From NCBI RefSeq assembly GCF_000154725.1, contig NZ_DS544873.1:2989397-3053396 (forward strand): 64,000 nt of DNA. The letters are read 5' to 3'. Shown here piece after piece: positions 1 through 64,000 of this stretch. A program made the position numbers and the translations under genes. Numbering within the stretch: position 1 is the stretch's first letter; each line of letters begins with the position of its first letter. Below the pieces are notes generated by a model. The model did not search any database and had not been told where the DNA came from. It saw only the letters and a program-made list of their open reading frames with translations. Source of the stretch: Kordia algicida OT-1. GTDB lineage: Bacteria; Bacteroidota; Bacteroidia; Flavobacteriales; Flavobacteriaceae.

Positions 1-519
1 ACCGTCATAGAACGTAGCGTACTTGCGGTTGAAACTTCTCCAACGAATGAAGATATTTTGGAAATGAATTTTGCCTTAAACGAAGTCACGGTTGCCCGAA
101 AAGATACCACTTCCATGATTACGGTAAAAACGCATTTAAATGATGAATACTTAAACTCGTATTGGGCAGATGGATTAATTGTGGCAACACCAACAGGTTC
201 TACAGGATATTCGTTGAGTTGTGGCGGACCTGTCATTACACCTAATAATAATAATTTTGTATTAACACCTATAGCGCCACACAATCTGAATGCGCGTCCA
301 TTAGTAATTCCCGATCATACAACCATACAATTAGAAGTTTCTGGACGTGAAGACAAACACCTTATTTCTTTAGATTCACGAATTGCTACGGTAGATATTA
401 ATAGCATCATTACCATAAAAAAAGCACCATTTACCGTAAAGTTAGTAGAGCTTGAAGGGCAAAGTTTCTTAAACACACTTCGAAAAAAGCTTCTTTGGGG
501 CGAAGATAAACGAAATTAA
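1..519 (+). CDS. nadK: NAD kinase, C-terminal part (5' end outside window)
   Basis: The reading frame is open from base 1, so the gene starts upstream of the window; about 172 residues are visible. NAD kinase phosphorylates NAD to NADP in the cytoplasm. The visible part has the family's strand-rich C-terminal domain, including ATPTGSTGYSLSCGGP (about residues 61-76 of the fragment), the conserved GSTGYS substrate loop, and a following PxxPHxLxxRPLVIPD block (IAPHNLNARPLVIPD). The end at a TAA matches the usual C-terminus. An internal TTG or ATG near base 58-64 is not a real start because homology continues upstream. In flavobacteria this gene commonly lies upstream of DUF6089-uppS-bamA, as here. 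Confidence 0.93.
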   Translation, partial: TVIERSVLAVETSPTNEDILEMNFALNEVTVARKDTTSMITVKTHLNDEYLNSYWADGLIVATPTGSTGYSLSCGGPVITPNNNNFVLTPIAPHNLNARPLVIPDHTTIQLEVSGREDKHLISLDSRIATVDINSIITIKKAPFTVKLVELEGQSFLNTLRKKLLWGEDKRN

Positions 520-572
520 AAGCAATAAAATCGCGCAAATTATGTTTAAAAGCCATAGGCTTAGTTTATGAA

Positions 573-603
573 TTGCCTATAACAAAAGAGAATACTATAT
601 TTG
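573..603 (+). promoter_or_regulatory. Bacteroidota-type promoter of the DUF6089-uppS-bamA unit
   Basis: TTG at 573-575 and a -7 box TATATTTG at 596-603 are separated by 20 bases, matching the TTG-N19-21-TAnnTTTG pattern of Bacteroidota sigma factor. Transcription would begin near 608-611, which places the ATG at 621 just inside the message and rules out the upstream in-frame TTG at 573 as a start. Confidence 0.7.
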
Positions 604-620
604 CAAACTTTTTAACACCT

Positions 621-1307
621 ATGAGAAGACTCGTTATACTATTGGTTGCTTTTACTTTAGCCCAAACGCTGAACGCACAACTCCATGAAATTGGAGCATA
701 TGTTGGGTACAGTAATTTTATTGGTGACGTAGGATCAACACAATATATCAATCCAAATCATTTGGCATACGGAGCCATCTATAAGTGGAACCGAAGCGAA
801 CGCCATTCGTTTAGAGCTTCTATTACCAGAACATTACTAGAAGGAAAAGACATCAAATCAGATGATCCAGCAAGACAATTGCGCGGATTAGAATTTACAA
901 ATACCATTACAGAATTAACGGTTGGTATCGAATTTACTTTTTGGGAATTCAACCTACATGAAATAGATCCGCAAGGAACACCCTATTTATTTACAGGAAT
1001 TTCCTATTTTAATTACGACACCTTATTTTTGGAAAATGGTCGTATTGTCCCGTATGGAGACGACAATACATTTGCCATTCCAATGGTGCTTGGTTACAAA
1101 ACCACTATTTCAAACAATTTTATCTTAGGTTTGGAGCTTGGTGCTCGATATACCTTTACAGACGATATTGACGGAAGCAACCCAGTAAATGACAAAGCAG
1201 ATTTCGACGCTTTAAAGTTCGGAAATATAAATAGTAATGATTGGTATATGTTTATGGGAATTACTTTAACCTATACCTTTGGAAAAAAACCCTGTTTCTG
1301 TTACTAG
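621..1307 (+). CDS. DUF6089 family outer-membrane-like protein
   Basis: This 228-residue exported protein begins with a signal peptide (MRRLVILLVAFTLAQTLNAQ, cleavage after about residue 20). The rest is rich in alternating aromatic and polar residues (YVGYSNFIGDVG near the N-terminus, FMGITLTYTFG near the end), which suggests a small beta-barrel. The very C-terminal CFCY is typical of the DUF6089 group that precedes uppS and bamA in flavobacteria. The biochemical role is unknown; the context points to the outer membrane. ATG 621 is chosen because it directly precedes the signal peptide and lies just after the promoter at 573-603. The gap to uppS is 20 bases. Confidence 0.8.
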   Translation: MRRLVILLVAFTLAQTLNAQLHEIGAYVGYSNFIGDVGSTQYINPNHLAYGAIYKWNRSERHSFRASITRTLLEGKDIKSDDPARQLRGLEFTNTITELTVGIEFTFWEFNLHEIDPQGTPYLFTGISYFNYDTLFLENGRIVPYGDDNTFAIPMVLGYKTTISNNFILGLELGARYTFTDDIDGSNPVNDKADFDALKFGNINSNDWYMFMGITLTYTFGKKPCFCY

Positions 1308-1327
1308 CGTAGCAAGCAAAAATACGA

Positions 1328-2068
1328 ATGAGTTTAGAGGAAAAAATACAGAAAGACTTTTTGCCGCAGCATTTAGCCATTATTATGGACGGAAATGGAC
1401 GTTGGGCAAAACAAAAAGGGAAACTTCGTGTATTTGGTCATGAAAATGGAAGTAAAGCTGTAAAGCAAACGGTGGAAGCCTGTGCCAGACTTGGCATTAA
1501 GAATTTAACACTCTATGCATTTTCAACAGAAAACTGGAATCGTCCAAAACTAGAAGTAGAAGCTTTAATGCGACTTTTAGTTTCTTCCCTAAAAAAAGAA
1601 CAAAAATTACTTCTTAAAAATAATATTAAACTTCAAGCTATTGGTAGTTTAGAAACACTTCCTAAAAAGGCAAAAAAGGAGTTGTTTGAAGTCATAGAAA
1701 AGACTAAAGACAACACACACATGACATTAACACTTGCGCTCAGCTATGGTTCGAGAGAAGAAATTAAAAATGCTGTTAAAGAAATATGTCATAAAGTTAA
1801 AAATAATATAATTTCTTTGGAAACTATTGATGAATCCATTATTAATCAGCATCTTTACACGCAAAATTTACCAGATGTAGATTTACTTATACGCACCAGT
1901 GGTGAACACCGTATAAGTAATTTTTTGTTATGGCAAATAGCATACGCTGAACTATATTTTACCAATGTATTATGGCCAGATTTCAGCAAGGAACATTTAT
2001 ACGAAGCGTTGATTAATTATCAAAATAGAGAACGAAGATTTGGAAAAACAAGCGAACAAATTAATTAG
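1328..2068 (+). CDS. uppS: Isoprenyl (undecaprenyl) diphosphate synthase
   Basis: This cis-prenyltransferase condenses isopentenyl diphosphate units onto farnesyl diphosphate to make the C55 lipid carrier for peptidoglycan and O-antigen. Its 246 residues match the family length. Visible motifs are LAIIMDGNGRWAK (residues 17-29, catalytic Asp and phosphate-binding GNGRW), the HENGSKAV region, LYAFSTENWNRP (about 62-73), and the C-terminal DLLIRTSGEHRISNFLLWQ block that binds the second substrate. It lies between DUF6089 and bamA, the standard flavobacterial order. The next gene starts 7 bases after its stop, so the two are almost certainly co-transcribed. Confidence 0.96.
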   Translation: MSLEEKIQKDFLPQHLAIIMDGNGRWAKQKGKLRVFGHENGSKAVKQTVEACARLGIKNLTLYAFSTENWNRPKLEVEALMRLLVSSLKKEQKLLLKNNIKLQAIGSLETLPKKAKKELFEVIEKTKDNTHMTLTLALSYGSREEIKNAVKEICHKVKNNIISLETIDESIINQHLYTQNLPDVDLLIRTSGEHRISNFLLWQIAYAELYFTNVLWPDFSKEHLYEALINYQNRERRFGKTSEQIN

Positions 2069-2075
2069 AATTTTA

Positions 2076-4697
2076 ATGCAACAAAAGTACCTAAAATCAT
2101 TATTAGTAGTAGTATTACTATTTTGCAGTATAGCCACACATGCACAAGAAACAACTTTTGATAAAGGAAAGAAATATACCATTGGCGGCATTAAAGTTAC
2201 TGGATTAAAAAGTTATAATGAGCAAACCGTTATTACCTACACACAATTACGTGAAGGACAAGAAATATTAGTTCCTGGCGAAGAAATCAGTGCCGTAATC
2301 AAAAAACTTTGGGGATTAGAACTTTTTAGTGACATCAACTTCTACATAGAACGTATTGAAGGCGACAAAGTATTTTTAGAATTAAACATTCAAGAATTAC
2401 CTACACTATCCGATATTGAAGTTCGTGGTTTAAAAGAAAACAAAGCAGCTACTGTAATCAAAGAAACCGAACTTAAAAAAGGAAAAAAAATTACAGAAAG
2501 TTTCTTAGCGAACACAAAAAACTACATCCAAAATAAGTACAAAAAACAAGGATACTACCGTACAAAAGTAGACATCACTACTGCGCCAGACACTACAGAC
2601 AACGCTACCAACAACATGAAAGTGACTGTAAATGTAGATCGCGGTAAAAAGATTAAAATCAAAAATATTCGCTTCTCAGGAAATACGCAATTCAAAGACA
2701 AAAAACTGCGTAGAGCCATGAAAAATACGAAAGAAAAATTTGCACTTCGCATCTTCAAATCTTCAAAATTCATTCCTGAAGACTACAAAGAAGATTTAAA
2801 TTCCGTCATAGAAAAATACAAAGAAAATGGTTTCCGTGATGCACGTATCATTAAAGATTCAATCAGCTGGAACGAAGACAACACCTTAAATATCGACATT
2901 GCTCTTGAAGAAGGAACAAAATATTACTTTGGAGATATCACCTTCTTAGGAAACTCAGTATACACCGACAGAGAATTAAACCGTTTATTAGGAATCAATA
3001 AAGGAGATACATATAATGGTGTCTTACTTGAAAAACGTGTTGCTGACGAAACTGATCCTGATGCAGACGATTTAACAAACCTATACCAAAACAACGGTTA
3101 TTTATTCTCAAACATCAATCCTGTTGAGGTTTCTGCGAAAAACGATACGATTGACTTTGAAATACGCATCATTGAAGGAAAACCAGCATATTTCAACAAC
3201 ATATCTGTAGTTGGAAACGACAAAACAAACGATCACGTAATCTATCGTGAAATCAGAACAAAACCAGGAGAATTATACAGTAAAGATAAAATCATTCGTA
3301 CCATTCGTGAATTGGGGCAATTAGGATTCTTTGATGCAGAGCAAATCAAGCCAGAAATCAAAAACCCAGATCCAAACAGTGGTACAGTTGATGTAGAATA
3401 CAGCTTAGCCGAACGTGGAGGAAGCCAAATTGAGCTACAAGGTGGTTACGGTGGTGGAGGTTTCATCGGAACTTTAGGATTATCGTTCAACAACTTCTCT
3501 ATCAAAAACCTATTTAATGGTGATGCATACAAGCCACTTCCTACGGGAGACGGACAAAAACTAGCATTGCGTGCACAAGCAAGTAGATTTTTCCAAACCT
3601 TTAGTTTCTCGTTTACAGAACCATGGTTAGGAGGAAAAAAACCAGTACAGTTTACAACTTCATTATCACATACGGTACAGTTTTTATTCAATCCACAAAC
3701 AAACAATGCTGACAAAGACAGACGTTTCTTAATCACAGGATTATCTGTAGGATTGGCAAAACGTTTAGCAGAACCAGATGATTACTTCGTATTATCGCAA
3801 GCATTAAGTTTTCAGCATTATAACTTAAAAAATTACAACACAGGATTATTTACCTTTGGAGACGGATTCTCAAACAACTTCTCATACACAGTAGCGTTAA
3901 GTAGAAATTCTTCTGGACCAAATCCAATATATCCAATGAAAGGTTCTGAATTCTCTGTAAGTGCAAAACTTTCATTACCTTATTCGCTGTTTAATGACGT
4001 AGACTATGGAAATTTAGAAAATGAAGAAGAATATCAATTAAGAGATGCCAATGGGAATTTCTTAAATGCAAATGCAAACCAACCAGGAGAACCTGCAAAC
4101 TTAGGTCCAACATTAGAACCAGGAGAAGTTTCAATTGTTGATCGTGGAAAAGTAGATCAAGAAAAATTTAAATGGTTAGAATTTTATAAAATTAAATTCA
4201 AAGGAGCTTGGTACCAAAATATTGTTGATAAATTAGTCTTAAAAACAGAAGCAAATTTTGGTTTCTTAGGCGCGTATAACAACGATAGAGGGATTATTCC
4301 TTTCGAAAGATTTTTCGTTGGTGGAGACGGATTAGGTAACTTTAGTTTAGATGGTAGAGAGGCAATTGCATTGCGTGGATATCCAAATCAATCACTTTCT
4401 GATTTAGATGGAGGTACTATTTACAATAAATTTTCGTTAGAGTTACGTTATCCGATTACATTGAAACAAACAGCGTCCATTTATGCGTTGACATTTTTAG
4501 AAGCTGGTGGCTCATTTAATTCGTTTAAAGAATATAGTCCATTTGAGTTAAATCGCTCTGTTGGAGCAGGATTACGTATATTTATGCCTGCCTTTGGATT
4601 ATTAGGTATTGATTTTGGTTACGGATTTGATCCAATACCAGGAACAACACAGCCAAACGGATGGGAAACACATTTCATTATCGGACAACAATTTTAA
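2076..4697 (+). CDS. bamA: Outer-membrane protein assembly factor BamA
   Basis: BamA is the Omp85 insertase that folds beta-barrel proteins into the outer membrane. The protein has 873 residues from ATG 2076. A signal peptide (MQQKYLKSLLVVVLLFCSIATHAQ) is followed by a series of POTRA domains to about residue 440 (repeating YTIGGIKVTG, IKNIRFSGNTQF, YYFGDITFLGN and YFNNISVVGN strands). A C-terminal 16-strand barrel ends in a hydrophobic-aromatic pattern (FIIGQQF). The barrel contains the FFVGGDGLGNFSLDGREAIALRGY segment, equivalent to the family's VRGY/F loop motif. An upstream in-frame ATG at 2040 lies inside uppS and would spoil the signal peptide. Two OmpH/Skp chaperones follow and belong to the same pathway. 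Confidence 0.96.
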   Translation: MQQKYLKSLLVVVLLFCSIATHAQETTFDKGKKYTIGGIKVTGLKSYNEQTVITYTQLREGQEILVPGEEISAVIKKLWGLELFSDINFYIERIEGDKVFLELNIQELPTLSDIEVRGLKENKAATVIKETELKKGKKITESFLANTKNYIQNKYKKQGYYRTKVDITTAPDTTDNATNNMKVTVNVDRGKKIKIKNIRFSGNTQFKDKKLRRAMKNTKEKFALRIFKSSKFIPEDYKEDLNSVIEKYKENGFRDARIIKDSISWNEDNTLNIDIALEEGTKYYFGDITFLGNSVYTDRELNRLLGINKGDTYNGVLLEKRVADETDPDADDLTNLYQNNGYLFSNINPVEVSAKNDTIDFEIRIIEGKPAYFNNISVVGNDKTNDHVIYREIRTKPGELYSKDKIIRTIRELGQLGFFDAEQIKPEIKNPDPNSGTVDVEYSLAERGGSQIELQGGYGGGGFIGTLGLSFNNFSIKNLFNGDAYKPLPTGDGQKLALRAQASRFFQTFSFSFTEPWLGGKKPVQFTTSLSHTVQFLFNPQTNNADKDRRFLITGLSVGLAKRLAEPDDYFVLSQALSFQHYNLKNYNTGLFTFGDGFSNNFSYTVALSRNSSGPNPIYPMKGSEFSVSAKLSLPYSLFNDVDYGNLENEEEYQLRDANGNFLNANANQPGEPANLGPTLEPGEVSIVDRGKVDQEKFKWLEFYKIKFKGAWYQNIVDKLVLKTEANFGFLGAYNNDRGIIPFERFFVGGDGLGNFSLDGREAIALRGYPNQSLSDLDGGTIYNKFSLELRYPITLKQTASIYALTFLEAGGSFNSFKEYSPFELNRSVGAGLRIFMPAFGLLGIDFGYGFDPIPGTTQPNGWETHFIIGQQF

Positions 4698-4744
4698 GTA
4701 ATATTAATTTTGGCACGATATTTTCTATTAACAAACCGACAGAC

Positions 4745-5680
4745 ATGAAAACTAAAGTTCTTTTTTTACTAACAATACTTCTTACACTATCTACCGTGAA
4801 CGCACAACGTGTAAATGGTGCAAGAGTTGGCTATATCGATATGGAATACATTCTAGAAAATGTAGACGCATATCAGGAAGCTAATACACAATTAGAAACA
4901 AAAGCGCAACGCTGGAAAAACGAAATTCAAAAGAAGCAAAACGCTATAGATCAAATGAAAAAAAATCTAAGTGCGGAGCGAGTTTTACTTACGAAAGAAT
5001 TAGTGGATGAGCGTGAAGAAGAAATTGAAATCTTAGAACAAGAATTGCAAAAGTATCAACAAGATCGTTTTGGTCCTTTTGGAAGCCTGATGGTACAACG
5101 TCAGAATATGGTAAAACCTATTCAAGATCAAGTACTAGAAATTGTTCAAGATATTGCAAAAAAGAAACGTTATGATTTTGTTTTTGACAAATCAGCTGAT
5201 GTCGTAATGCTGTATTCAGCAAAGAAATTTGATATAAGCGATCAAGTATTACGAGTAATTAACAGAGACAAAAAACGTAAAGGCAGACAAGATAAAATTA
5301 GAGCAAAAAGCGAAAAAGCAAAGTTTGAAGACGAAGAAAAAGAAGCAAACCCTGAAATAGAAGCAAAGAAAAAAGCAAGAGAAGAAGCTATTGCGGAAAA
5401 AGAGGAAGAAGCTGCTAACAAAAAAGCAGCACGTCAAAAACTATTAGACGAACGCAAACAAAAACGTCTAGAAGAACGTGAAGCAAAGAAAAAAGCTTAC
5501 GAAGAAAAACGTAAAAAGCTAATTGAAGCTCGTGCTGCCAAAAAGAAAGCTGCCGAAGAAAAACGCAAAAAACGAGAAGAAGAAAAGCGTAAAAAAGCAG
5601 AAGAACGTAAAAAGAAGCAGGAAGAAAAGAACGAAGAAAAGAACGAAGAAAACGGCGAAGGTGCCGGAAGCGGAAAGTAA
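4745..5680 (+). CDS. OmpH/Skp family periplasmic chaperone with long charged tail
   Basis: This exported Skp-like protein should hold unfolded outer-membrane proteins on their way to BamA. From ATG 4745 it has 311 residues: a signal peptide (MKTKVLFLLTILLTLSTVNAQ), a family start GYIDMEYILENV, a long coiled-coil of charged heptads, and the closing KRYDFVFDKSADVVMLYS core. Unlike ordinary Skp (about 160-170 residues) it carries a further 120 or so residues made almost only of Lys, Glu, Arg and Ala. That tail is probably a long extended helix of unknown role. It lies 47 bases after bamA and is followed by a normal-length OmpH. Confidence 0.9.
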   Translation: MKTKVLFLLTILLTLSTVNAQRVNGARVGYIDMEYILENVDAYQEANTQLETKAQRWKNEIQKKQNAIDQMKKNLSAERVLLTKELVDEREEEIEILEQELQKYQQDRFGPFGSLMVQRQNMVKPIQDQVLEIVQDIAKKKRYDFVFDKSADVVMLYSAKKFDISDQVLRVINRDKKRKGRQDKIRAKSEKAKFEDEEKEANPEIEAKKKAREEAIAEKEEEAANKKAARQKLLDERKQKRLEEREAKKKAYEEKRKKLIEARAAKKKAAEEKRKKREEEKRKKAEERKKKQEEKNEEKNEENGEGAGSGK

Positions 5681-5724
5681 CAACAATTAATATAAATAAC
5701 ACTTAAAGTAAATAATTGAAAATC

Positions 5725-6237
5725 ATGAAACAAATGAAAAAGCTGATTGCAATTGCAGTACTATTTTTTGGAGTAGTAAGTTTTACAAATGCACAAACTA
5801 AAGTTGCACACATCAACACGCAAGAACTGATTAGCGCGATGCCGGAAATGAAATCTGCGAAAGCTGAATTTGATAAATTACAACAATCTCTTGGAGCTGA
5901 TATTCAAGCTTCAGTTACTGAATACAGAAACAAATTAACGCAGTATACAAACGAAGCGCCAGGAAAAACAGATGCTGAAAATGATGCTAGAAAAAAAGAA
6001 TTAGCTGAATTAGAAACTCGTATCCAAGAAGCGCAAGCTGCAGCACAAAAAACTGCTGAGCAAAAGTATATTGATTTAACAAAGCCTATTCAAGAAAAAG
6101 CATTAGCAGCGATTCAAAAAGTAGCTAGAGCACAAGGATTTGCTTATGTTCTTGATGAAACTCCAGGTTCAGGTTTATTACTTGCAGATGGAACAAACTT
6201 AATGTCTGCTGTAAAAGCTGAATTAGGTATCAAGTAA
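5725..6237 (+). CDS. OmpH/Skp family periplasmic chaperone
   Basis: This standard-length Skp-like chaperone (170 residues) has a signal peptide ending in FTNAQ, then KVAHINTQELISAMPEMKSA, a coiled-coil centre and a C-terminal QGFAYVLDETPGSGLLLADG core. It is thought to escort outer-membrane proteins to the BamA machine encoded two genes upstream. The start at ATG 5725 is preferred over the TTG at 5716; ATG 5734 is also possible and leaves the signal peptide intact. A strong terminator 26 bases downstream closes the envelope operon. Confidence 0.93.
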   Translation: MKQMKKLIAIAVLFFGVVSFTNAQTKVAHINTQELISAMPEMKSAKAEFDKLQQSLGADIQASVTEYRNKLTQYTNEAPGKTDAENDARKKELAELETRIQEAQAAAQKTAEQKYIDLTKPIQEKALAAIQKVARAQGFAYVLDETPGSGLLLADGTNLMSAVKAELGIK

Positions 6238-6262
6238 AACATCAAACTCTTACAAAACATTC

Positions 6263-6290
6263 AAAAACCGCCCAATTGGGCGGTTTTTTA
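6263..6290 (+). terminator. Intrinsic terminator of the bamA-ompH operon
   Basis: A perfect 13-bp inverted repeat runs from 6263 to 6288 (AAAAACCGCCCAA / TTGGGCGGTTTTT), with a T-run on the plus strand. Because it is flanked by A and T runs it would also work on the minus strand. Confidence 0.92.
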
Positions 6291-6450
6291 TTTTTATGAA
6301 AACTTTAGCATTTATAAAAGTGAAAAATCAGCAATTCAGAATTATATTTTAAAAGTTAAAATGTATTTTGCGAAAAAAAGTAAGAAAAAACACTTTATTG
6401 GTATTCTTTTTGTAGCATTCTTTGCATAACATTAACAATCTAAAATTATT

Positions 6451-8790
6451 ATGAAAAATTATTATGTATTTCTACTCGTTGCCGTCATATCCTCAACATT
6501 TAGTGTTTACGGGCAACAAGAGAAAACAATTGAAAATGAGTATGCTGCATACTTTACACTTCCAAGAGAAGGCTTGTATCTACACTTAAACAAAACAAGC
6601 TATTTTGCTGGAGAAGAAATTTGGTTCAAAGGATATGCATATGACCAAAAAAACCAATTAATTTCCAAAGCAACGACAAATATCAATGTTGGTATTTATG
6701 ATGCCGAAGGAAATCAAATCAAAAAAGCACTTTTCAAAGCAAAAGATGGTTACGCCAAAGGAAACTTTGCTGTCGATTCTACCTTTACCGCAGGTACGTA
6801 TTACATCAAAGCTGGCACAAATTGGATGAAAAACTTTAAAGAAGACAATGCGTTCATCCAAAAAATTGAAATCATTACGCAAGAAAAATCAAATCAAAAA
6901 GACGATACCAATAAAGAACACTTCGACTTTCAATTTTTACCAGAAGGTGGATATATGGTAACCGATGCCATATGTAACGTAGGTTTTAAAATTTTGAATA
7001 AAGAAGGAAAAGGCGTAAAAGTTTCTGGAATTGTCTATGACCAAAACAACGAAGAAGCTGCTGCTTTTGAAAGCAACGGACTCGGAATGGGGAAATTTCA
7101 ATTCCATCCTAAAAGAGGAAAAACATATACCGCTAAAATTAAAATTGATAACGAAACGGAAATTACAAAAGCACTGCCAACACCAAAAGCAGAAGGTATT
7201 ACCTTAATGTTACAAAATTATGCGAAAGATAAAATTGTAATCGATTTTAGTACAAATCAAGAAACATTAGACAGAAATCAAAACAAAAAATACAAAGTAC
7301 TCATTCATCAAAATGGAAAGCTAAAAATGGCGGCTTTTCAATTCAATGGAACTGAAAAAGCAGTAAGTCTTCAAAAAAGTCAGCTTTTCAAAGGTATCAA
7401 TACCATTACCGTATTTGATGAAAATAAAAATCCGTTATTAGAACGCTTATTCTTCAATGAATACGGCGTTAAAAAAGCAAACATCAACGTTACTAAAATC
7501 AACACAGAACAAGACTCAATTCTGTTCGCTATCAACGAATTGAATCTAAACAAAAATGCAAACATTAGCATTTCTGTATTGCCTGAAACGACAAAAAGTT
7601 ACAATCCACAACACAACATTCTCTCAAACTTCTATTTAAAACCACACGTAAAAGGTTATGTTGAAAACGCTCCGTACTACTTCTACAATATGGATAATAG
7701 AAAAAGATATGAGCTTGACATCTTATTACTCACTCAAGGTTGGAGTCGTTACGATTGGAAAGATATTTTTGGTGAAAAGCCAAATGGACTCAATCGTTTT
7801 GAGAACGGAATGACCGTTTCCGGGCGTGTGAACAGACCAAAATCGGGAGTTGATCGTGTGTTCTTACATGCCACAAAAAATCATCCAGCAGGTTTTGTTG
7901 ATCTCAATGAAAAACAAGAATTTACCATCGACAATTTCTTTTTGGAAGAAGGCGAAGAAATTCGTTTCTCATATATGAATAACAAAGGTTTATTCAAAAA
8001 ACCTGGCATGTACGTTCGATTCAAAGTCACTAATGCAAAAGATCGTATATCTACAACAATCATTGATGATATGCCAGACTCCAAAGCAAGAACTGCTGAT
8101 TTTACAGTGCCAGACAATTTCTTCTATGAAGATTCTGAACAATTAGATGCCGTTGTTGTAGTGAAAAACACAAAAGAAGTCTACAAAGATCCAATCTTAG
8201 TAAATGCCAAAGTAACTGATTTTGGAGAACAAGAATACAATCGTTTCATCAACATTACCGATTTCATTCAGTACAATGGATATCAAGTTTCAGAACAACT
8301 AGGAAAAGTAGTCATCAGCACAAGAAGACAACCAATTGCAACGCCAGTCATCTATTTTGACAATGCGCGTATCTCAGATTTCAGCATTCTGTACAATCTC
8401 TCCACCTTCAATATTGAACGTGTGGTCATTGACAAATCGGGTGTTGGTGAAGGTGTCAATGCTGGTTTTGGTGGTGTCATCAAAATATACACTCGTAAAA
8501 CACCTTTATACAAAAGAGGTGATGGAAGCGAATTGTACACAGGCACAAAAGCATCTTTTGCATTTACAGCGCCAAAAAAATACTATTCGCCAAACTACAC
8601 TTCATATCAAAACACGGTATTTAGAAAATATGGAGCTATTTCATGGATTCCAGAGTTGACTTTAGACAAAGCTGCTCCAGCCAACTTTAAAATATTTGAT
8701 ACCAAAACAAAAAGCATTACACTATTCATTGAAGGAATATCAGAAAATGGTGATTTAATCTCCGAGAAAAAAACAATTCAAGTACGCTAA
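6451..8790 (+). CDS. Exported macroglobulin-like / TonB-plug-like protein, paralogue 1
   Basis: This 779-residue secreted protein has a signal peptide (residues 1-21, ending VYGQ). An MG2-like beta-sandwich follows, opening with LHLNKTSYFAGEEIWFKGY (about 44-62) as in bacterial alpha-2-macroglobulin relatives. A second sandwich begins near LPEGGYMVTDA. A C-terminal segment around residues 640-690 resembles a TonB receptor plug (FNIERVVIDKSGVGEG, then GGVIKIYTR). No beta-barrel follows the plug-like part, so it is not a full receptor. It is the first of three tandem paralogues and lacks the Pro/Lys-rich insertion present in the other two. The function is unknown; surface or periplasmic binding is a guess. 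Confidence 0.75.
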   Translation: MKNYYVFLLVAVISSTFSVYGQQEKTIENEYAAYFTLPREGLYLHLNKTSYFAGEEIWFKGYAYDQKNQLISKATTNINVGIYDAEGNQIKKALFKAKDGYAKGNFAVDSTFTAGTYYIKAGTNWMKNFKEDNAFIQKIEIITQEKSNQKDDTNKEHFDFQFLPEGGYMVTDAICNVGFKILNKEGKGVKVSGIVYDQNNEEAAAFESNGLGMGKFQFHPKRGKTYTAKIKIDNETEITKALPTPKAEGITLMLQNYAKDKIVIDFSTNQETLDRNQNKKYKVLIHQNGKLKMAAFQFNGTEKAVSLQKSQLFKGINTITVFDENKNPLLERLFFNEYGVKKANINVTKINTEQDSILFAINELNLNKNANISISVLPETTKSYNPQHNILSNFYLKPHVKGYVENAPYYFYNMDNRKRYELDILLLTQGWSRYDWKDIFGEKPNGLNRFENGMTVSGRVNRPKSGVDRVFLHATKNHPAGFVDLNEKQEFTIDNFFLEEGEEIRFSYMNNKGLFKKPGMYVRFKVTNAKDRISTTIIDDMPDSKARTADFTVPDNFFYEDSEQLDAVVVVKNTKEVYKDPILVNAKVTDFGEQEYNRFINITDFIQYNGYQVSEQLGKVVISTRRQPIATPVIYFDNARISDFSILYNLSTFNIERVVIDKSGVGEGVNAGFGGVIKIYTRKTPLYKRGDGSELYTGTKASFAFTAPKKYYSPNYTSYQNTVFRKYGAISWIPELTLDKAAPANFKIFDTKTKSITLFIEGISENGDLISEKKTIQVR

Positions 8791-8811
8791 ACAAAAAGCA
8801 TTATCCTTTAA

Positions 8812-8855
8812 AAATGAGCTATTTACAATTCTTAGTAAATAGCTCATTTGTAATT
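8812..8855 (+). terminator. Terminator after paralogue 1
   Basis: A perfect 15-bp stem (AAATGAGCTATTTAC at 8812-8826 and its complement at 8835-8849) encloses an 8-base loop and is followed by a short T-rich stretch. It should separate paralogue 1 from paralogue 2. Confidence 0.8.
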
Positions 8856-8960
8856 TTATACAAAATTTAAAAAAAATTAAGTACCTTAGTACCACTAAGA
8901 ATTGCAAAGTATCATTTTATTTTTCATAAAATTATAAGTTGTATTGGCAAAGAATCCCCA

Positions 8961-9026
8961 TTCTTTATAAAATTTCTAAAAGACGGAAGTCTAATTTCTG
9001 CAAAAGAAAACCGTCACTTGAAATGA
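8961..9026 (+). pseudogene. Possible remnant of a fourth paralogue's C-terminus
   Basis: In the frame starting at 8961 the intergenic DNA translates to FFIKFLKDGSLISAKENR... and stops at TGA 9024. This resembles the C-terminal FIEGISKDGSLISEKRT found in paralogues 2 and 3 (KDGSLIS is shared exactly). It lies just upstream of paralogue 2 and has no start codon. It may be a fragment left from duplication or deletion within the array. The match is short, so chance similarity is possible. Confidence 0.35.
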
Positions 9027-9079
9027 ATATTCCCTTAAAATTCATTTCTAAAAATTCATCAGAATACACATCTGATGAA
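9021..9079 (+). other. Two short hairpins before paralogue 2
   Basis: AAATGAAT (9021-9028) pairs with ATTCATTT (9040-9047), and TTCATCAGA (9055-9063) pairs with TCTGATGAA (9071-9079). Neither is followed by a T-run, so they do not look like terminators. They lie in the likely 5' leader of the gene at 9125; their role is unknown. Confidence 0.4.
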
Positions 9080-9124
9080 CATCATATATTTTAGAAAAAT
9101 TAAACCGATAAACCACCTAAACCT

Positions 9125-11623
9125 ATGAAAAAGTATTACCACTGTTTTTGCATCTTACTCCTATTTTCTACAACTGTATTTTCACAAACTACCAATATCA
9201 GTGATCTCTATCAGGAATATTTTAAAGTTTCTGAAGACGAAGCTATTTTTGTGCATCTCAATAAAACCAGTTATTTAGCTGGCGAAGAAATATGGTTTAA
9301 AAGCTATATTTTCAACAAAAGAAACGAAGAAATCTCAGAAGTATCTACCAATTTATATGTTGGATTGTACGATGAAGAAGGAAAACAAGTGTCCAAAAAA
9401 CTCTTTCGAATTCGACAAGGATTTACCTATGGAAATCTAGCGCTTGACAAAGAAATAAAATCTGGAACATACTTTATAAAAGCGGCTACTCAACGAATGG
9501 TAGACGAAAAATCTACCGAAGTTTTTATAGAAGAAATTACCGTGTTCGGAAGCAACATTCCACCACAAAAAAAACAAAAAAACGACATCAAATATGACAT
9601 TCAGTTTTTGCCTGAAGGTGGACATTTGGTAAAAGACGTTGAAAATACCATTGCCTTCAAAGCCATCAGTGAAGAAGGAAAAGGTGTTTATGTAAATGGA
9701 ATCATTTATGATGAAAACAATCAAGAAGTAACTACATTTGAAAGTAACAATTACGGTTTTGGCACTTTTAAACTTTCGCCTAAAGCGGAAAATACATTCA
9801 GAGCAAAAACAACTTTCAAAGAAGAAATTACCAGCGAAAAAACACTTCCAAAAGTAGAAAATACAGGAATTGTCATTCAGGTTGATAACATACAAAAAGA
9901 TACGATACAAATTTCTTTCAACACCAATCCTGAAACATTACAAAGCATTGTTTCTAAAGATTACACAGTATTAATTCACAAAGATGGTTTGTCACGCTCC
10001 ATGCCGTTTTCTTTTAAAAACAACGAAAAAGTAGACTTACTAATTCCGCGTAGCAGATTGTTTAATGGTGTAAACACAATTACACTATTTGATGGAAAAA
10101 CACCAATTTTAGAACGCTTATTCTTCAATCGAAAAATAGTAAAGAATCTTTCTGTCATGGTCAAAAAAGTAGAAACGGAAAACGATTTTACTAAATTTGC
10201 CATGTATTTGGTAAAAAACAAACCGCGAATTCGAGAAGCAAATGTCAGTATTTCCATTCTACCAGAAACGACAGAAGCTTACAATCCGGCGCATAACATA
10301 TTTTCTAGTTTTTACCTAAAACCGTATGTTCGTGGCGAAATTGAAAATCCGAAATACTACTTTCCAAACAACACAAAAACCAAACGAAAAGCACTTGATG
10401 CATTACTTATCACACAAGGTTGGAGCAAATACGATTGGACAGCCATCTTTCAAGACAAACCAAAACAATCAATTACGACCAAAGGAGTCACGATTAGAGG
10501 AACGGTAAATTTTCCAACAAAACGCGTAAAAGGAATGTTTTTGCATGACACTAAAGATTTGCCAGCACAATACATTCCAATCGATGACGAACGAAAATTT
10601 GTCATCTACAATCTATTTCCAGAAGCTGGTGAAAAACTCCGCTTCTCTTACATCAATCACAAAAAAGAATTTCTAAAACCAAAACTATACTTGCGTTACA
10701 ATGTGAGTGATGAAAAAGATGAAATTCCCGCAAACGCTATTATTGATCGTTCGCTACTCAACAAAAACAACATTTTTATACTTCCTGATGGTTTTTTTCC
10801 TGAAGATTCAGAAGCTTTATACGCTGTACATTTAAAGGCAAAAAACAAGAAAAACAAAGAAAAGCGAGATCCGATGATGTTTAACGGACGAGAAACCAAA
10901 ATCACTGAATCTGAATACTTACGATATCCAAATATTGGCGCATTTCTTCAAAACAACGGATTTGACGTAAATGATGCAAACATCAGTTTAGGACAAATAA
11001 CTATTTACGCCAGAAGACCACAAACGCTTGGACAACTCAGACCAGAAAAACCAAAACCAAAACGTCTTGACGATTCCACTGGTTCTCCACAAGGCGGAAG
11101 CAATACGGATGCTGCTGCCGCAACTCCAAAAGAAAATATATCATCACGATTTACAAAAGTAGAACCATTAGTATTTGTAAACGACGTACCATTAACTAGT
11201 TTTGATGTTTTAACAACGCTCAATATGGCAAATATAGAACGTATTATTATTGACAAAAGTGGAATTGGATATGGCATCCGTGGAACTGGCGGTGTGATTA
11301 AAATTTTTACTCGAAATACTCCACTCACTCCTACTTCCAGAACTCGCAGAGATTCATATGTAAATCAAACACCTCCTATTGGTTTTAGTGTTGCTAAAGC
11401 ATATTACGAACCAAAATATCGTTCTTTTTCAAGTGAAGCTTATCAAAAATATGGTGCTATCGATTGGCGACCAAACAACCGAATTCCAAGACGTGGACCT
11501 TTTAACTTTGTCGTAAAACACAAAGACGTAAAAACAATTACGATGTTTATTGAAGGAATTTCTAAAGATGGTAGTTTGATTTCCGAAAAAAGAACAATTA
11601 TATTAGCAGATGATGACAACTAG
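9125..11623 (+). CDS. Exported macroglobulin-like / TonB-plug-like protein, paralogue 2
   Basis: This 832-residue protein has the same architecture as its upstream neighbour: a signal peptide (to about residue 20, ending VFSQ), an MG2-like domain (VHLNKTSYLAGEEIWFKSY), a second sandwich (LPEGGHLVKDV), and a C-terminal plug-like region (about 678-730, NIERIIIDKSGIGYG, then GGVIKIFTR). Between the sandwich part and the plug it carries about 45 extra residues rich in Pro, Lys, Gly and Ala (roughly 628-676), absent from paralogue 1. From base 9491 to near its end the DNA is almost identical to paralogue 3. Its stop overlaps the start of paralogue 3, so the two are probably one transcript. Confidence 0.75.
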   Translation: MKKYYHCFCILLLFSTTVFSQTTNISDLYQEYFKVSEDEAIFVHLNKTSYLAGEEIWFKSYIFNKRNEEISEVSTNLYVGLYDEEGKQVSKKLFRIRQGFTYGNLALDKEIKSGTYFIKAATQRMVDEKSTEVFIEEITVFGSNIPPQKKQKNDIKYDIQFLPEGGHLVKDVENTIAFKAISEEGKGVYVNGIIYDENNQEVTTFESNNYGFGTFKLSPKAENTFRAKTTFKEEITSEKTLPKVENTGIVIQVDNIQKDTIQISFNTNPETLQSIVSKDYTVLIHKDGLSRSMPFSFKNNEKVDLLIPRSRLFNGVNTITLFDGKTPILERLFFNRKIVKNLSVMVKKVETENDFTKFAMYLVKNKPRIREANVSISILPETTEAYNPAHNIFSSFYLKPYVRGEIENPKYYFPNNTKTKRKALDALLITQGWSKYDWTAIFQDKPKQSITTKGVTIRGTVNFPTKRVKGMFLHDTKDLPAQYIPIDDERKFVIYNLFPEAGEKLRFSYINHKKEFLKPKLYLRYNVSDEKDEIPANAIIDRSLLNKNNIFILPDGFFPEDSEALYAVHLKAKNKKNKEKRDPMMFNGRETKITESEYLRYPNIGAFLQNNGFDVNDANISLGQITIYARRPQTLGQLRPEKPKPKRLDDSTGSPQGGSNTDAAAATPKENISSRFTKVEPLVFVNDVPLTSFDVLTTLNMANIERIIIDKSGIGYGIRGTGGVIKIFTRNTPLTPTSRTRRDSYVNQTPPIGFSVAKAYYEPKYRSFSSEAYQKYGAIDWRPNNRIPRRGPFNFVVKHKDVKTITMFIEGISKDGSLISEKRTIILADDDN
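9491..11579 (+). repeat. Long direct repeat, copy A (matches 12009-14097)
   Basis: A block of about 2,089 bases is repeated at an offset of 2,518. Reading by eye gives roughly 30 mismatches (about 98.5% identity), mostly silent third-position changes. Both edges are sharp: identity falls away before the CAACGAATGG at 9491 and after the TTTGAT at 11579. Confidence 0.9.
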
Positions 11624-14141
11624 AATACAAACTCGTTTTTGCTTAAAAAAAAGTCGCTATCTCATCATCATGCTTCTTGCAATGACATGGAATATGCTTT
11701 CACAAACGAATTCCATCGGCGAACGCTACCGAGAATATTACAAAACTTCTGATGATGAAGCCGTATTTGTTCATCTAAACAAAACAAGCTTTTTGGTTGG
11801 AGAAGAACTATGGTTTAAAAGCTATATTTTCAATAAAAGAAACGAGGAAATCTCCAAAGCATCTACCAATTTATATGTTGGACTCTATGATGAAAACAGC
11901 AAGCAAGTTTCTAAAAAACTATTCCGAATTCGTAATGGATTTACCAATGGAAACTTGGAACTCGACAAAAATTTAAAAGCAGGGATTTACTATTTAAAAG
12001 CAGCTACACAACGAATGGTAGACGAAAAATCTACCGAAGTTTTTATAGAAGAAATTACAGTGTTCGGAAGCAACATTCCATCACAAAAAAAACAAAAAAA
12101 CGACATCAAATATGACATTCAGTTTTTGCCTGAAGGTGGACATTTGGTAAAAGACGTTGAAAATACCATTGCCTTCAAAGCCATCAGTGAAGAAGGAAAA
12201 GGTGTTTATGTAAATGGAATCATTTATGATGAAAACAATCAAGAAGTAACTACATTTGAAAGTAACAATTACGGTTTTGGCACTTTTAAACTTTCGCCTA
12301 AAGCGGAAAATACATTCAGAGCAAAAACAACTTTCAAAGAAGAAATTACCAGCGAAAAAATACTTCCAAAAGTAGAAAATACAGGAATTGTCATTCAGGT
12401 TGATAACATACAAAAAGATACGATACAAATTTCTTTCAACACCAATCCTGAAACATTACAAAGCATCGTTTCTAAAGATTACACAGTATTAATTCACAAA
12501 GATGGTTTGTCACGCTCTATGCCGTTTTCTTTTAAAAACAACGAAAAAGTAGACTTACTAATTCCGCGTAGCAGATTGTTTAATGGTGTAAACACGATTA
12601 CACTATTTGATGGAAAAACACCAATTTTAGAACGCTTATTCTTCAATCGAAAAATAGTAAAGAATCTTTCTGTCATGGTCAAAAAAGTAGAAACGGAAAA
12701 CGATTTTACTAAATTTGCCATGTATTTGGTAAAAAACAAACCGCGAATTCGAGAAGCAAATGTCAGTATTTCCATTCTACCAGAAACGACAGAAGCCTAC
12801 AATCCGGCACATAACATATTTTCTAGTTTTTACCTAAAACCGTATGTTCGTGGCGAAATTGAAAATCCGAAATACTACTTTCCAAACAACACAAAAACCA
12901 AACGAAAAGCACTTGATGCATTACTCATTACACAAGGTTGGAGCAAATACGACTGGACAGCCATCTTTCAAGACAAACCAAAACAATCAATTACGACCAA
13001 AGGAATCACGATTAGAGGAACGGTAAATTTTCCAACAAAACGCGTAAAAGGAATGTTTTTGCATGACACTAAAGACTTGCCAGCACAATACATTCCGATT
13101 GATGACGAACGAAAATTTGTCATCTACAATCTATTTCCAGAAGCTGGTGAAAAACTCCGCTTCTCTTACATCAATCACAAAAAAGAATTTCTAAAGCCAA
13201 AACTATACTTGCGTTACAGTGTGAGTGATGAAAAAGATGAAATTCCCGCAAACGCTATTATTGATCGTTCGCTACTAAACAAAAACAACATTTTTATACT
13301 TCCTGATGGTTTTTTTCCTGAAGATTCAGAAGCTTTATACGCTGTACATTTAAAGGCAAAAAACAAGAAAAACAAAGAAAAGCGAGATCCGATGATGTTT
13401 AACGGACGAGAAACCAAAATCACGGAATCTGAATACTTACGATATCCAAATATTGGCGCATTTCTTCAAAACAACGGATTTGACGTAAATGATGCAAACA
13501 TCAGTTTAGGACAAATAACTATTTACGCCAGAAGACCACAAACGCTTGGACAACTCAGACCAGAAAAACCAAAACCAAAACGTCTTGACGATTCCACTGG
13601 TTCTCCACAAGGCGGAAGCAATACGGATGCTGCTGCCGCAACTCCAAAAGAAAATATATCATCACGATTTACAAAAGTAGAACCATTAGTATTTGTAAAC
13701 GACGTACCATTAACGAGTTTTGATGTGTTAACAACGCTCAATATGGCAAATATAGAACGTATTATTATTGACAAAAGCGGAATTGGATACGGCATCCGTG
13801 GAACTGGCGGTGTGATTAAAATTTTTACTCGAAATACTCCACTCACTCCTACTTCCAGAACTCGCAGAGATTCATACGTAAATCAAACACCACCAATTGG
13901 TTTTAGCGTTGCTAAAGCATATTACGAACCAAAATACCGTTCTTTTTCAAGTGAAGCTTATCAAAAATATGGCGCTATCGATTGGCGACCAAACAACCAA
14001 ATTCCAAGACGTGGACCTTTTAACTTTGTCGTAAAACACAAAGACGTAAAAACAATTACGATGTTTATTGAAGGAATTTCTAAAGATGGTAGTTTGATCT
14101 CGGAAAAACGCACCATTTCCATTACCGATGAGGAAGAATAA
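11610..14141 (+). CDS. Exported macroglobulin-like / TonB-plug-like protein, paralogue 3
   Basis: This 843-residue third paralogue overlaps the end of the second gene by 14 bases (ATG 11610; ATG 11613 is equally possible). The N-terminal 130 or so residues, with a signal peptide (ICKKSRY-like basic start then LIIMLLAMTWNMLSQ) and the MG2-like opening VHLNKTSFLVGEELWFKSY, clearly differ from paralogue 2. The remainder is nearly identical, including the low-complexity insertion and the plug-like segment. Only the last few residues (ISITDEEE) differ again. The pattern suggests that two older, diverged genes were homogenised over their shared body. The function is unknown. Confidence 0.75.
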   Translation: MMTTRIQTRFCLKKSRYLIIMLLAMTWNMLSQTNSIGERYREYYKTSDDEAVFVHLNKTSFLVGEELWFKSYIFNKRNEEISKASTNLYVGLYDENSKQVSKKLFRIRNGFTNGNLELDKNLKAGIYYLKAATQRMVDEKSTEVFIEEITVFGSNIPSQKKQKNDIKYDIQFLPEGGHLVKDVENTIAFKAISEEGKGVYVNGIIYDENNQEVTTFESNNYGFGTFKLSPKAENTFRAKTTFKEEITSEKILPKVENTGIVIQVDNIQKDTIQISFNTNPETLQSIVSKDYTVLIHKDGLSRSMPFSFKNNEKVDLLIPRSRLFNGVNTITLFDGKTPILERLFFNRKIVKNLSVMVKKVETENDFTKFAMYLVKNKPRIREANVSISILPETTEAYNPAHNIFSSFYLKPYVRGEIENPKYYFPNNTKTKRKALDALLITQGWSKYDWTAIFQDKPKQSITTKGITIRGTVNFPTKRVKGMFLHDTKDLPAQYIPIDDERKFVIYNLFPEAGEKLRFSYINHKKEFLKPKLYLRYSVSDEKDEIPANAIIDRSLLNKNNIFILPDGFFPEDSEALYAVHLKAKNKKNKEKRDPMMFNGRETKITESEYLRYPNIGAFLQNNGFDVNDANISLGQITIYARRPQTLGQLRPEKPKPKRLDDSTGSPQGGSNTDAAAATPKENISSRFTKVEPLVFVNDVPLTSFDVLTTLNMANIERIIIDKSGIGYGIRGTGGVIKIFTRNTPLTPTSRTRRDSYVNQTPPIGFSVAKAYYEPKYRSFSSEAYQKYGAIDWRPNNQIPRRGPFNFVVKHKDVKTITMFIEGISKDGSLISEKRTISITDEEE
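12009..14097 (+). repeat. Long direct repeat, copy B (matches 9491-11579)
   Basis: Second member of the 2.1-kb direct repeat. It covers most of paralogue 3 and preserves its reading frame throughout. The central part, corresponding to about 10,900-11,190 in copy A, has almost no differences. Confidence 0.9.
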
Positions 14142-14354
14142 GTTTGCAAATTTAAAGAAGAAAAGAATCACTCTAGATGAAGAAGTGACAATTTGAAAAT
14201 GTATCAATTAGTTTCAAACAACATTCAGATTCGTCTTAGAAACACATTCAACATTTAAAAATTAACATTTAGCATTTTATATAAAATCAAATAATGATCT
14301 CGGAAATAACCTTAAATCATTAAATTTTTAAATCCTTGAATTGAGCGAAGCGAA

Positions 14355-14795
14355 TCAGACTTCTTCATGCTTTATCTTCCGTTGATAATAAAAAGCAGGT
14401 AATAAAATCAACACAAAAAGCGGCTGAATCAAAAAGCGGCGTACGTAAAATGTCAGTAGATAATCTTCTGCTAAATTGTGCTGAATCAAATAAAAATACA
14501 GCGAAACTAACACTACAAAAGCAACCAAATATAGTCCGAAAGAAAACTTCAACACATGTTTGTTCTCAAAAGCAATATAAATAATTGCTAAAGAAACGAG
14601 CATGTTCAGCGCATATCTAAACATATGATTTACAAATAACAACCAAGCATTGTATTCGGGAATATTTGCCTGTAAATAGTCATTTTTAAAAAAGTTCAAA
14701 AACGGATCATAAAACAATTGGTTTTCAAATGCTCTAATCAAAACGAGCAATCCGAAAAGGAATCCTACAGCAATATATTTCCAAATCTTTTTCAT
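14355..14795 (-). CDS. Exosortase F-associated membrane protein
   Basis: This 146-residue, highly hydrophobic protein has about four membrane helices (starting KYIAVGFLFGLLVLIRAFEN, then LFVNHMFRYALNMLVSLAIIY, LYLVAFVVLVSLYFYL and a last one before the basic C-terminus). Size, helix layout and the FENQLFYDP and RRFLIQP motifs fit the partner protein that accompanies XrtF in flavobacteria. It follows xrtF immediately: the xrtF stop is directly adjacent to this ATG, implying translational coupling. Its role in XrtF processing is not known. Confidence 0.8.
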   Translation of the reverse strand: MKKIWKYIAVGFLFGLLVLIRAFENQLFYDPFLNFFKNDYLQANIPEYNAWLLFVNHMFRYALNMLVSLAIIYIAFENKHVLKFSFGLYLVAFVVLVSLYFYLIQHNLAEDYLLTFYVRRFLIQPLFVLILLPAFYYQRKIKHEEV

Positions 14796-15323
14796 TTATT
14801 TCTTTGAAAATTTCTGAACCCAAAGCATCCACAATAAAAATACCATTCCATAAATAATTGTCGGAAACACAATTTGATGGAGCAAATATTCCTGTTCAGG
14901 GAAACGATACAGCCCAATTCCCAATATGACAATTCGCAATAAATTTGCCAGATACACCAACACACTTCCCACCAGAATAAAAAAGATCGTATTTTTTAAA
15001 TTTCCTGTAAATGCAATCACAAATGTGATGAATAAAATCAACACACTTACGGAATTACAACCTTCTACAATTCGCCCAACATAATTGCCGTGAACAAGTA
15101 ATTTCATAGTAGGTTCTGATTCATGCACTGCAACATTTGCCACATACCCAAACGCATTGATGATACTTTCTGTTTGATGAGCAACAATACGTGTGACACC
15201 ATCAGGTTCGCCATCAAAATTAGACAAATATAAACTATACGCATACGTCAATATAGCGTAGGTAATAAAGAATTTTACGATAAATCCTAAAGCCGATTTG
15301 TATTTTTTAATGCTTTCTAACAC
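14796..15323 (-). CDS. xrtF: Exosortase family protein XrtF
   Basis: This is a polytopic membrane protein of 175 residues related to exosortase/archaeosortase transpeptidases, which cleave C-terminal sorting tails of exported proteins. The three catalytic positions are visible: Cys in VEGCNSVSVL, Arg in ANLLRIVILG, and His in LLHQIVFPT. Several membrane helices surround them. It appears to start at GTG. The neighbouring partner gene is immediately downstream. No protein with an obvious sorting tail is encoded in the window, so the substrate is unknown. Confidence 0.9.
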   Translation of the reverse strand: MLESIKKYKSALGFIVKFFITYAILTYAYSLYLSNFDGEPDGVTRIVAHQTESIINAFGYVANVAVHESEPTMKLLVHGNYVGRIVEGCNSVSVLILFITFVIAFTGNLKNTIFFILVGSVLVYLANLLRIVILGIGLYRFPEQEYLLHQIVFPTIIYGMVFLLWMLWVQKFSKK

Positions 15324-15462
15324 AATTGCAATAATGGTTCAAAGAGTTACAAACTTACTCTAAAAGCATTGAAAATGTCACATTTTCTATAAATTTTGTC
15401 GGATTCGTTTTTTAAGTCACTTTATTCAACATTAGATGAAAGACTTTTAGATTTTTTTCGAC

Positions 15463-15470
15463 TATTTTTG
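15463..15470 (+). promoter_or_regulatory. -7 promoter box for the GAF/fRMsr gene
   Basis: TATTTTTG fits the Bacteroidota -7 consensus TAnnTTTG and lies 22 bases before ATG 15492. It supports that ATG rather than the in-frame upstream start at 15396. No clear TTG was found at the usual distance upstream. Confidence 0.5.
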
Positions 15471-15491
15471 CCGAATCAAAATTTAAAAAAC

Positions 15492-15953
15492 ATGGCACTT
15501 TCAACATACAAACCCGAAATAGAAAACATTATTGCAAACACTGAGCTTTCTGTCGATGACCGCATGACAAAAATTTGTGAATTATTGCAGGAAAACATTG
15601 CACACTATGACTGGGTTGGATTCTACTTTAAAAACGGAGACAAACCTGAACTAAAATTACGTGCTTTTGCTGGAGAACCAACAGATCATACCATCATTCC
15701 GTTTGGAAAAGGTATTTGTGGTCAAGTTGCAGTATCTAATGAAAATTTCTTAGTTCCAGATGTCAAAGCACAAGACAATTATATTGCATGTAGCATTCAT
15801 GTAAAAGCAGAAATTGTAATTCCATTATTCGTCAACGGAGAAAACATTGGTCAAATTGATATTGATTCGCACACGCCAGATCCGTTTACCAAAGAAGACG
15901 AAGAATTTTTAGAATTTATTAATGCAAAGGTTGCAGAGATACTTTCAAAATAA
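15492..15953 (+). CDS. GAF-domain free methionine-(R)-sulfoxide reductase
   Basis: This small cytoplasmic GAF-fold protein (153 residues from ATG 15492) matches fRMsr, which reduces free methionine-R-sulfoxide with thioredoxin as electron donor. The family's active-site environment is present: GKGICGQV and DNYIACSIHVKAEIVIPL contain the two conserved cysteines (GICG and IACS), followed by IGQIDIDS. The extra N-terminal residues of the longer frame starting at 15396 do not resemble the family and lie upstream of the promoter box. A terminator is found about 65 bases downstream. The gene is a common neighbour of xrtF in flavobacteria. Confidence 0.88.
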   Translation: MALSTYKPEIENIIANTELSVDDRMTKICELLQENIAHYDWVGFYFKNGDKPELKLRAFAGEPTDHTIIPFGKGICGQVAVSNENFLVPDVKAQDNYIACSIHVKAEIVIPLFVNGENIGQIDIDSHTPDPFTKEDEEFLEFINAKVAEILSK

Positions 15954-16017
15954 ATTTCTCATACCTAAACTAAAATTAAAGGCTAAAGAACCTTTATCGT
16001 TTTCCCTAAAATATATC

Positions 16018-16059
16018 AAAGCTGAAATACATTTAGTCTGTATCTCAGCTTTTTTTTTA
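16018..16059 (+). terminator. Terminator after the fRMsr gene
   Basis: A 13-bp stem with one mismatch (16018-16030 with 16040-16052) encloses a 9-base loop and is followed by a run of nine or so T's. It separates the fRMsr gene from the gluconate operon. Confidence 0.85.
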
Positions 16060-16187
16060 TGTCTATTAAGTATTAAAAACACGTATCCATATCGTTTTTA
16101 AGCTCTAAAAAACCAATTCGTACGTACAGTCTATTTTTAGAGATTTATATTTTTTCTAAAAAAACTACAGAGTTAAAAATAAAAAAC

Positions 16188-16217
16188 TATATTTGGTTAA
16201 CCAGATTGGGTAACCAA
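16188..16217 (+). promoter_or_regulatory. Promoter box overlapped by a palindromic GntR-type operator
   Basis: A perfect -7 box TATATTTG lies at 16188-16195. A 25-base near-perfect palindrome begins inside it (16193-16217): the outer arms are TTGGTTA and TAACCAA, the centre is base 16205, and 10 of 12 pairs match. Transcription would start inside the palindrome, so a bound repressor would block initiation. The obvious candidate is the GntR/FadR-type regulator encoded at 19445 in the same operon, giving autoregulated, substrate-induced control. The leader to ATG 16244 would be about 40 bases. Confidence 0.7.
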
Positions 16218-16243
16218 TTTTAATAACTGTATTTTTACTCTAG

Positions 16244-18136
16244 ATGAAAACCAAAATCATATTCATAATTGGTGTTTCAGGTGTTGGGAAAAGCACCGTA
16301 GCAAACTTATTGTCTAAAAAATTACAAGTTCCTTTTTTTGACGGAGACGACTTTCATCATGAAAAGAACATCAAAAAAATGGCAAGTGGAACACCTTTAA
16401 ATGATGCTGATAGATACGATTGGCTTCAAAGTTTGAACGAGTTGGCAATAAAACACGTAAAAGCAAAAACGAGTTGTATCATTGTCTGTTCTGCTCTAAA
16501 ACAAGCATATCGAGACATTTTAAGTCATCAAATAGAAAAGTATTCTGAATGGGTTTTTCTTCATGGATCTTTCGATCAAATTAAAAAACGACTAGACAAT
16601 AGAAAAAATCATTTTATGAGTTCGGAGCTTCTAAAATCACAATTTGACACTTTAGAAGAACCTACAAACGCGATCAAAATTAACGTAGAAAAATCTCCTG
16701 AACATATTGTGGAAATTATCAAAAATCTGAGCAATAATAAATCTGAATTTGGACTATTCGGATTAGGTGTCATGGGCAAAAGTCTAAGCAGAAATCTAGC
16801 GAATAACGGTGTAAAACTCTCATTATTTAACAGACATATTGCTGGTAAAGAAGAAAATATAGCGCTCAATTTTAAAAAGGAATTTCCCGAATTAGCTACA
16901 GCGCTTCCGTTTGATGACATTGCCGCTTTTGTAAACTCCATTCAACAACCTAGAAAAATAATGTTGATGGTAAATGCAGGAAAAACAATCGATTTGGTCA
17001 TTGAAAATTTACTTCCATACTTAACTAAAGGAGATATTTTAATAGATGGTGGAAACTCCAACTACAACAAGACAAAAGAACGCCACGACTACTTAAAATC
17101 TAAAAACATCTATTTTATTGGTGCTGGAGTTTCTGGTGGTGAAGAAGGTGCTTTGCGTGGACCTTCCATAATGCCTGGCGGAAATGAAGAAACTTATAAA
17201 AAAATACAGCCTTTTTTAGAAAAAATAGCCGCAAAAGATGAAAATAAATTACCATGTTGTAGTTATATCGGACCTGAAGGTAGCGGACATTTTGTAAAAA
17301 TGGTGCACAACGGAATTGAATACGCAGAAATGCAATTGCTTGCGGAAGTTTTTACATTGCTAAAAAATCTTGGGAAAAATCCTGATGAGATTGCTGCTAT
17401 TTTAGAATCTTGGAAAGCAATCGAAAACAGTTACTTGCTTGAGATTACTATTGATATTTTAAGAAAAAAAGACGGAGAAGATTGGTTGATTCATAAAATT
17501 ATGGACAAAGCAGGAAACAAAGGAACTGGAAATTGGACAACCATTGCAACAGCACAATTGGGCATTCCGAGTACGATGGTCGCTTCTTCCCTATTTGCGC
17601 GTTACATCTCTTTTTTTAAAGAAGAAAGAATTACCGTAAGTACATATTTTAACACGAACGATCTTTCATTAAACTTGAATAGCGAAGAAATTTTAAAAGC
17701 CTATCAATTTGCAAGAATCATCAATCATTACCAAGGTTTCAAATTAATAAAAGAAGCATCAAACCGTAACAACTGGAACATCAACCTCAGTGAACTCGCC
17801 AGAATTTGGACAAATGGTTGCATCATCAGATCAGATTTAATGACTTCTTTAGTCACAACTTTTAAAACGGTCGATAATATATTGCACGAACCTGAAATTA
17901 TTGAAAAATTACAAGCTTTAAAACCATTTATCAAGAAAGTTGTAACCGAAGGAATTGTTAATGAAGTAGCGGTTCCGACATTAACGGATGCAATAAGTTT
18001 CTTAAATAGTTTTTCAAAAGCAACGTCATCCGCAAATATAATTCAAGCACAACGAGATTATTTCGGAGCACATACGTATCAAAGAACAGATGATACTTCT
18101 GGAAAATTTTATCACACGCATTGGGCAAAAAATTAA
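16244..18136 (+). CDS. Fused gluconokinase / 6-phosphogluconate dehydrogenase
   Basis: This single 630-residue frame joins two consecutive enzymes. Residues 1-162 are a GntK-type gluconokinase: P-loop GVSGVGKS (10-17), FFDGDDFHHEKNIKKM and CSALKQAYRD. Residues 167-630 are a decarboxylating 6-phosphogluconate dehydrogenase: the Rossmann motif GLFGLGVMG (170-178), GAGVSGGEEGALRGPS (293-308), the catalytic lysine in HFVKMVHNGIEY (K352), and a C-terminal YFGAHTYQRTD that completes the active site. The expected product converts gluconate plus ATP to 6-phosphogluconate and then to ribulose 5-phosphate plus CO2 and NAD(P)H in the cytoplasm. The join has only a short linker (about NNKSE), and no frameshift is suggested. 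It heads the gluconate operon. Confidence 0.93.
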   Translation: MKTKIIFIIGVSGVGKSTVANLLSKKLQVPFFDGDDFHHEKNIKKMASGTPLNDADRYDWLQSLNELAIKHVKAKTSCIIVCSALKQAYRDILSHQIEKYSEWVFLHGSFDQIKKRLDNRKNHFMSSELLKSQFDTLEEPTNAIKINVEKSPEHIVEIIKNLSNNKSEFGLFGLGVMGKSLSRNLANNGVKLSLFNRHIAGKEENIALNFKKEFPELATALPFDDIAAFVNSIQQPRKIMLMVNAGKTIDLVIENLLPYLTKGDILIDGGNSNYNKTKERHDYLKSKNIYFIGAGVSGGEEGALRGPSIMPGGNEETYKKIQPFLEKIAAKDENKLPCCSYIGPEGSGHFVKMVHNGIEYAEMQLLAEVFTLLKNLGKNPDEIAAILESWKAIENSYLLEITIDILRKKDGEDWLIHKIMDKAGNKGTGNWTTIATAQLGIPSTMVASSLFARYISFFKEERITVSTYFNTNDLSLNLNSEEILKAYQFARIINHYQGFKLIKEASNRNNWNINLSELARIWTNGCIIRSDLMTSLVTTFKTVDNILHEPEIIEKLQALKPFIKKVVTEGIVNEVAVPTLTDAISFLNSFSKATSSANIIQAQRDYFGAHTYQRTDDTSGKFYHTHWAKN

Positions 18137-18156
18137 TCTATTAACAACAAAAAACT

Positions 18157-19431
18157 ATGGCAACTGCTGACAACAAAAATTCTTTTCTAAAGAAAATCAT
18201 TAAGATCATTTTAGCATTCGGACCTGGTATTTTTGCCATTGGTTATACCATTGGAACTGGTAGTGTAACTTCGATGATTGTCGCTGGAAGCAAATTTAAC
18301 ATGCAACTGCTTTGGGTATTATTGCTAAGTTGTTTATTCTCTGGTGTATTAATGTTTGCGTATGGAAACTATGGTTTAATTACGGGCGACACAGCTTTAT
18401 ACGGTTTTAAAAAACACTTAAAATATGGAAAAGCTTTAGCCATATTAATCATCATAGGAATTACTTTTGGACAATGGAATTCTTTGATGGGAATTTTGGG
18501 AATTTCTTCCAATATCATCTATGAAATATTAGCGATAAATTTTGAAGGTTTAAGCGATCACAAATACGGAATAGTGTTGACAATAGCTGTTATAATTATT
18601 GTTGTCTTTTACTTGCTCATGCTCATCGGAAAATATTCGTTTTTTGAAAAAATTCTGGTCATATTCGTAACACTCATGGGATTCTCGTTTATTTTTTCAC
18701 TCTACTTTGTAAATCCGCTTCCAAACGATGTTGTAAAAGGATTAATGCCCACAATACCCGATGTGCCAGGCGGAAAAATGTTAGTTGCAGCCTTTGTTGG
18801 AACTACCATGGCGGCCGCAACATTTCTTTCCAGACCATTATTTGTACAAGGAAAAGGTTGGACATTAAAAAATTTAAAACAACAAAAAAGAGATTCAATT
18901 GTCGCGTCAATCTTGATATTTATCATCAGTGGTACCATCATGGCAGTTGCTGCGGGAGCACTTTTTTATGAAGGAAAAGAAGTAACACATGTAATAGACA
19001 TGGCAAACACACTAGAACCTGTAGCTGGCAAATGGGCAGTGACTATTTTCTTTTTTGGTGCCTTGAGTGCCGGATTGTCTTCTATTTTCCCATGTCTTTT
19101 AATCGCGCCGTTACTATTAGCCGATTATCAATCCGGGAAATTAGACACAAATTCAAAACAATTTAGAATCGTAACTTTTATTGCATGCTTAGTTGCTTTA
19201 ATTGGCCCTGCTTTTGGTGCGAATCCTATTGAAATTCAAATCTTATCACAAGTTTTCAATGTATTCGTATTGCCTGCAGTTATTCTTGGAATAATTCTAT
19301 TAGTTAATAATAAAAAAGTAATGAAAGATTATAAAACAAGTATTTGGGTCAATGTTGGACTGTATGCCGCTATGTTTTTCTCTTTGGTAATTTCCTTTAA
19401 CGGAATTGTAGCATTAACAGAATACTTTTAA
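18157..19431 (+). CDS. Nramp-fold transporter lacking metal ligands; putative gluconate/sugar-acid permease
   Basis: This 424-residue polytopic protein has about 11 helices and aligns over its length with the Nramp (SLC11) family, e.g. FGPGIFAIGY, then MIVAGSKFNMQLLWVLLLSC in the first two helices. The canonical helix-1 DPGN is replaced by GTGS, and the helix-6 MPH is replaced by AAA (VGTTMAAATFLSRPLF). The Asp, Asn and Met that bind the metal ion are therefore absent. A divalent-metal role is unlikely. It sits 20 bases after the gluconokinase/6PGDH fusion and before a GntR-type regulator, and no other transporter is in the operon. Uptake of gluconate or a related sugar acid is inferred from position only. 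Confidence 0.72.
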   Translation: MATADNKNSFLKKIIKIILAFGPGIFAIGYTIGTGSVTSMIVAGSKFNMQLLWVLLLSCLFSGVLMFAYGNYGLITGDTALYGFKKHLKYGKALAILIIIGITFGQWNSLMGILGISSNIIYEILAINFEGLSDHKYGIVLTIAVIIIVVFYLLMLIGKYSFFEKILVIFVTLMGFSFIFSLYFVNPLPNDVVKGLMPTIPDVPGGKMLVAAFVGTTMAAATFLSRPLFVQGKGWTLKNLKQQKRDSIVASILIFIISGTIMAVAAGALFYEGKEVTHVIDMANTLEPVAGKWAVTIFFFGALSAGLSSIFPCLLIAPLLLADYQSGKLDTNSKQFRIVTFIACLVALIGPAFGANPIEIQILSQVFNVFVLPAVILGIILLVNNKKVMKDYKTSIWVNVGLYAAMFFSLVISFNGIVALTEYF

Positions 19432-19444
19432 AAAATTAATCGTC

Positions 19445-20143
19445 GTGAAAATTAGTTTAACAGACAAAAACGAAAAAAAATCATTGCAAAATGATATAAT
19501 TTCTAAAATTCGAGATTTAGTCAACTCTAAAAGTCTGGAAGAAGGAGATAAATTGCCTTCAGAAAGAATATTGTCTGAAAAATTTGGTGTAAACAGAAAC
19601 CAAATACGAGAAGTCATTCGCGAACTAGAATTTTACGGAGTATTGAAATCTGTGGCGCAAAGCGGAACAGTATTAAACATAGGACTCATTGGTTTTAATG
19701 GAATCATCAATGAAATCATTTCGCTCAACATTCCATCATTCAACGAATTGGTAGAAACACGAATAACCTTAGAGTTAAAAACGGTTTGCTTGGCAGCAGA
19801 AAGAAGAACGAAGGCTGATTTACAAAATATTGAGAAGGCTTTTAATTCATTTAAGATGAAAATGATCGATGGAGGAAATCATTTAGAAGAAGATTTATTA
19901 TTCCATGTAGCAATTGCCAAAGCTAGTAAAAACAATACATTATTAACACTAATGCTTTTAATTACTCCACCAATTCTTGCAGCTTATGATAGCAATACAG
20001 TTTGCGAAGGTGATCAAGTATTGACGGAAATAAAAAAGCATGAAAATATTTATGTAGCTATCAAATCAAAAGATAGCGCTCTTGCAAAACAAATGATGGA
20101 AGACCATTTTTATAAACTATCAAAACATATCATAAAAAAATAA
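19445..20143 (+). CDS. GntR-family (FadR/FCD subfamily) transcriptional regulator
   Basis: This 232-residue DNA-binding regulator begins at GTG, 13 bases after the transporter. The N-terminal winged helix is typical: KLPSERILSEKFGVNRNQIREVIRELEFYG (about 38-67). The C-terminal all-helical FCD ligand domain has the spaced acidic/His residues of metal-dependent FCD proteins (EEDLLFHVAIAKAS, a later KKHENIYVAI, and MMEDHF). FCD domains often bind carboxylate effectors, so gluconate or 6-phosphogluconate is a reasonable inducer. The likely target is the palindrome at 16193-16217 upstream of the operon; no second copy was noticed in the window. Confidence 0.9.
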   Translation: MKISLTDKNEKKSLQNDIISKIRDLVNSKSLEEGDKLPSERILSEKFGVNRNQIREVIRELEFYGVLKSVAQSGTVLNIGLIGFNGIINEIISLNIPSFNELVETRITLELKTVCLAAERRTKADLQNIEKAFNSFKMKMIDGGNHLEEDLLFHVAIAKASKNNTLLTLMLLITPPILAAYDSNTVCEGDQVLTEIKKHENIYVAIKSKDSALAKQMMEDHFYKLSKHIIKK

Positions 20144-20164
20144 CACATTCAATATTTTTAAAGG

Positions 20165-20932
20165 ATGAAAAACACAAAAATATCAGGCAAAAAAGTGCTC
20201 ATTACCGCAGGAGCACAAGGCATCGGTGAGGCAATAACCAAACACTTTATTGACAGTGGCGCACATGTTGCCATTCACTATTTCTCTAGTGCAGATACAG
20301 CAACGAAATTAGTTGAATATGCAAAAAACAAAGAGCTAAATGCTGTTGCTATTAGTGGCGATTTAACAAAAGAAACAGACGCAAACACTGTCGTTGAAAA
20401 AACAGTTGAAGCTTTGGGCGGATTGGACATTCTTATCAACAATGCAGGTTCGTTAGTTGCTCGTAAAATGTTGAACGACATCGAAACTGATTTTTGGCAC
20501 AAAGTAATGGACATCAACATGACGTCTATGCTATTTGTCACACGAGCGGCGAAACCACATTTAGCAAAAAATAAAAACAGTAGTATTGTAAACTTATCAT
20601 CTCTTGCAGGTCGAAAAGGTGGACATGCAGGTTCATTAGTATATGCAACAAGTAAAGGTGCAATTTTGACATTCACAAGAGCATTGGCTTCAGAATTAGG
20701 TCCAGATGGAGTTCGCGTAAACGCCGTAGCGCCAGGGCTTATTCTTGGCACTTCATTTCACAATACACATACGACCAAAGAATCTGCAGAAAAAACAATT
20801 GCCGGCATTCCAATTCAAAGAGCTGGAAATGCAGACGATGTTGCCCGAGCAGTTTTATACTTAGCATCAGAATATGACGGATTTATCACAGGTGCTACAC
20901 TAGATATTAATGGAGGCGTGTATAACATGTAA
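20165..20932 (+). CDS. SDR-family oxidoreductase of the gluconate operon
   Basis: This 255-residue classical short-chain dehydrogenase has the cofactor motif TAGAQGIG (about 14-21), NNAG in LDILINNAGS, the catalytic Ser in IVNLSSLAG, and YATSK with catalytic Tyr and Lys. It ends in the usual TLDINGGVYNM. The final gene of the operon, 21 bases after the regulator, it probably oxidises or reduces a sugar or sugar acid (for example a keto-gluconate reductase or a glucose dehydrogenase). The substrate cannot be told from sequence, and relatives are often mis-called 3-oxoacyl-ACP reductases. Confidence 0.87.
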   Translation: MKNTKISGKKVLITAGAQGIGEAITKHFIDSGAHVAIHYFSSADTATKLVEYAKNKELNAVAISGDLTKETDANTVVEKTVEALGGLDILINNAGSLVARKMLNDIETDFWHKVMDINMTSMLFVTRAAKPHLAKNKNSSIVNLSSLAGRKGGHAGSLVYATSKGAILTFTRALASELGPDGVRVNAVAPGLILGTSFHNTHTTKESAEKTIAGIPIQRAGNADDVARAVLYLASEYDGFITGATLDINGGVYNM

Positions 20933-20986
20933 TTTAAAAAATAAGCAGACTTCATAAGAATATAATATTCTGAACGTTAGCCACAT

Positions 20987-21353
20987 ACGGACAAAATAAA
21001 ACACATCGCTTTTATTTGCATCATTACTTTTTTTATTGCTTGCGAAAGTAATACAGGAAGTGTTGTGACTACACCTACCGAAAAATTTATTTTTGAAGAT
21101 GGATTTGAAACGGAAAATAATTCAATAAATGAACTTTTTCCTGCTGACAATTCGAGATGGACTTCTATACAACATGTCAATACTGAACATGCCAAATGCA
21201 GAAATATTTAGACAGGTTTTTTTAAACGAAGGAATCAACTTCACCTTACAAGAACCTGTTTTCTATGAACGTGTGCAAATAGGAGTAACAGCCAACCCTA
21301 CCGCTTCAACTGTAGAATTATTTGTAGATAATTTTTCAATTCAAGTGGAATAG
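20987..21353 (+). pseudogene. Decayed exported lipoprotein gene with internal deletion
   Basis: From about 20993 the DNA encodes a lipoprotein signal (KIKHIAFICIITFFIAC with a lipobox-like FFIAC), then FIFEDGFETENNSINELFPADNSRWTSIQ, and stops at TAG 21209. No ATG precedes it; an ACG at 20987 could be a mutated start. In another frame (ending at TAG 21351-21353) the sequence reads NMPNAEIFRQVFLNEG, then QEPVFYERVQIGV and VELFVDNFSIQVE, which looks like the end of the same kind of sugar-binding/lyase-like protein. The middle is missing and the join near 21180-21190 shifts the frame. It may once have belonged to the sugar-acid operon upstream. Confidence 0.65.
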
Positions 21354-21663
21354 ACTTGAGATGTTAGTATTGTACTTCATCAAAATCAGCATTAAAATAT
21401 TGAAATTCCTTCAAAACAAAATCCTAGTAAAAAAAGTATGATTTACCTTTGAAACGAAAACAATTCGTACCAATCACTAAAAGCAAACAAACTACAAAAA
21501 ACAATTCGTGAATTCGTGACAAAATTTTAAAATCTTATAATTATCAACATACCTAACAGCTTTTTCATACACTAATTTCAGTATTTGTGAAAATGATTTT
21601 AAAAATGAGTTACATTTCTCCGTTTTTATTTAAAGAAGACCGTGTTTTTTATATGTTAATTAG
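21354..21663. other. Intergenic stretch with no gene seen
   Basis: AT-rich spacer between the decayed gene and the purH promoter. No ORF with codon-like structure, no strong hairpin and no repeat beyond a short tandem AATTCGTG (near 21505) was seen. Confidence 0.6.
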
Positions 21664-21671
21664 TACTTTTG
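21664..21671 (+). promoter_or_regulatory. -7 promoter box of purH
   Basis: TACTTTTG matches TAnnTTTG and lies 37 bases before the purH ATG. A T-rich stretch stands in place of a clear TTG upstream. Confidence 0.55.
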
Positions 21672-21708
21672 CGGCTTCACAACAACACAATTAAACAACT
21701 CAATTAGA

Positions 21709-23241
21709 ATGAATTCCCAGAAACAAGCAAAATCAGCTTTAATTTCGGTTTTTAGCAAAGACGGATTAGCGCCAATTGTTCACAAACTGCATGCATTAGG
21801 TATTACTATTTACTCTACTGGAGGAACGGAAAAATTTATCAAAGAGCAAGGTATTCCTGTCGTTCCCGTAGAAGATGTAACTTCGTATCCTTCTATCTTA
21901 GGCGGACGTGTAAAAACATTGCATCCAAAAGTATTTGGTGGTATCTTAAATCGTCAAAACAATGAAAACGATGTTGCCGAATTGGAACAATATGAAATTC
22001 CGCAAATTGATATTGTCATTGTAGACTTATATCCGTTTGAAAAAACGGTAGCTTCTGGAGCTAGTGAGCAAGATATTATTGAAAAGATTGACATTGGAGG
22101 AATCTCATTAATCAGAGCTGCCGCAAAAAACTTTGCAGATGTACTTTGCGTATCTTCTGTAAACGATTATGAAAACTTTTTAAACTTGTTGGAAACACAA
22201 GAAGGTTCTTTCTCCATAGAAGATAGAAAAACGTTTGCTGCCAAAGCATTCAATGTTTCTTCGCATTACGACACGGCAATTTTCAACTATTTCAATCAAG
22301 ATCACGAAATTGCAGCATTAAAAGTCAGCGAAACACAAGGGAAAGTATTGCGTTATGGAGAAAATCCACACCAACGCGGATTCTTCTTCGGAAACTTCGA
22401 TGATATGTTTGAGAAACTTCACGGAAAAGAATTAAGCTACAACAATTTACTTGATGTAGATGCCGCTGTAAACCTAATGAACGAGTTTACAAACGACGAC
22501 CCTACATTTGCGATTTTAAAACATAACAATGCTTGTGGTTTTGCAACAAGATCAACCATTCACCAAGCATATGTAGACGCATTAGCAGGTGATCCTGTTT
22601 CTGCTTTTGGCGGAATACTCATTGCAAACACAAAAATTGACAAAGCAACTGCGGAAGAAATTCACAAACTATTCTGTGAAGTGGTAATCGCGCCTTCATA
22701 CGATGAAGATGCTTTAAAAATATTAAAAGGGAAGAAAAACAGAATCATCTTAATTCAAAATGAAGTAGCATTGCCAAAAATGCAAGTTCGTACGTGTCTA
22801 AATGGTATTTTACTTCAAGATAAAGATGGAAAAACAGATGCGCTTGAAGATTTAACATACGCAACAAACAATAAACCAACAGATGCACAGTTAGAAGATT
22901 TACTATTTGCTTCCAAATTATGCAAGCACACAAAATCGAATACGATTGTTTTAGTAAAAAACAAACAATTATGTGCAAGCGGAACAGGACAAACCAGTAG
23001 AGTTGATGCGTTAAATCAATCTGTTGTAAAAGCAAATAGTTTCAATTTTGATCTCAACGGAGCTGTCATGGCAAGTGATGCATTTTTCCCGTTTCCTGAT
23101 TGTGTAGAAATTGCAGACAACGCAGGAATCAAAGCGGTAATTCAGCCTGGCGGATCTATAAAAGATCAGTTGAGCATCGATTATTGTAATTCAGCAGATA
23201 TTGCTATGGTATTTACAGGAACAAGACACTTTAAACATTAA
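21709..23241 (+). CDS. purH: Bifunctional AICAR transformylase / IMP cyclohydrolase
   Basis: PurH catalyses the last two steps of IMP synthesis: formyl transfer to AICAR and ring closure. The 510 residues show the N-terminal MGS-like cyclohydrolase domain (SALISVFSKDGLAPIV, GITIYSTGGTEKF, SILGGRVKTLHPKVFGGIL) and the C-terminal transformylase domain (VLRYGENPHQRGFFFG, ILKHNNACGFATRS, DPVSAFGGI, and near the end SDAFFPFPDCVEIADNAGI and QPGGSIKDQLSIDYC). Length and motif order are normal. It has its own promoter, and the mreB promoter begins directly after its stop. Confidence 0.96.
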   Translation: MNSQKQAKSALISVFSKDGLAPIVHKLHALGITIYSTGGTEKFIKEQGIPVVPVEDVTSYPSILGGRVKTLHPKVFGGILNRQNNENDVAELEQYEIPQIDIVIVDLYPFEKTVASGASEQDIIEKIDIGGISLIRAAAKNFADVLCVSSVNDYENFLNLLETQEGSFSIEDRKTFAAKAFNVSSHYDTAIFNYFNQDHEIAALKVSETQGKVLRYGENPHQRGFFFGNFDDMFEKLHGKELSYNNLLDVDAAVNLMNEFTNDDPTFAILKHNNACGFATRSTIHQAYVDALAGDPVSAFGGILIANTKIDKATAEEIHKLFCEVVIAPSYDEDALKILKGKKNRIILIQNEVALPKMQVRTCLNGILLQDKDGKTDALEDLTYATNNKPTDAQLEDLLFASKLCKHTKSNTIVLVKNKQLCASGTGQTSRVDALNQSVVKANSFNFDLNGAVMASDAFFPFPDCVEIADNAGIKAVIQPGGSIKDQLSIDYCNSADIAMVFTGTRHFKH

Positions 23242-23249
23242 AATTTTTA

Positions 23250-23257
23250 TACCTTTG
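23250..23257 (+). promoter_or_regulatory. -7 promoter box of the mreB operon
   Basis: TACCTTTG matches the consensus TAnnTTTG and lies 9 bases after the purH stop and about 50 bases before the mreB ATG. An upstream TTG is not evident because that part is still purH coding sequence. Confidence 0.55.
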
Positions 23258-23308
23258 TAATTCATTTTTAATGACTTACAAAACACACATTAATAGCAGA
23301 CATAACAC

Positions 23309-24337
23309 ATGGGATTTTTTGATTTCTTAACAGAGGAAATAGCAATAGATTTAGGAACGGCAAACACCTTAATTATCCATAATGACAAGGTAGTTGTTGA
23401 CAGTCCATCTATTGTCGCCAGGGATAGAATGTCGAATAAAATTATTGCTGTCGGACAGGAAGCTGCTCGAATGCAAGGAAAAACCCATGAAAACATCAAA
23501 ACCATTCGTCCATTGAAAGATGGTGTTATTGCCGATTTTGATGCTTCTGAAAAAATGATTAGTCTGTTTATAAAAAATATTCCAGCGTTAAAAAAGAAAC
23601 TATTTCCGCCGTCATTGCGAATGGTTATTTGTATTCCCTCAGGAATTACAGAAGTAGAAATGCGTGCGGTAAAAGAATCGGCAGAACGTGTAAATGGAAA
23701 AGAAGTTTATTTGATACACGAGCCAATGGCTGCGGCTATTGGTATCGGTGTCGATATCATGCAACCTAAAGGAAACATGATTGTTGATATTGGAGGTGGA
23801 ACAACTGAAATTGCAGTCATCGCTTTAGGCGGAATTGTCTGTGATAAATCTGTAAAGGTTGCTGGTGATGTTTTTACCAATGATATCGTATACTACATGC
23901 GCACGCAACACAATTTATATGTAGGAGAACGTACTGCTGAAAAAATTAAAATCCAAATTGGAGCTGCTACAGAAGATTTAGAAGTTCCGCCAGAAGAAAT
24001 GTCGGTTCAAGGACGTGATTTGTTAACGGGAAAACCAAAACAGGTTCAAATATCCTATCGTGAAGTTGCCAAGGCATTGGATAAATCTATTCTACGTATT
24101 GAAGATGCTGTTATGGAAACGCTGTCGCAAACACCGCCAGAATTGGCTGCCGATATCTACAACACAGGAATCTACCTTGCTGGTGGAGGTTCTATGTTAC
24201 GCGGACTCGACAAACGTTTGTCTCAAAAAACAGATTTGCCTGTATACATTGCAGAAGATCCGTTAAGAGCTGTTGTACGTGGCACAGGAATTACCCTGAA
24301 AAACTTAAGCAAATTCAAAAGCGTATTGATTAAATAA
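23309..24337 (+). CDS. mreB: Rod shape-determining protein MreB
   Basis: MreB is a bacterial actin that polymerises under the membrane and directs the elongasome. The protein has 342 residues, the normal length. Phosphate-1 motif IAIDLGTANTLI is at the start, phosphate-2 MIVDIGGGTTEIAVIAL is in the middle, and the adenosine motif GIYLAGGGSMLRGLD near the C-terminus. The order mreB-mreC-mreD-mrdA-rodA is complete, and gaps or overlaps are tiny, so all five genes should be co-transcribed from the promoter box at 23250. Confidence 0.97.
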   Translation: MGFFDFLTEEIAIDLGTANTLIIHNDKVVVDSPSIVARDRMSNKIIAVGQEAARMQGKTHENIKTIRPLKDGVIADFDASEKMISLFIKNIPALKKKLFPPSLRMVICIPSGITEVEMRAVKESAERVNGKEVYLIHEPMAAAIGIGVDIMQPKGNMIVDIGGGTTEIAVIALGGIVCDKSVKVAGDVFTNDIVYYMRTQHNLYVGERTAEKIKIQIGAATEDLEVPPEEMSVQGRDLLTGKPKQVQISYREVAKALDKSILRIEDAVMETLSQTPPELAADIYNTGIYLAGGGSMLRGLDKRLSQKTDLPVYIAEDPLRAVVRGTGITLKNLSKFKSVLIK

Positions 24338-24351
24338 GAACATAAAAGTAC

Positions 24352-25173
24352 ATGCAACAGATTATTAATTTTCTGATAAAGAATAAAAATTTTATTCTCT
24401 TTATACTGTTGCTGTTTATCTCTCTTATTTTTACGATTCAATCGCATTCCTATCACAAGAGTAAATTCATCAATTCTGCCAATTGGCTTTCAGGTGGTAT
24501 TTACGAACAAGCAAATGGTGTTTCTTCCTATTTCTCCTTAAAATCTGAAAATGAAAGATTGGTTGAAGAAAATCGTCGATTGAAGAATATTTTATACAAC
24601 AAAGAAGACAGCTTAAGTACCGTTCATTTTATTGACAGTACGTCCTACCCTACTGATTTTAAATTACGTGCGGCAAAAATTACCAAAAACAGTTACGCAA
24701 GAAGCAACAATATATTGCTCATCAACAAAGGAAGTTCAGACAGTATTGCAACCGATATGGGCGTTATCAACTCTAAGGGAATCATTGGTGTTGTCGATCA
24801 AGTTGGGGGAAGTCATGCTACAGTAATTAGCATTTTAAATTCGATCTCTAAAATTAACGCACAATTAAAAAATACCAATCATTTCGGTACGTTAATTTGG
24901 AATGGAAAAAGTCCAAACATTGTACAATTAATCGATTTGGAAAAAGTAGTACAGCTTAAAAAAAACGACACCATTATTACAGGTGGAAACTCCACGTTAT
25001 TTCCCAAAGGAGTTCCTATTGGTACGGTAAAAGACTTTAAACTGAATACTACCGAGAATTTATATGAAGTAAATGTTCAATTATTTAACGACATGACCAA
25101 TTTAGAGCATGTATTTGTCATTGAAAATTTACACAGAGAAGAAATTGATAACTTATTAGCTCCTAACAATTAA
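24352..25173 (+). CDS. mreC: Rod shape-determining protein MreC
   Basis: MreC is a bitopic inner-membrane protein of the elongasome that activates PBP2/RodA from the periplasmic side. Its 273 residues have a membrane helix (about 13-30, NFILFILLLFISLIFTIQS), a coiled-coil (ENERLVEENRRLKNIL, about 62-77), and the paired beta-barrel domain with GVINSKGIIGVVDQVG and TLIWNGKSPNIVQ. It starts 14 bases after mreB, and its stop is immediately followed by the mreD ATG. Confidence 0.94.
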   Translation: MQQIINFLIKNKNFILFILLLFISLIFTIQSHSYHKSKFINSANWLSGGIYEQANGVSSYFSLKSENERLVEENRRLKNILYNKEDSLSTVHFIDSTSYPTDFKLRAAKITKNSYARSNNILLINKGSSDSIATDMGVINSKGIIGVVDQVGGSHATVISILNSISKINAQLKNTNHFGTLIWNGKSPNIVQLIDLEKVVQLKKNDTIITGGNSTLFPKGVPIGTVKDFKLNTTENLYEVNVQLFNDMTNLEHVFVIENLHREEIDNLLAPNN

Positions 25174-25680
25174 ATGGGTTCTACAGTTTTTTGGAATAGT
25201 TTACGATTTGTCATCGCGGTATTGGCGCAAGTATTGATATGCAATCATATCAACTTCTTGGGGTATATAGATCCGTTGGTGTACATCTACTTTATTTTAC
25301 TATTTCCGTTCAATGCGAATAGAAGTTTCTTCCTAGTTGCGGCATTTATATTAGGACTCACAGTTGATATCTTTTCAGATTCTGGTGGTGCAAATGCGGC
25401 GGCATGCGTTATTATTGCGTACATACGACCTTTTGTGTTGCGCTTCTCTTTTGGAATAAGTTACGAACATCAATCTGTAAAATTAGAAAACACCGCTTTT
25501 GGTCAGCGAATGGGTTATATCATCATTTTGACCGTGATTCATCATTTTTTCTTTTTTTTATTAGAGATTTTTAACATTTCTAACATACTTATCATCCTGA
25601 GAAATACGTTATTCTTTAGTATCTTTACAATTCTAGTCATCACATTATCAATAACTTTATTTAGTCGAAAAAATTCATGA
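25174..25680 (+). CDS. mreD: Rod shape-determining protein MreD
   Basis: This polytopic protein of 168 residues is predicted to have about five to six helices (e.g. YIYFILLFPFNANRSFFLV, then ILGLTVDIFSDSGGANAAAC). It is an elongasome component of the inner membrane. The sequence is poorly conserved as usual for MreD; the call rests on size, hydrophobicity, the GLxxDIFSDSxGxxA motif and position between mreC and mrdA. It overlaps mrdA by four bases (ATGA). Confidence 0.92.
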   Translation: MGSTVFWNSLRFVIAVLAQVLICNHINFLGYIDPLVYIYFILLFPFNANRSFFLVAAFILGLTVDIFSDSGGANAAACVIIAYIRPFVLRFSFGISYEHQSVKLENTAFGQRMGYIIILTVIHHFFFFLLEIFNISNILIILRNTLFFSIFTILVITLSITLFSRKNS

Positions 25681-27560
25681 GGAAACTTTTGTTATACCTT
25701 GTTGTTGTCTCTGTAGGAATTATTTATACGGGCAGACTCTCCTATCTACAATTATTTAACGAAGATGCAGTTGCTACCAATTTCCTGAATGACAGTGCCA
25801 TTAAAGCAATTTATGACTATCCTGAGCGCGGTTTTGTATATGACAGAAACGGAGAATTACTCGTGGCAAATCAGCCATCATATGATGTCATGGTCGTTCC
25901 ACGTGAAGTGAAAGAATTCAACGTTGCTGAATTTTGTAAATTATTACGCATCACAGAAGAAGAATACGAAAAAAAACTAGAAAAGGCCAAAAGCTATTCT
26001 TGGCGAATTCCATCGATATTTGTCGCACAAATGGCAAAAAAAGATTACGCGTTTCTTCAAGAAAAAATGCATCGTTTTAAAGGTTTCTACATTCAAAAAC
26101 GTTCCATTCGTAATTATCAAACTAGCGTTGGTGCCAATGTATTAGGTTCTATTGGTGAAGTAAATAATGGCGAATTAAAAAGGAATCCGAACTATCAATC
26201 TGGAGAATTGATCGGAAAAACAGGAATCGAAAAATCATATGAAGACGAATTGCGCGGACAAAAAGGTGTAAAATATATTCAAAAAGACATTCACAACAAT
26301 GTATTAGGTTCGTATAAAAACGGGCGACACGATACACTTGCCGTAAACGGAAAAGATATTCAAATCACAATTGATGCTAAATTACAAGAATACGGCGAAA
26401 AGTTAATGGTAAACAAACGCGGTGGAATTGTCGCTATTGAACCTTCCTCGGGAGAAATATTAGCTTTGATTACCGCACCAAGCTACAATCCGAATTTACT
26501 GGTTGGACGAAAACGCTCAAAAAACTACAATAAATTACATTACGATTCTATCAACAAACCTTTATACGACAGAGGTTTACTCGCAATGTATCCGCCAGGA
26601 TCGCCCTTTAAAACGCTAAATGCATTGGTTGCCTTGCAAGAAGACGTCGTTACACCACAAACAACATACACATGTCGCAACGGATATATTTACGGGCGAA
26701 GCGGACGAAAAATGGGTTGTCATTGCGGAAGTGGAAAACGCAATGTCATAAACGGTGTAGCAAAATCATGCAACGCTTATTTTGCAAATGCTTACAGGCA
26801 AGTTATTAGCAAATACGACAAACCACGCGAAGGTATGAACGTATGGAGTAATCATATTAAAAGTTTTGGCTTAGGTAATTACTTCGGAAACGATTTATCA
26901 ACAGGTAGAAAAGGAAGAATACCTAGCGGCGATTATTATACGAATGATTATTTTAAGCATGACAAATGGCACGTATTAAACACAATTTCTAACGCTATCG
27001 GACAAGGACAAGTAGAAATGACACCAATTCAATTGGCACACATGACCGCAACAATTGCCAACAGAGGACATTACTACACGCCACACATTATCAAAGCGAT
27101 TGATGGAAAACCAATAGACAATCCGCACTTTACAGAACCAAAATATACGACTATTGACCAAGAGCATTTTGAACCTGTAATTCAAGGAATGCACGATGTA
27201 TTCAGCATGAAAAAAGGTGGAACGGCAAGATTTCTGAATGTTCCTGGTATCGAGATTTGTGGAAAAACAGGAACTGCGGAAAACTTTGTAAAAATTGATG
27301 GTAAAAGAACTCAATTGACCGATCATTCAATTTTTGTAGCGTTTGCACCAAAGGAGAATCCGAAAATTGCCATTGCTGTTTTTGTAGAAAACGGATATTA
27401 CGGAGCGCGTTGGGCTGGGAAAATTTCTAGCTTAATGATTGAAAAATATCTAAAAGGCGAAATTACTTTGAAAGACATGGAAAAGTTAGTGCTAGAAAAG
27501 AGTTTGGAAGATGAATATGCAAAGCCACTAAGCGGGAAACCATTTACAATTAATGAGTAG
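25677..27560 (+). CDS. mrdA: Penicillin-binding protein 2 (elongation transpeptidase)
   Basis: This class B PBP crosslinks new side-wall peptidoglycan together with RodA. It has 627 residues: an N-terminal membrane anchor (LLYLVVVSVGIIYTGRLSYL), a PBP dimer domain (RGFVYDRNGELLVANQPSYDVMV), and a transpeptidase domain. In the latter the SxxK serine appears as PPGSPFKTLNA, SxN as KSCNAYF, and KTG as EICGKTGTAENF. The segment TCRNGYIYGRSGRKMGCHCGSGKRNV carries several cysteines, a usual feature in Bacteroidota PBP2. It overlaps rodA by 8 bases. Confidence 0.95.
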   Translation: MRKLLLYLVVVSVGIIYTGRLSYLQLFNEDAVATNFLNDSAIKAIYDYPERGFVYDRNGELLVANQPSYDVMVVPREVKEFNVAEFCKLLRITEEEYEKKLEKAKSYSWRIPSIFVAQMAKKDYAFLQEKMHRFKGFYIQKRSIRNYQTSVGANVLGSIGEVNNGELKRNPNYQSGELIGKTGIEKSYEDELRGQKGVKYIQKDIHNNVLGSYKNGRHDTLAVNGKDIQITIDAKLQEYGEKLMVNKRGGIVAIEPSSGEILALITAPSYNPNLLVGRKRSKNYNKLHYDSINKPLYDRGLLAMYPPGSPFKTLNALVALQEDVVTPQTTYTCRNGYIYGRSGRKMGCHCGSGKRNVINGVAKSCNAYFANAYRQVISKYDKPREGMNVWSNHIKSFGLGNYFGNDLSTGRKGRIPSGDYYTNDYFKHDKWHVLNTISNAIGQGQVEMTPIQLAHMTATIANRGHYYTPHIIKAIDGKPIDNPHFTEPKYTTIDQEHFEPVIQGMHDVFSMKKGGTARFLNVPGIEICGKTGTAENFVKIDGKRTQLTDHSIFVAFAPKENPKIAIAVFVENGYYGARWAGKISSLMIEKYLKGEITLKDMEKLVLEKSLEDEYAKPLSGKPFTINE

Positions 27561-28845
27561 AGAAGTAAAATTTGTCAAAAAAATAGATTGGCTTTCTATA
27601 TTGCTATATTTCTTATTGGTAGGAATTGGCTGGATTAATATCTATTCTGCATCTGTAACTGAAAGCTTTTCGGGTGTGCTTGATATGTCTCAATTATATG
27701 GAAAACAACTTGTTTTTATTGGGACAAGCATCATAATTATCATTCTTATCTTATCGATAGAAGCAAAATTTTACGAACGATTTTCAAGTATTATCTACGT
27801 GATTGCGTTACTGAGTTTGCTCGGTTTGATGGTTTTTGGGAAAAATGTAAACGGAGCAACTTCTTGGTACGGAATTGGAAGTTTTACACTGCAACCTTCC
27901 GAATTTGCAAAAGCGGCAACCGTGCTTGCTTTGGCAAAATACCTGAGTGACATTCAAACAAATATCAATTACTTCAGTCATCAATTAATTTCATTTGCTA
28001 TCATTTTAGCACCACCATTATTGATTATGTTGCAACCAGATGCAGGAAGTGCCATGGTATATATGGCGTTCTTTTTTGTACTATACCGCGAAGGTTTGCC
28101 ACCTATTTATCTATGGATTGGTTTTACGCTCGTATTGTTATTTATCATTACCTTAAAACTAGGATACATTTACACCATCATCGGAACGTTGGTTTTTGGA
28201 CTAGCGAGTATTTTCATCATCTTTAAAAAAGAATTAAAACGACGTCGAAAAACGACATTAGCACTGACTTCTTTAGTGGCTGCTATTGGTTTTATTTTGG
28301 CTGTAAATTACATCTTTTACAACGTATTTCAACAACATCACCGCGATCGTTTTACCTTGGTTTTAGGACTAGAAAAAGATCCTGTAAAACTTGAAAAGAT
28401 TCGGAAAACTTTCGGATTCAACACCAATCAATCAGAAATTGCAATTGGTTCTGGTGGTTTTTGGGGAAAAGGTTGGCAAAAAGGAACACGTACTAAAGGA
28501 GATTTTGTCCCTGAGCAAGATACCGATTACATTTTTACAACAGTTGGAGAAGAATGGGGATTTGCAGGAAGTACTGTTGTCATTTTTCTATTTGTGTTTT
28601 TGCTATTACGGATTTTACACAGAGCCGAACAACAGAAAAATAAGTTCAGTCGTGTATATGGTTACAGCGTTGCCGCCATTCTATTTTTTCACTTTGCTAT
28701 TAATATTGGAATGGTCATTGGATTGTTTCCAACTGTTGGAATTCCGTTGCCTTTCTTTAGCTATGGTGGTTCGGGACTTTGGGGATTTACCATTTTACTC
28801 TTTATCTTTATTAAGCTAGATGCCAATCGAATTAACGAATGGTAG
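27553..28845 (+). CDS. rodA: RodA, SEDS-family peptidoglycan polymerase
   Basis: This polytopic SEDS glycosyltransferase (430 residues, about 10 helices) polymerises lipid II for cell elongation with PBP2. Visible hallmarks are GATSWYGIGSFTLQPSEFAKAA (about 101-122), LLIMLQPDAGSAMVYMAFFF, and the C-terminal DYIFTTVGEEWGFAGS, then GIPLPFFSYGGSGLW. It is the last gene of the rod operon. No clear terminator was seen between its stop and the peptide genes at 28974. Confidence 0.95.
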   Translation: MSREVKFVKKIDWLSILLYFLLVGIGWINIYSASVTESFSGVLDMSQLYGKQLVFIGTSIIIIILILSIEAKFYERFSSIIYVIALLSLLGLMVFGKNVNGATSWYGIGSFTLQPSEFAKAATVLALAKYLSDIQTNINYFSHQLISFAIILAPPLLIMLQPDAGSAMVYMAFFFVLYREGLPPIYLWIGFTLVLLFIITLKLGYIYTIIGTLVFGLASIFIIFKKELKRRRKTTLALTSLVAAIGFILAVNYIFYNVFQQHHRDRFTLVLGLEKDPVKLEKIRKTFGFNTNQSEIAIGSGGFWGKGWQKGTRTKGDFVPEQDTDYIFTTVGEEWGFAGSTVVIFLFVFLLLRILHRAEQQKNKFSRVYGYSVAAILFFHFAINIGMVIGLFPTVGIPLPFFSYGGSGLWGFTILLFIFIKLDANRINEW

Positions 28846-28973
28846 TTATATAATTTTACACTTTTTCTTCTCAAAAAAACTGTTACAAAAAAGTTAAGTA
28901 AGGATTTCCCGTAAAGACTTCTTCTAATGTTTTTTTACTTTCTAATCAAGTTTAACCAAAAAATTATAAAATC

Positions 28974-29138
28974 ATGTTAGAAAGTATTCTCAAATTAGGA
29001 ACTACATTAAGTAAAAAAGAACAACGTCAAATTACAGGTGGTATGTGGCCGAGAACGGAAGAAGCATGCCATCAATGTGGCGGAGAATGGTACGCTCCAT
29101 TATGTGCTTTACCTCACGATTCGCCATGCGCTTCTTAG
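28974..29138 (+). CDS. Double-glycine-leader, four-cysteine secreted peptide 1
   Basis: This 54-residue ORF encodes a leader MLESILKLGTTLSKKEQRQITGG ending in Gly-Gly, the processing site of C39-type peptidase exporters in Bacteroidota, and a 31-residue core. The core holds four cysteines in the order CxxCGGEW, then APxCxLP, then a final PC. The downstream paralogue has exactly the same spacing. The conservation of paired Cys with W, G and P suggests a disulfide-bonded mature peptide. No lanthionine or radical-SAM enzymes are next to it, so enzymatic crosslinking other than disulfides is not suggested. Activity (bacteriocin, signal, other) is unknown. Confidence 0.82.
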   Translation: MLESILKLGTTLSKKEQRQITGGMWPRTEEACHQCGGEWYAPLCALPHDSPCAS

Positions 29139-29190
29139 GTGTTAAGAGTAAAATCATTCATTAAAAAATTAATCATAAAAAACACAAATC

Positions 29191-29352
29191 ATGTTAGAAA
29201 ATATTTCAAATTTAGGAACAGCATTAAGTAAAAAGGAACAACGTCAAATTACAGGTGGCGTTTTTATAAATAATGAAGCAGACTGTTTACGCTGTGGTGG
29301 AGAATGGGATGCGCCATTTTGTACATTACCTTCCAATACGCCTTGCCAATAG
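29191..29352 (+). CDS. Double-glycine-leader, four-cysteine secreted peptide 2
   Basis: This 53-residue ORF encodes MLENISNLGTALSKKEQRQITGG as leader (nearly identical to peptide 1) and a 30-residue core. The leader is highly conserved at DNA level while the first ten core residues differ. The core keeps all four cysteines and the GGEW, AP, LP and PC positions. It lies 52 bases after peptide 1 and probably arose from it by tandem duplication. A strong terminator follows 11 bases downstream, so the two peptides form one short, probably highly expressed transcript, separate from the 29554 gene. Confidence 0.82.
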   Translation: MLENISNLGTALSKKEQRQITGGVFINNEADCLRCGGEWDAPFCTLPSNTPCQ

Positions 29353-29363
29353 GTAGAAAGTAG

Positions 29364-29411
29364 ACTGTCTAAAAAATGATTGTAATTATTTAATTTTTTA
29401 GACAGTTTTTG
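29364..29411 (+). terminator. Terminator of the peptide transcript
   Basis: A perfect 14-bp stem (ACTGTCTAAAAAAT at 29364-29377 and its complement at 29393-29406) encloses a 15-base loop and leads into a T-run. Confidence 0.88.
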
Positions 29412-29553
29412 TACTAAATAATCTTCATTTTATAAATTAGACATAGCTAATTCTTAAAAACGTCAGTTCATACGACATTCTTCCAAAATACTTTTTATAT
29501 TAGCTCAACAGTATAAAATTTTAATTTCCCCTACCAAAATTGAAATGAACTAG

Positions 29554-31116
29554 ATGGAACATATTATCCTTTCCTTACTAACCAATAATAGCTATTTGGA
29601 TGTTAATCGTGAGCTCTTAAACTTGCAATTATTATCGCATCCAGAGTATCCAAGTCTGAAATCTATTACAGATACGCTCGATTATTTTGAAATTGATAAT
29701 TTGGCAGCTACCGTACCAAAAGAAGCATTGTCACAAATGCCAACTTCATTTTTGGCACTTGTAAATAATGGAAAAGGTGAAGAAGTTGTTTTGGTAGAAA
29801 AAAAACGTGGCGCTATTCACATTGTAAATGTAGATGGAAAAAAAGAAAAACTTTCGGAAGCTGTGTTTTCTGAACGTTGGACAGGAACAATTGTCGCTGT
29901 TGAAGAACTTGAAAAAACAGTCAATACAAAATCATTACAAACGGCGCTTCCCTATTTTGTGGTTGCTGCAGTAGCTTCTACAACAGTATTGCTCAATTTT
30001 AGTTTGCCATATTTGTTGTACACTGCGCTTACTTTAGTTGGTTTGTACATAAGTATTTTAATTATCCGAGAAGATTTGGGCATCAAAAGCAAAGCTGTAG
30101 CGAAAGTGTGTGGTGCAATTTCAAAAAATAGTACTTGTGGCGAAGTTATTAATACGAAAGGAAATAAAATCTTCGGAATTATCTCTTTGAGCGATGCTTC
30201 TTTTGTGTTTTTCGCAGGATTATTTTTGATTTTAGCTTCTATCGGATTTCATCAAAGTACGCTTTTAACAATGTCACTAGCAGGAATTCCAGTGATTGTT
30301 TATGCACTATTCCGACAAGGTTTTGTATTAAAAAAATGGTGTGCGCTATGTTTATTAATTGCAGGAATTTTAGTGTTACAAACAGGATTATTACTCGCTA
30401 CATTCGATTTTGTTTGGCAAATTAACGCATCATATATTGCGAGACTCGTCAGCATTTTTGTGTTGTTATATATTGCTTGGATATATTGCAAATCGTATTG
30501 GGAAAGCCATGAAAAATTGGCTGTAACGGAAACTAATTTTCTAAAGTTTAAGCGAAATCCTGAATTGTTTAAAACAATGCTACAAGAGAAGCACATATTA
30601 AATGCCAACGTAATTCCTCAGCAATTACGCATAGTTTTTGGAAATCCTAACGGAGCCATAAAATTACAAGGTGTTACCAATCCGTTATGTGGTTTTTGTA
30701 CCGCAGCTTTTGAATCGTATGATAAATTACTTAGTTCGTATGGCAATGATATTCATTTAGAATTTATTTTTAATGTGCCAAAAGATGCCGAAAATAAAAG
30801 TACTAAAATTGCTTCTCGCTTGATCGATTTGTATTTGCAAGATCCTAAAAAAGCCTATACAGCGCTAAAAGAATGGTATGCTAATAGAGATATTGATACA
30901 TGGCATAAAAACTTCGGATATTCAGAAAATACGAAGGTATTAGAAGTCTTGGAAGCACATACAGAATGGTGTAATATTAACGATGTTCATTATACGCCAG
31001 CGAGCATTTTGAACAATCACTTTTTTCCTGACTCGTATGAAGTGAAAGATTTACCGTTGTTTATTCAAGATATAATTTTGGAGTCGCAAGGAGCTTCTGG
31101 AGAAACGCAAGTGTAA
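29554..31116 (+). CDS. C39-like / VKOR / thioredoxin-like fusion, putative disulfide-forming enzyme
   Basis: This 520-residue membrane protein has three parts. Residues 1-118 look like a C39 peptidase fold (HPEYPSLKSITDTLDYFEI, then SERWTGTIVAVEE) but contain no cysteine at all, so it cannot be an active C39 protease. Residues about 132-312 are a six-helix VKOR domain with loop cysteines C186 and C195 and a redox pair C263-A-L-C266. Residues about 355-510 are a DsbA/thioredoxin-like domain with C379-G-F-C382 and a TP cis-proline near 481-482. The expected activity is quinone-coupled disulfide formation outside the cytoplasm. Its position beside two four-cysteine peptides suggests they are its substrates, perhaps held by the inactive C39-like part. 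No exporter is adjacent. Confidence 0.85.
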   Translation: MEHIILSLLTNNSYLDVNRELLNLQLLSHPEYPSLKSITDTLDYFEIDNLAATVPKEALSQMPTSFLALVNNGKGEEVVLVEKKRGAIHIVNVDGKKEKLSEAVFSERWTGTIVAVEELEKTVNTKSLQTALPYFVVAAVASTTVLLNFSLPYLLYTALTLVGLYISILIIREDLGIKSKAVAKVCGAISKNSTCGEVINTKGNKIFGIISLSDASFVFFAGLFLILASIGFHQSTLLTMSLAGIPVIVYALFRQGFVLKKWCALCLLIAGILVLQTGLLLATFDFVWQINASYIARLVSIFVLLYIAWIYCKSYWESHEKLAVTETNFLKFKRNPELFKTMLQEKHILNANVIPQQLRIVFGNPNGAIKLQGVTNPLCGFCTAAFESYDKLLSSYGNDIHLEFIFNVPKDAENKSTKIASRLIDLYLQDPKKAYTALKEWYANRDIDTWHKNFGYSENTKVLEVLEAHTEWCNINDVHYTPASILNNHFFPDSYEVKDLPLFIQDIILESQGASGETQV

Positions 31117-31135
31117 TATTTAGCATATTATTTCA

Positions 31136-31666
31136 CTACCATTTCCATGCATTGTTGGTTATCACCTTCAATCCGACTTCTTTAAATTTTGTGCGTAAGG
31201 CATCTACTTGTGTTAATTCTCTTTTCGGAATGATAAACGCATTTCCTATTGAAATTTCGACAAAGAAATACTCTTGAATTTCATTGACTCTCACTACTTC
31301 TGAAAGATTCACATTCCCTTCTCCGATTTTATTTTGAACAAGTATATAATCTGGTAAAATTTCTAATGTTTCTGTAGTATTGAAATACTGTGAATAATTT
31401 TCTTTAACATACTTTTTATAATATCTTTTGTATCTCCATTTATAATACATTGGATAAAAAAAGAGAAATACTATGGCAACACTGCTAAAATATATTGCAA
31501 ATACGTTTATTTGATTAAAATAAAAAATACAGGCTAAAATTCCTGAGCCAATTACAAAAAGAAGGTGACCTTTTCTTTTCTTTTTTTGTATATTTTCAGA
31601 AGTTGAAGCTGCATACAAAAGATGCATGAAGTAATCTTCTTCCTGTAATTTATATGTGATTTTCAT
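31136..31666 (-). CDS. YcxB-like membrane protein
   Basis: This 176-residue protein starts with a short cytoplasmic domain, then two membrane helices (about 37-53 and 57-72, GHLLFVIGSGILACIFYF and FAIYFSSVAIVFLFFYPMYY), a basic KWRYKRYYKKY segment, and a C-terminal PH-like beta domain (EILPDYILVQNKIGEGNVNL, and ending IIPKRELTQVDALRTKFKE). This layout fits the YcxB-like family. The role is unknown. It faces the VKOR fusion gene tail to tail and lies 20 bases after the nuclease gene on the minus strand. Confidence 0.8.
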   Translation of the reverse strand: MKITYKLQEEDYFMHLLYAASTSENIQKKKRKGHLLFVIGSGILACIFYFNQINVFAIYFSSVAIVFLFFYPMYYKWRYKRYYKKYVKENYSQYFNTTETLEILPDYILVQNKIGEGNVNLSEVVRVNEIQEYFFVEISIGNAFIIPKRELTQVDALRTKFKEVGLKVITNNAWKW

Positions 31667-31686
31667 GCTAATGAAATTTATGTTCG

Positions 31687-32532
31687 TTAGTCTCTAAAAC
31701 TCCACTGTTTATAAGTCGTCATCGCCTCCAGTTTATTTTCTTTAGTATCTTCTAATTCTGGAAAGAAATCAATTCCCGTACGTTTTTCTAGTTCATCTAC
31801 CGAAACTACAAATTCATACAATGGTTTATCAGAATCTTTGTGTGGTACTAAAAATGCTATAATTTTAGTGCTTCCGCCAGAATTATCAAGTAAAATTTTA
31901 TAGAAATAATTTGGCACAGCAACAGCTTCGCTTCCTATGGTTTTCAAATTATTTTCCAAAATTCCGCCCGTAACGACATATACGCCATCATATTTTTTTG
32001 CCCAATAGCGTACTTTTTGTTCCAATCGATTCCAAATTCCCGCATTAAAATCATGCTTTTGTGGCGAAATATTACTCGTTAAGAATGTTTCTGTAAAAGC
32101 GGCTTTGGTATATTTTCTATCTGCCGCAGGACACAAATGTCCACGATCGTATCCTGATTTTTTATAATTCCGCCAATGTGCCGATTCTGTTGTCACAGCT
32201 TCATCTTGTTCAAAATACGGACGTTTGAAATCGGTATACACTACTTGATTTTTCTTCAATTCATACGCAACCCATTCTGCTTGCTCAAAAGCTTCGTTGT
32301 ATGATAAAGAATAGCCTTCATGGTGTACAATTTGTCCTGTTGTTGAACTCGGTAAATAGAATTCATTGGTTAGTGTTTTTGGAGAACTATCTGTTGTTTG
32401 TTTTTTTGTTCCGTGAATTTCTACATTCGGATCATAAGTATTCGTTGCTTTGTTTTCACTGTACTTTTCATAGATGATGAACGCAGCACCAATTAACAAT
32501 ACTAATAGTGGATATATTTTATTTCTTTTCAT
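31687..32532 (-). CDS. Membrane-anchored DNA/RNA non-specific endonuclease
   Basis: This 281-residue NUC1/Serratia-type nuclease has the metal-finger signature DRGHLCPAADRKY, in which the His of DRGH is the general base, followed by NISPQKHDFNAGIWNRLE with the metal-binding Asn. A single N-terminal hydrophobic helix (YPLLVLLIGAAFIIYEKY) suggests it is anchored at the membrane with the enzyme outside the cytoplasm. ATG 32532 is preferred to the TTG at 32547. A tandem 7-bp repeat (32560-32622) lies just upstream of the start. Likely roles are nutrient scavenging or defence by degrading extracellular nucleic acid. Confidence 0.9.
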   Translation of the reverse strand: MKRNKIYPLLVLLIGAAFIIYEKYSENKATNTYDPNVEIHGTKKQTTDSSPKTLTNEFYLPSSTTGQIVHHEGYSLSYNEAFEQAEWVAYELKKNQVVYTDFKRPYFEQDEAVTTESAHWRNYKKSGYDRGHLCPAADRKYTKAAFTETFLTSNISPQKHDFNAGIWNRLEQKVRYWAKKYDGVYVVTGGILENNLKTIGSEAVAVPNYFYKILLDNSGGSTKIIAFLVPHKDSDKPLYEFVVSVDELEKRTGIDFFPELEDTKENKLEAMTTYKQWSFRD

Positions 32533-32559
32533 TTCGACTTTACTCAATGTTGGTTATTT

Positions 32560-32622
32560 GGTGTTCGGTGTTCGGTGTTTGGTGTTTGGTGTTTGGTGTT
32601 TGGTGTTTGGTGTTTGGTGTTC
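32560..32622. repeat. Heptanucleotide tandem repeat, 9 units
   Basis: Nine head-to-tail 7-base units occur: GGTGTTC twice, GGTGTTT six times and GGTGTTC once. They fill most of the gap between the ABC permease stop (32661) and the nuclease start (32532). Such arrays can gain or lose units by replication slippage; here this would change the spacing upstream of the nuclease start, not a reading frame. Confidence 0.95.
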
Positions 32623-32660
32623 AAAAAATACTTTCTAATTGATACTTTCAAATTTATATA

Positions 32661-33770
32661 TTAATTCTTCACATCCAAAGCATCACGCAGAGCATTTCCA
32701 ACCAACATAAACGCCATTACCAAACTCATAATTGCAACTCCTGGAATGATTGCCAAATACGGTTTTCCTAGAATGATATAACTGTAATGATCTTTTATCA
32801 TTGCGCCCCAACTTGGCATTGGCGGTTGTGCTCCGATTCCTAAAAAACTGAGTCCACTTTCTATTAAAATCGCTGCTGCGAAATTGGCTGCCGAGATTAC
32901 AATGACAGGCGCCATAATGTTTGGCAATATATGTTTGATGATGATTCTGAAATCGTGATAACCTAGCGCACGTGCCGCAGTGACATATTGCATGCGTTTG
33001 ACACTTAGTACTTGTCCGCGTACAATTCTAGCTACCTCAACCCACATCGTGAGTCCGACAGCAACAAATACTTGCCAAAAACCTTTTCCAAGCGTAAGCG
33101 TGATTGCAATGACTAAAAGTAATGTTGGAATGGACCAAGTTACGTTGATGATCCACATAATGATCGCATCTACTTTACCTTCAAAATATCCTGCCAATGC
33201 ACCTAACGAGATTCCAATTATAAGTGAAATAAAAACCGCCACAAATCCTATGGTAAAAGAGATGCGCATTCCGATCAACATTCTACTCAGAACGTCTCTC
33301 CCATATTTGTCGGTTCCTAATCGAAAGGTTTTTTGTTTGATAAATTTCGCTGGAATTTCGCTTGCTTGTGTCAACGCTGGAAAGGAACTCAATGGAATTT
33401 CTTTTTCAATTCCTTCAATAGCACTATCAGAATATTCCGTGATAAATAATTGATTGTTTTCTATATGATAATTTGAAATTGGAATTTCTGTTGCTGTGTT
33501 TTCCTTTCCAAAAAACAACCTGTTTAAAAAGCTTTCTTCTATTTTTTCTGTGGAAGGAATCGTCAACATTTGCACTGAGAATCCTGGTTTTTTCGAGTGA
33601 ATTGACAAATGCATTTGATTGGCATTTTTGGTATCGTCTGGTGTGAACGCATATGCAAAAACGACAATAAATGCACAAATTACAATAAAGCAAAAACTCA
33701 AAACGCCCCAAAAATTCTTCTTGAATTTTTGGAGCGCTAATCTTGTTAGTGAATTTGAGTTTTTACTCAT
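32661..33770 (-). CDS. ABC transporter permease, OppC/DppC type
   Basis: This 369-residue inner-membrane permease belongs to peptide/nickel ABC importers. The C-terminal two thirds show FRLGTDKYGRDVLSRMLIGMR, five or so helices, and the ATPase-coupling EAA-like loop AARALGYHDFRIIIKHILPN, with the family ending PSWGAMIKDHYSYI and RDALDV. An N-terminal helix is followed by about 110 extracytoplasmic residues before the core, a common Bacteroidota variation. No companion OppB, ATPase or binding protein is in the window, so its partners must be elsewhere. It starts 14 bases after the Prc protease gene and may share its transcript. Confidence 0.9.
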   Translation of the reverse strand: MSKNSNSLTRLALQKFKKNFWGVLSFCFIVICAFIVVFAYAFTPDDTKNANQMHLSIHSKKPGFSVQMLTIPSTEKIEESFLNRLFFGKENTATEIPISNYHIENNQLFITEYSDSAIEGIEKEIPLSSFPALTQASEIPAKFIKQKTFRLGTDKYGRDVLSRMLIGMRISFTIGFVAVFISLIIGISLGALAGYFEGKVDAIIMWIINVTWSIPTLLLVIAITLTLGKGFWQVFVAVGLTMWVEVARIVRGQVLSVKRMQYVTAARALGYHDFRIIIKHILPNIMAPVIVISAANFAAAILIESGLSFLGIGAQPPMPSWGAMIKDHYSYIILGKPYLAIIPGVAIMSLVMAFMLVGNALRDALDVKN

Positions 33771-33784
33771 TAATGTTTTTTATA

Positions 33785-35911
33785 TTAACCTTTTACAACC
33801 GATCGTTTTTTCTTTTTGATGTTGTTCAGTTGAATGTCTCCTAATACGTTAATTGCTTCTTCTACATAAACATCTTTTGATAATTCTTCATGCCAAGCTT
33901 GTCTTTTTACTTGCAATGTAGAATCTTTTTGCATCAACAATTCTTCATAAGGTAACGACGTGAATGTTAGTTGCGTATCATAATCAGATATTGCTTTGAA
34001 GCGTTTTGCATAGGCTTCATCCTTGTCTGCTTTCTTTTTGTATTCCGCGTAATTTAAAGGATATTCGTTGTCATCACGTCTCTTTTTGATCCACTTTGCA
34101 TTTTCTTCAATCAATTTTAGTTGCGCATTGTTTGCCATACGTTTTTTACTTCTACTGATCGTTTTGTCGTAATCGATATAACCGTCCCAAAGATCGTATT
34201 TTGCAGGATCAATTTGATCCCAAGGTAATGGATTTTCCTGATCTTTTTCACCTACATCAATAAAACTGTATTTATCTACCACAACAACATCACTTTTTAC
34301 ACCTTCTAATTGTGTTGATCCTCCGTTGATTCTATAAAATTTCTGAGTTGTTAATTTTAACGCACCAACGTTTCCGTTTCCTCCTCTTACAAATCTATTT
34401 AAGTCAACAATATTTTGTACCGTTCCTTTACCATACGTTTGCTTACTTCCTATTACAACAGCTCGTTTGTAATCTTGCAATGCTGCTGCTAAAATTTCTG
34501 AAGCAGAAGCCGATAATTCATTTACAAGAATTACCAAGGGTCCATCCCACTGAATGCGACTGTCTTCATCATTTAAAACTTCCTTCCCATCAACCGAACT
34601 TTTTACTTGTACTACAGGTCCGTCTTTGATAAAGAATCCAGCCATATCTACTACAGTTTTCAAAGATCCTCCTCCATTATTTCTTAAGTCTAACACCAAA
34701 CCTTCCATGCCTTGCTCTTTGAGACGCTCTATTTCTTTTTTCACGTCGCTCGCAGCATTTCTTTTATTGTAATCTTCGAAGTTTACGTAGAATTTTGGCA
34801 AGTTAATCACACCAAAAGTACGTTCTCCTTTTTTCACTACTGCCGATTTTGCATAGGTTTCTTCAATTTCAACTAAATCTCTTTTGATGGTGATAATTTC
34901 GATAGAACCATCTACTTTTTTCACGGTAAGCGTTACTTTTGTCCCTTTTGGTCCTTTGATAAGTTTTACAGCATCATCCAAACGCATTCCCACAATATCT
35001 ACAGGTTCTTCGCCTTCTTGTGCAACTTTTAGAATGACATCTCCAGCTTCAATTTTTTTACTTCTCCAAGCTGGTCCACCAGAAATTACTTCAAAAATCT
35101 TTGCGCCTTCTGTACGTTTTTGCAAACGTGCTCCTATTCCTTCTAGCGTTCCAGACATGCTCATATCAAAACGATCTTTGTCTTGTGGCGCAAGATATGA
35201 GGTATGCGGATCAAATTCTTCTACAATTGCATTTACATAAATGCTAAACCAATCTTTGCGCTCTAAATCGTCCATTAAATCATAAAACTCAACATACGTT
35301 TTCGCAGTAGATTCGCGCGCTTCTTTTTCTAAAGTAATTGCATCTTTAGCTTCGTAAGCTTCATCTTCTTTTTGCTTTTTCTTTTCAACTTCTAATTTGA
35401 TATCGTAGTTTGCCAAGGTTGAAAATTTCAATTCTTTTCTCCAACGCTCTTTTAGTTCTGCAACATCTTTGGCAAAATCAATTTTGTCGTAATCTCTGTT
35501 GATAGATTCGTTTTTTGTAAAGTCGAAAGGATTCTCCAATAATTCTTTTTGATACTTTTTTGTTTCTTCCATTCGCTGTAGTAAGCGCTCGTGTACAAGA
35601 CTGAAGAATTGCACTCCAGGTTCTTTAATTTCATCGTCAATTTTATCTTTGTATTGACTAAATTCTTCCAAATCTGATGCTAAAAAATAGCGTTTCATCG
35701 GATCAACCGCATTGATGAAATCATTGTAGACATTTTCAGAAAACTCGTCATTGATATCTTGCGGATTAAAGTGCCATCTACCTAAAACATAAGAAATTAA
35801 ATCTACTAATGTTTTATCTTGTTCAGGATCGTCGAAAGATTTTTTCGCAAATCCACAGGACACCATTGCAAAAGTTAATAGTGCCACTAAATATATTTTA
35901 TTCCTTCTCAT
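33785..35911 (-). CDS. Carboxy-terminal processing protease (Prc/Tsp, S41)
   Basis: This 708-residue periplasmic protease degrades or trims proteins at their C-termini. From ATG 35911 it has a lipoprotein-like signal (NKIYLVALLTFAMVSCGFA, with Cys after MVS), an N-terminal Tsp helical domain, a PDZ domain (MSGTLEGIGARLQKRTEGAKI, EAGDVILKV), and the catalytic core: LVILVNELSASASEILAAAL (nucleophile Ser) and IGSKQTYGKGTVQ (Lys). A C-terminal DUF3340-like helical region finishes it. A longer frame to 35953 adds residues that would precede the signal. The likely -7 element TACGTTTA lies on the minus strand at 35990-35997. Confidence 0.93.
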   Translation of the reverse strand: MRRNKIYLVALLTFAMVSCGFAKKSFDDPEQDKTLVDLISYVLGRWHFNPQDINDEFSENVYNDFINAVDPMKRYFLASDLEEFSQYKDKIDDEIKEPGVQFFSLVHERLLQRMEETKKYQKELLENPFDFTKNESINRDYDKIDFAKDVAELKERWRKELKFSTLANYDIKLEVEKKKQKEDEAYEAKDAITLEKEARESTAKTYVEFYDLMDDLERKDWFSIYVNAIVEEFDPHTSYLAPQDKDRFDMSMSGTLEGIGARLQKRTEGAKIFEVISGGPAWRSKKIEAGDVILKVAQEGEEPVDIVGMRLDDAVKLIKGPKGTKVTLTVKKVDGSIEIITIKRDLVEIEETYAKSAVVKKGERTFGVINLPKFYVNFEDYNKRNAASDVKKEIERLKEQGMEGLVLDLRNNGGGSLKTVVDMAGFFIKDGPVVQVKSSVDGKEVLNDEDSRIQWDGPLVILVNELSASASEILAAALQDYKRAVVIGSKQTYGKGTVQNIVDLNRFVRGGNGNVGALKLTTQKFYRINGGSTQLEGVKSDVVVVDKYSFIDVGEKDQENPLPWDQIDPAKYDLWDGYIDYDKTISRSKKRMANNAQLKLIEENAKWIKKRRDDNEYPLNYAEYKKKADKDEAYAKRFKAISDYDTQLTFTSLPYEELLMQKDSTLQVKRQAWHEELSKDVYVEEAINVLGDIQLNNIKKKKRSVVKG

Positions 35912-36113
35912 AAAAGCTTGAATTTTCACAAATTTTAATTTTATCATTCGCATAAATCAGCATCATATTGATTCTCAATTTGATTACGATAAACGTATTA
36001 AAGCCAATTAATTAATTTTTTACTAAAATAAAGAAAAAACTATGCCGTTTTTTAACAATCTTACTAATTTTTTGTTAAAGATAAAATGATATGCATGTAA
36101 ACGTTAAATTACG

Positions 36114-36121
36114 TACTTTAG
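36114..36121 (+). promoter_or_regulatory. Possible -7 promoter box of surE-lpxB
   Basis: TACTTTAG differs from TAnnTTTG at one base and lies 25 bases before the surE ATG. The same TACTTTAG octamer precedes the NlpC/P60 gene at 38909-38916. Confidence 0.4.
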
Positions 36122-36145
36122 CATCTTAAATGATGTACTTTTTTT

Positions 36146-36925
36146 ATGAATGAAAAACCTTTGATTTTAGTTACAAACGACGACGGTATTACCGCACCAG
36201 GATTGCGTGCTCTAATTGACGTAATGAACGAATTAGGTGATGTTATTGTCGTTGCTCCAGACAGCCCACAAAGTGGTATGGGACATGCAATTACTGCAAA
36301 TTCGACTATTTATTGTACCGCAATTACCATTGATGAAGGACCACAGATTGAGTATTCGAGTTCAGGAACTCCAGTAGATTGTGTGAAACTTGCTGTGAAT
36401 GAAATTTTGAATCGCAAGCCAGACATTTGTGTTTCAGGCATTAATCATGGATCAAATTCTTCTATCAACGTTATTTACTCAGGAACCATGAGTGCCGCCG
36501 TGGAAGCTGGTATTGAAGGAATTCCTGCAATTGGTTTTTCCTTGTTAGATTATGATTGGGAAGCAAATTTTGAAGCAACAAAAAGTTATGTAAAACGAAT
36601 TACAAAAAAAGTGTTGGAACACGGTTTGCCAGAAGGTGTTGTGTTGAATGTGAACTTTCCGAAGCTAAAAGAGAAAGATATTAAAGGAATTCGTATTTGC
36701 CGACAAGCAAAAGCATATTGGCAAGAAGATTTTGACAAGCGAACCAATCCGCACGGAAAACAATATTATTGGCTTTCAGGAAAGTTTGTAAATGAAGATA
36801 AAGGAGAAGATACCGACGAATGGGCTTTGGAAAACGGATATGTTTCATTAGTTCCTGTAAAGTTTGATTTAACGGCGCATCATGCCATACAGAAACTTAA
36901 TAGTTTGGGATTTAATGAAGAATAA
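36146..36925 (+). CDS. surE: 5'/3'-nucleotidase SurE
   Basis: SurE is a metal-dependent nucleoside monophosphate phosphatase. Its 259 residues begin with PLILVTNDDGITAPGLRAL (catalytic DD pair), contain VVAPDSPQSGMGHAIT and CVSGINHGSNSSINVIYSGTMSAAVEA, all diagnostic. Length is normal. The next gene overlaps its end by 11 bases and lpxB follows, so the three genes are probably one operon. Confidence 0.95.
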   Translation: MNEKPLILVTNDDGITAPGLRALIDVMNELGDVIVVAPDSPQSGMGHAITANSTIYCTAITIDEGPQIEYSSSGTPVDCVKLAVNEILNRKPDICVSGINHGSNSSINVIYSGTMSAAVEAGIEGIPAIGFSLLDYDWEANFEATKSYVKRITKKVLEHGLPEGVVLNVNFPKLKEKDIKGIRICRQAKAYWQEDFDKRTNPHGKQYYWLSGKFVNEDKGEDTDEWALENGYVSLVPVKFDLTAHHAIQKLNSLGFNEE

Positions 36926-37208
36926 AGAAGTTATTACAGGAATTATTGTAGGTATTGTTGCCACTATAATTGGTACATGTATTTATTTAGGCTATCTCGC
37001 ATATTCTAAAGACATCGCTTTTGGAACGTTGCTCGGACGTGAAATTAAATACGGTGGTATTAGTTCAGATATTGCTTGGGGAACTGCGCTTAATTTTATT
37101 GCTTTTTATGCTTTTTTAAAACGTAATAAAGAAGAACGTGCCAAAGGTGTTTTGATTGTTACCGTGATTATTGCCGTATGTGTAATGACTCACAGGTTGT
37201 TAAGCTAA
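36915..37208 (+). CDS. Small two- to three-helix membrane protein
   Basis: This 97-residue protein begins at ATG 36915 inside the end of surE. It has an N-terminal helix (VITGIIVGIVATIIGTCIYLGYL), a middle segment GISSDIAWGTALNFIAFYAFL, and a last helix (GVLIVTVIIAVCVMTHRLL). The family is unrecognised, but small genes of this type often sit between surE and lpxB in flavobacteria. It overlaps surE and ends 5 bases before lpxB, implying co-translation. Function unknown. Confidence 0.7.
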   Translation: MKNKEVITGIIVGIVATIIGTCIYLGYLAYSKDIAFGTLLGREIKYGGISSDIAWGTALNFIAFYAFLKRNKEERAKGVLIVTVIIAVCVMTHRLLS

Positions 37209-37213
37209 TTATT

Positions 37214-38326
37214 ATGAAGTACTATATTATTGCAGGAGAAGCTTCGGGAGATTTACATGGTTCTAATTTGATGAAAGCTATTGTAAAACAAGATCCTACT
37301 GCCGATTTTCGGTTTTGGGGCGGAGATTTGATGCAAGAAGTTGGCGGTACTTTGGTCATGCATTATAAAGAGCGTGCGTTTATGGGATTCATAGAAATCA
37401 TTATGAATCTTCGCAAAATTTTAGGCATGATGTCTTTTTGTAAAAAAGATATTGCAGCGTATGCACCTGATGTTATTATTTTTATTGATAATTCAGGATT
37501 TAATCTTCCTGTGGCTAAATGGGCAAAAAAGAACGGCTTTAGAACCAATTATTACATTTCTCCACAAGTTTGGGCAAGCAGAGCAAGTAGAGTGCAAAAG
37601 ATCAAAAGAGATGTAGATGCGATGTTTGTGATTCTTCCTTTTGAGAAAGATTTTTACAAAAAATATGATTATAATGTCCATTTTGTAGGTCATCCATTGT
37701 TGGATGCAATTGCAGATAGAGACATGGTTGATGTTCCGAAGTTCAAAAAAACACATCAGTTGGATGAACGACCAATTATAGCATTGCTTCCTGGAAGCAG
37801 AAAACAAGAAATTACCAAAATGCTTTCTGTGATGCTTTCTGTGGTTGATAATTTTCCTGCCTATCAGTTTGTCATTGCTGGCGCACCAAGTCAGGAAAAA
37901 TCATTTTACGAGCAGTTTATTGCTGATAAGAATGTAAAATTTATCAATAATAAAACCTATGATTTGTTGAGCATTTCTACTGCTGCTTTGGTAACTTCAG
38001 GAACGGCAACTTTAGAAACCGCTTTGTACAAAGTGCCACAAGTTGTTTGCTATAAAGCGAGTACTATTTCTTATCAAATTGCCAAACGCATTATTACTTT
38101 AGATTATATTTCGCTGGTAAATTTAATTATGGACAGAGAAGTTGTGAAAGAATTGATTCAAAACGATTTTACTACAAAAAATCTTCAAACGGAGTTGACA
38201 CGTATTTTGGATCATAATGAACGTATAGCATTATTTGAAGACTATTACGAGTTAGAACAAAAGTTAGGAGGCAAAGGCGCGAGTGCTACTGCTGCAACAT
38301 TGATCTGCGAAGCGCTTCAAAAATAG
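37214..38326 (+). CDS. lpxB: Lipid-A-disaccharide synthase
   Basis: LpxB joins UDP-2,3-diacylglucosamine and lipid X to make the lipid A disaccharide at the inner face of the membrane. The protein has 370 residues from ATG 37214 (the frame extends upstream to 37178, but homology starts here). Motifs: YYIIAGEASGDLHGSNL (2-18), NYYISPQVWASRASRVQKIK, PLLDAI after VGHP, LLPGSRKQEI, and TSGTATLETAL, typical of this GT-B enzyme. Normal length. Confidence 0.95.
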   Translation: MKYYIIAGEASGDLHGSNLMKAIVKQDPTADFRFWGGDLMQEVGGTLVMHYKERAFMGFIEIIMNLRKILGMMSFCKKDIAAYAPDVIIFIDNSGFNLPVAKWAKKNGFRTNYYISPQVWASRASRVQKIKRDVDAMFVILPFEKDFYKKYDYNVHFVGHPLLDAIADRDMVDVPKFKKTHQLDERPIIALLPGSRKQEITKMLSVMLSVVDNFPAYQFVIAGAPSQEKSFYEQFIADKNVKFINNKTYDLLSISTAALVTSGTATLETALYKVPQVVCYKASTISYQIAKRIITLDYISLVNLIMDREVVKELIQNDFTTKNLQTELTRILDHNERIALFEDYYELEQKLGGKGASATAATLICEALQK

Positions 38327-38481
38327 ATGAAAAATACACTTATCTGAAAATCAATAATTTAAACTCCGTGTTTATACCTATTTTTAAATATACGAATTAC
38401 TACACTTGTAGGTTTTTACTTATTTATTGAGATTTGTAATATCATATTATTAATCTTATTAACCTTAAAAAACCTATCATC

Positions 38482-38826
38482 ATGGGAAAATTTACAGTAT
38501 CAATTCCAGCAGGACCAATTTGGAATGACGAAGACGGAAAAGAAAAAGGACCAATTGTAGCAGCGGCACATTTGGGAGAGTTTGACGGAAATTGGCGTAC
38601 CGTTGTGCCAAATGAAATGAGCACAGTAGATGTTATTTTGAATTCTGAGCCAACAGGTTCTTCAGAATATACATTAGATGTATTGGCAGGACCAATTTGG
38701 AATCAGGAAGACGCAGAAAAGAAATGTCCGGTTGTCTGTGCTTCTTACGGAGGCAAATGGAACGGACAATGGAAAACAGTCGTTTCTGGGAAGATGAGCG
38801 TTTGCGGATGCACGTTTAAATTCTAA
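38482..38826 (+). CDS. MVL-like (mannan-binding) lectin with two repeats
   Basis: This 114-residue protein consists of two tandem repeats of about 54 residues. Repeat 1 has IPAGPIWNDEDGKEKGPIVA, AAHLGEF and WRTVVP; repeat 2 has VLAGPIWNQEDAEKKCP, ASYGGKW and QWKTVVSGKMS. The pattern AGPxWxxxxAxxxxP..A..xGxFxGxWxTVV is that of the cyanobacterial lectin MVL, which binds high-mannose glycans. Repeat 2 has four cysteines (CPVVC and CGC) not found in repeat 1, a possible disulfide or metal feature. No signal peptide is visible. It is a single gene unit ending at a terminator. A sugar-binding role is well supported; its biological role is not known. Confidence 0.88.
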   Translation: MGKFTVSIPAGPIWNDEDGKEKGPIVAAAHLGEFDGNWRTVVPNEMSTVDVILNSEPTGSSEYTLDVLAGPIWNQEDAEKKCPVVCASYGGKWNGQWKTVVSGKMSVCGCTFKF

Positions 38827-38847
38827 GAGCGTATTTTATTTTAATAG

Positions 38848-38888
38848 AAAGTCGTCTGAAAGTCACTAGATTTTTGGATGGCTTTTTT
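38848..38888 (+). terminator. Likely terminator of the lectin gene
   Basis: AAAGTCGTCT (38848-38857) can pair with GGATGGCTTT (38876-38885) using G-T wobble pairs and is followed by T's. Weaker than the other hairpins in the window. Confidence 0.5.
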
Positions 38889-38908
38889 ATGCGAACTGTT
38901 ATTTTTAC

Positions 38909-38916
38909 TACTTTAG
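38909..38916 (+). promoter_or_regulatory. Possible -7 promoter box of the NlpC/P60 gene
   Basis: TACTTTAG is one base away from TAnnTTTG and is 17 bases before ATG 38933. Confidence 0.4.
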
Positions 38917-38932
38917 CGAAAAAGCATTGTAC

Positions 38933-39460
38933 ATGATTCGCAAATTATTTCTTTTATTTTTCCTTTCTGTTTTTATCGTTTCCTGTGGTTCTTCTAAAAA
39001 AGCTTCTTCTTCCAAAAGGACAAAGAGAACAACTGTTAAGACTACGAAAACTCGCAAAAACACGACAAGAACTTTTAATAAAGCGAATGCTATTGTTGAA
39101 ACCGCTTTGGCATATCGAGGAACTCGCTATAAGTATGGAGGCACAAATCGTAAAGGAATGGATTGTTCTGGTTTGATGTACACAGCTTTTAATGCACACA
39201 ATGTAAATTTGCCACGAGTCTCTTATCAACAAGCTACCAAAGGAAAGCGCATTAAATTGAGTGCCGTTGTGAAAGGTGATTTGTTATTTTTTCAGACAAA
39301 TAAGAATAGAAAACGCATCAATCATGTGGGATTGGTGATCTCAAACAATAAAGGTGTCATCAAGTTTATTCATGCCACAACTTCCAAAGGCGTCTTGATT
39401 TCTACCATGAACGAACGTTATTGGAAAAATGCTTATACTGAAGCGCGTAGAGTTCTTTAG
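38933..39460 (+). CDS. NlpC/P60 lipoprotein peptidoglycan endopeptidase
   Basis: This 175-residue lipoprotein has a signal with lipobox (FLSVFIVSCGSS, Cys near residue 18), a Lys/Thr/Arg-rich linker, and a C40 peptidase domain. Catalytic Cys is in GMDCSGLMYTAF, His in INHVGLVI, and a polar residue in FIHATTSKGV. It should cut cell-wall peptide bonds from the outer or inner membrane lipoprotein position. ATG 38933 is chosen (the TTG at 38927 is unnecessary). Transcribed alone. Confidence 0.92.
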   Translation: MIRKLFLLFFLSVFIVSCGSSKKASSSKRTKRTTVKTTKTRKNTTRTFNKANAIVETALAYRGTRYKYGGTNRKGMDCSGLMYTAFNAHNVNLPRVSYQQATKGKRIKLSAVVKGDLLFFQTNKNRKRINHVGLVISNNKGVIKFIHATTSKGVLISTMNERYWKNAYTEARRVL

Positions 39461-39677
39461 TTTGGTGTTGTTTGAAAATAATTTTACCAACTAGCTACCT
39501 ACGGTAGAAATTTTTATCGTTCGTTTTACCCTAAATTCTATTTCAAAAGGATAAATTTTCAAGACTTTTCTCTACAGATTACAACGCTTGTTAATTATCT
39601 GTAACGCTTATACATTTATTTTCTGTAAGCGACTTTTCTATTGCTTATTTTGAAATGACTTTTAAAGAATTAGCAAT

Positions 39678-41714
39678 ATGAAATGGCTACATTTTACAGT
39701 TACAAAGCTTACAATATCGCTTATCATCGGAATTCTCATTGGGTATTATTTGACGATTCCTTGGCGTTTGAGTTGTGCTGTTTTTGGAGGATTTTTTATG
39801 GTATTGTGCTTTTGCTATTGGAAAGCACGCAAACAGTTTATACAAACAATTTCTTTTGGATTGATGGCATTTTTTACGATGATAAGTTTGGGAATTGTCA
39901 TTGAGAATTTCCATCAAGAAAAAAATCATACGTCACATTTTAGTCATCTTGCTACGATTGAAACGACTCAGATTCAAGTGCATGAAGTATTGAAACCCAA
40001 TTCGTATTACGATCGTTATGTTGGCAAGGTTTTTTCTGCAGATGCAAAAGCTGTTTCGGGAAAAATTTTAATGTATGTTCGGAAAGATAGTGTTTCAAAA
40101 CCATTACATGTAGATGCTATTTTGCATACAGCAATTCCCTTTACGGAGATAAAATCGGCATTGAATCCGACAAATTTTGATTATAAAGCGTATTTGAATG
40201 ATCGGTATATCTATCATCAATTGTATTTGAAGTCTAATGAATTTATTGTTGCTAAAAACCCGCCAAAAACCTTGTATGGTTATGCAGCTTTGCTCCGAAG
40301 CACAATTCACAACCGTTTAAAAGAAAATAATTTTAAAGCAGATGAATTAGCTGTAATTGAAGCACTTTTGCTGGGACAACGACAACAGATTTCAAAGGAA
40401 TTACAAACCAATTACGCCAATGCAGGAGCGATTCATATTTTGGCGATTTCAGGATTACATGTTGGAATTTTGATGTTTTTATTGCAGTTTTTATTGAATC
40501 CGCTGAAACGTTATAACTATGGAAAACCGTTGAGATTATTTTTGATGCTTTCCATTTTGTGGAGTTTTGCTTTTATTTCTGGCTTGTCAGCTTCAGTCGT
40601 TCGTGCTGTAACGATGTTTACTGCTATTGTCATTGCCACACATTTTCGGAGAGAAACCAATACGTTGCAAGTGCTTACGGTTTCTATGTTTTTCTTATTG
40701 CTATTTAAACCACATTTTTTGTTTGATGTTGGTTTTCAACTGAGTTATGCGGCTGTTTTCGCCATTGTTTGGTTGCAACCTTTGTGGAAAAAACTTTGGA
40801 ATCCGACGTCGTTTTTACCAAAATCATTTTGGAGTTTACTTACTGTGAGTTTTTCGGCACAATTGGGCGTTTTGCCATTAAGTTTGTATTATTTTCATCA
40901 GTTTCCTGGATTGTTTTTTGTAGCAAATTTGACCATTATTCCTGTTCTCGGCGTTATTTTAGCTTTGGGAATTTTGGTAATTGTTCTTGCGTATTTTCAA
41001 TTACTACCCGAATTTTTAAGCATGCTGTATCGTTTTATCATTCAACAGATGAACGTTTTTGTTTCTTGGATTGCTTCTCACGATCAGTTCGTAATCGAAA
41101 ACATTTCCATGAGTTTTTATCAAATGATTGCTTGTTATGTAGTACTGATTGGGTTTGCACAGTATTTTCATCTCCCGAAAGGGAAACAATTAAAAATAGC
41201 ATTATGCAGTGTTTTGGTATGTCAAGGGTTATGGTTTTTTAATCGTGCAAAACAAAATAACACAACAGCTTCTTTTACTATTTTTCATCAAAGTAAAGCT
41301 TCTATTATTGCTGAACAACACGGAATGAATTTACAGCTATTTCACAATTTAGATAGTATTGCTTTCGCGAAAAATTACACGATCAATCATCAATTGCATA
41401 AAACACCAAATCAAGTCATTTCTGTAGAACGTTTGCAAAATGTATTTCAAGTGAATGATGCTTATTTGTTACGAATTGATAGTTTGGGTATTTATGAAAT
41501 TCCGACATTACAACCTACATATCTTTTGTTGAATCATTCGCCAAAAGTGAATTTAGATCGTGTTATAAAAACCATTCAACCAAGTTATATTATTGCCGAT
41601 GGAAGTAATTATAGAAGTTATGTGAAACGTTGGAAAGCTGCTGCTGAAAAACAAAAAATCCCTTTTCACTATACGGGTGAAAAAGGATTTTTTTCTATTA
41701 TTTTAGAAGAATAA
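39678..41714 (+). CDS. comEC: ComEC/Rec2-family DNA-uptake channel protein
   Basis: This 678-residue inner-membrane protein is related to ComEC, which carries single-stranded DNA into the cytoplasm during natural transformation. It has an N-terminal pair of helices, a soluble DUF4131-like domain (DAKAVSGKILMYVRKD, TNFDYKAYLNDRYI), then the competence core (AILAISGLHVGILMFLLQF-like AIHILAISGLHVG, about 10 helices). The C-terminal beta-lactamase-like portion is reduced (about 160 residues without a clear HxHxDH), as usual in Bacteroidota. Its last 60 bases form a terminator hairpin. Confidence 0.9.
   Translation: MKWLHFTVTKLTISLIIGILIGYYLTIPWRLSCAVFGGFFMVLCFCYWKARKQFIQTISFGLMAFFTMISLGIVIENFHQEKNHTSHFSHLATIETTQIQVHEVLKPNSYYDRYVGKVFSADAKAVSGKILMYVRKDSVSKPLHVDAILHTAIPFTEIKSALNPTNFDYKAYLNDRYIYHQLYLKSNEFIVAKNPPKTLYGYAALLRSTIHNRLKENNFKADELAVIEALLLGQRQQISKELQTNYANAGAIHILAISGLHVGILMFLLQFLLNPLKRYNYGKPLRLFLMLSILWSFAFISGLSASVVRAVTMFTAIVIATHFRRETNTLQVLTVSMFFLLLFKPHFLFDVGFQLSYAAVFAIVWLQPLWKKLWNPTSFLPKSFWSLLTVSFSAQLGVLPLSLYYFHQFPGLFFVANLTIIPVLGVILALGILVIVLAYFQLLPEFLSMLYRFIIQQMNVFVSWIASHDQFVIENISMSFYQMIACYVVLIGFAQYFHLPKGKQLKIALCSVLVCQGLWFFNRAKQNNTTASFTIFHQSKASIIAEQHGMNLQLFHNLDSIAFAKNYTINHQLHKTPNQVISVERLQNVFQVNDAYLLRIDSLGIYEIPTLQPTYLLLNHSPKVNLDRVIKTIQPSYIIADGSNYRSYVKRWKAAAEKQKIPFHYTGEKGFFSIILEE
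41654..41696. terminator. Bidirectional terminator inside the comEC 3' end
   Basis: AAAAATCCCTTTTCAC (41654-41669) pairs with GTGAAAAAGGATTTTT (41677-41692) with a single mismatch and a 7-base loop. The T-run of either strand allows stopping of comEC and of the convergent thioredoxin gene. The hairpin is also coding sequence. Confidence 0.8.
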
Positions 41715-41716
41715 AT

Positions 41717-42265
41717 TTAGCTTTTAAATTCAGACTTGAATTCTTTTTGATATTTTTCCCAATCTTCTTTGGATTTGACTGTTTTGTATTTGTCCGTTTT
41801 AAAGAGTTTCAAATAGATTTCTATTTGACTTGGTACTAAATACCCTGAAATTGGAGCAATAAGCTTGAAATCTTCATCAAAAAATACCATTGTTGGATAG
41901 GCGCGTACACTTAGATATCTTGCAAATTGATGCTGTGCATTTCTTCTTTTTTTCTTTGCAGGATCGTAGTTTGGATTGGTAAACGTATTTCCTTGAAAAG
42001 TAACACTTTCATCTCCTTCTGCATTGAATTTGATGGCATAATAGTTTTCGTTGATATATTTTGCTACATCAGGATTTCCAAAGGTATTTTTATCCAACAT
42101 TTTACACGGTCCGCACCAAGTTGTGTAAACGTCCATGATGACTTTTCGTGGTTCTTTTTTCATGAGTTCCTGCGCTTCTTCCATGGTAACCCAATTGATT
42201 TTTTGCGCGTTTATTGTAGTGATACTTAACAAAAGTATACTCGCTAATACTATGATTTTTTTCAT
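41717..42265 (-). CDS. Exported thioredoxin-family protein
   Basis: This 182-residue exported thioredoxin-like protein has a signal peptide (MKKIIVLASILLLSITTINAQ), then VIMDVYTTWCGPCKML with the CGPC active site, and a cis-proline in VRAYPTMVFFD. The insertion between these (ending PAKKKRRNAQHQFARYL) is typical of thiol-disulfide proteins with a DUF255-like relation. It probably reduces or isomerises periplasmic disulfides. It ends 2 bases from the convergent comEC gene. Confidence 0.9.
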   Translation of the reverse strand: MKKIIVLASILLLSITTINAQKINWVTMEEAQELMKKEPRKVIMDVYTTWCGPCKMLDKNTFGNPDVAKYINENYYAIKFNAEGDESVTFQGNTFTNPNYDPAKKKRRNAQHQFARYLSVRAYPTMVFFDEDFKLIAPISGYLVPSQIEIYLKLFKTDKYKTVKSKEDWEKYQKEFKSEFKS

Positions 42266-42345
42266 GTGCTTTTTATTTATAATTGTTCAGTCGCAAACTC
42301 TGTGCCTACTTTACGCATACAAGATACAATTTGATTTTTAACTAA

Positions 42346-42375
42346 AAAAAAGTGCTTCCGAAGAAACACTTTTTT
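42346..42375. terminator. Terminator of the peptide-use operon
   Basis: AAAAAAGTG (42346-42354) pairs with CACTTTTTT (42367-42375), with an inner CTTC/GAAG pairing. It lies after the POT gene end and works for the minus strand, with its mirror-image T-run also on the plus strand. Confidence 0.75.
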
Positions 42376-42398
42376 AAAGATTTTATATTTTTTGCTGG

Positions 42399-44771
42399 TT
42401 ATTTTACACCATGCATGAGTTTTTTCAATAATGGATTTAGTGCCCAAACTAATAAACCGGCTGCTGCTGGAACAATGGTAAATATCATAAAGAACGTGAA
42501 TAAATCGTATTCTTTGGTAATGTTTTCAATTTGCCCACCAATTACGGCTGCGAGTTTGTTTCCAATTGCAATGGCTAAGTACCACATTCCGAACATGAAA
42601 GCTATCATACGTGCAGGCACCAATTTACTTACATAAGATAGTCCAACTGGTGACAGACATAACTCTCCAAGTGTATGGAATAGATAGGCTAGAATAAGCC
42701 ATATCATACTTACTTTTACACCTTCACTGATTCCGTAAGAACCGAAGGCTAGTAATCCGAATCCAACTGCCATGATGATTAATCCTAGAGCATATTTGGT
42801 TGCTGCTGTCGGATTGTATTTGCTTTCCCACCATTTAGAGAAGAACGATGCAAATACAATGATAAAGAACGAGTTTAAGATACTAAACCAAGAAACCGTG
42901 ATTTCCACTTCGTTACTTTTAATTTCTGTGACTTTCGCTGTGATGATTCCGTTGTCTTTTTCGGTAGCCGCTTTTGCCATTCCTAATCGGATTTCATCTA
43001 AATATCCAAAAGAAGTACCTTCATTGTCTTTTTTGATGATTTGCAATTCTTGACCCACAGTAAATTCTGTAGGTTCTGCAATTGATGTTTCTTTTTGAAC
43101 AACATTATCAGCTTGTGTTCTCGCCATTCCTTCAGAGATTGGCATATCGTAATACAGCTTGCTTAACGGAATTTTCTTCACTTCTTCATCATCCGTGTAG
43201 TATACGTTTGCATTTTCTGTATCTTTTATAGCTACTACAGAAGCAACATAGGCTTCGTTTAGTGATTTTTGTTCTGCTTCTCTTTCTGTTCTTATGTAAC
43301 TTTCAGATTTTTTCTGCTTGAGTACATTTCCTTGATATACAATACTATCAATACTAATACTTAGCGCTTTGCCTTCAGTACCTGGCGCAGCAAATGATCC
43401 ACCAAGTAATTTTCCTTCAAATTGTTTTTGTCTGTCAGGATGCAATCCATAACTGCTCGGCGAAGCGTTTGTACGTACAGCATCATAAGTAATATCATAA
43501 GATACTGTGTTAAAGTCTCTGTTTAACATCCATCCGACAAGTGCCCACATGAGGAGAAAACAAACGACTAATACAATGTTTGAAAGTCCAATTTTACTGT
43601 AGGTTTTCTTCCAAAGTAAGTATAAAACCCACGAGATGATGATTAGCGGAATTACCGTTAGTAATGTGTTGATGACATTAAAAATGATCGCTGAGTTTCC
43701 GGTTAACGATCTGTCTACATTATCTCTTGCAAATAATACTAACGATGATGCTCCTTGCTCAAACGCCAACCAGAAAAATACGGTAAAGAAGGCGAATATG
43801 ATAAACGCAATCATTCGATCTCGTACGATTCTTGTGTATCTGGATATCCTTGATATGACTAAGAAAAGGAAAAGTGCCAATGCGACTAATACGGCTACGT
43901 ATTGCCCTTCAATATCTTTGATTTGAAATGCTGAGAACATATCGATTCCACCAATTTTAGATAGCGGATCGTTGAATGCATATCCCAAACCAATGATGGC
44001 AGAGATAATCATAAGTACTTTGTCTACTAAGGTAAAAGGGTTTGGTTTTTCTTCAACTTCTGTAGCATCATCTTTAATTTCAACACTTTTTTCGTTGATG
44101 TTTTGAGGAAGTTCTACTTCGTGAACCTTCGTTGGTTTTGCTCCAATGTTTCCAAACAGACTTCCTGCCAACCAAAATTGTAAGGTTCCTAGCAACATGA
44201 ATATTCCGGCTAGACCGAATCCCCATGCCCATCCAACTTTTTCAGCGAGATATCCACAAAGCATCATTCCGAAGAAAGCTCCTGCGTTTACACCCATGTA
44301 GTAAATGGTATACGCTCCATCTTTTTTCTCGGGATTCTTTTTATACATTTCAGAGATGATTGAGGTCATCGTTGGCTTAAAGAAACCAGTTCCGATAACC
44401 AATAATGCCAATCCGATGTATAAAGAAGCTTCTGTTTCTATTGCCATAGACGCATGTCCTAACGTCATAATGAGTGCTCCTATGATGACTGCCCATCGAT
44501 AACCTGTGTATTTATCAGCAATGTATCCTCCAATAATTGGCGTGATGTAGAGTAACATGGCGTATGTTCCAAATAATGCGCCTGCATTTTCAGCTGTCCA
44601 TTCCCAACCAGGATTGTAACTGATGGCTGCCATTGTAAGGAAGTTTACTAATAATACGCGCATTCCGTAGAACGAAAAGCGTTCCCACATTTCAGTAAAA
44701 AATAATACAAATAATCCTGCTGGATGTCCTAATACTTTGTCTTTAAATAGATTTTCTATATCTGTACTCAT
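42399..44771 (-). CDS. POT-family proton-coupled peptide transporter with ~200-residue insertion
   Basis: This 790-residue transporter imports di- and tripeptides with protons. The POT signature is clear: FFTEMWERFSFYGMRVLLVNFL (ExxER), then YIADKYTGYRWAVIIGAL, TGFFKPTMTSIISEMY and NAGAFFGMMLCGYLAEKVGWAWGFG. The typical length is about 500. The excess is a soluble, charged segment of about 200 residues (roughly 440-650) inserted in the C-terminal half, after LLMWALVGWMLNRDF and before WFSILNSFFIIVFASFF. It is the last gene of the DPP4-POT-POT operon. Confidence 0.9.
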   Translation of the reverse strand: MSTDIENLFKDKVLGHPAGLFVLFFTEMWERFSFYGMRVLLVNFLTMAAISYNPGWEWTAENAGALFGTYAMLLYITPIIGGYIADKYTGYRWAVIIGALIMTLGHASMAIETEASLYIGLALLVIGTGFFKPTMTSIISEMYKKNPEKKDGAYTIYYMGVNAGAFFGMMLCGYLAEKVGWAWGFGLAGIFMLLGTLQFWLAGSLFGNIGAKPTKVHEVELPQNINEKSVEIKDDATEVEEKPNPFTLVDKVLMIISAIIGLGYAFNDPLSKIGGIDMFSAFQIKDIEGQYVAVLVALALFLFLVISRISRYTRIVRDRMIAFIIFAFFTVFFWLAFEQGASSLVLFARDNVDRSLTGNSAIIFNVINTLLTVIPLIIISWVLYLLWKKTYSKIGLSNIVLVVCFLLMWALVGWMLNRDFNTVSYDITYDAVRTNASPSSYGLHPDRQKQFEGKLLGGSFAAPGTEGKALSISIDSIVYQGNVLKQKKSESYIRTEREAEQKSLNEAYVASVVAIKDTENANVYYTDDEEVKKIPLSKLYYDMPISEGMARTQADNVVQKETSIAEPTEFTVGQELQIIKKDNEGTSFGYLDEIRLGMAKAATEKDNGIITAKVTEIKSNEVEITVSWFSILNSFFIIVFASFFSKWWESKYNPTAATKYALGLIIMAVGFGLLAFGSYGISEGVKVSMIWLILAYLFHTLGELCLSPVGLSYVSKLVPARMIAFMFGMWYLAIAIGNKLAAVIGGQIENITKEYDLFTFFMIFTIVPAAAGLLVWALNPLLKKLMHGVK

Positions 44772-44789
44772 AAAGAAGTGCTTTATTGA

Positions 44790-46670
44790 TTATTCATTAA
44801 TTTCTGGATCTGCCAATTCGAACCCTGCATTTTCACCAAAGTCAACTCCTTCGTTGTCTTCCGCGCCATGCGTGAGTTTTTTCAGTTTCTTTAAGAATAG
44901 GATCAATAATAATCCGAAGGCTACTGTAAAGATTACTAAGAATGTAAATATTTTATATTCTTGTTGACTTTGCGCTTCTTCAATTACGAATGAAACACCG
45001 TAGTCTTTTCCATCTCCTTTGTTCTCTATGATTTGCGCTTTATCAGCATCTTTTTCAAATGTTAATTTTACATGATGTGGCGCATCTTTTGTTACGTTAT
45101 TTTCTTTTAGATATGTTTTTAAGCTTTCTAGTTCTTCTTTTTTCTTTTCTTGTGCTTTTTTGATTTCTTCAGGTTTTTTGTCTTCCGTATCAACTTTCAA
45201 GAGATCAAATAGATTGTTCACATTTGTACCATTTTCGTATTCGTTGAAAACAACATTATCGCCTTCTAAGAATACTTTTGCTTTTACTGAAAAGTTTTTG
45301 TCTTCGTTGATTGGATAGTCATACACATCTTTGATTACTTTTTCCCCATTTACCAATGTTTTTACTTCAATCGTATCTTTCTTGGTAAAATTGTAAATCT
45401 GCTCTTTGTTGGCAATCATTTTCCCGCTGTATGATTCTAGCTGTGCTGCTTCTCCAATACTTCCTGCGAGTTTGTTTCCAAAACCAGTTGCCGCAAAGTA
45501 AATTCCCATCATAATGGAAGCATATTTCACAGGCGCTAATTTTGTGATGAATGATAATGATACTGGCGAAGTACATAATTCTCCAATAGTGTGAAATAAG
45601 TAGGCTAAGAATACCCAGTACATTGCAGCTTTTCCAAATTCAACAGCACTTGCTTCTTTAGAGGCAAACATCATGAATACATATCCTAATCCCATGATAA
45701 TAGTTCCGACTGCCATTTTGAATAGTGAAGAAGATTCTCGCCCTTGTTTTTTCCACCATAACCAGAAACCTCCAATTACAGTTCCAAAGATGATGATGTA
45801 TCCAGCATTTAGTGATTGGAATACAGCCGCAGGTATTTCTTCAAGCCATGATAAACCTATGTTTCTGTCTACTTTTGCATCAGTATATAAGTTCATTAAT
45901 CCTCCAGCTTGCTCAAAAGCTCCCCAAAATACGACTACAATTAGGAAAGAGATTAATAATACAATGATTCTGTCTTTTTCTATTTTCGTCAACGGATTGT
46001 CCATCACAGCTTTGTCTACACCAGAATCTGCTGCACCAATGTAGTTTCCAACATGTTTTAAGTGTTTTTGTCCACCGATAAATACTGCTTGTCCAATTAA
46101 CATTCCAATTCCGGCCAAACCGAATCCGTAATGCCATCCGTATTTGTAAGCGACTAATCCAACAACAATACTAGATAAGAAAGCTCCAATGTTGATACCA
46201 ATGTAGAAAATTGTAAATCCGCTATCACGTCGAATGTCTCCTTCTTTGTATAATCCACCAACCATTGTTGAAATGTTTGGTTTTAATCCTCCAACTCCAA
46301 GAATAATTAATAATAAACCCGTAAAGAATGCCCAAGTGGTCGGAATTGCTAAAACTAAGTGACCTGCACAGAGTAGAAATCCTCCTAGCATTACCGTTTT
46401 TTTCTGTCCTAGAAATTTATCGGCAAGATATCCACCAGGAATTGATGCTACATACACTAACATTGTGTACCATCCGTAAAGCCAAATGGCATCTCCGTTA
46501 CTCCAACCCAATCCAGGATCTACTGCGGTTGCTGATGTAGCTACATAGAGTACTAATAAAGCACGCATTCCATAATACGAGAAACGCTCCCATAATTCCG
46601 TGAAGAATAATACAAACAATCCTACTGGATGCCCGAAAATCTCTTTTTCTTGTTTTACTGAGTCTGTCAT
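44790..46670 (-). CDS. POT-family proton-coupled peptide transporter
   Basis: This 626-residue paralogue of its neighbour has the motifs FFTELWERFSYYGMRALLVLYV, GYLADKFLGQKKTVMLGG, LGVGGLKPNISTMVGGLY and NIGAFLSSIVVGLVAYKYGWHYGFG. Its extra charged region (about 150 residues, from roughly 430 to 580) is in a different place: it stands just before the last membrane helix. The two genes are 18 bases apart. With the peptidase gene upstream the cluster should break down and import peptides. Confidence 0.92.
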   Translation of the reverse strand: MTDSVKQEKEIFGHPVGLFVLFFTELWERFSYYGMRALLVLYVATSATAVDPGLGWSNGDAIWLYGWYTMLVYVASIPGGYLADKFLGQKKTVMLGGFLLCAGHLVLAIPTTWAFFTGLLLIILGVGGLKPNISTMVGGLYKEGDIRRDSGFTIFYIGINIGAFLSSIVVGLVAYKYGWHYGFGLAGIGMLIGQAVFIGGQKHLKHVGNYIGAADSGVDKAVMDNPLTKIEKDRIIVLLISFLIVVVFWGAFEQAGGLMNLYTDAKVDRNIGLSWLEEIPAAVFQSLNAGYIIIFGTVIGGFWLWWKKQGRESSSLFKMAVGTIIMGLGYVFMMFASKEASAVEFGKAAMYWVFLAYLFHTIGELCTSPVSLSFITKLAPVKYASIMMGIYFAATGFGNKLAGSIGEAAQLESYSGKMIANKEQIYNFTKKDTIEVKTLVNGEKVIKDVYDYPINEDKNFSVKAKVFLEGDNVVFNEYENGTNVNNLFDLLKVDTEDKKPEEIKKAQEKKKEELESLKTYLKENNVTKDAPHHVKLTFEKDADKAQIIENKGDGKDYGVSFVIEEAQSQQEYKIFTFLVIFTVAFGLLLILFLKKLKKLTHGAEDNEGVDFGENAGFELADPEINE

Positions 46671-46704
46671 TATATTAAATAGTTTGGGTTAGTGTAATTT
46701 GTTG

Positions 46705-48876
46705 TTATTTTTTTAATAAGGTGTTTTCAATAAAGTTTGTCATTTTGGTGTATAGATGCAAACGTGTGTAACCACCATAAATTCCATGGTTTTTATCTGG
46801 GTAAATTAACCAATCAAATTGTTTGTTGGCGTTTACAAGTGCATCAATCATACGCATGGTATTTTGTACGTGTACATTATCGTCACCTGTTCCGTGTACT
46901 AATAGGTAATCTCCTTTTAGTCTATCTACGTAGTTTATTGGCGAATTGTCGTCATAACCACTTGCATTTTCTTGCGGAGTTTGCATGTAACGTTCCGTAT
47001 AAATAGAATCGTAAAAACGCCAACTTGTTACTGGAGCAACTGCAATTGCCATACTAAATACATCGTTTCCTTTTAAAATACAGTTACTCGACATAAATCC
47101 TCCGTAACTCCATCCCCAAATTCCAATACGATCTTTGTCTACATACGAACGTTTTCCAAGTTCAATGGCTGCATCAATTTGATCTTCTACTTCGTATTTA
47201 CCCAGTTCTTTGTAGGTTACTTTTTTGAAATCAGCTCCTTTAAATCCAGTTCCGCGTCCATCAACACACACAATAATCATTCCTTTTTGTGCTAACATAT
47301 GGTACCAATAATCATTAGCGCCGTTCCAACGATTGGCAACTTGCTGAGAACCTGGACCAGAATATTGATACATGAATACAGGATATTTTTTAGAAGCATC
47401 GAAGTCAGCTGGTTTTATTATCCAAGCATTTAACTCCTGCCCTTTTGCTGTTTTTAACGTGAAAAACTCTTTTGGTGACATTTTGTAGTTTGCCAATTTT
47501 GCTTTTACAGAAGCATTATTTTTTATTTCTTTGACTAATTTTCCATTCTTCGCCAAGTGTAATGTGTATTCGTTAGGAGTAGTAACATTATTGAACGTAT
47601 TGATGTAGTATGTAAAATCTGCACTAAATTTTGCACTATTTGTTCCTTCTTTTGTAGAAAGTCTTTTCTTTTTCTTTCCGTTTATTTTGATAGCATAGAT
47701 ATCTCTGTTGATAGAACCATTTTCTACTGATTGATAAAATACACGATCTTCGTCTTCATCATAACCGTAATATTTAGTGACTTCCCAATTCCCTTTCGTA
47801 ACTTGATTGATTAATGTACCATCTTTTTTATAATGATAAATATGATTGAACCCATCTTTTTCGCTTGTCCAAATAAAACTATTGTCTGCTAAAAACGTTA
47901 GGTTGTCTGTAATATCAATATACGCTTTATCGGTTTCTTTTAATACTATTTTTGCCTGATTGCTTGCAGCATTATACATTATCAAATCTAACTCGTTTTG
48001 ATGTCTATTGATGACTTGTACACTTAACAGATTCGGATCATTTGTCCATTTGATTCTTGGAATATAGAAGTCTGTGTATTCTCCTAAATTGATTTCTGAA
48101 GTTTTTCCACTTTTTAAACTATGTAAGTGTAGTGATACAATTGCATTCTTTTCTCCTGCTTTTGGATATTTAAATACATGCTGTTGCGGATATAATTTTG
48201 TTCCGTACACATCCATGGAAAATTCAGGAACTTCTGTTTCGTCAAAACGAATAAAAGCGATATGATCGCTGGCAGCATTCCACTGAAAAGCGCGCACAAA
48301 ACCAAATTCTTCTTCATAAACCCAATCCGTAACACCATTGATAATTTTGTTTTTCACACCATCATTCGTGATCTGCGTTTCTTTACCAGACATCAAATCT
48401 TTAATGTAGATATTGTTTTCATAAACGTAAGCAACCTTTTTTCCATTTGGAGAAAAGGTTGGCTCTTGTATTTTGTTATTCGAAATTTTAGTTACTTTTT
48501 TTGAAGCGATATCGTACACGTAAAAGATTCCTAAAGTAGATCTTCTAAAGACACGTTCTACTTTTGTCGCTAAGATCATTTTGCTTTCATCGTCGCTAAA
48601 ACTATATGAAGAAAATGATTGTATTTCAGAAAGATCACTCGCTTTTACAATGGTTTCAACTTTCTGAAGTGTTTTGTAATCGTATTTATCTACCGAACCT
48701 GATCGCCTGTTTAGTACAGTATATTGTTGTCCATTGTTCATAGAATGTAAAACGTCCATTCCGCTCGTTGCAAAAGCGCCACTCCAAATTTCTAGCAGCG
48801 TAATTTCTTTTTGTTGTGCTGTTGTAATGTTCACTAATCCTAAGAAGACAAAAAGAAAAATATATTTTAATTTCAT
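46705..48876 (-). CDS. Exported dipeptidyl-peptidase IV-type S9 protease
   Basis: This 723-residue prolyl-oligopeptidase-family enzyme has a signal peptide (MKLKYIFLFVFLGLVNITTAQQ), an eight-blade propeller (DYKTLQKVETIVKAS, FSPNGKKVAYVYENN, WVYEEEFGFVRAFQWN: the EE pair binds the peptide N-terminus), and the alpha/beta hydrolase domain. Catalytic residues are Ser in GIWGWSYGGFMSS, Asp in HGTGDDNVHVQN and His in PDKNHGIYGG. ATG 48876 is chosen; the frame extends to 48903. It is the first gene of the operon and should supply dipeptides to the two POT transporters. Confidence 0.93.
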   Translation of the reverse strand: MKLKYIFLFVFLGLVNITTAQQKEITLLEIWSGAFATSGMDVLHSMNNGQQYTVLNRRSGSVDKYDYKTLQKVETIVKASDLSEIQSFSSYSFSDDESKMILATKVERVFRRSTLGIFYVYDIASKKVTKISNNKIQEPTFSPNGKKVAYVYENNIYIKDLMSGKETQITNDGVKNKIINGVTDWVYEEEFGFVRAFQWNAASDHIAFIRFDETEVPEFSMDVYGTKLYPQQHVFKYPKAGEKNAIVSLHLHSLKSGKTSEINLGEYTDFYIPRIKWTNDPNLLSVQVINRHQNELDLIMYNAASNQAKIVLKETDKAYIDITDNLTFLADNSFIWTSEKDGFNHIYHYKKDGTLINQVTKGNWEVTKYYGYDEDEDRVFYQSVENGSINRDIYAIKINGKKKKRLSTKEGTNSAKFSADFTYYINTFNNVTTPNEYTLHLAKNGKLVKEIKNNASVKAKLANYKMSPKEFFTLKTAKGQELNAWIIKPADFDASKKYPVFMYQYSGPGSQQVANRWNGANDYWYHMLAQKGMIIVCVDGRGTGFKGADFKKVTYKELGKYEVEDQIDAAIELGKRSYVDKDRIGIWGWSYGGFMSSNCILKGNDVFSMAIAVAPVTSWRFYDSIYTERYMQTPQENASGYDDNSPINYVDRLKGDYLLVHGTGDDNVHVQNTMRMIDALVNANKQFDWLIYPDKNHGIYGGYTRLHLYTKMTNFIENTLLKK

Positions 48877-48903
48877 TCGTATTGAGTTTTTATGAATAAG
48901 CAT

Positions 48904-49226
48904 GTTAAAAGCCTATTATTTTGAATAATTTTCAATTATAAAGCTGACAATATACAAATATCAAGCAAGTACCACAAAAAAATAAAAGGCATTAACTTTA
49001 CTGAGTATTTATGCGCTTTCGCAGGAAAGAAGATGTAAACTTCAAATTGGCTTGAATCCTAGTTTCTTTCATAAAAAAATGAATTCGTTTTTTGAGCTTA
49101 CTTTCAACTTTTTTTGGCGCAAACAAAACATTCTATATGCTATTTTTGACTGATTTTCAGAGAAAAGAAACTTTTTGAGATACTATTTTAGTGCTTTTGA
49201 GCTAAAATTGTTCCTTTTTCATTGCG
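48904..49226. other. Intergenic spacer, no gene seen
   Basis: AT-rich spacer between the divergent DPP4 and HMG-CoA reductase genes. No strong hairpin or conserved ORF was seen. It must hold the DPP4 promoter, but no clear -7 box was recognised. Confidence 0.55.
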
Positions 49227-49234
49227 TATATTTG
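49227..49234 (+). promoter_or_regulatory. -7 promoter box of the HMG-CoA reductase operon
   Basis: TATATTTG matches TAnnTTTG; a TTG at 49208-49210 lies 16 bases upstream, somewhat short of the usual spacing. The box is 33 bases before ATG 49268 and excludes the longer frame beginning at 49175. Confidence 0.6.
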
Positions 49235-49267
49235 TGGTTACCTAATAACGGATTTAAACCCTTTTTT

Positions 49268-50596
49268 ATGATTGCTCCCATTGCTGGATTTTCTAAACTT
49301 TCCAAAAACGAAAAGATAAAATGGCTTGCTGACACTTATTTTCATGATGATGAAACAGTTGTTGGCACTTTGAAAAAGTATTGGAATTCTGATGAAACAT
49401 TACAAAAGCTTCACGATGAGTTTATCGAAAATACCATCACCAATTTTTATCTTCCTTTGGGAATTGCACCAAATTTTTTGATTAATGACCAATTGTACGC
49501 AATTCCGATGGCAATCGAAGAAAGTTCAGTAGTTGCTGCAGCAAGTAAAGCTGCAAAATTTTGGCTTAATCGCGGCGGATTTAAAACAACTGTTTTAAGC
49601 ACTGAAAAAGTAGGACAAGTACATTTTATGTATTTTGGTGCTACCGAAAAGTTAGAAGCTTATTTTAATTCTATTAAAGCCGAATTGTTTGCTGCAACCA
49701 AACACATTACTCAGAATATGGAGAAACGTGGTGGCGGAATTACCGATATTGAACTTCGTGATAAAACCGATGAATTAGCAGGATATTTTCAGCTACACTG
49801 TACGTTTGAAACTGTTGATTCTATGGGCGCAAACTTTATCAATTCTTGTTTGGAACAGTTTGCAAAAACCTTTGAAACTTCCGCAAAATCATTTGAACCT
49901 TTTTCTGAGCAAGAAAAAGATATTCAAATTGTCATGAGCATTCTTTCCAATTATGTACCAAATTGCTTGGTAAGAGCCGAAGTAAGTTGTCCGATAGAAA
50001 CATTAGTAGAAAACGAATCAATGGACGCAAATGAGTTTGCCGAAAAGTTTATTCGTGCAATTCAGATTGCCAAAACAGAGCCATATCGTGCCGTGACACA
50101 TAATAAAGGAATTATGAACGGAATTGACGCCGTTGTTCTTGCCACAGGAAACGATTTTAGGGCAATTGAAGCTGGAATTCATGCGTATGCCGCCAAAGAC
50201 GGACGTTATTCAAGCTTAACGCATGCCGAAGTTACAGACGGTATTTTTAAGTTTTGGATAGAAATTCCGTTGTCTTTAGGTACTGTTGGCGGTTTGACGT
50301 CATTGCATCCTTTGGTAAAATTAGCATTGCAAATGTTAGGAAAACCGAGCGCAAAAGAATTGATGCAGATTGTCGCCGTTGCAGGATTGGCGCAAAATTT
50401 TGCTGCTGTTCGCTCATTGGTCACTACAGGAATTCAAAAAGGGCATATGAAAATGCATCTAATTAATATTTTGAATCAACTAGAAGCTACCGAAACGGAG
50501 AAAACACATTTTATCAATTTCTTTAAAGATAAAACAGTAACACATAGCGCTGTTGTGAATGCTTTTACAGCGTATAAAACAGAACACGCTTCATGA
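49268..50596 (+). CDS. Class II HMG-CoA reductase
   Basis: This 442-residue enzyme interconverts HMG-CoA and mevalonate. The class II form is shown by YAIPMAIEESSVVAAASKAA (catalytic Glu), AVTHNKGIMNGIDAVVLATG (catalytic Lys), NDFRAIEAG, and the C-terminal QKGHMKMHL (catalytic His). ATG 49268 is preferred because the promoter lies at 49227-49234 and homology begins at MIAPIAGFSK. It overlaps the kinase gene by four bases (ATGA). In flavobacteria the mevalonate route makes isoprenoid precursors and the neighbouring GHMP kinase fits it. Confidence 0.92.
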   Translation: MIAPIAGFSKLSKNEKIKWLADTYFHDDETVVGTLKKYWNSDETLQKLHDEFIENTITNFYLPLGIAPNFLINDQLYAIPMAIEESSVVAAASKAAKFWLNRGGFKTTVLSTEKVGQVHFMYFGATEKLEAYFNSIKAELFAATKHITQNMEKRGGGITDIELRDKTDELAGYFQLHCTFETVDSMGANFINSCLEQFAKTFETSAKSFEPFSEQEKDIQIVMSILSNYVPNCLVRAEVSCPIETLVENESMDANEFAEKFIRAIQIAKTEPYRAVTHNKGIMNGIDAVVLATGNDFRAIEAGIHAYAAKDGRYSSLTHAEVTDGIFKFWIEIPLSLGTVGGLTSLHPLVKLALQMLGKPSAKELMQIVAVAGLAQNFAAVRSLVTTGIQKGHMKMHLINILNQLEATETEKTHFINFFKDKTVTHSAVVNAFTAYKTEHAS

Positions 50597-51498
50597 ATTT
50601 TTACAGTAACGGAAAATTATTGATAACAGGTGAATATGTAGTGTTAGATGGCGCAAAAGCGTTAGCTACACCAACAAAATATGGACAAAGTTTAACAGTA
50701 AAACCAATTAATGTCCCTGAACTGATTTGGAAAAGTTTTGATTATAGAGACATTATTTGGTATCAACGCGCTTTTCAATTATCATCTTTTAATGCTGTTG
50801 CTTCTCGTGCAGACGATGTCAGTCAAACATTACACAATTTGTTAGTAGAAGCCAAACGATTGAATCCTGAGTTTTTATCAGGTAATACTGGTTTTGAAGT
50901 GCAAACTACTTTGAGTTTTCCTCAAGATTGGGGATTGGGTTCGTCTTCTACTTTAATCAATAATATTGCACTTTGGGCAAATGTAAGTCCGTATACATTA
51001 TTGTGGAATGCGTTTAAGGGAAGTGGTTACGATATTGCTTGCGCGAAACATAACGCGTCCATTGTCTACGAAGTGCATCAACAGCAACCTAAAGTAACTG
51101 AAGTAGATTTTTCACCTACGTTTAGCAATCAATTGTACTTTGTACATTTAAACAAAAAACAAAATAGCAGAAACGCTATTGAAAATTATAATACGCGAAA
51201 AGGCACTATTGCCAATGAAATAAAAGTGATTAATGCGATTACTTCCGAAATAACTACCAGCAAATCGCTAGTAGATTTTGAATTACTTCTAAAAGAACAC
51301 GAACAGATTATTGGTGGAATTATTCAGGAAAAACCTGTACAAGAACGTTTGTTTGCTGATTATTTTGGACAAACCAAAAGTTTAGGTGCTTGGGGCGGTG
51401 ATTTTATTTTAGCGACTGGAAACGACGATACGAAAGGTTATTTTGAAGCAAAAGGATACGAAACTGTCATTCCTTTTCACAAAATGATATTATCTTGA
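50593..51498 (+). CDS. GYDIA-family GHMP kinase
   Basis: This 301-residue small-molecule kinase of the GHMP fold (galactokinase/mevalonate kinase) shows LLITGEYVVLDGAKALATP, the ATP loop QDWGLGSSSTLINNI, and the family-defining GSGYDIACAKHNASIVYE with GYDIA. It overlaps HMG-CoA reductase. The family lies with HMG-CoA reductase in Bacteroidota, so it likely acts in mevalonate metabolism, but whether it phosphorylates mevalonate or a later intermediate is not clear from the sequence. Confidence 0.9.
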   Translation: MNFYSNGKLLITGEYVVLDGAKALATPTKYGQSLTVKPINVPELIWKSFDYRDIIWYQRAFQLSSFNAVASRADDVSQTLHNLLVEAKRLNPEFLSGNTGFEVQTTLSFPQDWGLGSSSTLINNIALWANVSPYTLLWNAFKGSGYDIACAKHNASIVYEVHQQQPKVTEVDFSPTFSNQLYFVHLNKKQNSRNAIENYNTRKGTIANEIKVINAITSEITTSKSLVDFELLLKEHEQIIGGIIQEKPVQERLFADYFGQTKSLGAWGGDFILATGNDDTKGYFEAKGYETVIPFHKMILS

Positions 51499-51535
51499 TC
51501 TAAATTTATTCTCAAATAGGAAGTTTTATAAAAAC

Positions 51536-51569
51536 AAAAAACCTGTGAAATGAACTTCACAGGTTTTTT
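51536..51569. terminator. Bidirectional terminator between the GYDIA kinase and PpiD genes
   Basis: AAAAAACCTGTGAA (51536-51549) pairs perfectly with TTCACAGGTTTTTT (51556-51569); loop of 6 bases. A-run and T-run on both sides serve both convergent genes. Confidence 0.92.
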
Positions 51570-51604
51570 TACACATGCAAAAAAGCATGATATGTTTTTG
51601 AGGT

Positions 51605-53710
51605 TTAGTAAAACATACCTCTATTATCTTCGATTTCTGAAGAACTCTTTAATGCTTCTACAACAGAACTTGTTGCTTTTGTAGCTCTTTGATTTCTTAA
51701 AGTGTTCATTTCAGTTAAGTACGTGTCTTTTGCAGGTGCTTCTACTTTGTCAACAACCTGAATCATAAATACTCCAGTTCTTCCTTCAATTAGTCCAGAA
51801 GTTGCACCTTTGTCTAAAGCAAATGCAGCTCCAACAACTTTCTTTTCTGCTCCTGCTCCAGGAATGATTGGTGCAGCCATAGATAATGATGTTGCTTGTT
51901 GTTCCGCTTTTCCTGCTGCTGAAGCTAATTCAGCTAAGGTTTTACTTCCAGCGTTGTTTGCTTTTATCATTTCAGCTTTTTTCTTATTTCGTAAAGTTCC
52001 AAGAACTCTTGCAGACGCTTCTTCTACTGAAGCCAATCCTGCAGCATGCTTTGCTGTAACTTGTACTACGATAAATCCACTTCCAACAGAAAAACGTCTG
52101 ATGTCTCCAACTTCTGTATCTTCTTCAAATGTCCAACGAATAACTTCACGTTGTTGTGGCATTCCTGCAAGACTTGCATCTAATTCTTTGATTCTATTTA
52201 CTGGATTTACATCGTAGTTACGCTCTTTTGCAACGTTTACAAAAGCGTCATCACTTTTCCCTGCATCCGATTCAAATTTTGATGACGTTGTAAATAAGTC
52301 GTTTAATGTTTGCTCAGTAACTTCTACTTGCTTATTTATAGTTGCAAGCTTTACTACTTTTTGCTCATTTTTCTGATCTTCAATTTCAATAACATGGAAT
52401 CCAAAAGGAGATTCAACCACACCCATATCGCCAGTTTCATTCTCAAATACGAATTCTTTGAATGTTGGTGTAAGCGCTGTAGCTCCTGTAAACCATCCTA
52501 AATCTCCACCTTTGTCTTTTGAAGTATCATCAGATATTTCTTTTGCTATGTCAGCAAATTTAGATTTGTTTCTTTTTACAATAGTTAAGATACTATCTGC
52601 TGTTTTTTTAGCTTCTTCTTTCGTTCTTTTTAAGTCTGGCTGTGCTCCTGCTGAACCTGCAAAACGAATTAAAATATGTCTACTTTTTACAGAATCTGGC
52701 AATTTACTTGTTTCTACAAGTCTAGAAATTTTGTATTGATTTCCAACTTTGTAAGGTCCGTAAACATCTCCAACTTCCATTGCCATGATCTCTGAAGAAA
52801 TGTCTGCTGGCAATTGGCTACTGTATGTAAATGCTGTTGATTCGTTAGTTTCAGTGTATTCGTTTGCATATGCATTAGCATCTTCTGCGGCAGCTAAACC
52901 TTTTTTGTAGTCTTCTACCATTTGTTTAGCTTCTTCTTCATCAGATTTTGAAGGTGTTTCAGGGAAGAATACATATTGTATGTCTCTTGATTCTTTTACT
53001 TCAAATTCTGATTTGTGATTTTCGATATAGTTTTGCACATCGCTTTTTCTAACTTCTACTAATGAGTCTGCAATAGAAGTGTAAGGAATTTGTACATATT
53101 TGAAAGTTACTTTGTCGTTTTCCATACGGTACGCCATTTCTCCTTCTTTTACTGTAGCAATTGATCCAGCTTTTACCAAGTTGTAGTACAATGCTTTTTT
53201 TGCTTCTCTGATTGTGTACTGCTCTGTAGCAACCCAATTGTTATATTCTGCTTTGCTTTGATCGTCAAGATTTCTTTTGGCTTCTAAGTTATTTACATAT
53301 TCTCTTAGCTTTCCTTCTACAAAAGTACCTGACTCGTCTTGAAATTGTGGACTTGAAGTGATATTAGGACTTGTGATTAATAGGTTCCAGATTTCATCTT
53401 TTTCTATTGTGATTCCTAATTCGTCTAATTGTTGTGTGATTAAAGCATTTTTTACTTCTTCATCCCAAAGAGAATTTACGATTTGCATCGTAGTTTGCCT
53501 ACCTCTTGATAAGTTTTTTGCGTATTCTACTTGGTTTTGGAATTGCTGTAATGGAATGTTCTCACCATTTACAGTTCCCATTTCTGTTGGTCGCTTGTCT
53601 CCTCCGCCATTATTATTAAATACGTCAGAAATTACGAAAGCAAAAAGTGCCAATCCAATGATAAGGATCAGAACTAATGTACGTTGTCTAATTTTTGCAA
53701 GAATTGCCAT
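51605..53710 (-). CDS. PpiD/SurA-type periplasmic peptidyl-prolyl isomerase
   Basis: This 701-residue membrane-anchored foldase has an N-terminal membrane helix (TLVLILIIGLALFAFVISDVF), a SurA-N-like chaperone region with a long helical body (to about 330), and a parvulin domain: KSRHILIRFAGSAG, then DTSKDKGGDLGWFTGA and ESPFGFHVIEIEDQ. A second, less conserved parvulin-like segment follows. It should help fold outer-membrane proteins. It is the last gene of the minus-strand cluster starting with coaX. Confidence 0.9.
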   Translation of the reverse strand: MAILAKIRQRTLVLILIIGLALFAFVISDVFNNNGGGDKRPTEMGTVNGENIPLQQFQNQVEYAKNLSRGRQTTMQIVNSLWDEEVKNALITQQLDELGITIEKDEIWNLLITSPNITSSPQFQDESGTFVEGKLREYVNNLEAKRNLDDQSKAEYNNWVATEQYTIREAKKALYYNLVKAGSIATVKEGEMAYRMENDKVTFKYVQIPYTSIADSLVEVRKSDVQNYIENHKSEFEVKESRDIQYVFFPETPSKSDEEEAKQMVEDYKKGLAAAEDANAYANEYTETNESTAFTYSSQLPADISSEIMAMEVGDVYGPYKVGNQYKISRLVETSKLPDSVKSRHILIRFAGSAGAQPDLKRTKEEAKKTADSILTIVKRNKSKFADIAKEISDDTSKDKGGDLGWFTGATALTPTFKEFVFENETGDMGVVESPFGFHVIEIEDQKNEQKVVKLATINKQVEVTEQTLNDLFTTSSKFESDAGKSDDAFVNVAKERNYDVNPVNRIKELDASLAGMPQQREVIRWTFEEDTEVGDIRRFSVGSGFIVVQVTAKHAAGLASVEEASARVLGTLRNKKKAEMIKANNAGSKTLAELASAAGKAEQQATSLSMAAPIIPGAGAEKKVVGAAFALDKGATSGLIEGRTGVFMIQVVDKVEAPAKDTYLTEMNTLRNQRATKATSSVVEALKSSSEIEDNRGMFY

Positions 53711-53806
53711 TTATCTTCAATTTTATGAAATTCAGTGGGCGAAAATACAATTTCCTACTAAATAATAAAAGAAGAACTCAGGATTAATTCGTTAATTTTA
53801 GGGATT

Positions 53807-55081
53807 TTAATCCTCGGAAAGTATTTGTAATTGAATCGTATCTATTTTTGTGTTAGAAACTTCAATGATGGTAAACTTTAAATTGTTGATGATGATAACC
53901 TCATCTTTTTGTGGAATTTCTTCGGTTTCACTCACAATTAAACCGCCTAAAGTTTCGTAGTTTTCACTTTCAGGAAGATTGAGTTTGTAAGTTTCGTTGA
54001 TGTAATCGACTTCCAATCGTGCCGAGAATAGGTATTCGTATTCGCTGATGCGTTTTTCCAACAATTCCGTAACATCGTGCTCATCTTCTATTTCTCCAAA
54101 TAATTCTTCCACAATATCTTCAACCGTAACAATTCCGGAAGTTCCGCCATATTCATCTAGCACAACTGCAATACTTTTACTTTTTTTCGTCAGTACATTT
54201 AATACATCGTTTGCCAACATTGCTTCAGGCACAAATACTACAGGCAATACAATACTGCGAATGGTTTTTGGTTTTTTGAATAGCTCAAATGAATGTACAT
54301 AACCTATAATGTCATCAATTGTATTTTTGTAGACTAATACTTTGGAATATCCTGTTTCAGAGAATAGTTTTGCAAGGTTTTGAGTTGATTCTCGCAATTC
54401 TATCGCTACAATTTCTGTTCGCGGAATCATGACTTCGCGTGTTTTTACCGCAGAAAATTCTAATGCATTTTGAAATATTTGAATTTCGGAGTCAATGTCT
54501 TCATCTTGATGTCCAGCTTCCATTTGCTCTGAGATGTAATCACCCAATTCTACCTTACTGAATTCGAGTTGCACTTGGTCGCCTTCCGTTTTGAAGAATT
54601 TTTTGAGCACTACGTTTGAGATCCACATGACAAATTCAGAGATCAACCAAAATAATTGGTAAAAAATGTACGCGGGAAATGCTAGAAATTTAAGCAGACT
54701 GTTCGCATATACTTGAAAGAATACTTTAGGTAAAAATTCTGCTGTAAAGAGAATAACAAGTGTTGAAATTATGGTTTGAAAAAGCAGCGCATATTCAGCT
54801 ACGATGTATTGTTTGAGCCATGTTTCCTGAATTAAATCTACTAACAAATCGCCCATAAAAAAACCATAAATAACCAATGCCACATTATTTCCAACAAGCA
54901 TTGTTGCTATAAATTTGGAAGGTTTTTGAGTGAGTCGCGTCAGGATTTTTGCTAAAATTCCATCTTGCTTTTTCTCTAATTCTATATGTATTTTGTTCGC
55001 AGAGACGTATGCGATTTCCATTCCTGAGAAGAATGCTGAAAACAGTAATGCCGTTATGATAATGAGCAACTGTACTTCCAT
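53807..55081 (-). CDS. CNNM/CorC-type membrane protein with CBS pair (hemolysin family)
   Basis: This 424-residue protein has an N-terminal DUF21/CNNM domain with about four helices (LLIIITALLFSAFFSGMEIAYVSA; FIATMLVGNNVALVIYGF), a CBS pair (VMIPRTEIVAIELRES..., then SKVLVYKNTIDDIIGYVHS; and IAVVLDEYGGTSGIVTVEDIVEELFGEIEDE), and a CorC_HlyC transporter-associated C-terminal domain. Such proteins act in metal or ion efflux. It starts directly after the stop of the 66-residue gene upstream. Confidence 0.9.
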   Translation of the reverse strand: MEVQLLIIITALLFSAFFSGMEIAYVSANKIHIELEKKQDGILAKILTRLTQKPSKFIATMLVGNNVALVIYGFFMGDLLVDLIQETWLKQYIVAEYALLFQTIISTLVILFTAEFLPKVFFQVYANSLLKFLAFPAYIFYQLFWLISEFVMWISNVVLKKFFKTEGDQVQLEFSKVELGDYISEQMEAGHQDEDIDSEIQIFQNALEFSAVKTREVMIPRTEIVAIELRESTQNLAKLFSETGYSKVLVYKNTIDDIIGYVHSFELFKKPKTIRSIVLPVVFVPEAMLANDVLNVLTKKSKSIAVVLDEYGGTSGIVTVEDIVEELFGEIEDEHDVTELLEKRISEYEYLFSARLEVDYINETYKLNLPESENYETLGGLIVSETEEIPQKDEVIIINNLKFTIIEVSNTKIDTIQLQILSED

Positions 55082-55282
55082 CTAGTCGTCTTTTTCTCTT
55101 TTGTAATTTTCAAATTTCTTTTCGTAATGTCTTCTAAAGAAAAACATTGCTAAAGAAACTACAGCAAATATGATAAACATGTAATCAATTCTTTCTTCAT
55201 TGCTCCACGTTGTGATTATTTTGTAGATAGATAAAACGGCAACAAAAAGATATAGATATTTGGTATAGTGTAAAACTTTCAT
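55082..55282 (-). CDS. Small two-helix membrane protein
   Basis: A 66-residue protein with two hydrophobic segments (YTKYLYLFVAVLSIYKII and IDYMFIIFAVVSLAMFFF) and a positive, charged C-terminus (RRHYEKKFENYKREKDD). The family has no name known to me, but this small ORF regularly lies between lptC and the CNNM gene. Its stop abuts the next gene's ATG, implying coupled translation. Function unknown. Confidence 0.75.
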   Translation of the reverse strand: MKVLHYTKYLYLFVAVLSIYKIITTWSNEERIDYMFIIFAVVSLAMFFFRRHYEKKFENYKREKDD

Positions 55283-55323
55283 CTGTTTATTTTTGCTTTT
55301 ATTTGGTTGTCAGTGTGATACTT

Positions 55324-55896
55324 TTATTTGTCTTTTTCTTCAATAGGAATGGTACTGTCATAGATTTCGTGTGCATCTATAATGGTCAGACTTTTATTGA
55401 AGTCGATTCCGTTAGTTCCTTGTAGCAGTACGCCATATTCATTGCTCCACTTGAATTCTCCTTCTGTAAAAACCCATTCTTTGTCTTGATCCCAATACAA
55501 TTGTGGCGCTTCTAAGACGTTTCCGTCATGCGTAGTCAATACTACATTTCCTTGTAAATCTACTAATCTTGTGTCACTATACAAAATTGCATAGTCGGAA
55601 GTTACGACGCTTTTGTTGTTATTTTCATCAAAAAATTCCAGAACAATTCCTTTAGGAAATTCCATGAAAGGAAATTTTTGATTGGAAAAATCTTTGTTGT
55701 ACGGACTTCTGAGTGTTGATTTTACTTTTCCAGAATCGGTATACACTAAAAACATATTTTCGGCTTCACCAACAGGAAAACGTTTGGAATACGAAAGTTT
55801 TTGGATTTCGCTATAGTTGTCCTGACATGAAAAAAACATTGTCACAACAAGCGTTGTGACAATGAATTGTAATATATGTTTTTTATGTAGTTTCAT
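55324..55896 (-). CDS. lptC: LPS export protein LptC (lipoprotein form)
   Basis: LptC is the inner-membrane partner of the LptBFG lipopolysaccharide exporter. From ATG 55896 the protein has 190 residues: an N-terminal signal/anchor (HILQFIVTTLVVTMFFSCQDN, with a lipobox-like Cys), then the beta-jellyroll (AENMFLVYTDSGKVKSTLRS; VVTSDYAILYSDTRLVDLQGNVVLTTHDG). It begins 1 base after the end of the TPR gene, so it shares its transcript. Cys-anchored LptC is usual for Bacteroidota. Confidence 0.9.
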   Translation of the reverse strand: MKLHKKHILQFIVTTLVVTMFFSCQDNYSEIQKLSYSKRFPVGEAENMFLVYTDSGKVKSTLRSPYNKDFSNQKFPFMEFPKGIVLEFFDENNNKSVVTSDYAILYSDTRLVDLQGNVVLTTHDGNVLEAPQLYWDQDKEWVFTEGEFKWSNEYGVLLQGTNGIDFNKSLTIIDAHEIYDSTIPIEEKDK

Positions 55897-55897
55897 A

Positions 55898-57271
55898 TTA
55901 TAAGTTTGGAACTCGTACGCTTCCACCAATCCAACAGTTTAATGGAATTGATTCTCCACCTTTGTATCCTTTGCTAAATACATCTGACTTGCTTGGCGCA
56001 GATTTCATGTATGAACTTACAGTTCTATTAGCAATACTTTTTAATGATGGATCTACTTGTCCAGCTTTTCTAGCCATTTCAGCAGCTTTCCAGTATCCAG
56101 CTCTTTTTGTGAATTCGTCTTTTCCACATTGGTTTACACTTGAAGCGTATAGTTGTGCAATTTTTAAATATGCGCCACCTAACGATGGATTGCTTTTAAC
56201 AGCTTCTAAGTAATACTTTCTAGCTTTTGCTTTTTGACCTCTTTTCTTCGCTTTTCCAGCAATTTTGTATAATAGTTTCCCTTTTTTAATTGGATCTTTT
56301 TCCATGTCTAACGACTGGTTCAAGTATTCCTCAGCTCTTACTAAGTTTCCTTTTCTTTCATAGATTCCAGCTAAGTATCTTTTTGAGTTTGCAGATGGTT
56401 CTAAAGCATCTACAGCTTCTACTAACTCTACGAATAATGGATCTTCATCACAACCTTTAACATCTAATCTTCCAGCAGCTCTTTTTAACCAAAGTGTATT
56501 GTTTCTATTTGCATCAAAGTTTTTTCTAAATAAAGGAATTAAAGTTTCACATGTTGATACTTTTTCTACCAATGATTCCATGTTTCCAGAGAAGATAGCA
56601 ATTGCTTTGATGTTTGTATCTGCAATTCTTTCGTTTCTTTTTTCTTTAGAAGTTAATTCTTGACCAGCATCTTTTTTAGCAATCAATTCATTTTTAGTTT
56701 TTGCTAATCTTTCGCTTTCTGATTCGAACTTTTCTGTTAGTTCTTCAAACTTTTCGATTAGATTTTCTAATAAAACTCCTGAATCACCTGTTTGATACAT
56801 GTTATAGTATAATTCAAAATACTGATATAAAGATTTTGGATTTTTGAAGTTTTCCAAGTCTGACTTGAACGCTTCATCAAATACATCGTACTGACTTTTT
56901 ACATCTCCAATTTTATAGTCAACCATTAGTGTTCCGATGTCACCTAAAACATCTCCTTTTTTCGTTTTTGCTGGGACATTAGCAAGTCGATCTCTGTAAA
57001 GTTGAATTAATTCTTGCGCAACCGCTTTTTTGTCAGTTGCCGTTTTAAGCTTTGCCTTATAGATTCTTTCTCCATACGCATATAATGCTGAACTAATTGT
57101 GGGACATTCTTTTCTTAGTTCGTTTAATTGTGTTTCTGCTTCTGCATAGTTCTTTGCCTTTGCATTTTCAGCAAAGAGAGATAACTTTGTCTTACAATCC
57201 TGAGCATTTAAAGTTGTGAAGCTCGTTAACGCAAACAACCCTGCAACAAATAATGTAATAGTCTTCTTCAT
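55898..57271 (-). CDS. Exported tetratricopeptide-repeat protein
   Basis: This 457-residue protein has a signal peptide (LFVAGLFALTSFTTLNAQ) and an early Cys, followed by helical repeats of TPR type. The clearest repeats are in the C-terminal half: SAKRYLAGIYERKGNLVRA-like SKRYLAGIYERKGNLVRAEE, KIAGKAKKRGQKAKARKYY and AYLKIAQLYASSV. The neighbours are an outer-membrane protein gene upstream and lptC downstream, so envelope biogenesis is likely. It is a conserved neighbour in flavobacteria; partners are unknown. Confidence 0.85.
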   Translation of the reverse strand: MKKTITLFVAGLFALTSFTTLNAQDCKTKLSLFAENAKAKNYAEAETQLNELRKECPTISSALYAYGERIYKAKLKTATDKKAVAQELIQLYRDRLANVPAKTKKGDVLGDIGTLMVDYKIGDVKSQYDVFDEAFKSDLENFKNPKSLYQYFELYYNMYQTGDSGVLLENLIEKFEELTEKFESESERLAKTKNELIAKKDAGQELTSKEKRNERIADTNIKAIAIFSGNMESLVEKVSTCETLIPLFRKNFDANRNNTLWLKRAAGRLDVKGCDEDPLFVELVEAVDALEPSANSKRYLAGIYERKGNLVRAEEYLNQSLDMEKDPIKKGKLLYKIAGKAKKRGQKAKARKYYLEAVKSNPSLGGAYLKIAQLYASSVNQCGKDEFTKRAGYWKAAEMARKAGQVDPSLKSIANRTVSSYMKSAPSKSDVFSKGYKGGESIPLNCWIGGSVRVPNL

Positions 57272-57289
57272 TTCTTTAATATTTATCGA

Positions 57290-58603
57290 TTAATTGTATT
57301 TTCTTTTTATAAACCATCTATCGTTAAGTGATAAACTTATGTGGAAGTTTACATAATTTTCTTTGATTAATCCTGAGTTAGTCGTTCCTCTTTTTCCGAA
57401 CTCAAAACCAAGGTTAACATTTGATAATGATCGTCCCACAGGTAGTCCTACTCCAAAAGACATGCCAAAGTCATTTATACTTTCGTTACGCACCATGATT
57501 CCAGTGTTCTCATAACGAATTCCCGCTCTATATGTTACTCGCTCCCAGTAACTTGTAAACGAATTATATTTTGGAACGTAAAATCCTCCAACGGCTAATT
57601 TTGAACCATTTTCATAATTTACGTTTTCAATAGTTGTCAATCCATTTCCAAAATCGCTATTATTTTGCAGCGTATATTCTGCTCCAGCAAACCATTTATT
57701 TCTTTCTCCTATACCAGCTCCAAAAGCTAATTTTGTAGGCAAAGTCAATTCTGTTTTTCTTCGGTCTCCCAAATCTATATCATCTACTTGCCCAGAACTG
57801 ATAATTTCTCCACCATTTCCAGAAATATTTAATGCTAATAACTGACGTGTATTTGTTGAGCTTATATCAGATTTCGGCGAAAATGTCACAGAAGTACTCA
57901 ACGAAAGTTTGTCATTAAATTTTGTCTGATAGTATGCTCCAAGATTATAGTTGATACCACTAAGTTTTGATTCATCTTTAGAACGTGTTCCGTAGTTCAA
58001 GGTTCTTACAAATTCTCCTTCATCATTTAATTCACCTAAAAACTCTGTATTTTGATTTTTAATGTTTCCAAAATTATAATTTACCGTTGCTCCAACCGAA
58101 AATTCTTTGGTAATTTTATATCCTAACGATAAAAATACGGAGTTTAGTCCACCTTCACCTTCATACTGTGCAAATTTGTTTGGTGCCGAAGCAATTCCTG
58201 TTTCACCAATTCCTTCAAAATTATAACCTACTGAGCTAAAAGGTAATAATCCGAAACCAACTCCCATTCGTTTTCCAATAGGAAGACCAACTGCAATATA
58301 ATCTAATGCTGTTGCAGAACCTTTATCAGTTCCTGCATCACTTTCCAATTTTAATTGACCGTAACTTGCTCCAAGTGTGTATGTTGTAAGTTTCAAACTA
58401 CCAAATGCAGCTGGATTTTGTAGATTTAAATGAATACTATCTGAATAGATACTCATCCCTGCCATACTTCTATTTTCTGTTGTCCCTTTAAACTTTAAGT
58501 CGCCTATTCCTAAAAACGAATACGGGGAAGCTGTTCCTTGCTGTGCAATACTAACCTGGCAGATAAACAACAAAATTGATAATCCTAAAAACTTTCTAAT
58601 CAT
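57290..58603 (-). CDS. Outer-membrane beta-barrel protein (FadL/OmpP1-like)
   Basis: This 437-residue exported protein has a signal peptide (FLGLSILLFICQVSIAQQ) and then a barrel of alternating strands. The N-terminal part TASPYSFLGIGDLKFKG... and NRSMAGMSIYSDS... NLQNPAAFGSL matches the Bacteroidota FadL-like group that uses an NPA-type plug. It overlaps coaX by 8 bases. It might move hydrophobic substrates or lipids, but the exact cargo is unknown. Confidence 0.85.
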   Translation of the reverse strand: MIRKFLGLSILLFICQVSIAQQGTASPYSFLGIGDLKFKGTTENRSMAGMSIYSDSIHLNLQNPAAFGSLKLTTYTLGASYGQLKLESDAGTDKGSATALDYIAVGLPIGKRMGVGFGLLPFSSVGYNFEGIGETGIASAPNKFAQYEGEGGLNSVFLSLGYKITKEFSVGATVNYNFGNIKNQNTEFLGELNDEGEFVRTLNYGTRSKDESKLSGINYNLGAYYQTKFNDKLSLSTSVTFSPKSDISSTNTRQLLALNISGNGGEIISSGQVDDIDLGDRRKTELTLPTKLAFGAGIGERNKWFAGAEYTLQNNSDFGNGLTTIENVNYENGSKLAVGGFYVPKYNSFTSYWERVTYRAGIRYENTGIMVRNESINDFGMSFGVGLPVGRSLSNVNLGFEFGKRGTTNSGLIKENYVNFHISLSLNDRWFIKRKYN

Positions 58604-59333
58604 TATATCTATTATATTCTAAAACATTATTCAATCCTTGCAACAAGAATTTTGAATTCGCAAATATGGTATTTTTTAACCTTTTAGCCAAGAAATTAGC
58701 GTCGCCGCCTGTTAAAATAACTGTTAAATGTGTAAATTGTTCTTTATATCGATCAATTATGCCATCAATTTCTGTAATTGTTCCTACAGTTACACCTGAA
58801 TGAATTGCGCTTTCGGTTGTATTACCAATATAGCTTTCTGGCATTTTTGGTGTGAGCAAAGGTAAATTTGCGGTTAATAGATTTAATGTTTTGTAACGGA
58901 GTTGAATTCCCGGGGAAATTCCGCCACCTAAATATATTTCTTCATGTGTTTTAAAATCGTACGTTATGCAAGTTCCAGCATCAATCACCAACACATTTTG
59001 TTTTGGATATTGTGTCACGGCAGCCACAACCAATGCAATTCTGTCTACGCCTAATGTTTCTGGCGTTGCATAATTGTTTTGAAACGGAACATTCGTTTCA
59101 TGCGTAAGTTTGAGCACTTTTATATCAAGATTTGCCAAAAACTGTTTTGTAGCATCACTTAGTTTTGTCACGGAAGATGTAATCATTTTATCAACTTCCG
59201 CATGTGTTTTTAAAATTTTTTTAATTTTTTCTTGAAATCGTTCTTTTTTGAAGCTTTCATCAAACAGCATTTTATCTCCTTGAAAAACAGCAACTTTTAC
59301 ATACGTATTTCCTGCGTCTACAATTAAATTCAT
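58596..59333 (-). CDS. coaX: Type III pantothenate kinase
   Basis: CoaX phosphorylates pantothenate in the first step of coenzyme A synthesis and is not feedback-inhibited. Its 245 residues begin MNLIVDAGNTYVKVAVF (phosphate-1), and contain GVDRIALVVAA, VLVIDAGTCITYDF, LGGGISPGIQLRYKTL, and VILTGGDANFLA; all are the family's motifs. It is the first gene of the minus-strand cluster. Confidence 0.95.
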   Translation of the reverse strand: MNLIVDAGNTYVKVAVFQGDKMLFDESFKKERFQEKIKKILKTHAEVDKMITSSVTKLSDATKQFLANLDIKVLKLTHETNVPFQNNYATPETLGVDRIALVVAAVTQYPKQNVLVIDAGTCITYDFKTHEEIYLGGGISPGIQLRYKTLNLLTANLPLLTPKMPESYIGNTTESAIHSGVTVGTITEIDGIIDRYKEQFTHLTVILTGGDANFLAKRLKNTIFANSKFLLQGLNNVLEYNRYND

Positions 59334-59386
59334 TCGTATATTTTAAACTTTGCTAATTTAAGAAACGTTTTTTTTGCAAAATAGTT

Positions 59387-59415
59387 TTGTCAAGTTTAAA
59401 AAACACTTATATTTG
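59387..59415 (+). promoter_or_regulatory. Promoter of tRNA-Phe
   Basis: TTG at 59387-59389 and TATATTTG at 59408-59415 are 18 bases apart, a good match to the Bacteroidota consensus. The tRNA begins 17 bases after the box. Confidence 0.75.
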
Positions 59416-59432
59416 CATCCGCATTTGCGACT

Positions 59433-59508
59433 GGTGCCTTAGCTCAGTTGGTAGAGCAAAGGACTGAAAATCCTTGTGTCCCTGGTTCGATTCCTGGAGG
59501 CACCACCA
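59433..59508 (+). tRNA. tRNA-Phe (anticodon GAA)
   Basis: A 76-base tRNA with encoded CCA. The acceptor GGTGCCT pairs with AGGCACC. The D-arm has AGCTCAGTTGGTAGAGC, the anticodon loop is CTGAAAA with GAA, and the T-arm has GGTTCGATTCC. It is transcribed from the promoter at 59387-59415 and ends at the terminator beginning 59510. Confidence 0.97.
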
Positions 59509-59509
59509 G

Positions 59510-59545
59510 AAAAACCCGATCAAAATTTGATCGGGTTTTTTGTTT
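59510..59545 (+). terminator. Terminator of tRNA-Phe
   Basis: A 15-bp perfect palindrome, AAAAACCCGATCAAA and TTTGATCGGGTTTTT (59510-59540), followed by T's; it works on both strands and therefore also ends the convergent gene at 59563. Confidence 0.9.
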
Positions 59546-59562
59546 TATTAGAGCTTACGCAA

Positions 59563-61017
59563 TTACTGCTTAAATTTATTTCTCAATCCAAGTATAAAGA
59601 AAGTCAATAACACAGTACTAAAAATTTTTTGAATTAGTGAATACCAAAATGAAAGACTATCATCTAAACTAAAAAAAGGAAATGCATTTTTCACGCTTTG
59701 TTCTATGAATTCTTCTCTAAAAATACAATTAAAACAAAAATCAGAATAAATGAATGGAAAAATAAGAAATGTAAATATTAAAAACCAAAATATAGGCTTA
59801 ATAATACTTTGGTTGTAGCCTGAAAAGAAACCATAAAAAAAATATATTATGAAGCCAACAGGTCTTATCAAGAGATAAATCCATGAACTTATATTTTTAT
59901 CGCGTTTTACAGGCTTTCTAAATACATTGTTTTTTTTTGTTGACATCTCACTTCTGTATGCTTTCCCTGCTAAATCCCAATCTCTTGCGTTAACAAAATT
60001 CTTTTTTAACTGTCTATAAATACTTTCATTTCCATTTTTCATTTTTATTTTTTGAGAACTACCCCAGTTACATTCTTCAAATCTAAATTTACTTATATCA
60101 GAATTTAATATATCGGAGTTAATAAAATTAACTTTTCGAAAAACTATTTCAGAATTAGGTAAAACATTTGAAAAATTCAAACTATATATACCTTCTATGT
60201 TATTAAATAGAAACACCTTTTCTTTAGTAAAGTTAGAGAATGAAAAATTAACTTCATTTGTAAGTTTTAAATTTTCAAAATAAGTATCACCCAAAAAAGT
60301 AACCTTGTAAAAATCTAATATTAAAGAGAACGTAGCTCCCACAAAGAATGTTTTACTGCAAAATTTACTATTACCAAAACTTACTTGTTTTTCGAACTTA
60401 GCAAATCTAAAAAAAGTATCCCCATAAAAGCTAACGGAATTAAACGATACATTTTCATAAAAAATAGTATAATTAAAATATATTGAATTTAGAAACTTCG
60501 CTCCACTAAAACTGACACGTTCATAAAAAGTGACTTGACTAAATATTGCTATTGATAAAAACTTTGCTTGACTAAAATTCACTTCCAATGAAAATTCTAT
60601 TTTTTCATCTTCATTCCAAAAATTTGCTGGTTTTGAAAACTCCAATTGTAACAAAGTAAGATTATTCAAGTCATCTAGGTAATCTACAGAATTATCAAAG
60701 AACCATTCGAATTTTGGAAAAATAAATTTTGAAAATGAGTATTTACCTTCTTTTTGACCTCTTTTCATTGAAAATTTCCTAATCAACATCCAGAAAACTT
60801 TAACTCTTTTATTATCCCATACCTGAATCTCCTTTTGATCTGAATCTTTTTTTACTTTAAACCAATCTGATTTATCTTTCTGAAAATACTCCTCCTCCAA
60901 CTCAACATATTCTTCATCTGAAATTTCTTTTACATCTTCTCTTAAAAGCTTCTTAACCCACTTATAGTATTTTTTTCTTATCAACTTTTGATTCTTCAAT
61001 TTTAAAACTATTCTCAC
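59563..61017 (-). CDS. Pentapeptide-repeat membrane protein
   Basis: A 484-residue protein with pentapeptide repeats over about 135-320 (phenylalanine about every fifth residue: FSQVTFYERVSFSGAKF, VSFNSVSFYGDTFFRF), forming a right-handed beta-helix. An N-terminal charged, Lys/Glu-rich part precedes it. The C-terminal third has helices (IYLLIRPVGFIIYFFYGFF, IIKPIFWFLIFTFLIF, SLIQKIFSTVLLTFFIL). Two extracytoplasmic-looking cysteines are in FCFNCIF. The start appears to be GTG. The DNA is more AT-rich than its neighbours and its position beside a tRNA hints at acquisition. Function unknown; it might be an ion-channel-like membrane protein. Confidence 0.75.
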   Translation of the reverse strand: MRIVLKLKNQKLIRKKYYKWVKKLLREDVKEISDEEYVELEEEYFQKDKSDWFKVKKDSDQKEIQVWDNKRVKVFWMLIRKFSMKRGQKEGKYSFSKFIFPKFEWFFDNSVDYLDDLNNLTLLQLEFSKPANFWNEDEKIEFSLEVNFSQAKFLSIAIFSQVTFYERVSFSGAKFLNSIYFNYTIFYENVSFNSVSFYGDTFFRFAKFEKQVSFGNSKFCSKTFFVGATFSLILDFYKVTFLGDTYFENLKLTNEVNFSFSNFTKEKVFLFNNIEGIYSLNFSNVLPNSEIVFRKVNFINSDILNSDISKFRFEECNWGSSQKIKMKNGNESIYRQLKKNFVNARDWDLAGKAYRSEMSTKKNNVFRKPVKRDKNISSWIYLLIRPVGFIIYFFYGFFSGYNQSIIKPIFWFLIFTFLIFPFIYSDFCFNCIFREEFIEQSVKNAFPFFSLDDSLSFWYSLIQKIFSTVLLTFFILGLRNKFKQ

Positions 61018-61109
61018 ATAAATGTAAGTAAAACAAACAAGCTATCCTATTCAATAAATAAAAAAGTACTGTTTTACAAATGACATTTTCTGTACTTAAT
61101 TTCAAAAAA

Positions 61110-62123
61110 TCACTCCGCATACTTATTCACAGCCGCCGCCAATTTCTTTTTAATACGTTTCCGCAATAATCTAGGTTCTATGACTTCAATTGAATCTCCA
61201 AAACCGAGAATCATACGTTCCAATTCGTAATTAATATGCACTTTTAACTTTATCATAATGCTTCCATCTTCAAACACTGAAATAATTTCCTGAGTGTGAT
61301 GAAAAGGCTTTGTAGTCACATACGGCGCATTGTCTTTTTCTATTTTCAATACAATTTCTTGAATATGCTTTTTATCCAAAACCGTTACACCAATGGTATT
61401 TTTATAATAATCGTCTCCACTAAAATCTTCATTTCGATACGGAATATCCAAATCGTAATCTACATTAATGATTCGATCTAAAGCAAAAGTGAGAATCTGC
61501 GGTTTATTTCCTGCAACACCAACCAAAAACCAACGATTGTTATATTCTTTCAAAATAAACGGATGAAAAATGACTTCGGAAGCTGCTTTGGCTTTAAACG
61601 ATCTGTACGTTAAACGCAACACAATTTTCTTTAAAATCGCCTGATACAACAAATCCAAATGTTGCAATCCTTTCAGTCCTTCATTTTTGTCTAAATGTAT
61701 AATGGAAGCCTGATGCGTTTTTTCCGTATACACTTTATCTTCCAAACGTTGTATGATGCCGCCCAATTCTGAAAACAATGAAAAATCTTTAAATTGTTTC
61801 AACATTTCTACCGTTTCAGAAAGTACATTCATGTCATTTTCCGTCAGCGGAATATCCGTAATAGAATAATCTTCATCTTCATACTTGTAAAACTTCCGAT
61901 CGTACACCACAATTGGAGCATTATAGCCTAATTTATCACTGCGCATCATTTGAATATCCAATTGTACCGTTCTGCGACTCACGTTCACTTCACGACCTTC
62001 ATATTCGTGTAATGTGTCCGAGCAAGCTTCAATCAAATCATTCAATGTCCATTGACGATACTTATTTTGCAAACATTTATCAATCGTTTTATAACGTATC
62101 AGTGCGTTTTTATTAATTGCCAT
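61110..62123 (-). CDS. WYL-domain transcriptional regulator
   Basis: From ATG 62123 this 337-residue protein has an N-terminal winged-helix (ALIRYKTIDKCLQNKYRQWT, then NVSRRTVQLDIQMMRSD), a WYL domain (VLRLTYRSFKAKAASEVIFHPF, LKEYNNRWFLVGVAG), and a C-terminal WCX-like extension. WYL proteins sense nucleic-acid or nucleotide ligands and often govern DNA/RNA repair or defence genes. It lies divergently from the exonuclease gene (184 bases with the frames considered), which together with the RNA ligase might be its target. The ATG is preferred to the longer frame to 62192. Confidence 0.9.
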   Translation of the reverse strand: MAINKNALIRYKTIDKCLQNKYRQWTLNDLIEACSDTLHEYEGREVNVSRRTVQLDIQMMRSDKLGYNAPIVVYDRKFYKYEDEDYSITDIPLTENDMNVLSETVEMLKQFKDFSLFSELGGIIQRLEDKVYTEKTHQASIIHLDKNEGLKGLQHLDLLYQAILKKIVLRLTYRSFKAKAASEVIFHPFILKEYNNRWFLVGVAGNKPQILTFALDRIINVDYDLDIPYRNEDFSGDDYYKNTIGVTVLDKKHIQEIVLKIEKDNAPYVTTKPFHHTQEIISVFEDGSIMIKLKVHINYELERMILGFGDSIEVIEPRLLRKRIKKKLAAAVNKYAE

Positions 62124-62376
62124 GTGTATGTATTTGATGTGAAAATATAAAAAAATTAGAAACTGCGTAAAAAGATTGCGCACATAAATCACATTCTTTG
62201 CACAAGTTCTTTACATAGTAGTTGTGCGTCGGCTTCATCTGTCAGTATCAAATATTAGATCTCGTTCTTCAATAAGATGAATTCAACTTGCAATTTTGAA
62301 TGTGTCTTAGATACTGAATCAAGTTCAGTACTAGCTTTTCAAAAGTGAGTTTCATTAAATTAAAAATCATTAAAAG

Positions 62377-62928
62377 ATGAAAACAACAAACAAAATCCTA
62401 GTGGTAGATTTAGAAGCTACGTGCTGGGAACAAGATGGCGAATACCAACGAAATCACAGTGAGATTATCGAAATTGGCATTTGCGAATTGGATGTTCCTT
62501 CTGGGAAAATTTCCAAACAACAAGGAATTCTCGTAATTCCTGAACATTCCGAAATCAGTCGATTTTGCACAGAACTCACTTCAATCACTCCCGAAATGGT
62601 TGCGCAAGATGGCGTTTCTTTCGAAGATGCGATTGATATACTTTTTGACGAGTATGATTCGTCTGCATACACTTGGGCTAGTTATGGCGCGTATGATCGT
62701 AACAAAGTCATGGAAGAATGCAGAAAAAAACAGGTCGATTTCCCGTTTGGCGATCAACACATCAATGTCAAAGAGGAGTTTAAACGTTGCAATCGCATGC
62801 GACGCGGCATCGGAATGGCACGCGCATTAAAACAACTCCGTATTCCTTTAGAAGGAAGACATCACAGAGGCGTTGATGATGCCAACAACACCGCAAAAAT
62901 CTTACATTGGTGTTTAAACAATCAGTAA
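62377..62928 (+). CDS. DnaQ-like 3'-5' exonuclease (ERI1-type)
   Basis: This 183-residue DEDDh nuclease has KILVVDLEATCWEQDG (Exo I with Asp and Glu), TPEMVAQDGVSF, then AYTWASYGAYDRNKVM (Exo II Asp), and HHRGVDDANNTAKILHW (Exo III His and Asp). The pattern is closest to the ERI-1/ExoI-like group that trims 3' ends of RNA or DNA. It lies between a divergent WYL regulator and an RNA ligase gene, so an RNA-processing role is likely but not proven. Confidence 0.9.
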   Translation: MKTTNKILVVDLEATCWEQDGEYQRNHSEIIEIGICELDVPSGKISKQQGILVIPEHSEISRFCTELTSITPEMVAQDGVSFEDAIDILFDEYDSSAYTWASYGAYDRNKVMEECRKKQVDFPFGDQHINVKEEFKRCNRMRRGIGMARALKQLRIPLEGRHHRGVDDANNTAKILHWCLNNQ

Positions 62929-62955
62929 GATAACTTTATAAATTTTAAAATTTTG

Positions 62956-62980
62956 ATTAGCCAGTTGGCTAATTTTTTTT
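62956..62980 (+). terminator. Terminator of the exonuclease gene
   Basis: ATTAGCCA (62956-62963) and TGGCTAAT (62966-62973) form a short GC-centred stem directly followed by a T-run of eight. Confidence 0.8.
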
Positions 62981-63036
62981 GCTCCAAACTCAAACTAAGC
63001 ACAAAGATTATACATTTCTTCACTTCTTTAAATTTT

Positions 63037-63125
63037 GGGCGTTCCCGCAAAACGGTCGGGCTTTCATGGCTCGCTCTCCCAACTTGATTGGGAGGAGCTC
63101 AAACATACCATTCAATCCCTAACGC
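63037..63125 (-). repeat. Structured intergenic repeat of flavobacterial type
   Basis: The segment begins GGGCGTTCCCGC and ends AATCCCTAACGC on the plus strand, with a 7-bp hairpin CTCCCAA/TTGGGAG (63076-63094) and a CCCG/CGGG pairing (63044-63047, 63057-63060). On the minus strand it reads GCGTTAGGGATT..., then ...GAAAGCCCGACC...GAACGCCC. I recognise similar sequences as scattered intergenic elements in flavobacterial genomes, from memory. It could be a mobile repeat or a small RNA. Confidence 0.55.
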
Positions 63126-63209
63126 AAACTACCTTTTTAGAATTTTAATACTACTACGCAAAATCAATGCGCAATTCCGTAAAATATTTGTGCTATAATT
63201 AAAAAACAA

Positions 63210-64000
63210 ATGAAAAAAAGTGTAGTACATATCGAGAAATTAAAGCTAGCAATGCAAAATGGTTACATTCACAACTGTAAACATCCAACAGCAAATTTGT
63301 GGATATACAACTATACACAAGCTGCACAATACGATCAATATTGGACCGAAGAAACGTTGCAATGTAGAGGACTAATTCTAGATGAAAACTACAATATTGT
63401 AGCAAAACCAATCCGGAAATTTTTCAACATAGAAGAAATTGGATATGATAAATTACCAAACCTACCATTTCAAGTTTTTGAAAAAATGGACGGTTCACTT
63501 GGAATTTTATATTGGTTAAACGAAACTCCATACATCGCAACCAGAGGTTCATTTACTAGCAAACAAGCCATCAAAGCCACTGAAATATTGCATTCAAAAT
63601 ATACCGCTACTTTTAATAAATTAGACAAAAGCAAAACCTATATATTTGAAATCATCTATCCAGAAAATAGAATTATTGTAGATTACGGTTTGGAAGAAAA
63701 GTTGGTTTTATTAGCAATTACAGATACAAAAACTGGTAAAAATGAACCATTGCAAGACATTGGATTTCCAATACCAACACGTTACAATTTTTCGTCGTTG
63801 CATGAATTAAAAAACCTAAACTGGAAAAACCAAGAAGGTTTTGTCATTCAATATGAAAATGGTTTCCGAGTAAAAATCAAATTTGAAGATTATATTGAAT
63901 TGCACAAAATTGTGACACAAGTATCTTCCTTAACCATTTGGGAAACCCTAAAAACAGAAGGAAAACTAACAGAATGGATTGAAAACATTCCTGACGAATT
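63210..64000 (+). CDS. T4 Rnl1-like RNA ligase, partial (3' end outside window)
   Basis: The frame from ATG 63210 stays open to the window end (263 residues visible). It has the nucleotidyltransferase motif I FEKMDGSLGILYW (Lys-x-Asp-Gly-Ser, the lysine that becomes adenylated), motif IIIa-like TYIFEIIYPENRI, and motif IV/V NQEGFVIQYENGFRVKIKF. Also LQCRGLILDENYNIVAKPI is a typical upstream segment. T4 Rnl1-type ligases join RNA ends with ATP, usually to repair broken tRNAs. The N-terminal MKKSVVHIEKLKLAMQNGYI is ahead of motif I as in this family. A nearby kinase/phosphatase partner may lie beyond the window. Confidence 0.9.
   Translation, partial: MKKSVVHIEKLKLAMQNGYIHNCKHPTANLWIYNYTQAAQYDQYWTEETLQCRGLILDENYNIVAKPIRKFFNIEEIGYDKLPNLPFQVFEKMDGSLGILYWLNETPYIATRGSFTSKQAIKATEILHSKYTATFNKLDKSKTYIFEIIYPENRIIVDYGLEEKLVLLAITDTKTGKNEPLQDIGFPIPTRYNFSSLHELKNLNWKNQEGFVIQYENGFRVKIKFEDYIELHKIVTQVSSLTIWETLKTEGKLTEWIENIPDE

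What the first reader, a model, noticed from the sequence alone, without database searches (positions are those of the whole stretch)
28974..29352. Twin four-cysteine peptides with double-glycine leaders, apparently unannotated small genes
Two ORFs of 54 and 53 residues have nearly the same leader (MLExIxxLGTxLSKKEQRQITGG-type) and cores with identical cysteine spacing and identical CGGEW, AP, LP and PC positions, while the first ten core residues differ. This is the pattern of a secreted peptide family with duplicated genes. They share a transcript closed by a strong terminator. The leader type is known for C39-exported Bacteroidota peptides (established); the four-cysteine core class and its function are not known to me (inference).
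Basis: partly seen in the sequence, partly recalled or inferred. Interest (0 to 1): 0.8.

Follow-up and report, generated by a model that had tools for sequence, protein, structure and literature searches.

The report
Paired secreted disulfide peptides in Kordia
Two tiny neighbouring genes in a marine bacterium of the genus Kordia encode small four-cysteine peptides that are very probably exported and cross-linked by the membrane enzyme encoded next door, and they belong to a large set of similar peptides that share one DNA control site, which makes a hidden arsenal of bacterial peptides testable.

Summary
Confirmed and extended. Two ORFs (28974-29138, 54 aa; 29191-29352, 53 aa) encode precursors with near-identical 23-aa GG leaders and 31/30-aa cores of pattern CX2CGGEW(Y/D)AP(L/F)CX7C. 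The core occurs in 9 of 11 Kordia genomes (one copy broken) in the slot between rodA and a VKOR fusion, is under purifying selection, and recurs beside VKOR fusions in 3 genomes of 2 other genera. The neighbouring protein joins a peptidase-dead C39-like domain, VKOR and a DsbA-like thioredoxin; its six redox cysteines are kept in 41 of 41 sequences. Of 30 further fusion loci read, 23 have a C39-ABC exporter within 6.5 kb. Best reading: secreted, disulfide-bonded GG peptides, oxidised by this fusion and exported in trans, because Kordia has no exporter here. Export, oxidation and activity (antibacterial or signal) are inferred, not shown. Closest known: bacteroidetocins (class IIf). New variant of a known kind.

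The parts
28894..28913 (+). Palindromic operator TTAAGTAAGGATTTCCCGTA
   Evidence: 72 of 82 genus-wide sites precede small leader-bearing peptide ORFs
28936..28941 (+). -7 promoter element TACTTT, 22 bp after the operator
   Evidence: TA at this offset in 72 of 72 peptide-linked sites; TA plus TT in 1 of the 10 other sites; Bacteroidota -7 consensus recalled
28974..29138 (+). GG-leader four-Cys precursor A1 (54 aa; leader 23, core 31)
29191..29352 (+). GG-leader four-Cys precursor A2 (53 aa; leader 23, core 30)
29363..29411 (+). 15-bp A/T-rich hairpin plus T run, probable terminator
29554..31116 (+). Fusion protein: dead C39-like domain (about 1-120), VKOR region with six hydrophobic segments (131-312), DsbA-like thioredoxin (about 360-504)
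   Evidence: orthologue in 11 of 11 Kordia genomes

Best explanation
The two genes make secreted peptides. A shared activator binds the operator and turns on the two-gene transcript (inferred from sequence). The 23-residue leader marks the precursors for a C39-ABC exporter, which cuts after GG and exports the 30-31-residue cores; Kordia has no exporter here, so one encoded elsewhere, most likely the C39-ABC + HlyD pair at G000:C1:3.42 Mb, acts in trans (inferred). In the periplasm the neighbouring fusion enzyme oxidises the four cysteines to two disulfides through its thioredoxin and VKOR parts (inferred from intact catalytic cysteines and gene linkage). Its peptidase-dead C39-like domain probably holds the peptide or docks on the exporter (inferred). 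The mature peptides most likely act on competing bacteria, as bacteroidetocins do (weakest step).
For: Leader, core and selection. Linkage to the VKOR fusion: core in the rodA-VKOR slot in 9 of 11 Kordia (G005 copy broken) and near VKOR fusions in G126, G336, G345. Fusion homologues belong to export clusters: C39-ABC within 6.5 kb in 23 of 30 loci read (of 38 further places), 22 on the same strand; each of these exporters is best matched by the same one of four own C39 exporters. Even, non-zero Cys number in 56 of 67 GG cores there. Redox Cys C186, C195, C263, C266, C379, C382 in 41 of 41; C39-like domain by hhalign 97.8%, starting after the catalytic Cys segment. Thioredoxin part resembles DsbA/ScsC. 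The slot holds a cluster with exporter in L229, L231, L249 and an exporter-less version in L222, L224, L270. Regulon. GG-motif precursors without a PCAT exporter in their cluster have been noted in Bacteroidales (PMC10352776, passages).
Against: No transcript, peptide or activity data. Export in trans is unproven. 7 of 30 fusion loci show no exporter in the stretch read; no random-locus control was run for this, nor for the Cys parity. G003 keeps the VKOR fusion with no GG peptide found in the slot, and G007 has a GG peptide of unrelated core there, without the operator. Six hydrophobic segments (threshold 1.2 in 41 of 41; at 1.6 in 30-40 of 41 per segment) put the C39-like domain on the same side as the catalytic loops, so it cannot simply read the leader in the cytoplasm while VKOR works outside; the K/R-rich loops on the catalytic side do not favour the periplasmic assignment. 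The structure model has low confidence (mean pLDDT 60.6).
Confidence: 0.68

Rival explanations
1. Cell-cell signal: the mature peptides are pheromones sensed by membrane regulators such as the TPR + AraC-type (HTH_18) proteins encoded beside C39 exporters.
For: Two TPR + HTH_18 proteins lie in the own C39 loci L184 and L185; relatives occur near fusion loci L226 and L229; no immunity-like gene was seen in the slot.
Against: Dozens of unrelated cores under one operator are an odd design for a signal; four Cys and a linked oxidase suggest stability outside the cell; bacteroidetocin regions also have no obvious immunity gene (PMC6671954, passages).
Confidence: 0.17
2. Class I lanthipeptide-type product: cysteines become thioethers by LanB/LanC encoded elsewhere.
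For: LanB, LanC and a C39-ABC lie in one locus in G000; 3 of 10 regulon peptides tested weakly match the lanthipeptide leader model, below its cut-off.
Against: The window peptides do not match that leader model; each core has only three Ser/Thr for four Cys; no LanB/LanC-like ORF among 49 non-overlapping window ORFs of 100 aa or more; the linked enzyme is an oxidase.
Confidence: 0.07
3. Metal-binding cytosolic mini-protein (CX2C + CX7C site), the leader being coincidental.
For: Two spaced cysteine pairs, CX2C included.
Against: GG leader shared with dozens of other precursors; conserved linkage to a VKOR fusion; 50 of 67 regulon cores counted have an even, non-zero Cys number in very different spacings (16 odd, 1 zero).
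Confidence: 0.04

Closest known systems
Bacteroidetocins, class IIf bacteriocins (Coyne et al. 2019, PMC6671954; passages seen)
   Same: Bacteroidota, GG leader, four cysteines, thiol oxidoreductase gene in the same region whose deletion weakens activity, C39-ABC exporter type, no obvious immunity gene
   Different: There 15-aa leader and 42-aa core, with a 5-TM protein and exporter in the same four-gene region; here 23-aa leader, 30-31-aa core, no exporter in cis, and the linked oxidase is a C39-like/VKOR/thioredoxin fusion
VKOR-thioredoxin fusions (DsbB/DsbA-like oxidases; Pfam VKOR and Thioredoxin_4)
   Same: VKOR and CXXC cysteines present
   Different: Extra N-terminal peptidase-dead C39-like domain and linkage to GG peptides
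C39-like domain of HlyB-type exporters (recalled; NCBIfam TIGR01846 only weakly hit, E 0.0068, far below cut-off)
   Same: C39-related domain without the catalytic Cys
   Different: Attached to an oxidase, not to an ABC transporter
Class I lanthipeptide leader NF038153 lant_leader_L1a
   Same: Some other peptides of the same regulon weakly resemble it
   Different: Window leaders do not match

Membership tests
Bacteroidetocin (class IIf) | GG leader and four-Cys core | tested here: met
Bacteroidetocin (class IIf) | Thiol oxidoreductase gene in the region | tested here: inconclusive
   a redox enzyme is adjacent, but the family of the published one is not named in the passages seen
Bacteroidetocin (class IIf) | C39-ABC exporter gene in the same region | tested here: not met
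   no relative of the own C39 exporters among 49 window ORFs; the own C39 ORFs of exporter length lie elsewhere
Bacteroidetocin (class IIf) | Five-TM protein gene in the region | not tested
   published sequence not at hand
Bacteroidetocin (class IIf) | Sequence relationship of the core | not tested
   published sequences not at hand; Pfam and NCBIfam give only unrelated weak matches
Bacteroidetocin (class IIf) | Kills Bacteroidota | not testable with these tools
   needs bench assay
Class I lanthipeptide | Leader model NF038153 | tested here: not met
   no hit for either window peptide at E up to 1
Class I lanthipeptide | LanB/LanC in the cluster | tested here: not met
   against the genome's own LanB/LanC
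VKOR family oxidase | Four VKOR Cys plus thioredoxin CXXC | tested here: met
   41 of 41 sequences; Pfam VKOR 6e-11
Active C39 peptidase | Catalytic Cys and His (roles recalled) | tested here: not met
   the window fusion has no Cys in residues 1-130, the aligned part starts after the catalytic Cys segment, and the His of the HFVV motif aligns with Glu

The most novel reading that the evidence does not exclude
Kordia runs a dispersed peptide arsenal: many unrelated Cys-rich GG peptides scattered over the chromosome, switched on together through one palindromic operator at a fixed distance from the -7 box, exported by shared machinery, and oxidised by an enzyme whose dead peptidase domain was turned into a substrate-holding module for disulfide formation.
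Probability: 0.45. Interest if true: 0.78.

Novelty: new variant of a known kind. Interest (0 to 1): 0.62.

Why it matters
It links a class of small peptide genes, easily missed by annotation, to their likely oxidase, exporter type and control site. The operator gives a simple way to list such peptides in a whole Kordia genome. The fusion enzyme suggests how Bacteroidota add disulfides to exported peptides, and a dead C39 domain joined to an oxidase is a testable idea about substrate handling. Mass, knock-out and reporter tests could be done in cultured Kordia.

Tried and rejected
Rejected: chance ORFs (conserved locus; dN/dS 0.26); cytoplasmic leader-docking by the C39-like domain together with a periplasmic oxidase (six hydrophobic segments); calling it a bacteroidetocin or lanthipeptide (membership table). 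Led nowhere: structure of the 54-aa peptide (mean pLDDT 62.7, pTM 0.38; helix 14-20 in the leader, helix 29-34 and two short strands in the core); sigma-70 scan (8 sites, 10.0 expected). Paper searches for VKOR with GG peptides or bacteriocins, and for Kordia with double-glycine peptides or bacteriocins showed nothing on these peptides in what was listed; searches list 15 of 184 and 8 of 24 papers, and only open-access papers are held. The operator-binding protein was not found; the TPR + HTH_18 regulators are candidates only. Strict operator matches outside Kordia are about as rare as the control: 6 of 197 non-Kordia genomes with one site each, against 4 of 199 genomes with a control match; none of the six precedes a GG peptide, though 2 of 6 have the -7 box. 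In 12 of 30 non-Kordia loci a looser form TANGG-N5-CCTTA was seen 85-94 nt before the ATG, with no control run; among 72 GG-type ORFs of the fusion loci L221-L250, L270 and L271 none had TANGG-N5-CCNTA in 160 nt upstream.

Rows dropped or special: 66 of 82 sites passed a GG/GA rule (one, L012, only through an inner ATG; its leader ends GKG); 5 more have a similar leader ending in G plus another residue (L078, L089, L156, L163, L181); 1 (in L146) was cut by the fragment end and entered only. Together 72; the other 10 have no such ORF. GG-peptide ORFs at fusion loci were picked by a loose pattern, so a few may be spurious. Of the 38 further fusion places, 30 were read. In one search the 11 genomes with E between 0.0015 and 0.05 were not counted as members, and only 20 candidates per genome were scored, so its count is a lower bound; L257 (E 1.8e-4) is left open.

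Full report
Observation. The two ORFs exist as described. A1 is MLESILKLGTTLSKKEQRQITGG / MWPRTEEACHQCGGEWYAPLCALPHDSPCAS, A2 is MLENISNLGTALSKKEQRQITGG / VFINNEADCLRCGGEWDAPFCTLPSNTPCQ. Leaders share 19 of 23 residues; from the first Cys the cores share 13 of 22. A hairpin of 15 mostly A-U pairs (29363-29407) followed by TTTTG lies after A2 (-20 kcal/mol, z -4.6, 0 of 200 shuffles as good).

Genus. A search with A1 in 99 genomes, own included, found matches at E up to 0.1 in 14: all 11 Kordia and 3 others, many of them leader-only. A profile of the core alone finds it in 9 of 11 Kordia genomes: two copies in G000, one in each of eight others. In all nine it sits between rodA and the VKOR fusion. 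The G005 copy has a 13-bp deletion that breaks the frame, and a core Cys codon reads Trp. G001 has GKG instead of GG. All four Cys are invariant in the nine intact sequences. dN/dS (NG86) has a median of 0.26 over 36 pairs; leader alone 0.32 over 36, core alone 0.28 over the 26 pairs where dS could be computed. In G007 the slot holds a GG peptide with a different four-Cys core and no operator, and in G003 a 158-aa ORF and no GG peptide found. Gene names of the neighbourhood rest on Pfam: MreB, MreC, a penicillin-binding transpeptidase, RodA, a non-specific endonuclease, an OppC-like permease and a tail-specific protease.

Wider relatives. The core profile in 397 genomes of the family finds 18 with a match at E up to 0.05: three Kordia, strong matches in G126 (3.9e-17), G336 (5.1e-15) and G345 (5.4e-12), a doubtful one in G368 (1.8e-4), and 11 weak ones. 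G126 and G336 are one genus, G345 another. The peptide lies 80 bp from the fusion gene in G126, 263 bp in G345, and 1.2 kb in G336 with three other GG-type ORFs between.

The fusion enzyme. The 520-aa neighbour matches C39 (residues 28-118, 8.7e-05), VKOR (155-276, 6e-11) and Thioredoxin_4 (360-504, just under its cut-off). In 41 sequences the VKOR cysteines C186, C195, C263, C266 and the thioredoxin pair C379, C382 are invariant. Its first domain aligns with true C39 domains at 97.8% probability but starts after the catalytic Cys segment, and the catalytic His (role recalled) aligns with Glu: a peptidase-dead C39-like domain. The predicted structure is of low confidence overall, best in the thioredoxin part, which resembles DsbA/ScsC. 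Six hydrophobic segments are present in 41 of 41 at a lenient threshold and in 30-40 of 41 per segment at a stricter one, so both ends should lie on one side of the membrane.

Export clusters. Fusion homologues occur in 29 of 199 genomes of the family, two of them Kordia. Beyond the two Kordia rodA-slot copies that call lists 38 places; I read 30 of them (29 from other genera, 1 a second fusion of K. periserrulae). Of these, 23 have a C39-ABC exporter within 6.5 kb, 22 on the same strand, usually with an HlyD-like gene and GG peptides; no random-locus control was run. Of 67 GG cores picked there, 56 have an even, non-zero number of Cys. In L229, L231 and L249 a cluster with exporter sits next to flanking genes of the window (permease and protease; in L231 also rodA), and in L222, L224 and L270 the same slot has fusion and peptides but no exporter. 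I infer that the Kordia locus is an exporter-less form of that cluster. G000 has four other C39 ORFs of exporter length (738-748 aa) and one of 204 aa. The one at 3.42 Mb is a C39-ABC by Pfam and stands with HlyD, LanB, LanC and a TPR + HTH_18 regulator; among the four it is the best match of the cluster exporters (51-62% identity, the top value a fragment).

Operator. Alignment of upstream regions showed a conserved palindrome. In G000, TTAAGTAMGGNNTNNCCGTA with up to 2 mismatches has 21 sites against 6 for the reversed control; 8 of 8 with 0-1 mismatch and 6 of 13 with 2 mismatches precede GG peptides. In 11 Kordia genomes, TTAAGTAMGGTNTTNCCGTA with up to 1 mismatch has 82 sites against 1 for the control. 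All 82 were read: 72 precede a small ORF of the leader type; of the 66 passing the GG/GA rule, 62 have the ATG 51-63 nt downstream. In the 72, TA is invariant 22 bp after the operator, followed by T at the two further places of the -7 box in 71 and 72; of the 10 other sites 1 has TA and TT there. The box was not used to choose the sites, so this is independent support. The A1/A2 operator is at 28894-28913 and the box at 28936-28941; no second site before A2 was listed. By position the binding protein should be an activator near -42 (inference). It is unknown.

Mechanism and standing. Shown by sequence: leader, core, selection, locus, enzyme anatomy, cluster linkage, operator. Inferred: export in trans, oxidation by the fusion, activator control, activity. 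Among known systems bacteroidetocins work most alike (PMC6671954, passages), but the exporter in the same region is missing here and the oxidase is a VKOR fusion, so I do not file it there. GG-motif precursors without an exporter in their cluster were noted in Bacteroidales (PMC10352776, passages). A Kordia algicida LanB/LanC/LanA cluster was noted in 2010 (PMC3091789, passages); Kordia genomes are known to be rich in biosynthetic clusters (PMC10734526, passages; PMC7477175, passages). I saw nothing on these peptides, the fusion or the operator in my ten searches, which cover open-access papers only and were seen mostly as listings.

Noticed in passing
window 38482-38826: 114-aa mannan-binding-protein-like ORF (Pfam MVL in its C-terminal part) that looks like two repeats; only the second has cysteines.
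   Followed up: partly
L292-L297, L248: Six Kordia genomes have a second, diverged VKOR fusion (27-30% identity) at another place, in some with a four-Cys small ORF beside it.
   Followed up: partly
L185:5443-8860: In the window's genome a C39 ORF of exporter length, a thioredoxin-like protein and a 210-aa ORF without Pfam hit stand together, a set reminiscent of bacteroidetocin regions; the GG-peptide pattern listed no peptide there.
   Followed up: partly
L115, L116, L117, L120, L124, L134, L138: Tenacibaculum GG-peptide genes carry a related palindrome TANGG-N5-CCTTA 86-93 nt before the ATG.
   Followed up: partly
L078, L089, L163, L181: Operator-linked peptides with core CCEWC(P/S)DGTC and leaders ending in G plus Q, M or R instead of GG, in four Kordia genomes.
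   Followed up: no
L291, rodA-VKOR slot of G007: Same slot and leader type but an unrelated four-Cys core and no operator: the core may be exchanged as a cassette.
   Followed up: partly
window about 32540-32640: Short tandem-like repeat visible in the translation (LVFGVWC repeated) between the nuclease and permease genes.
   Followed up: no
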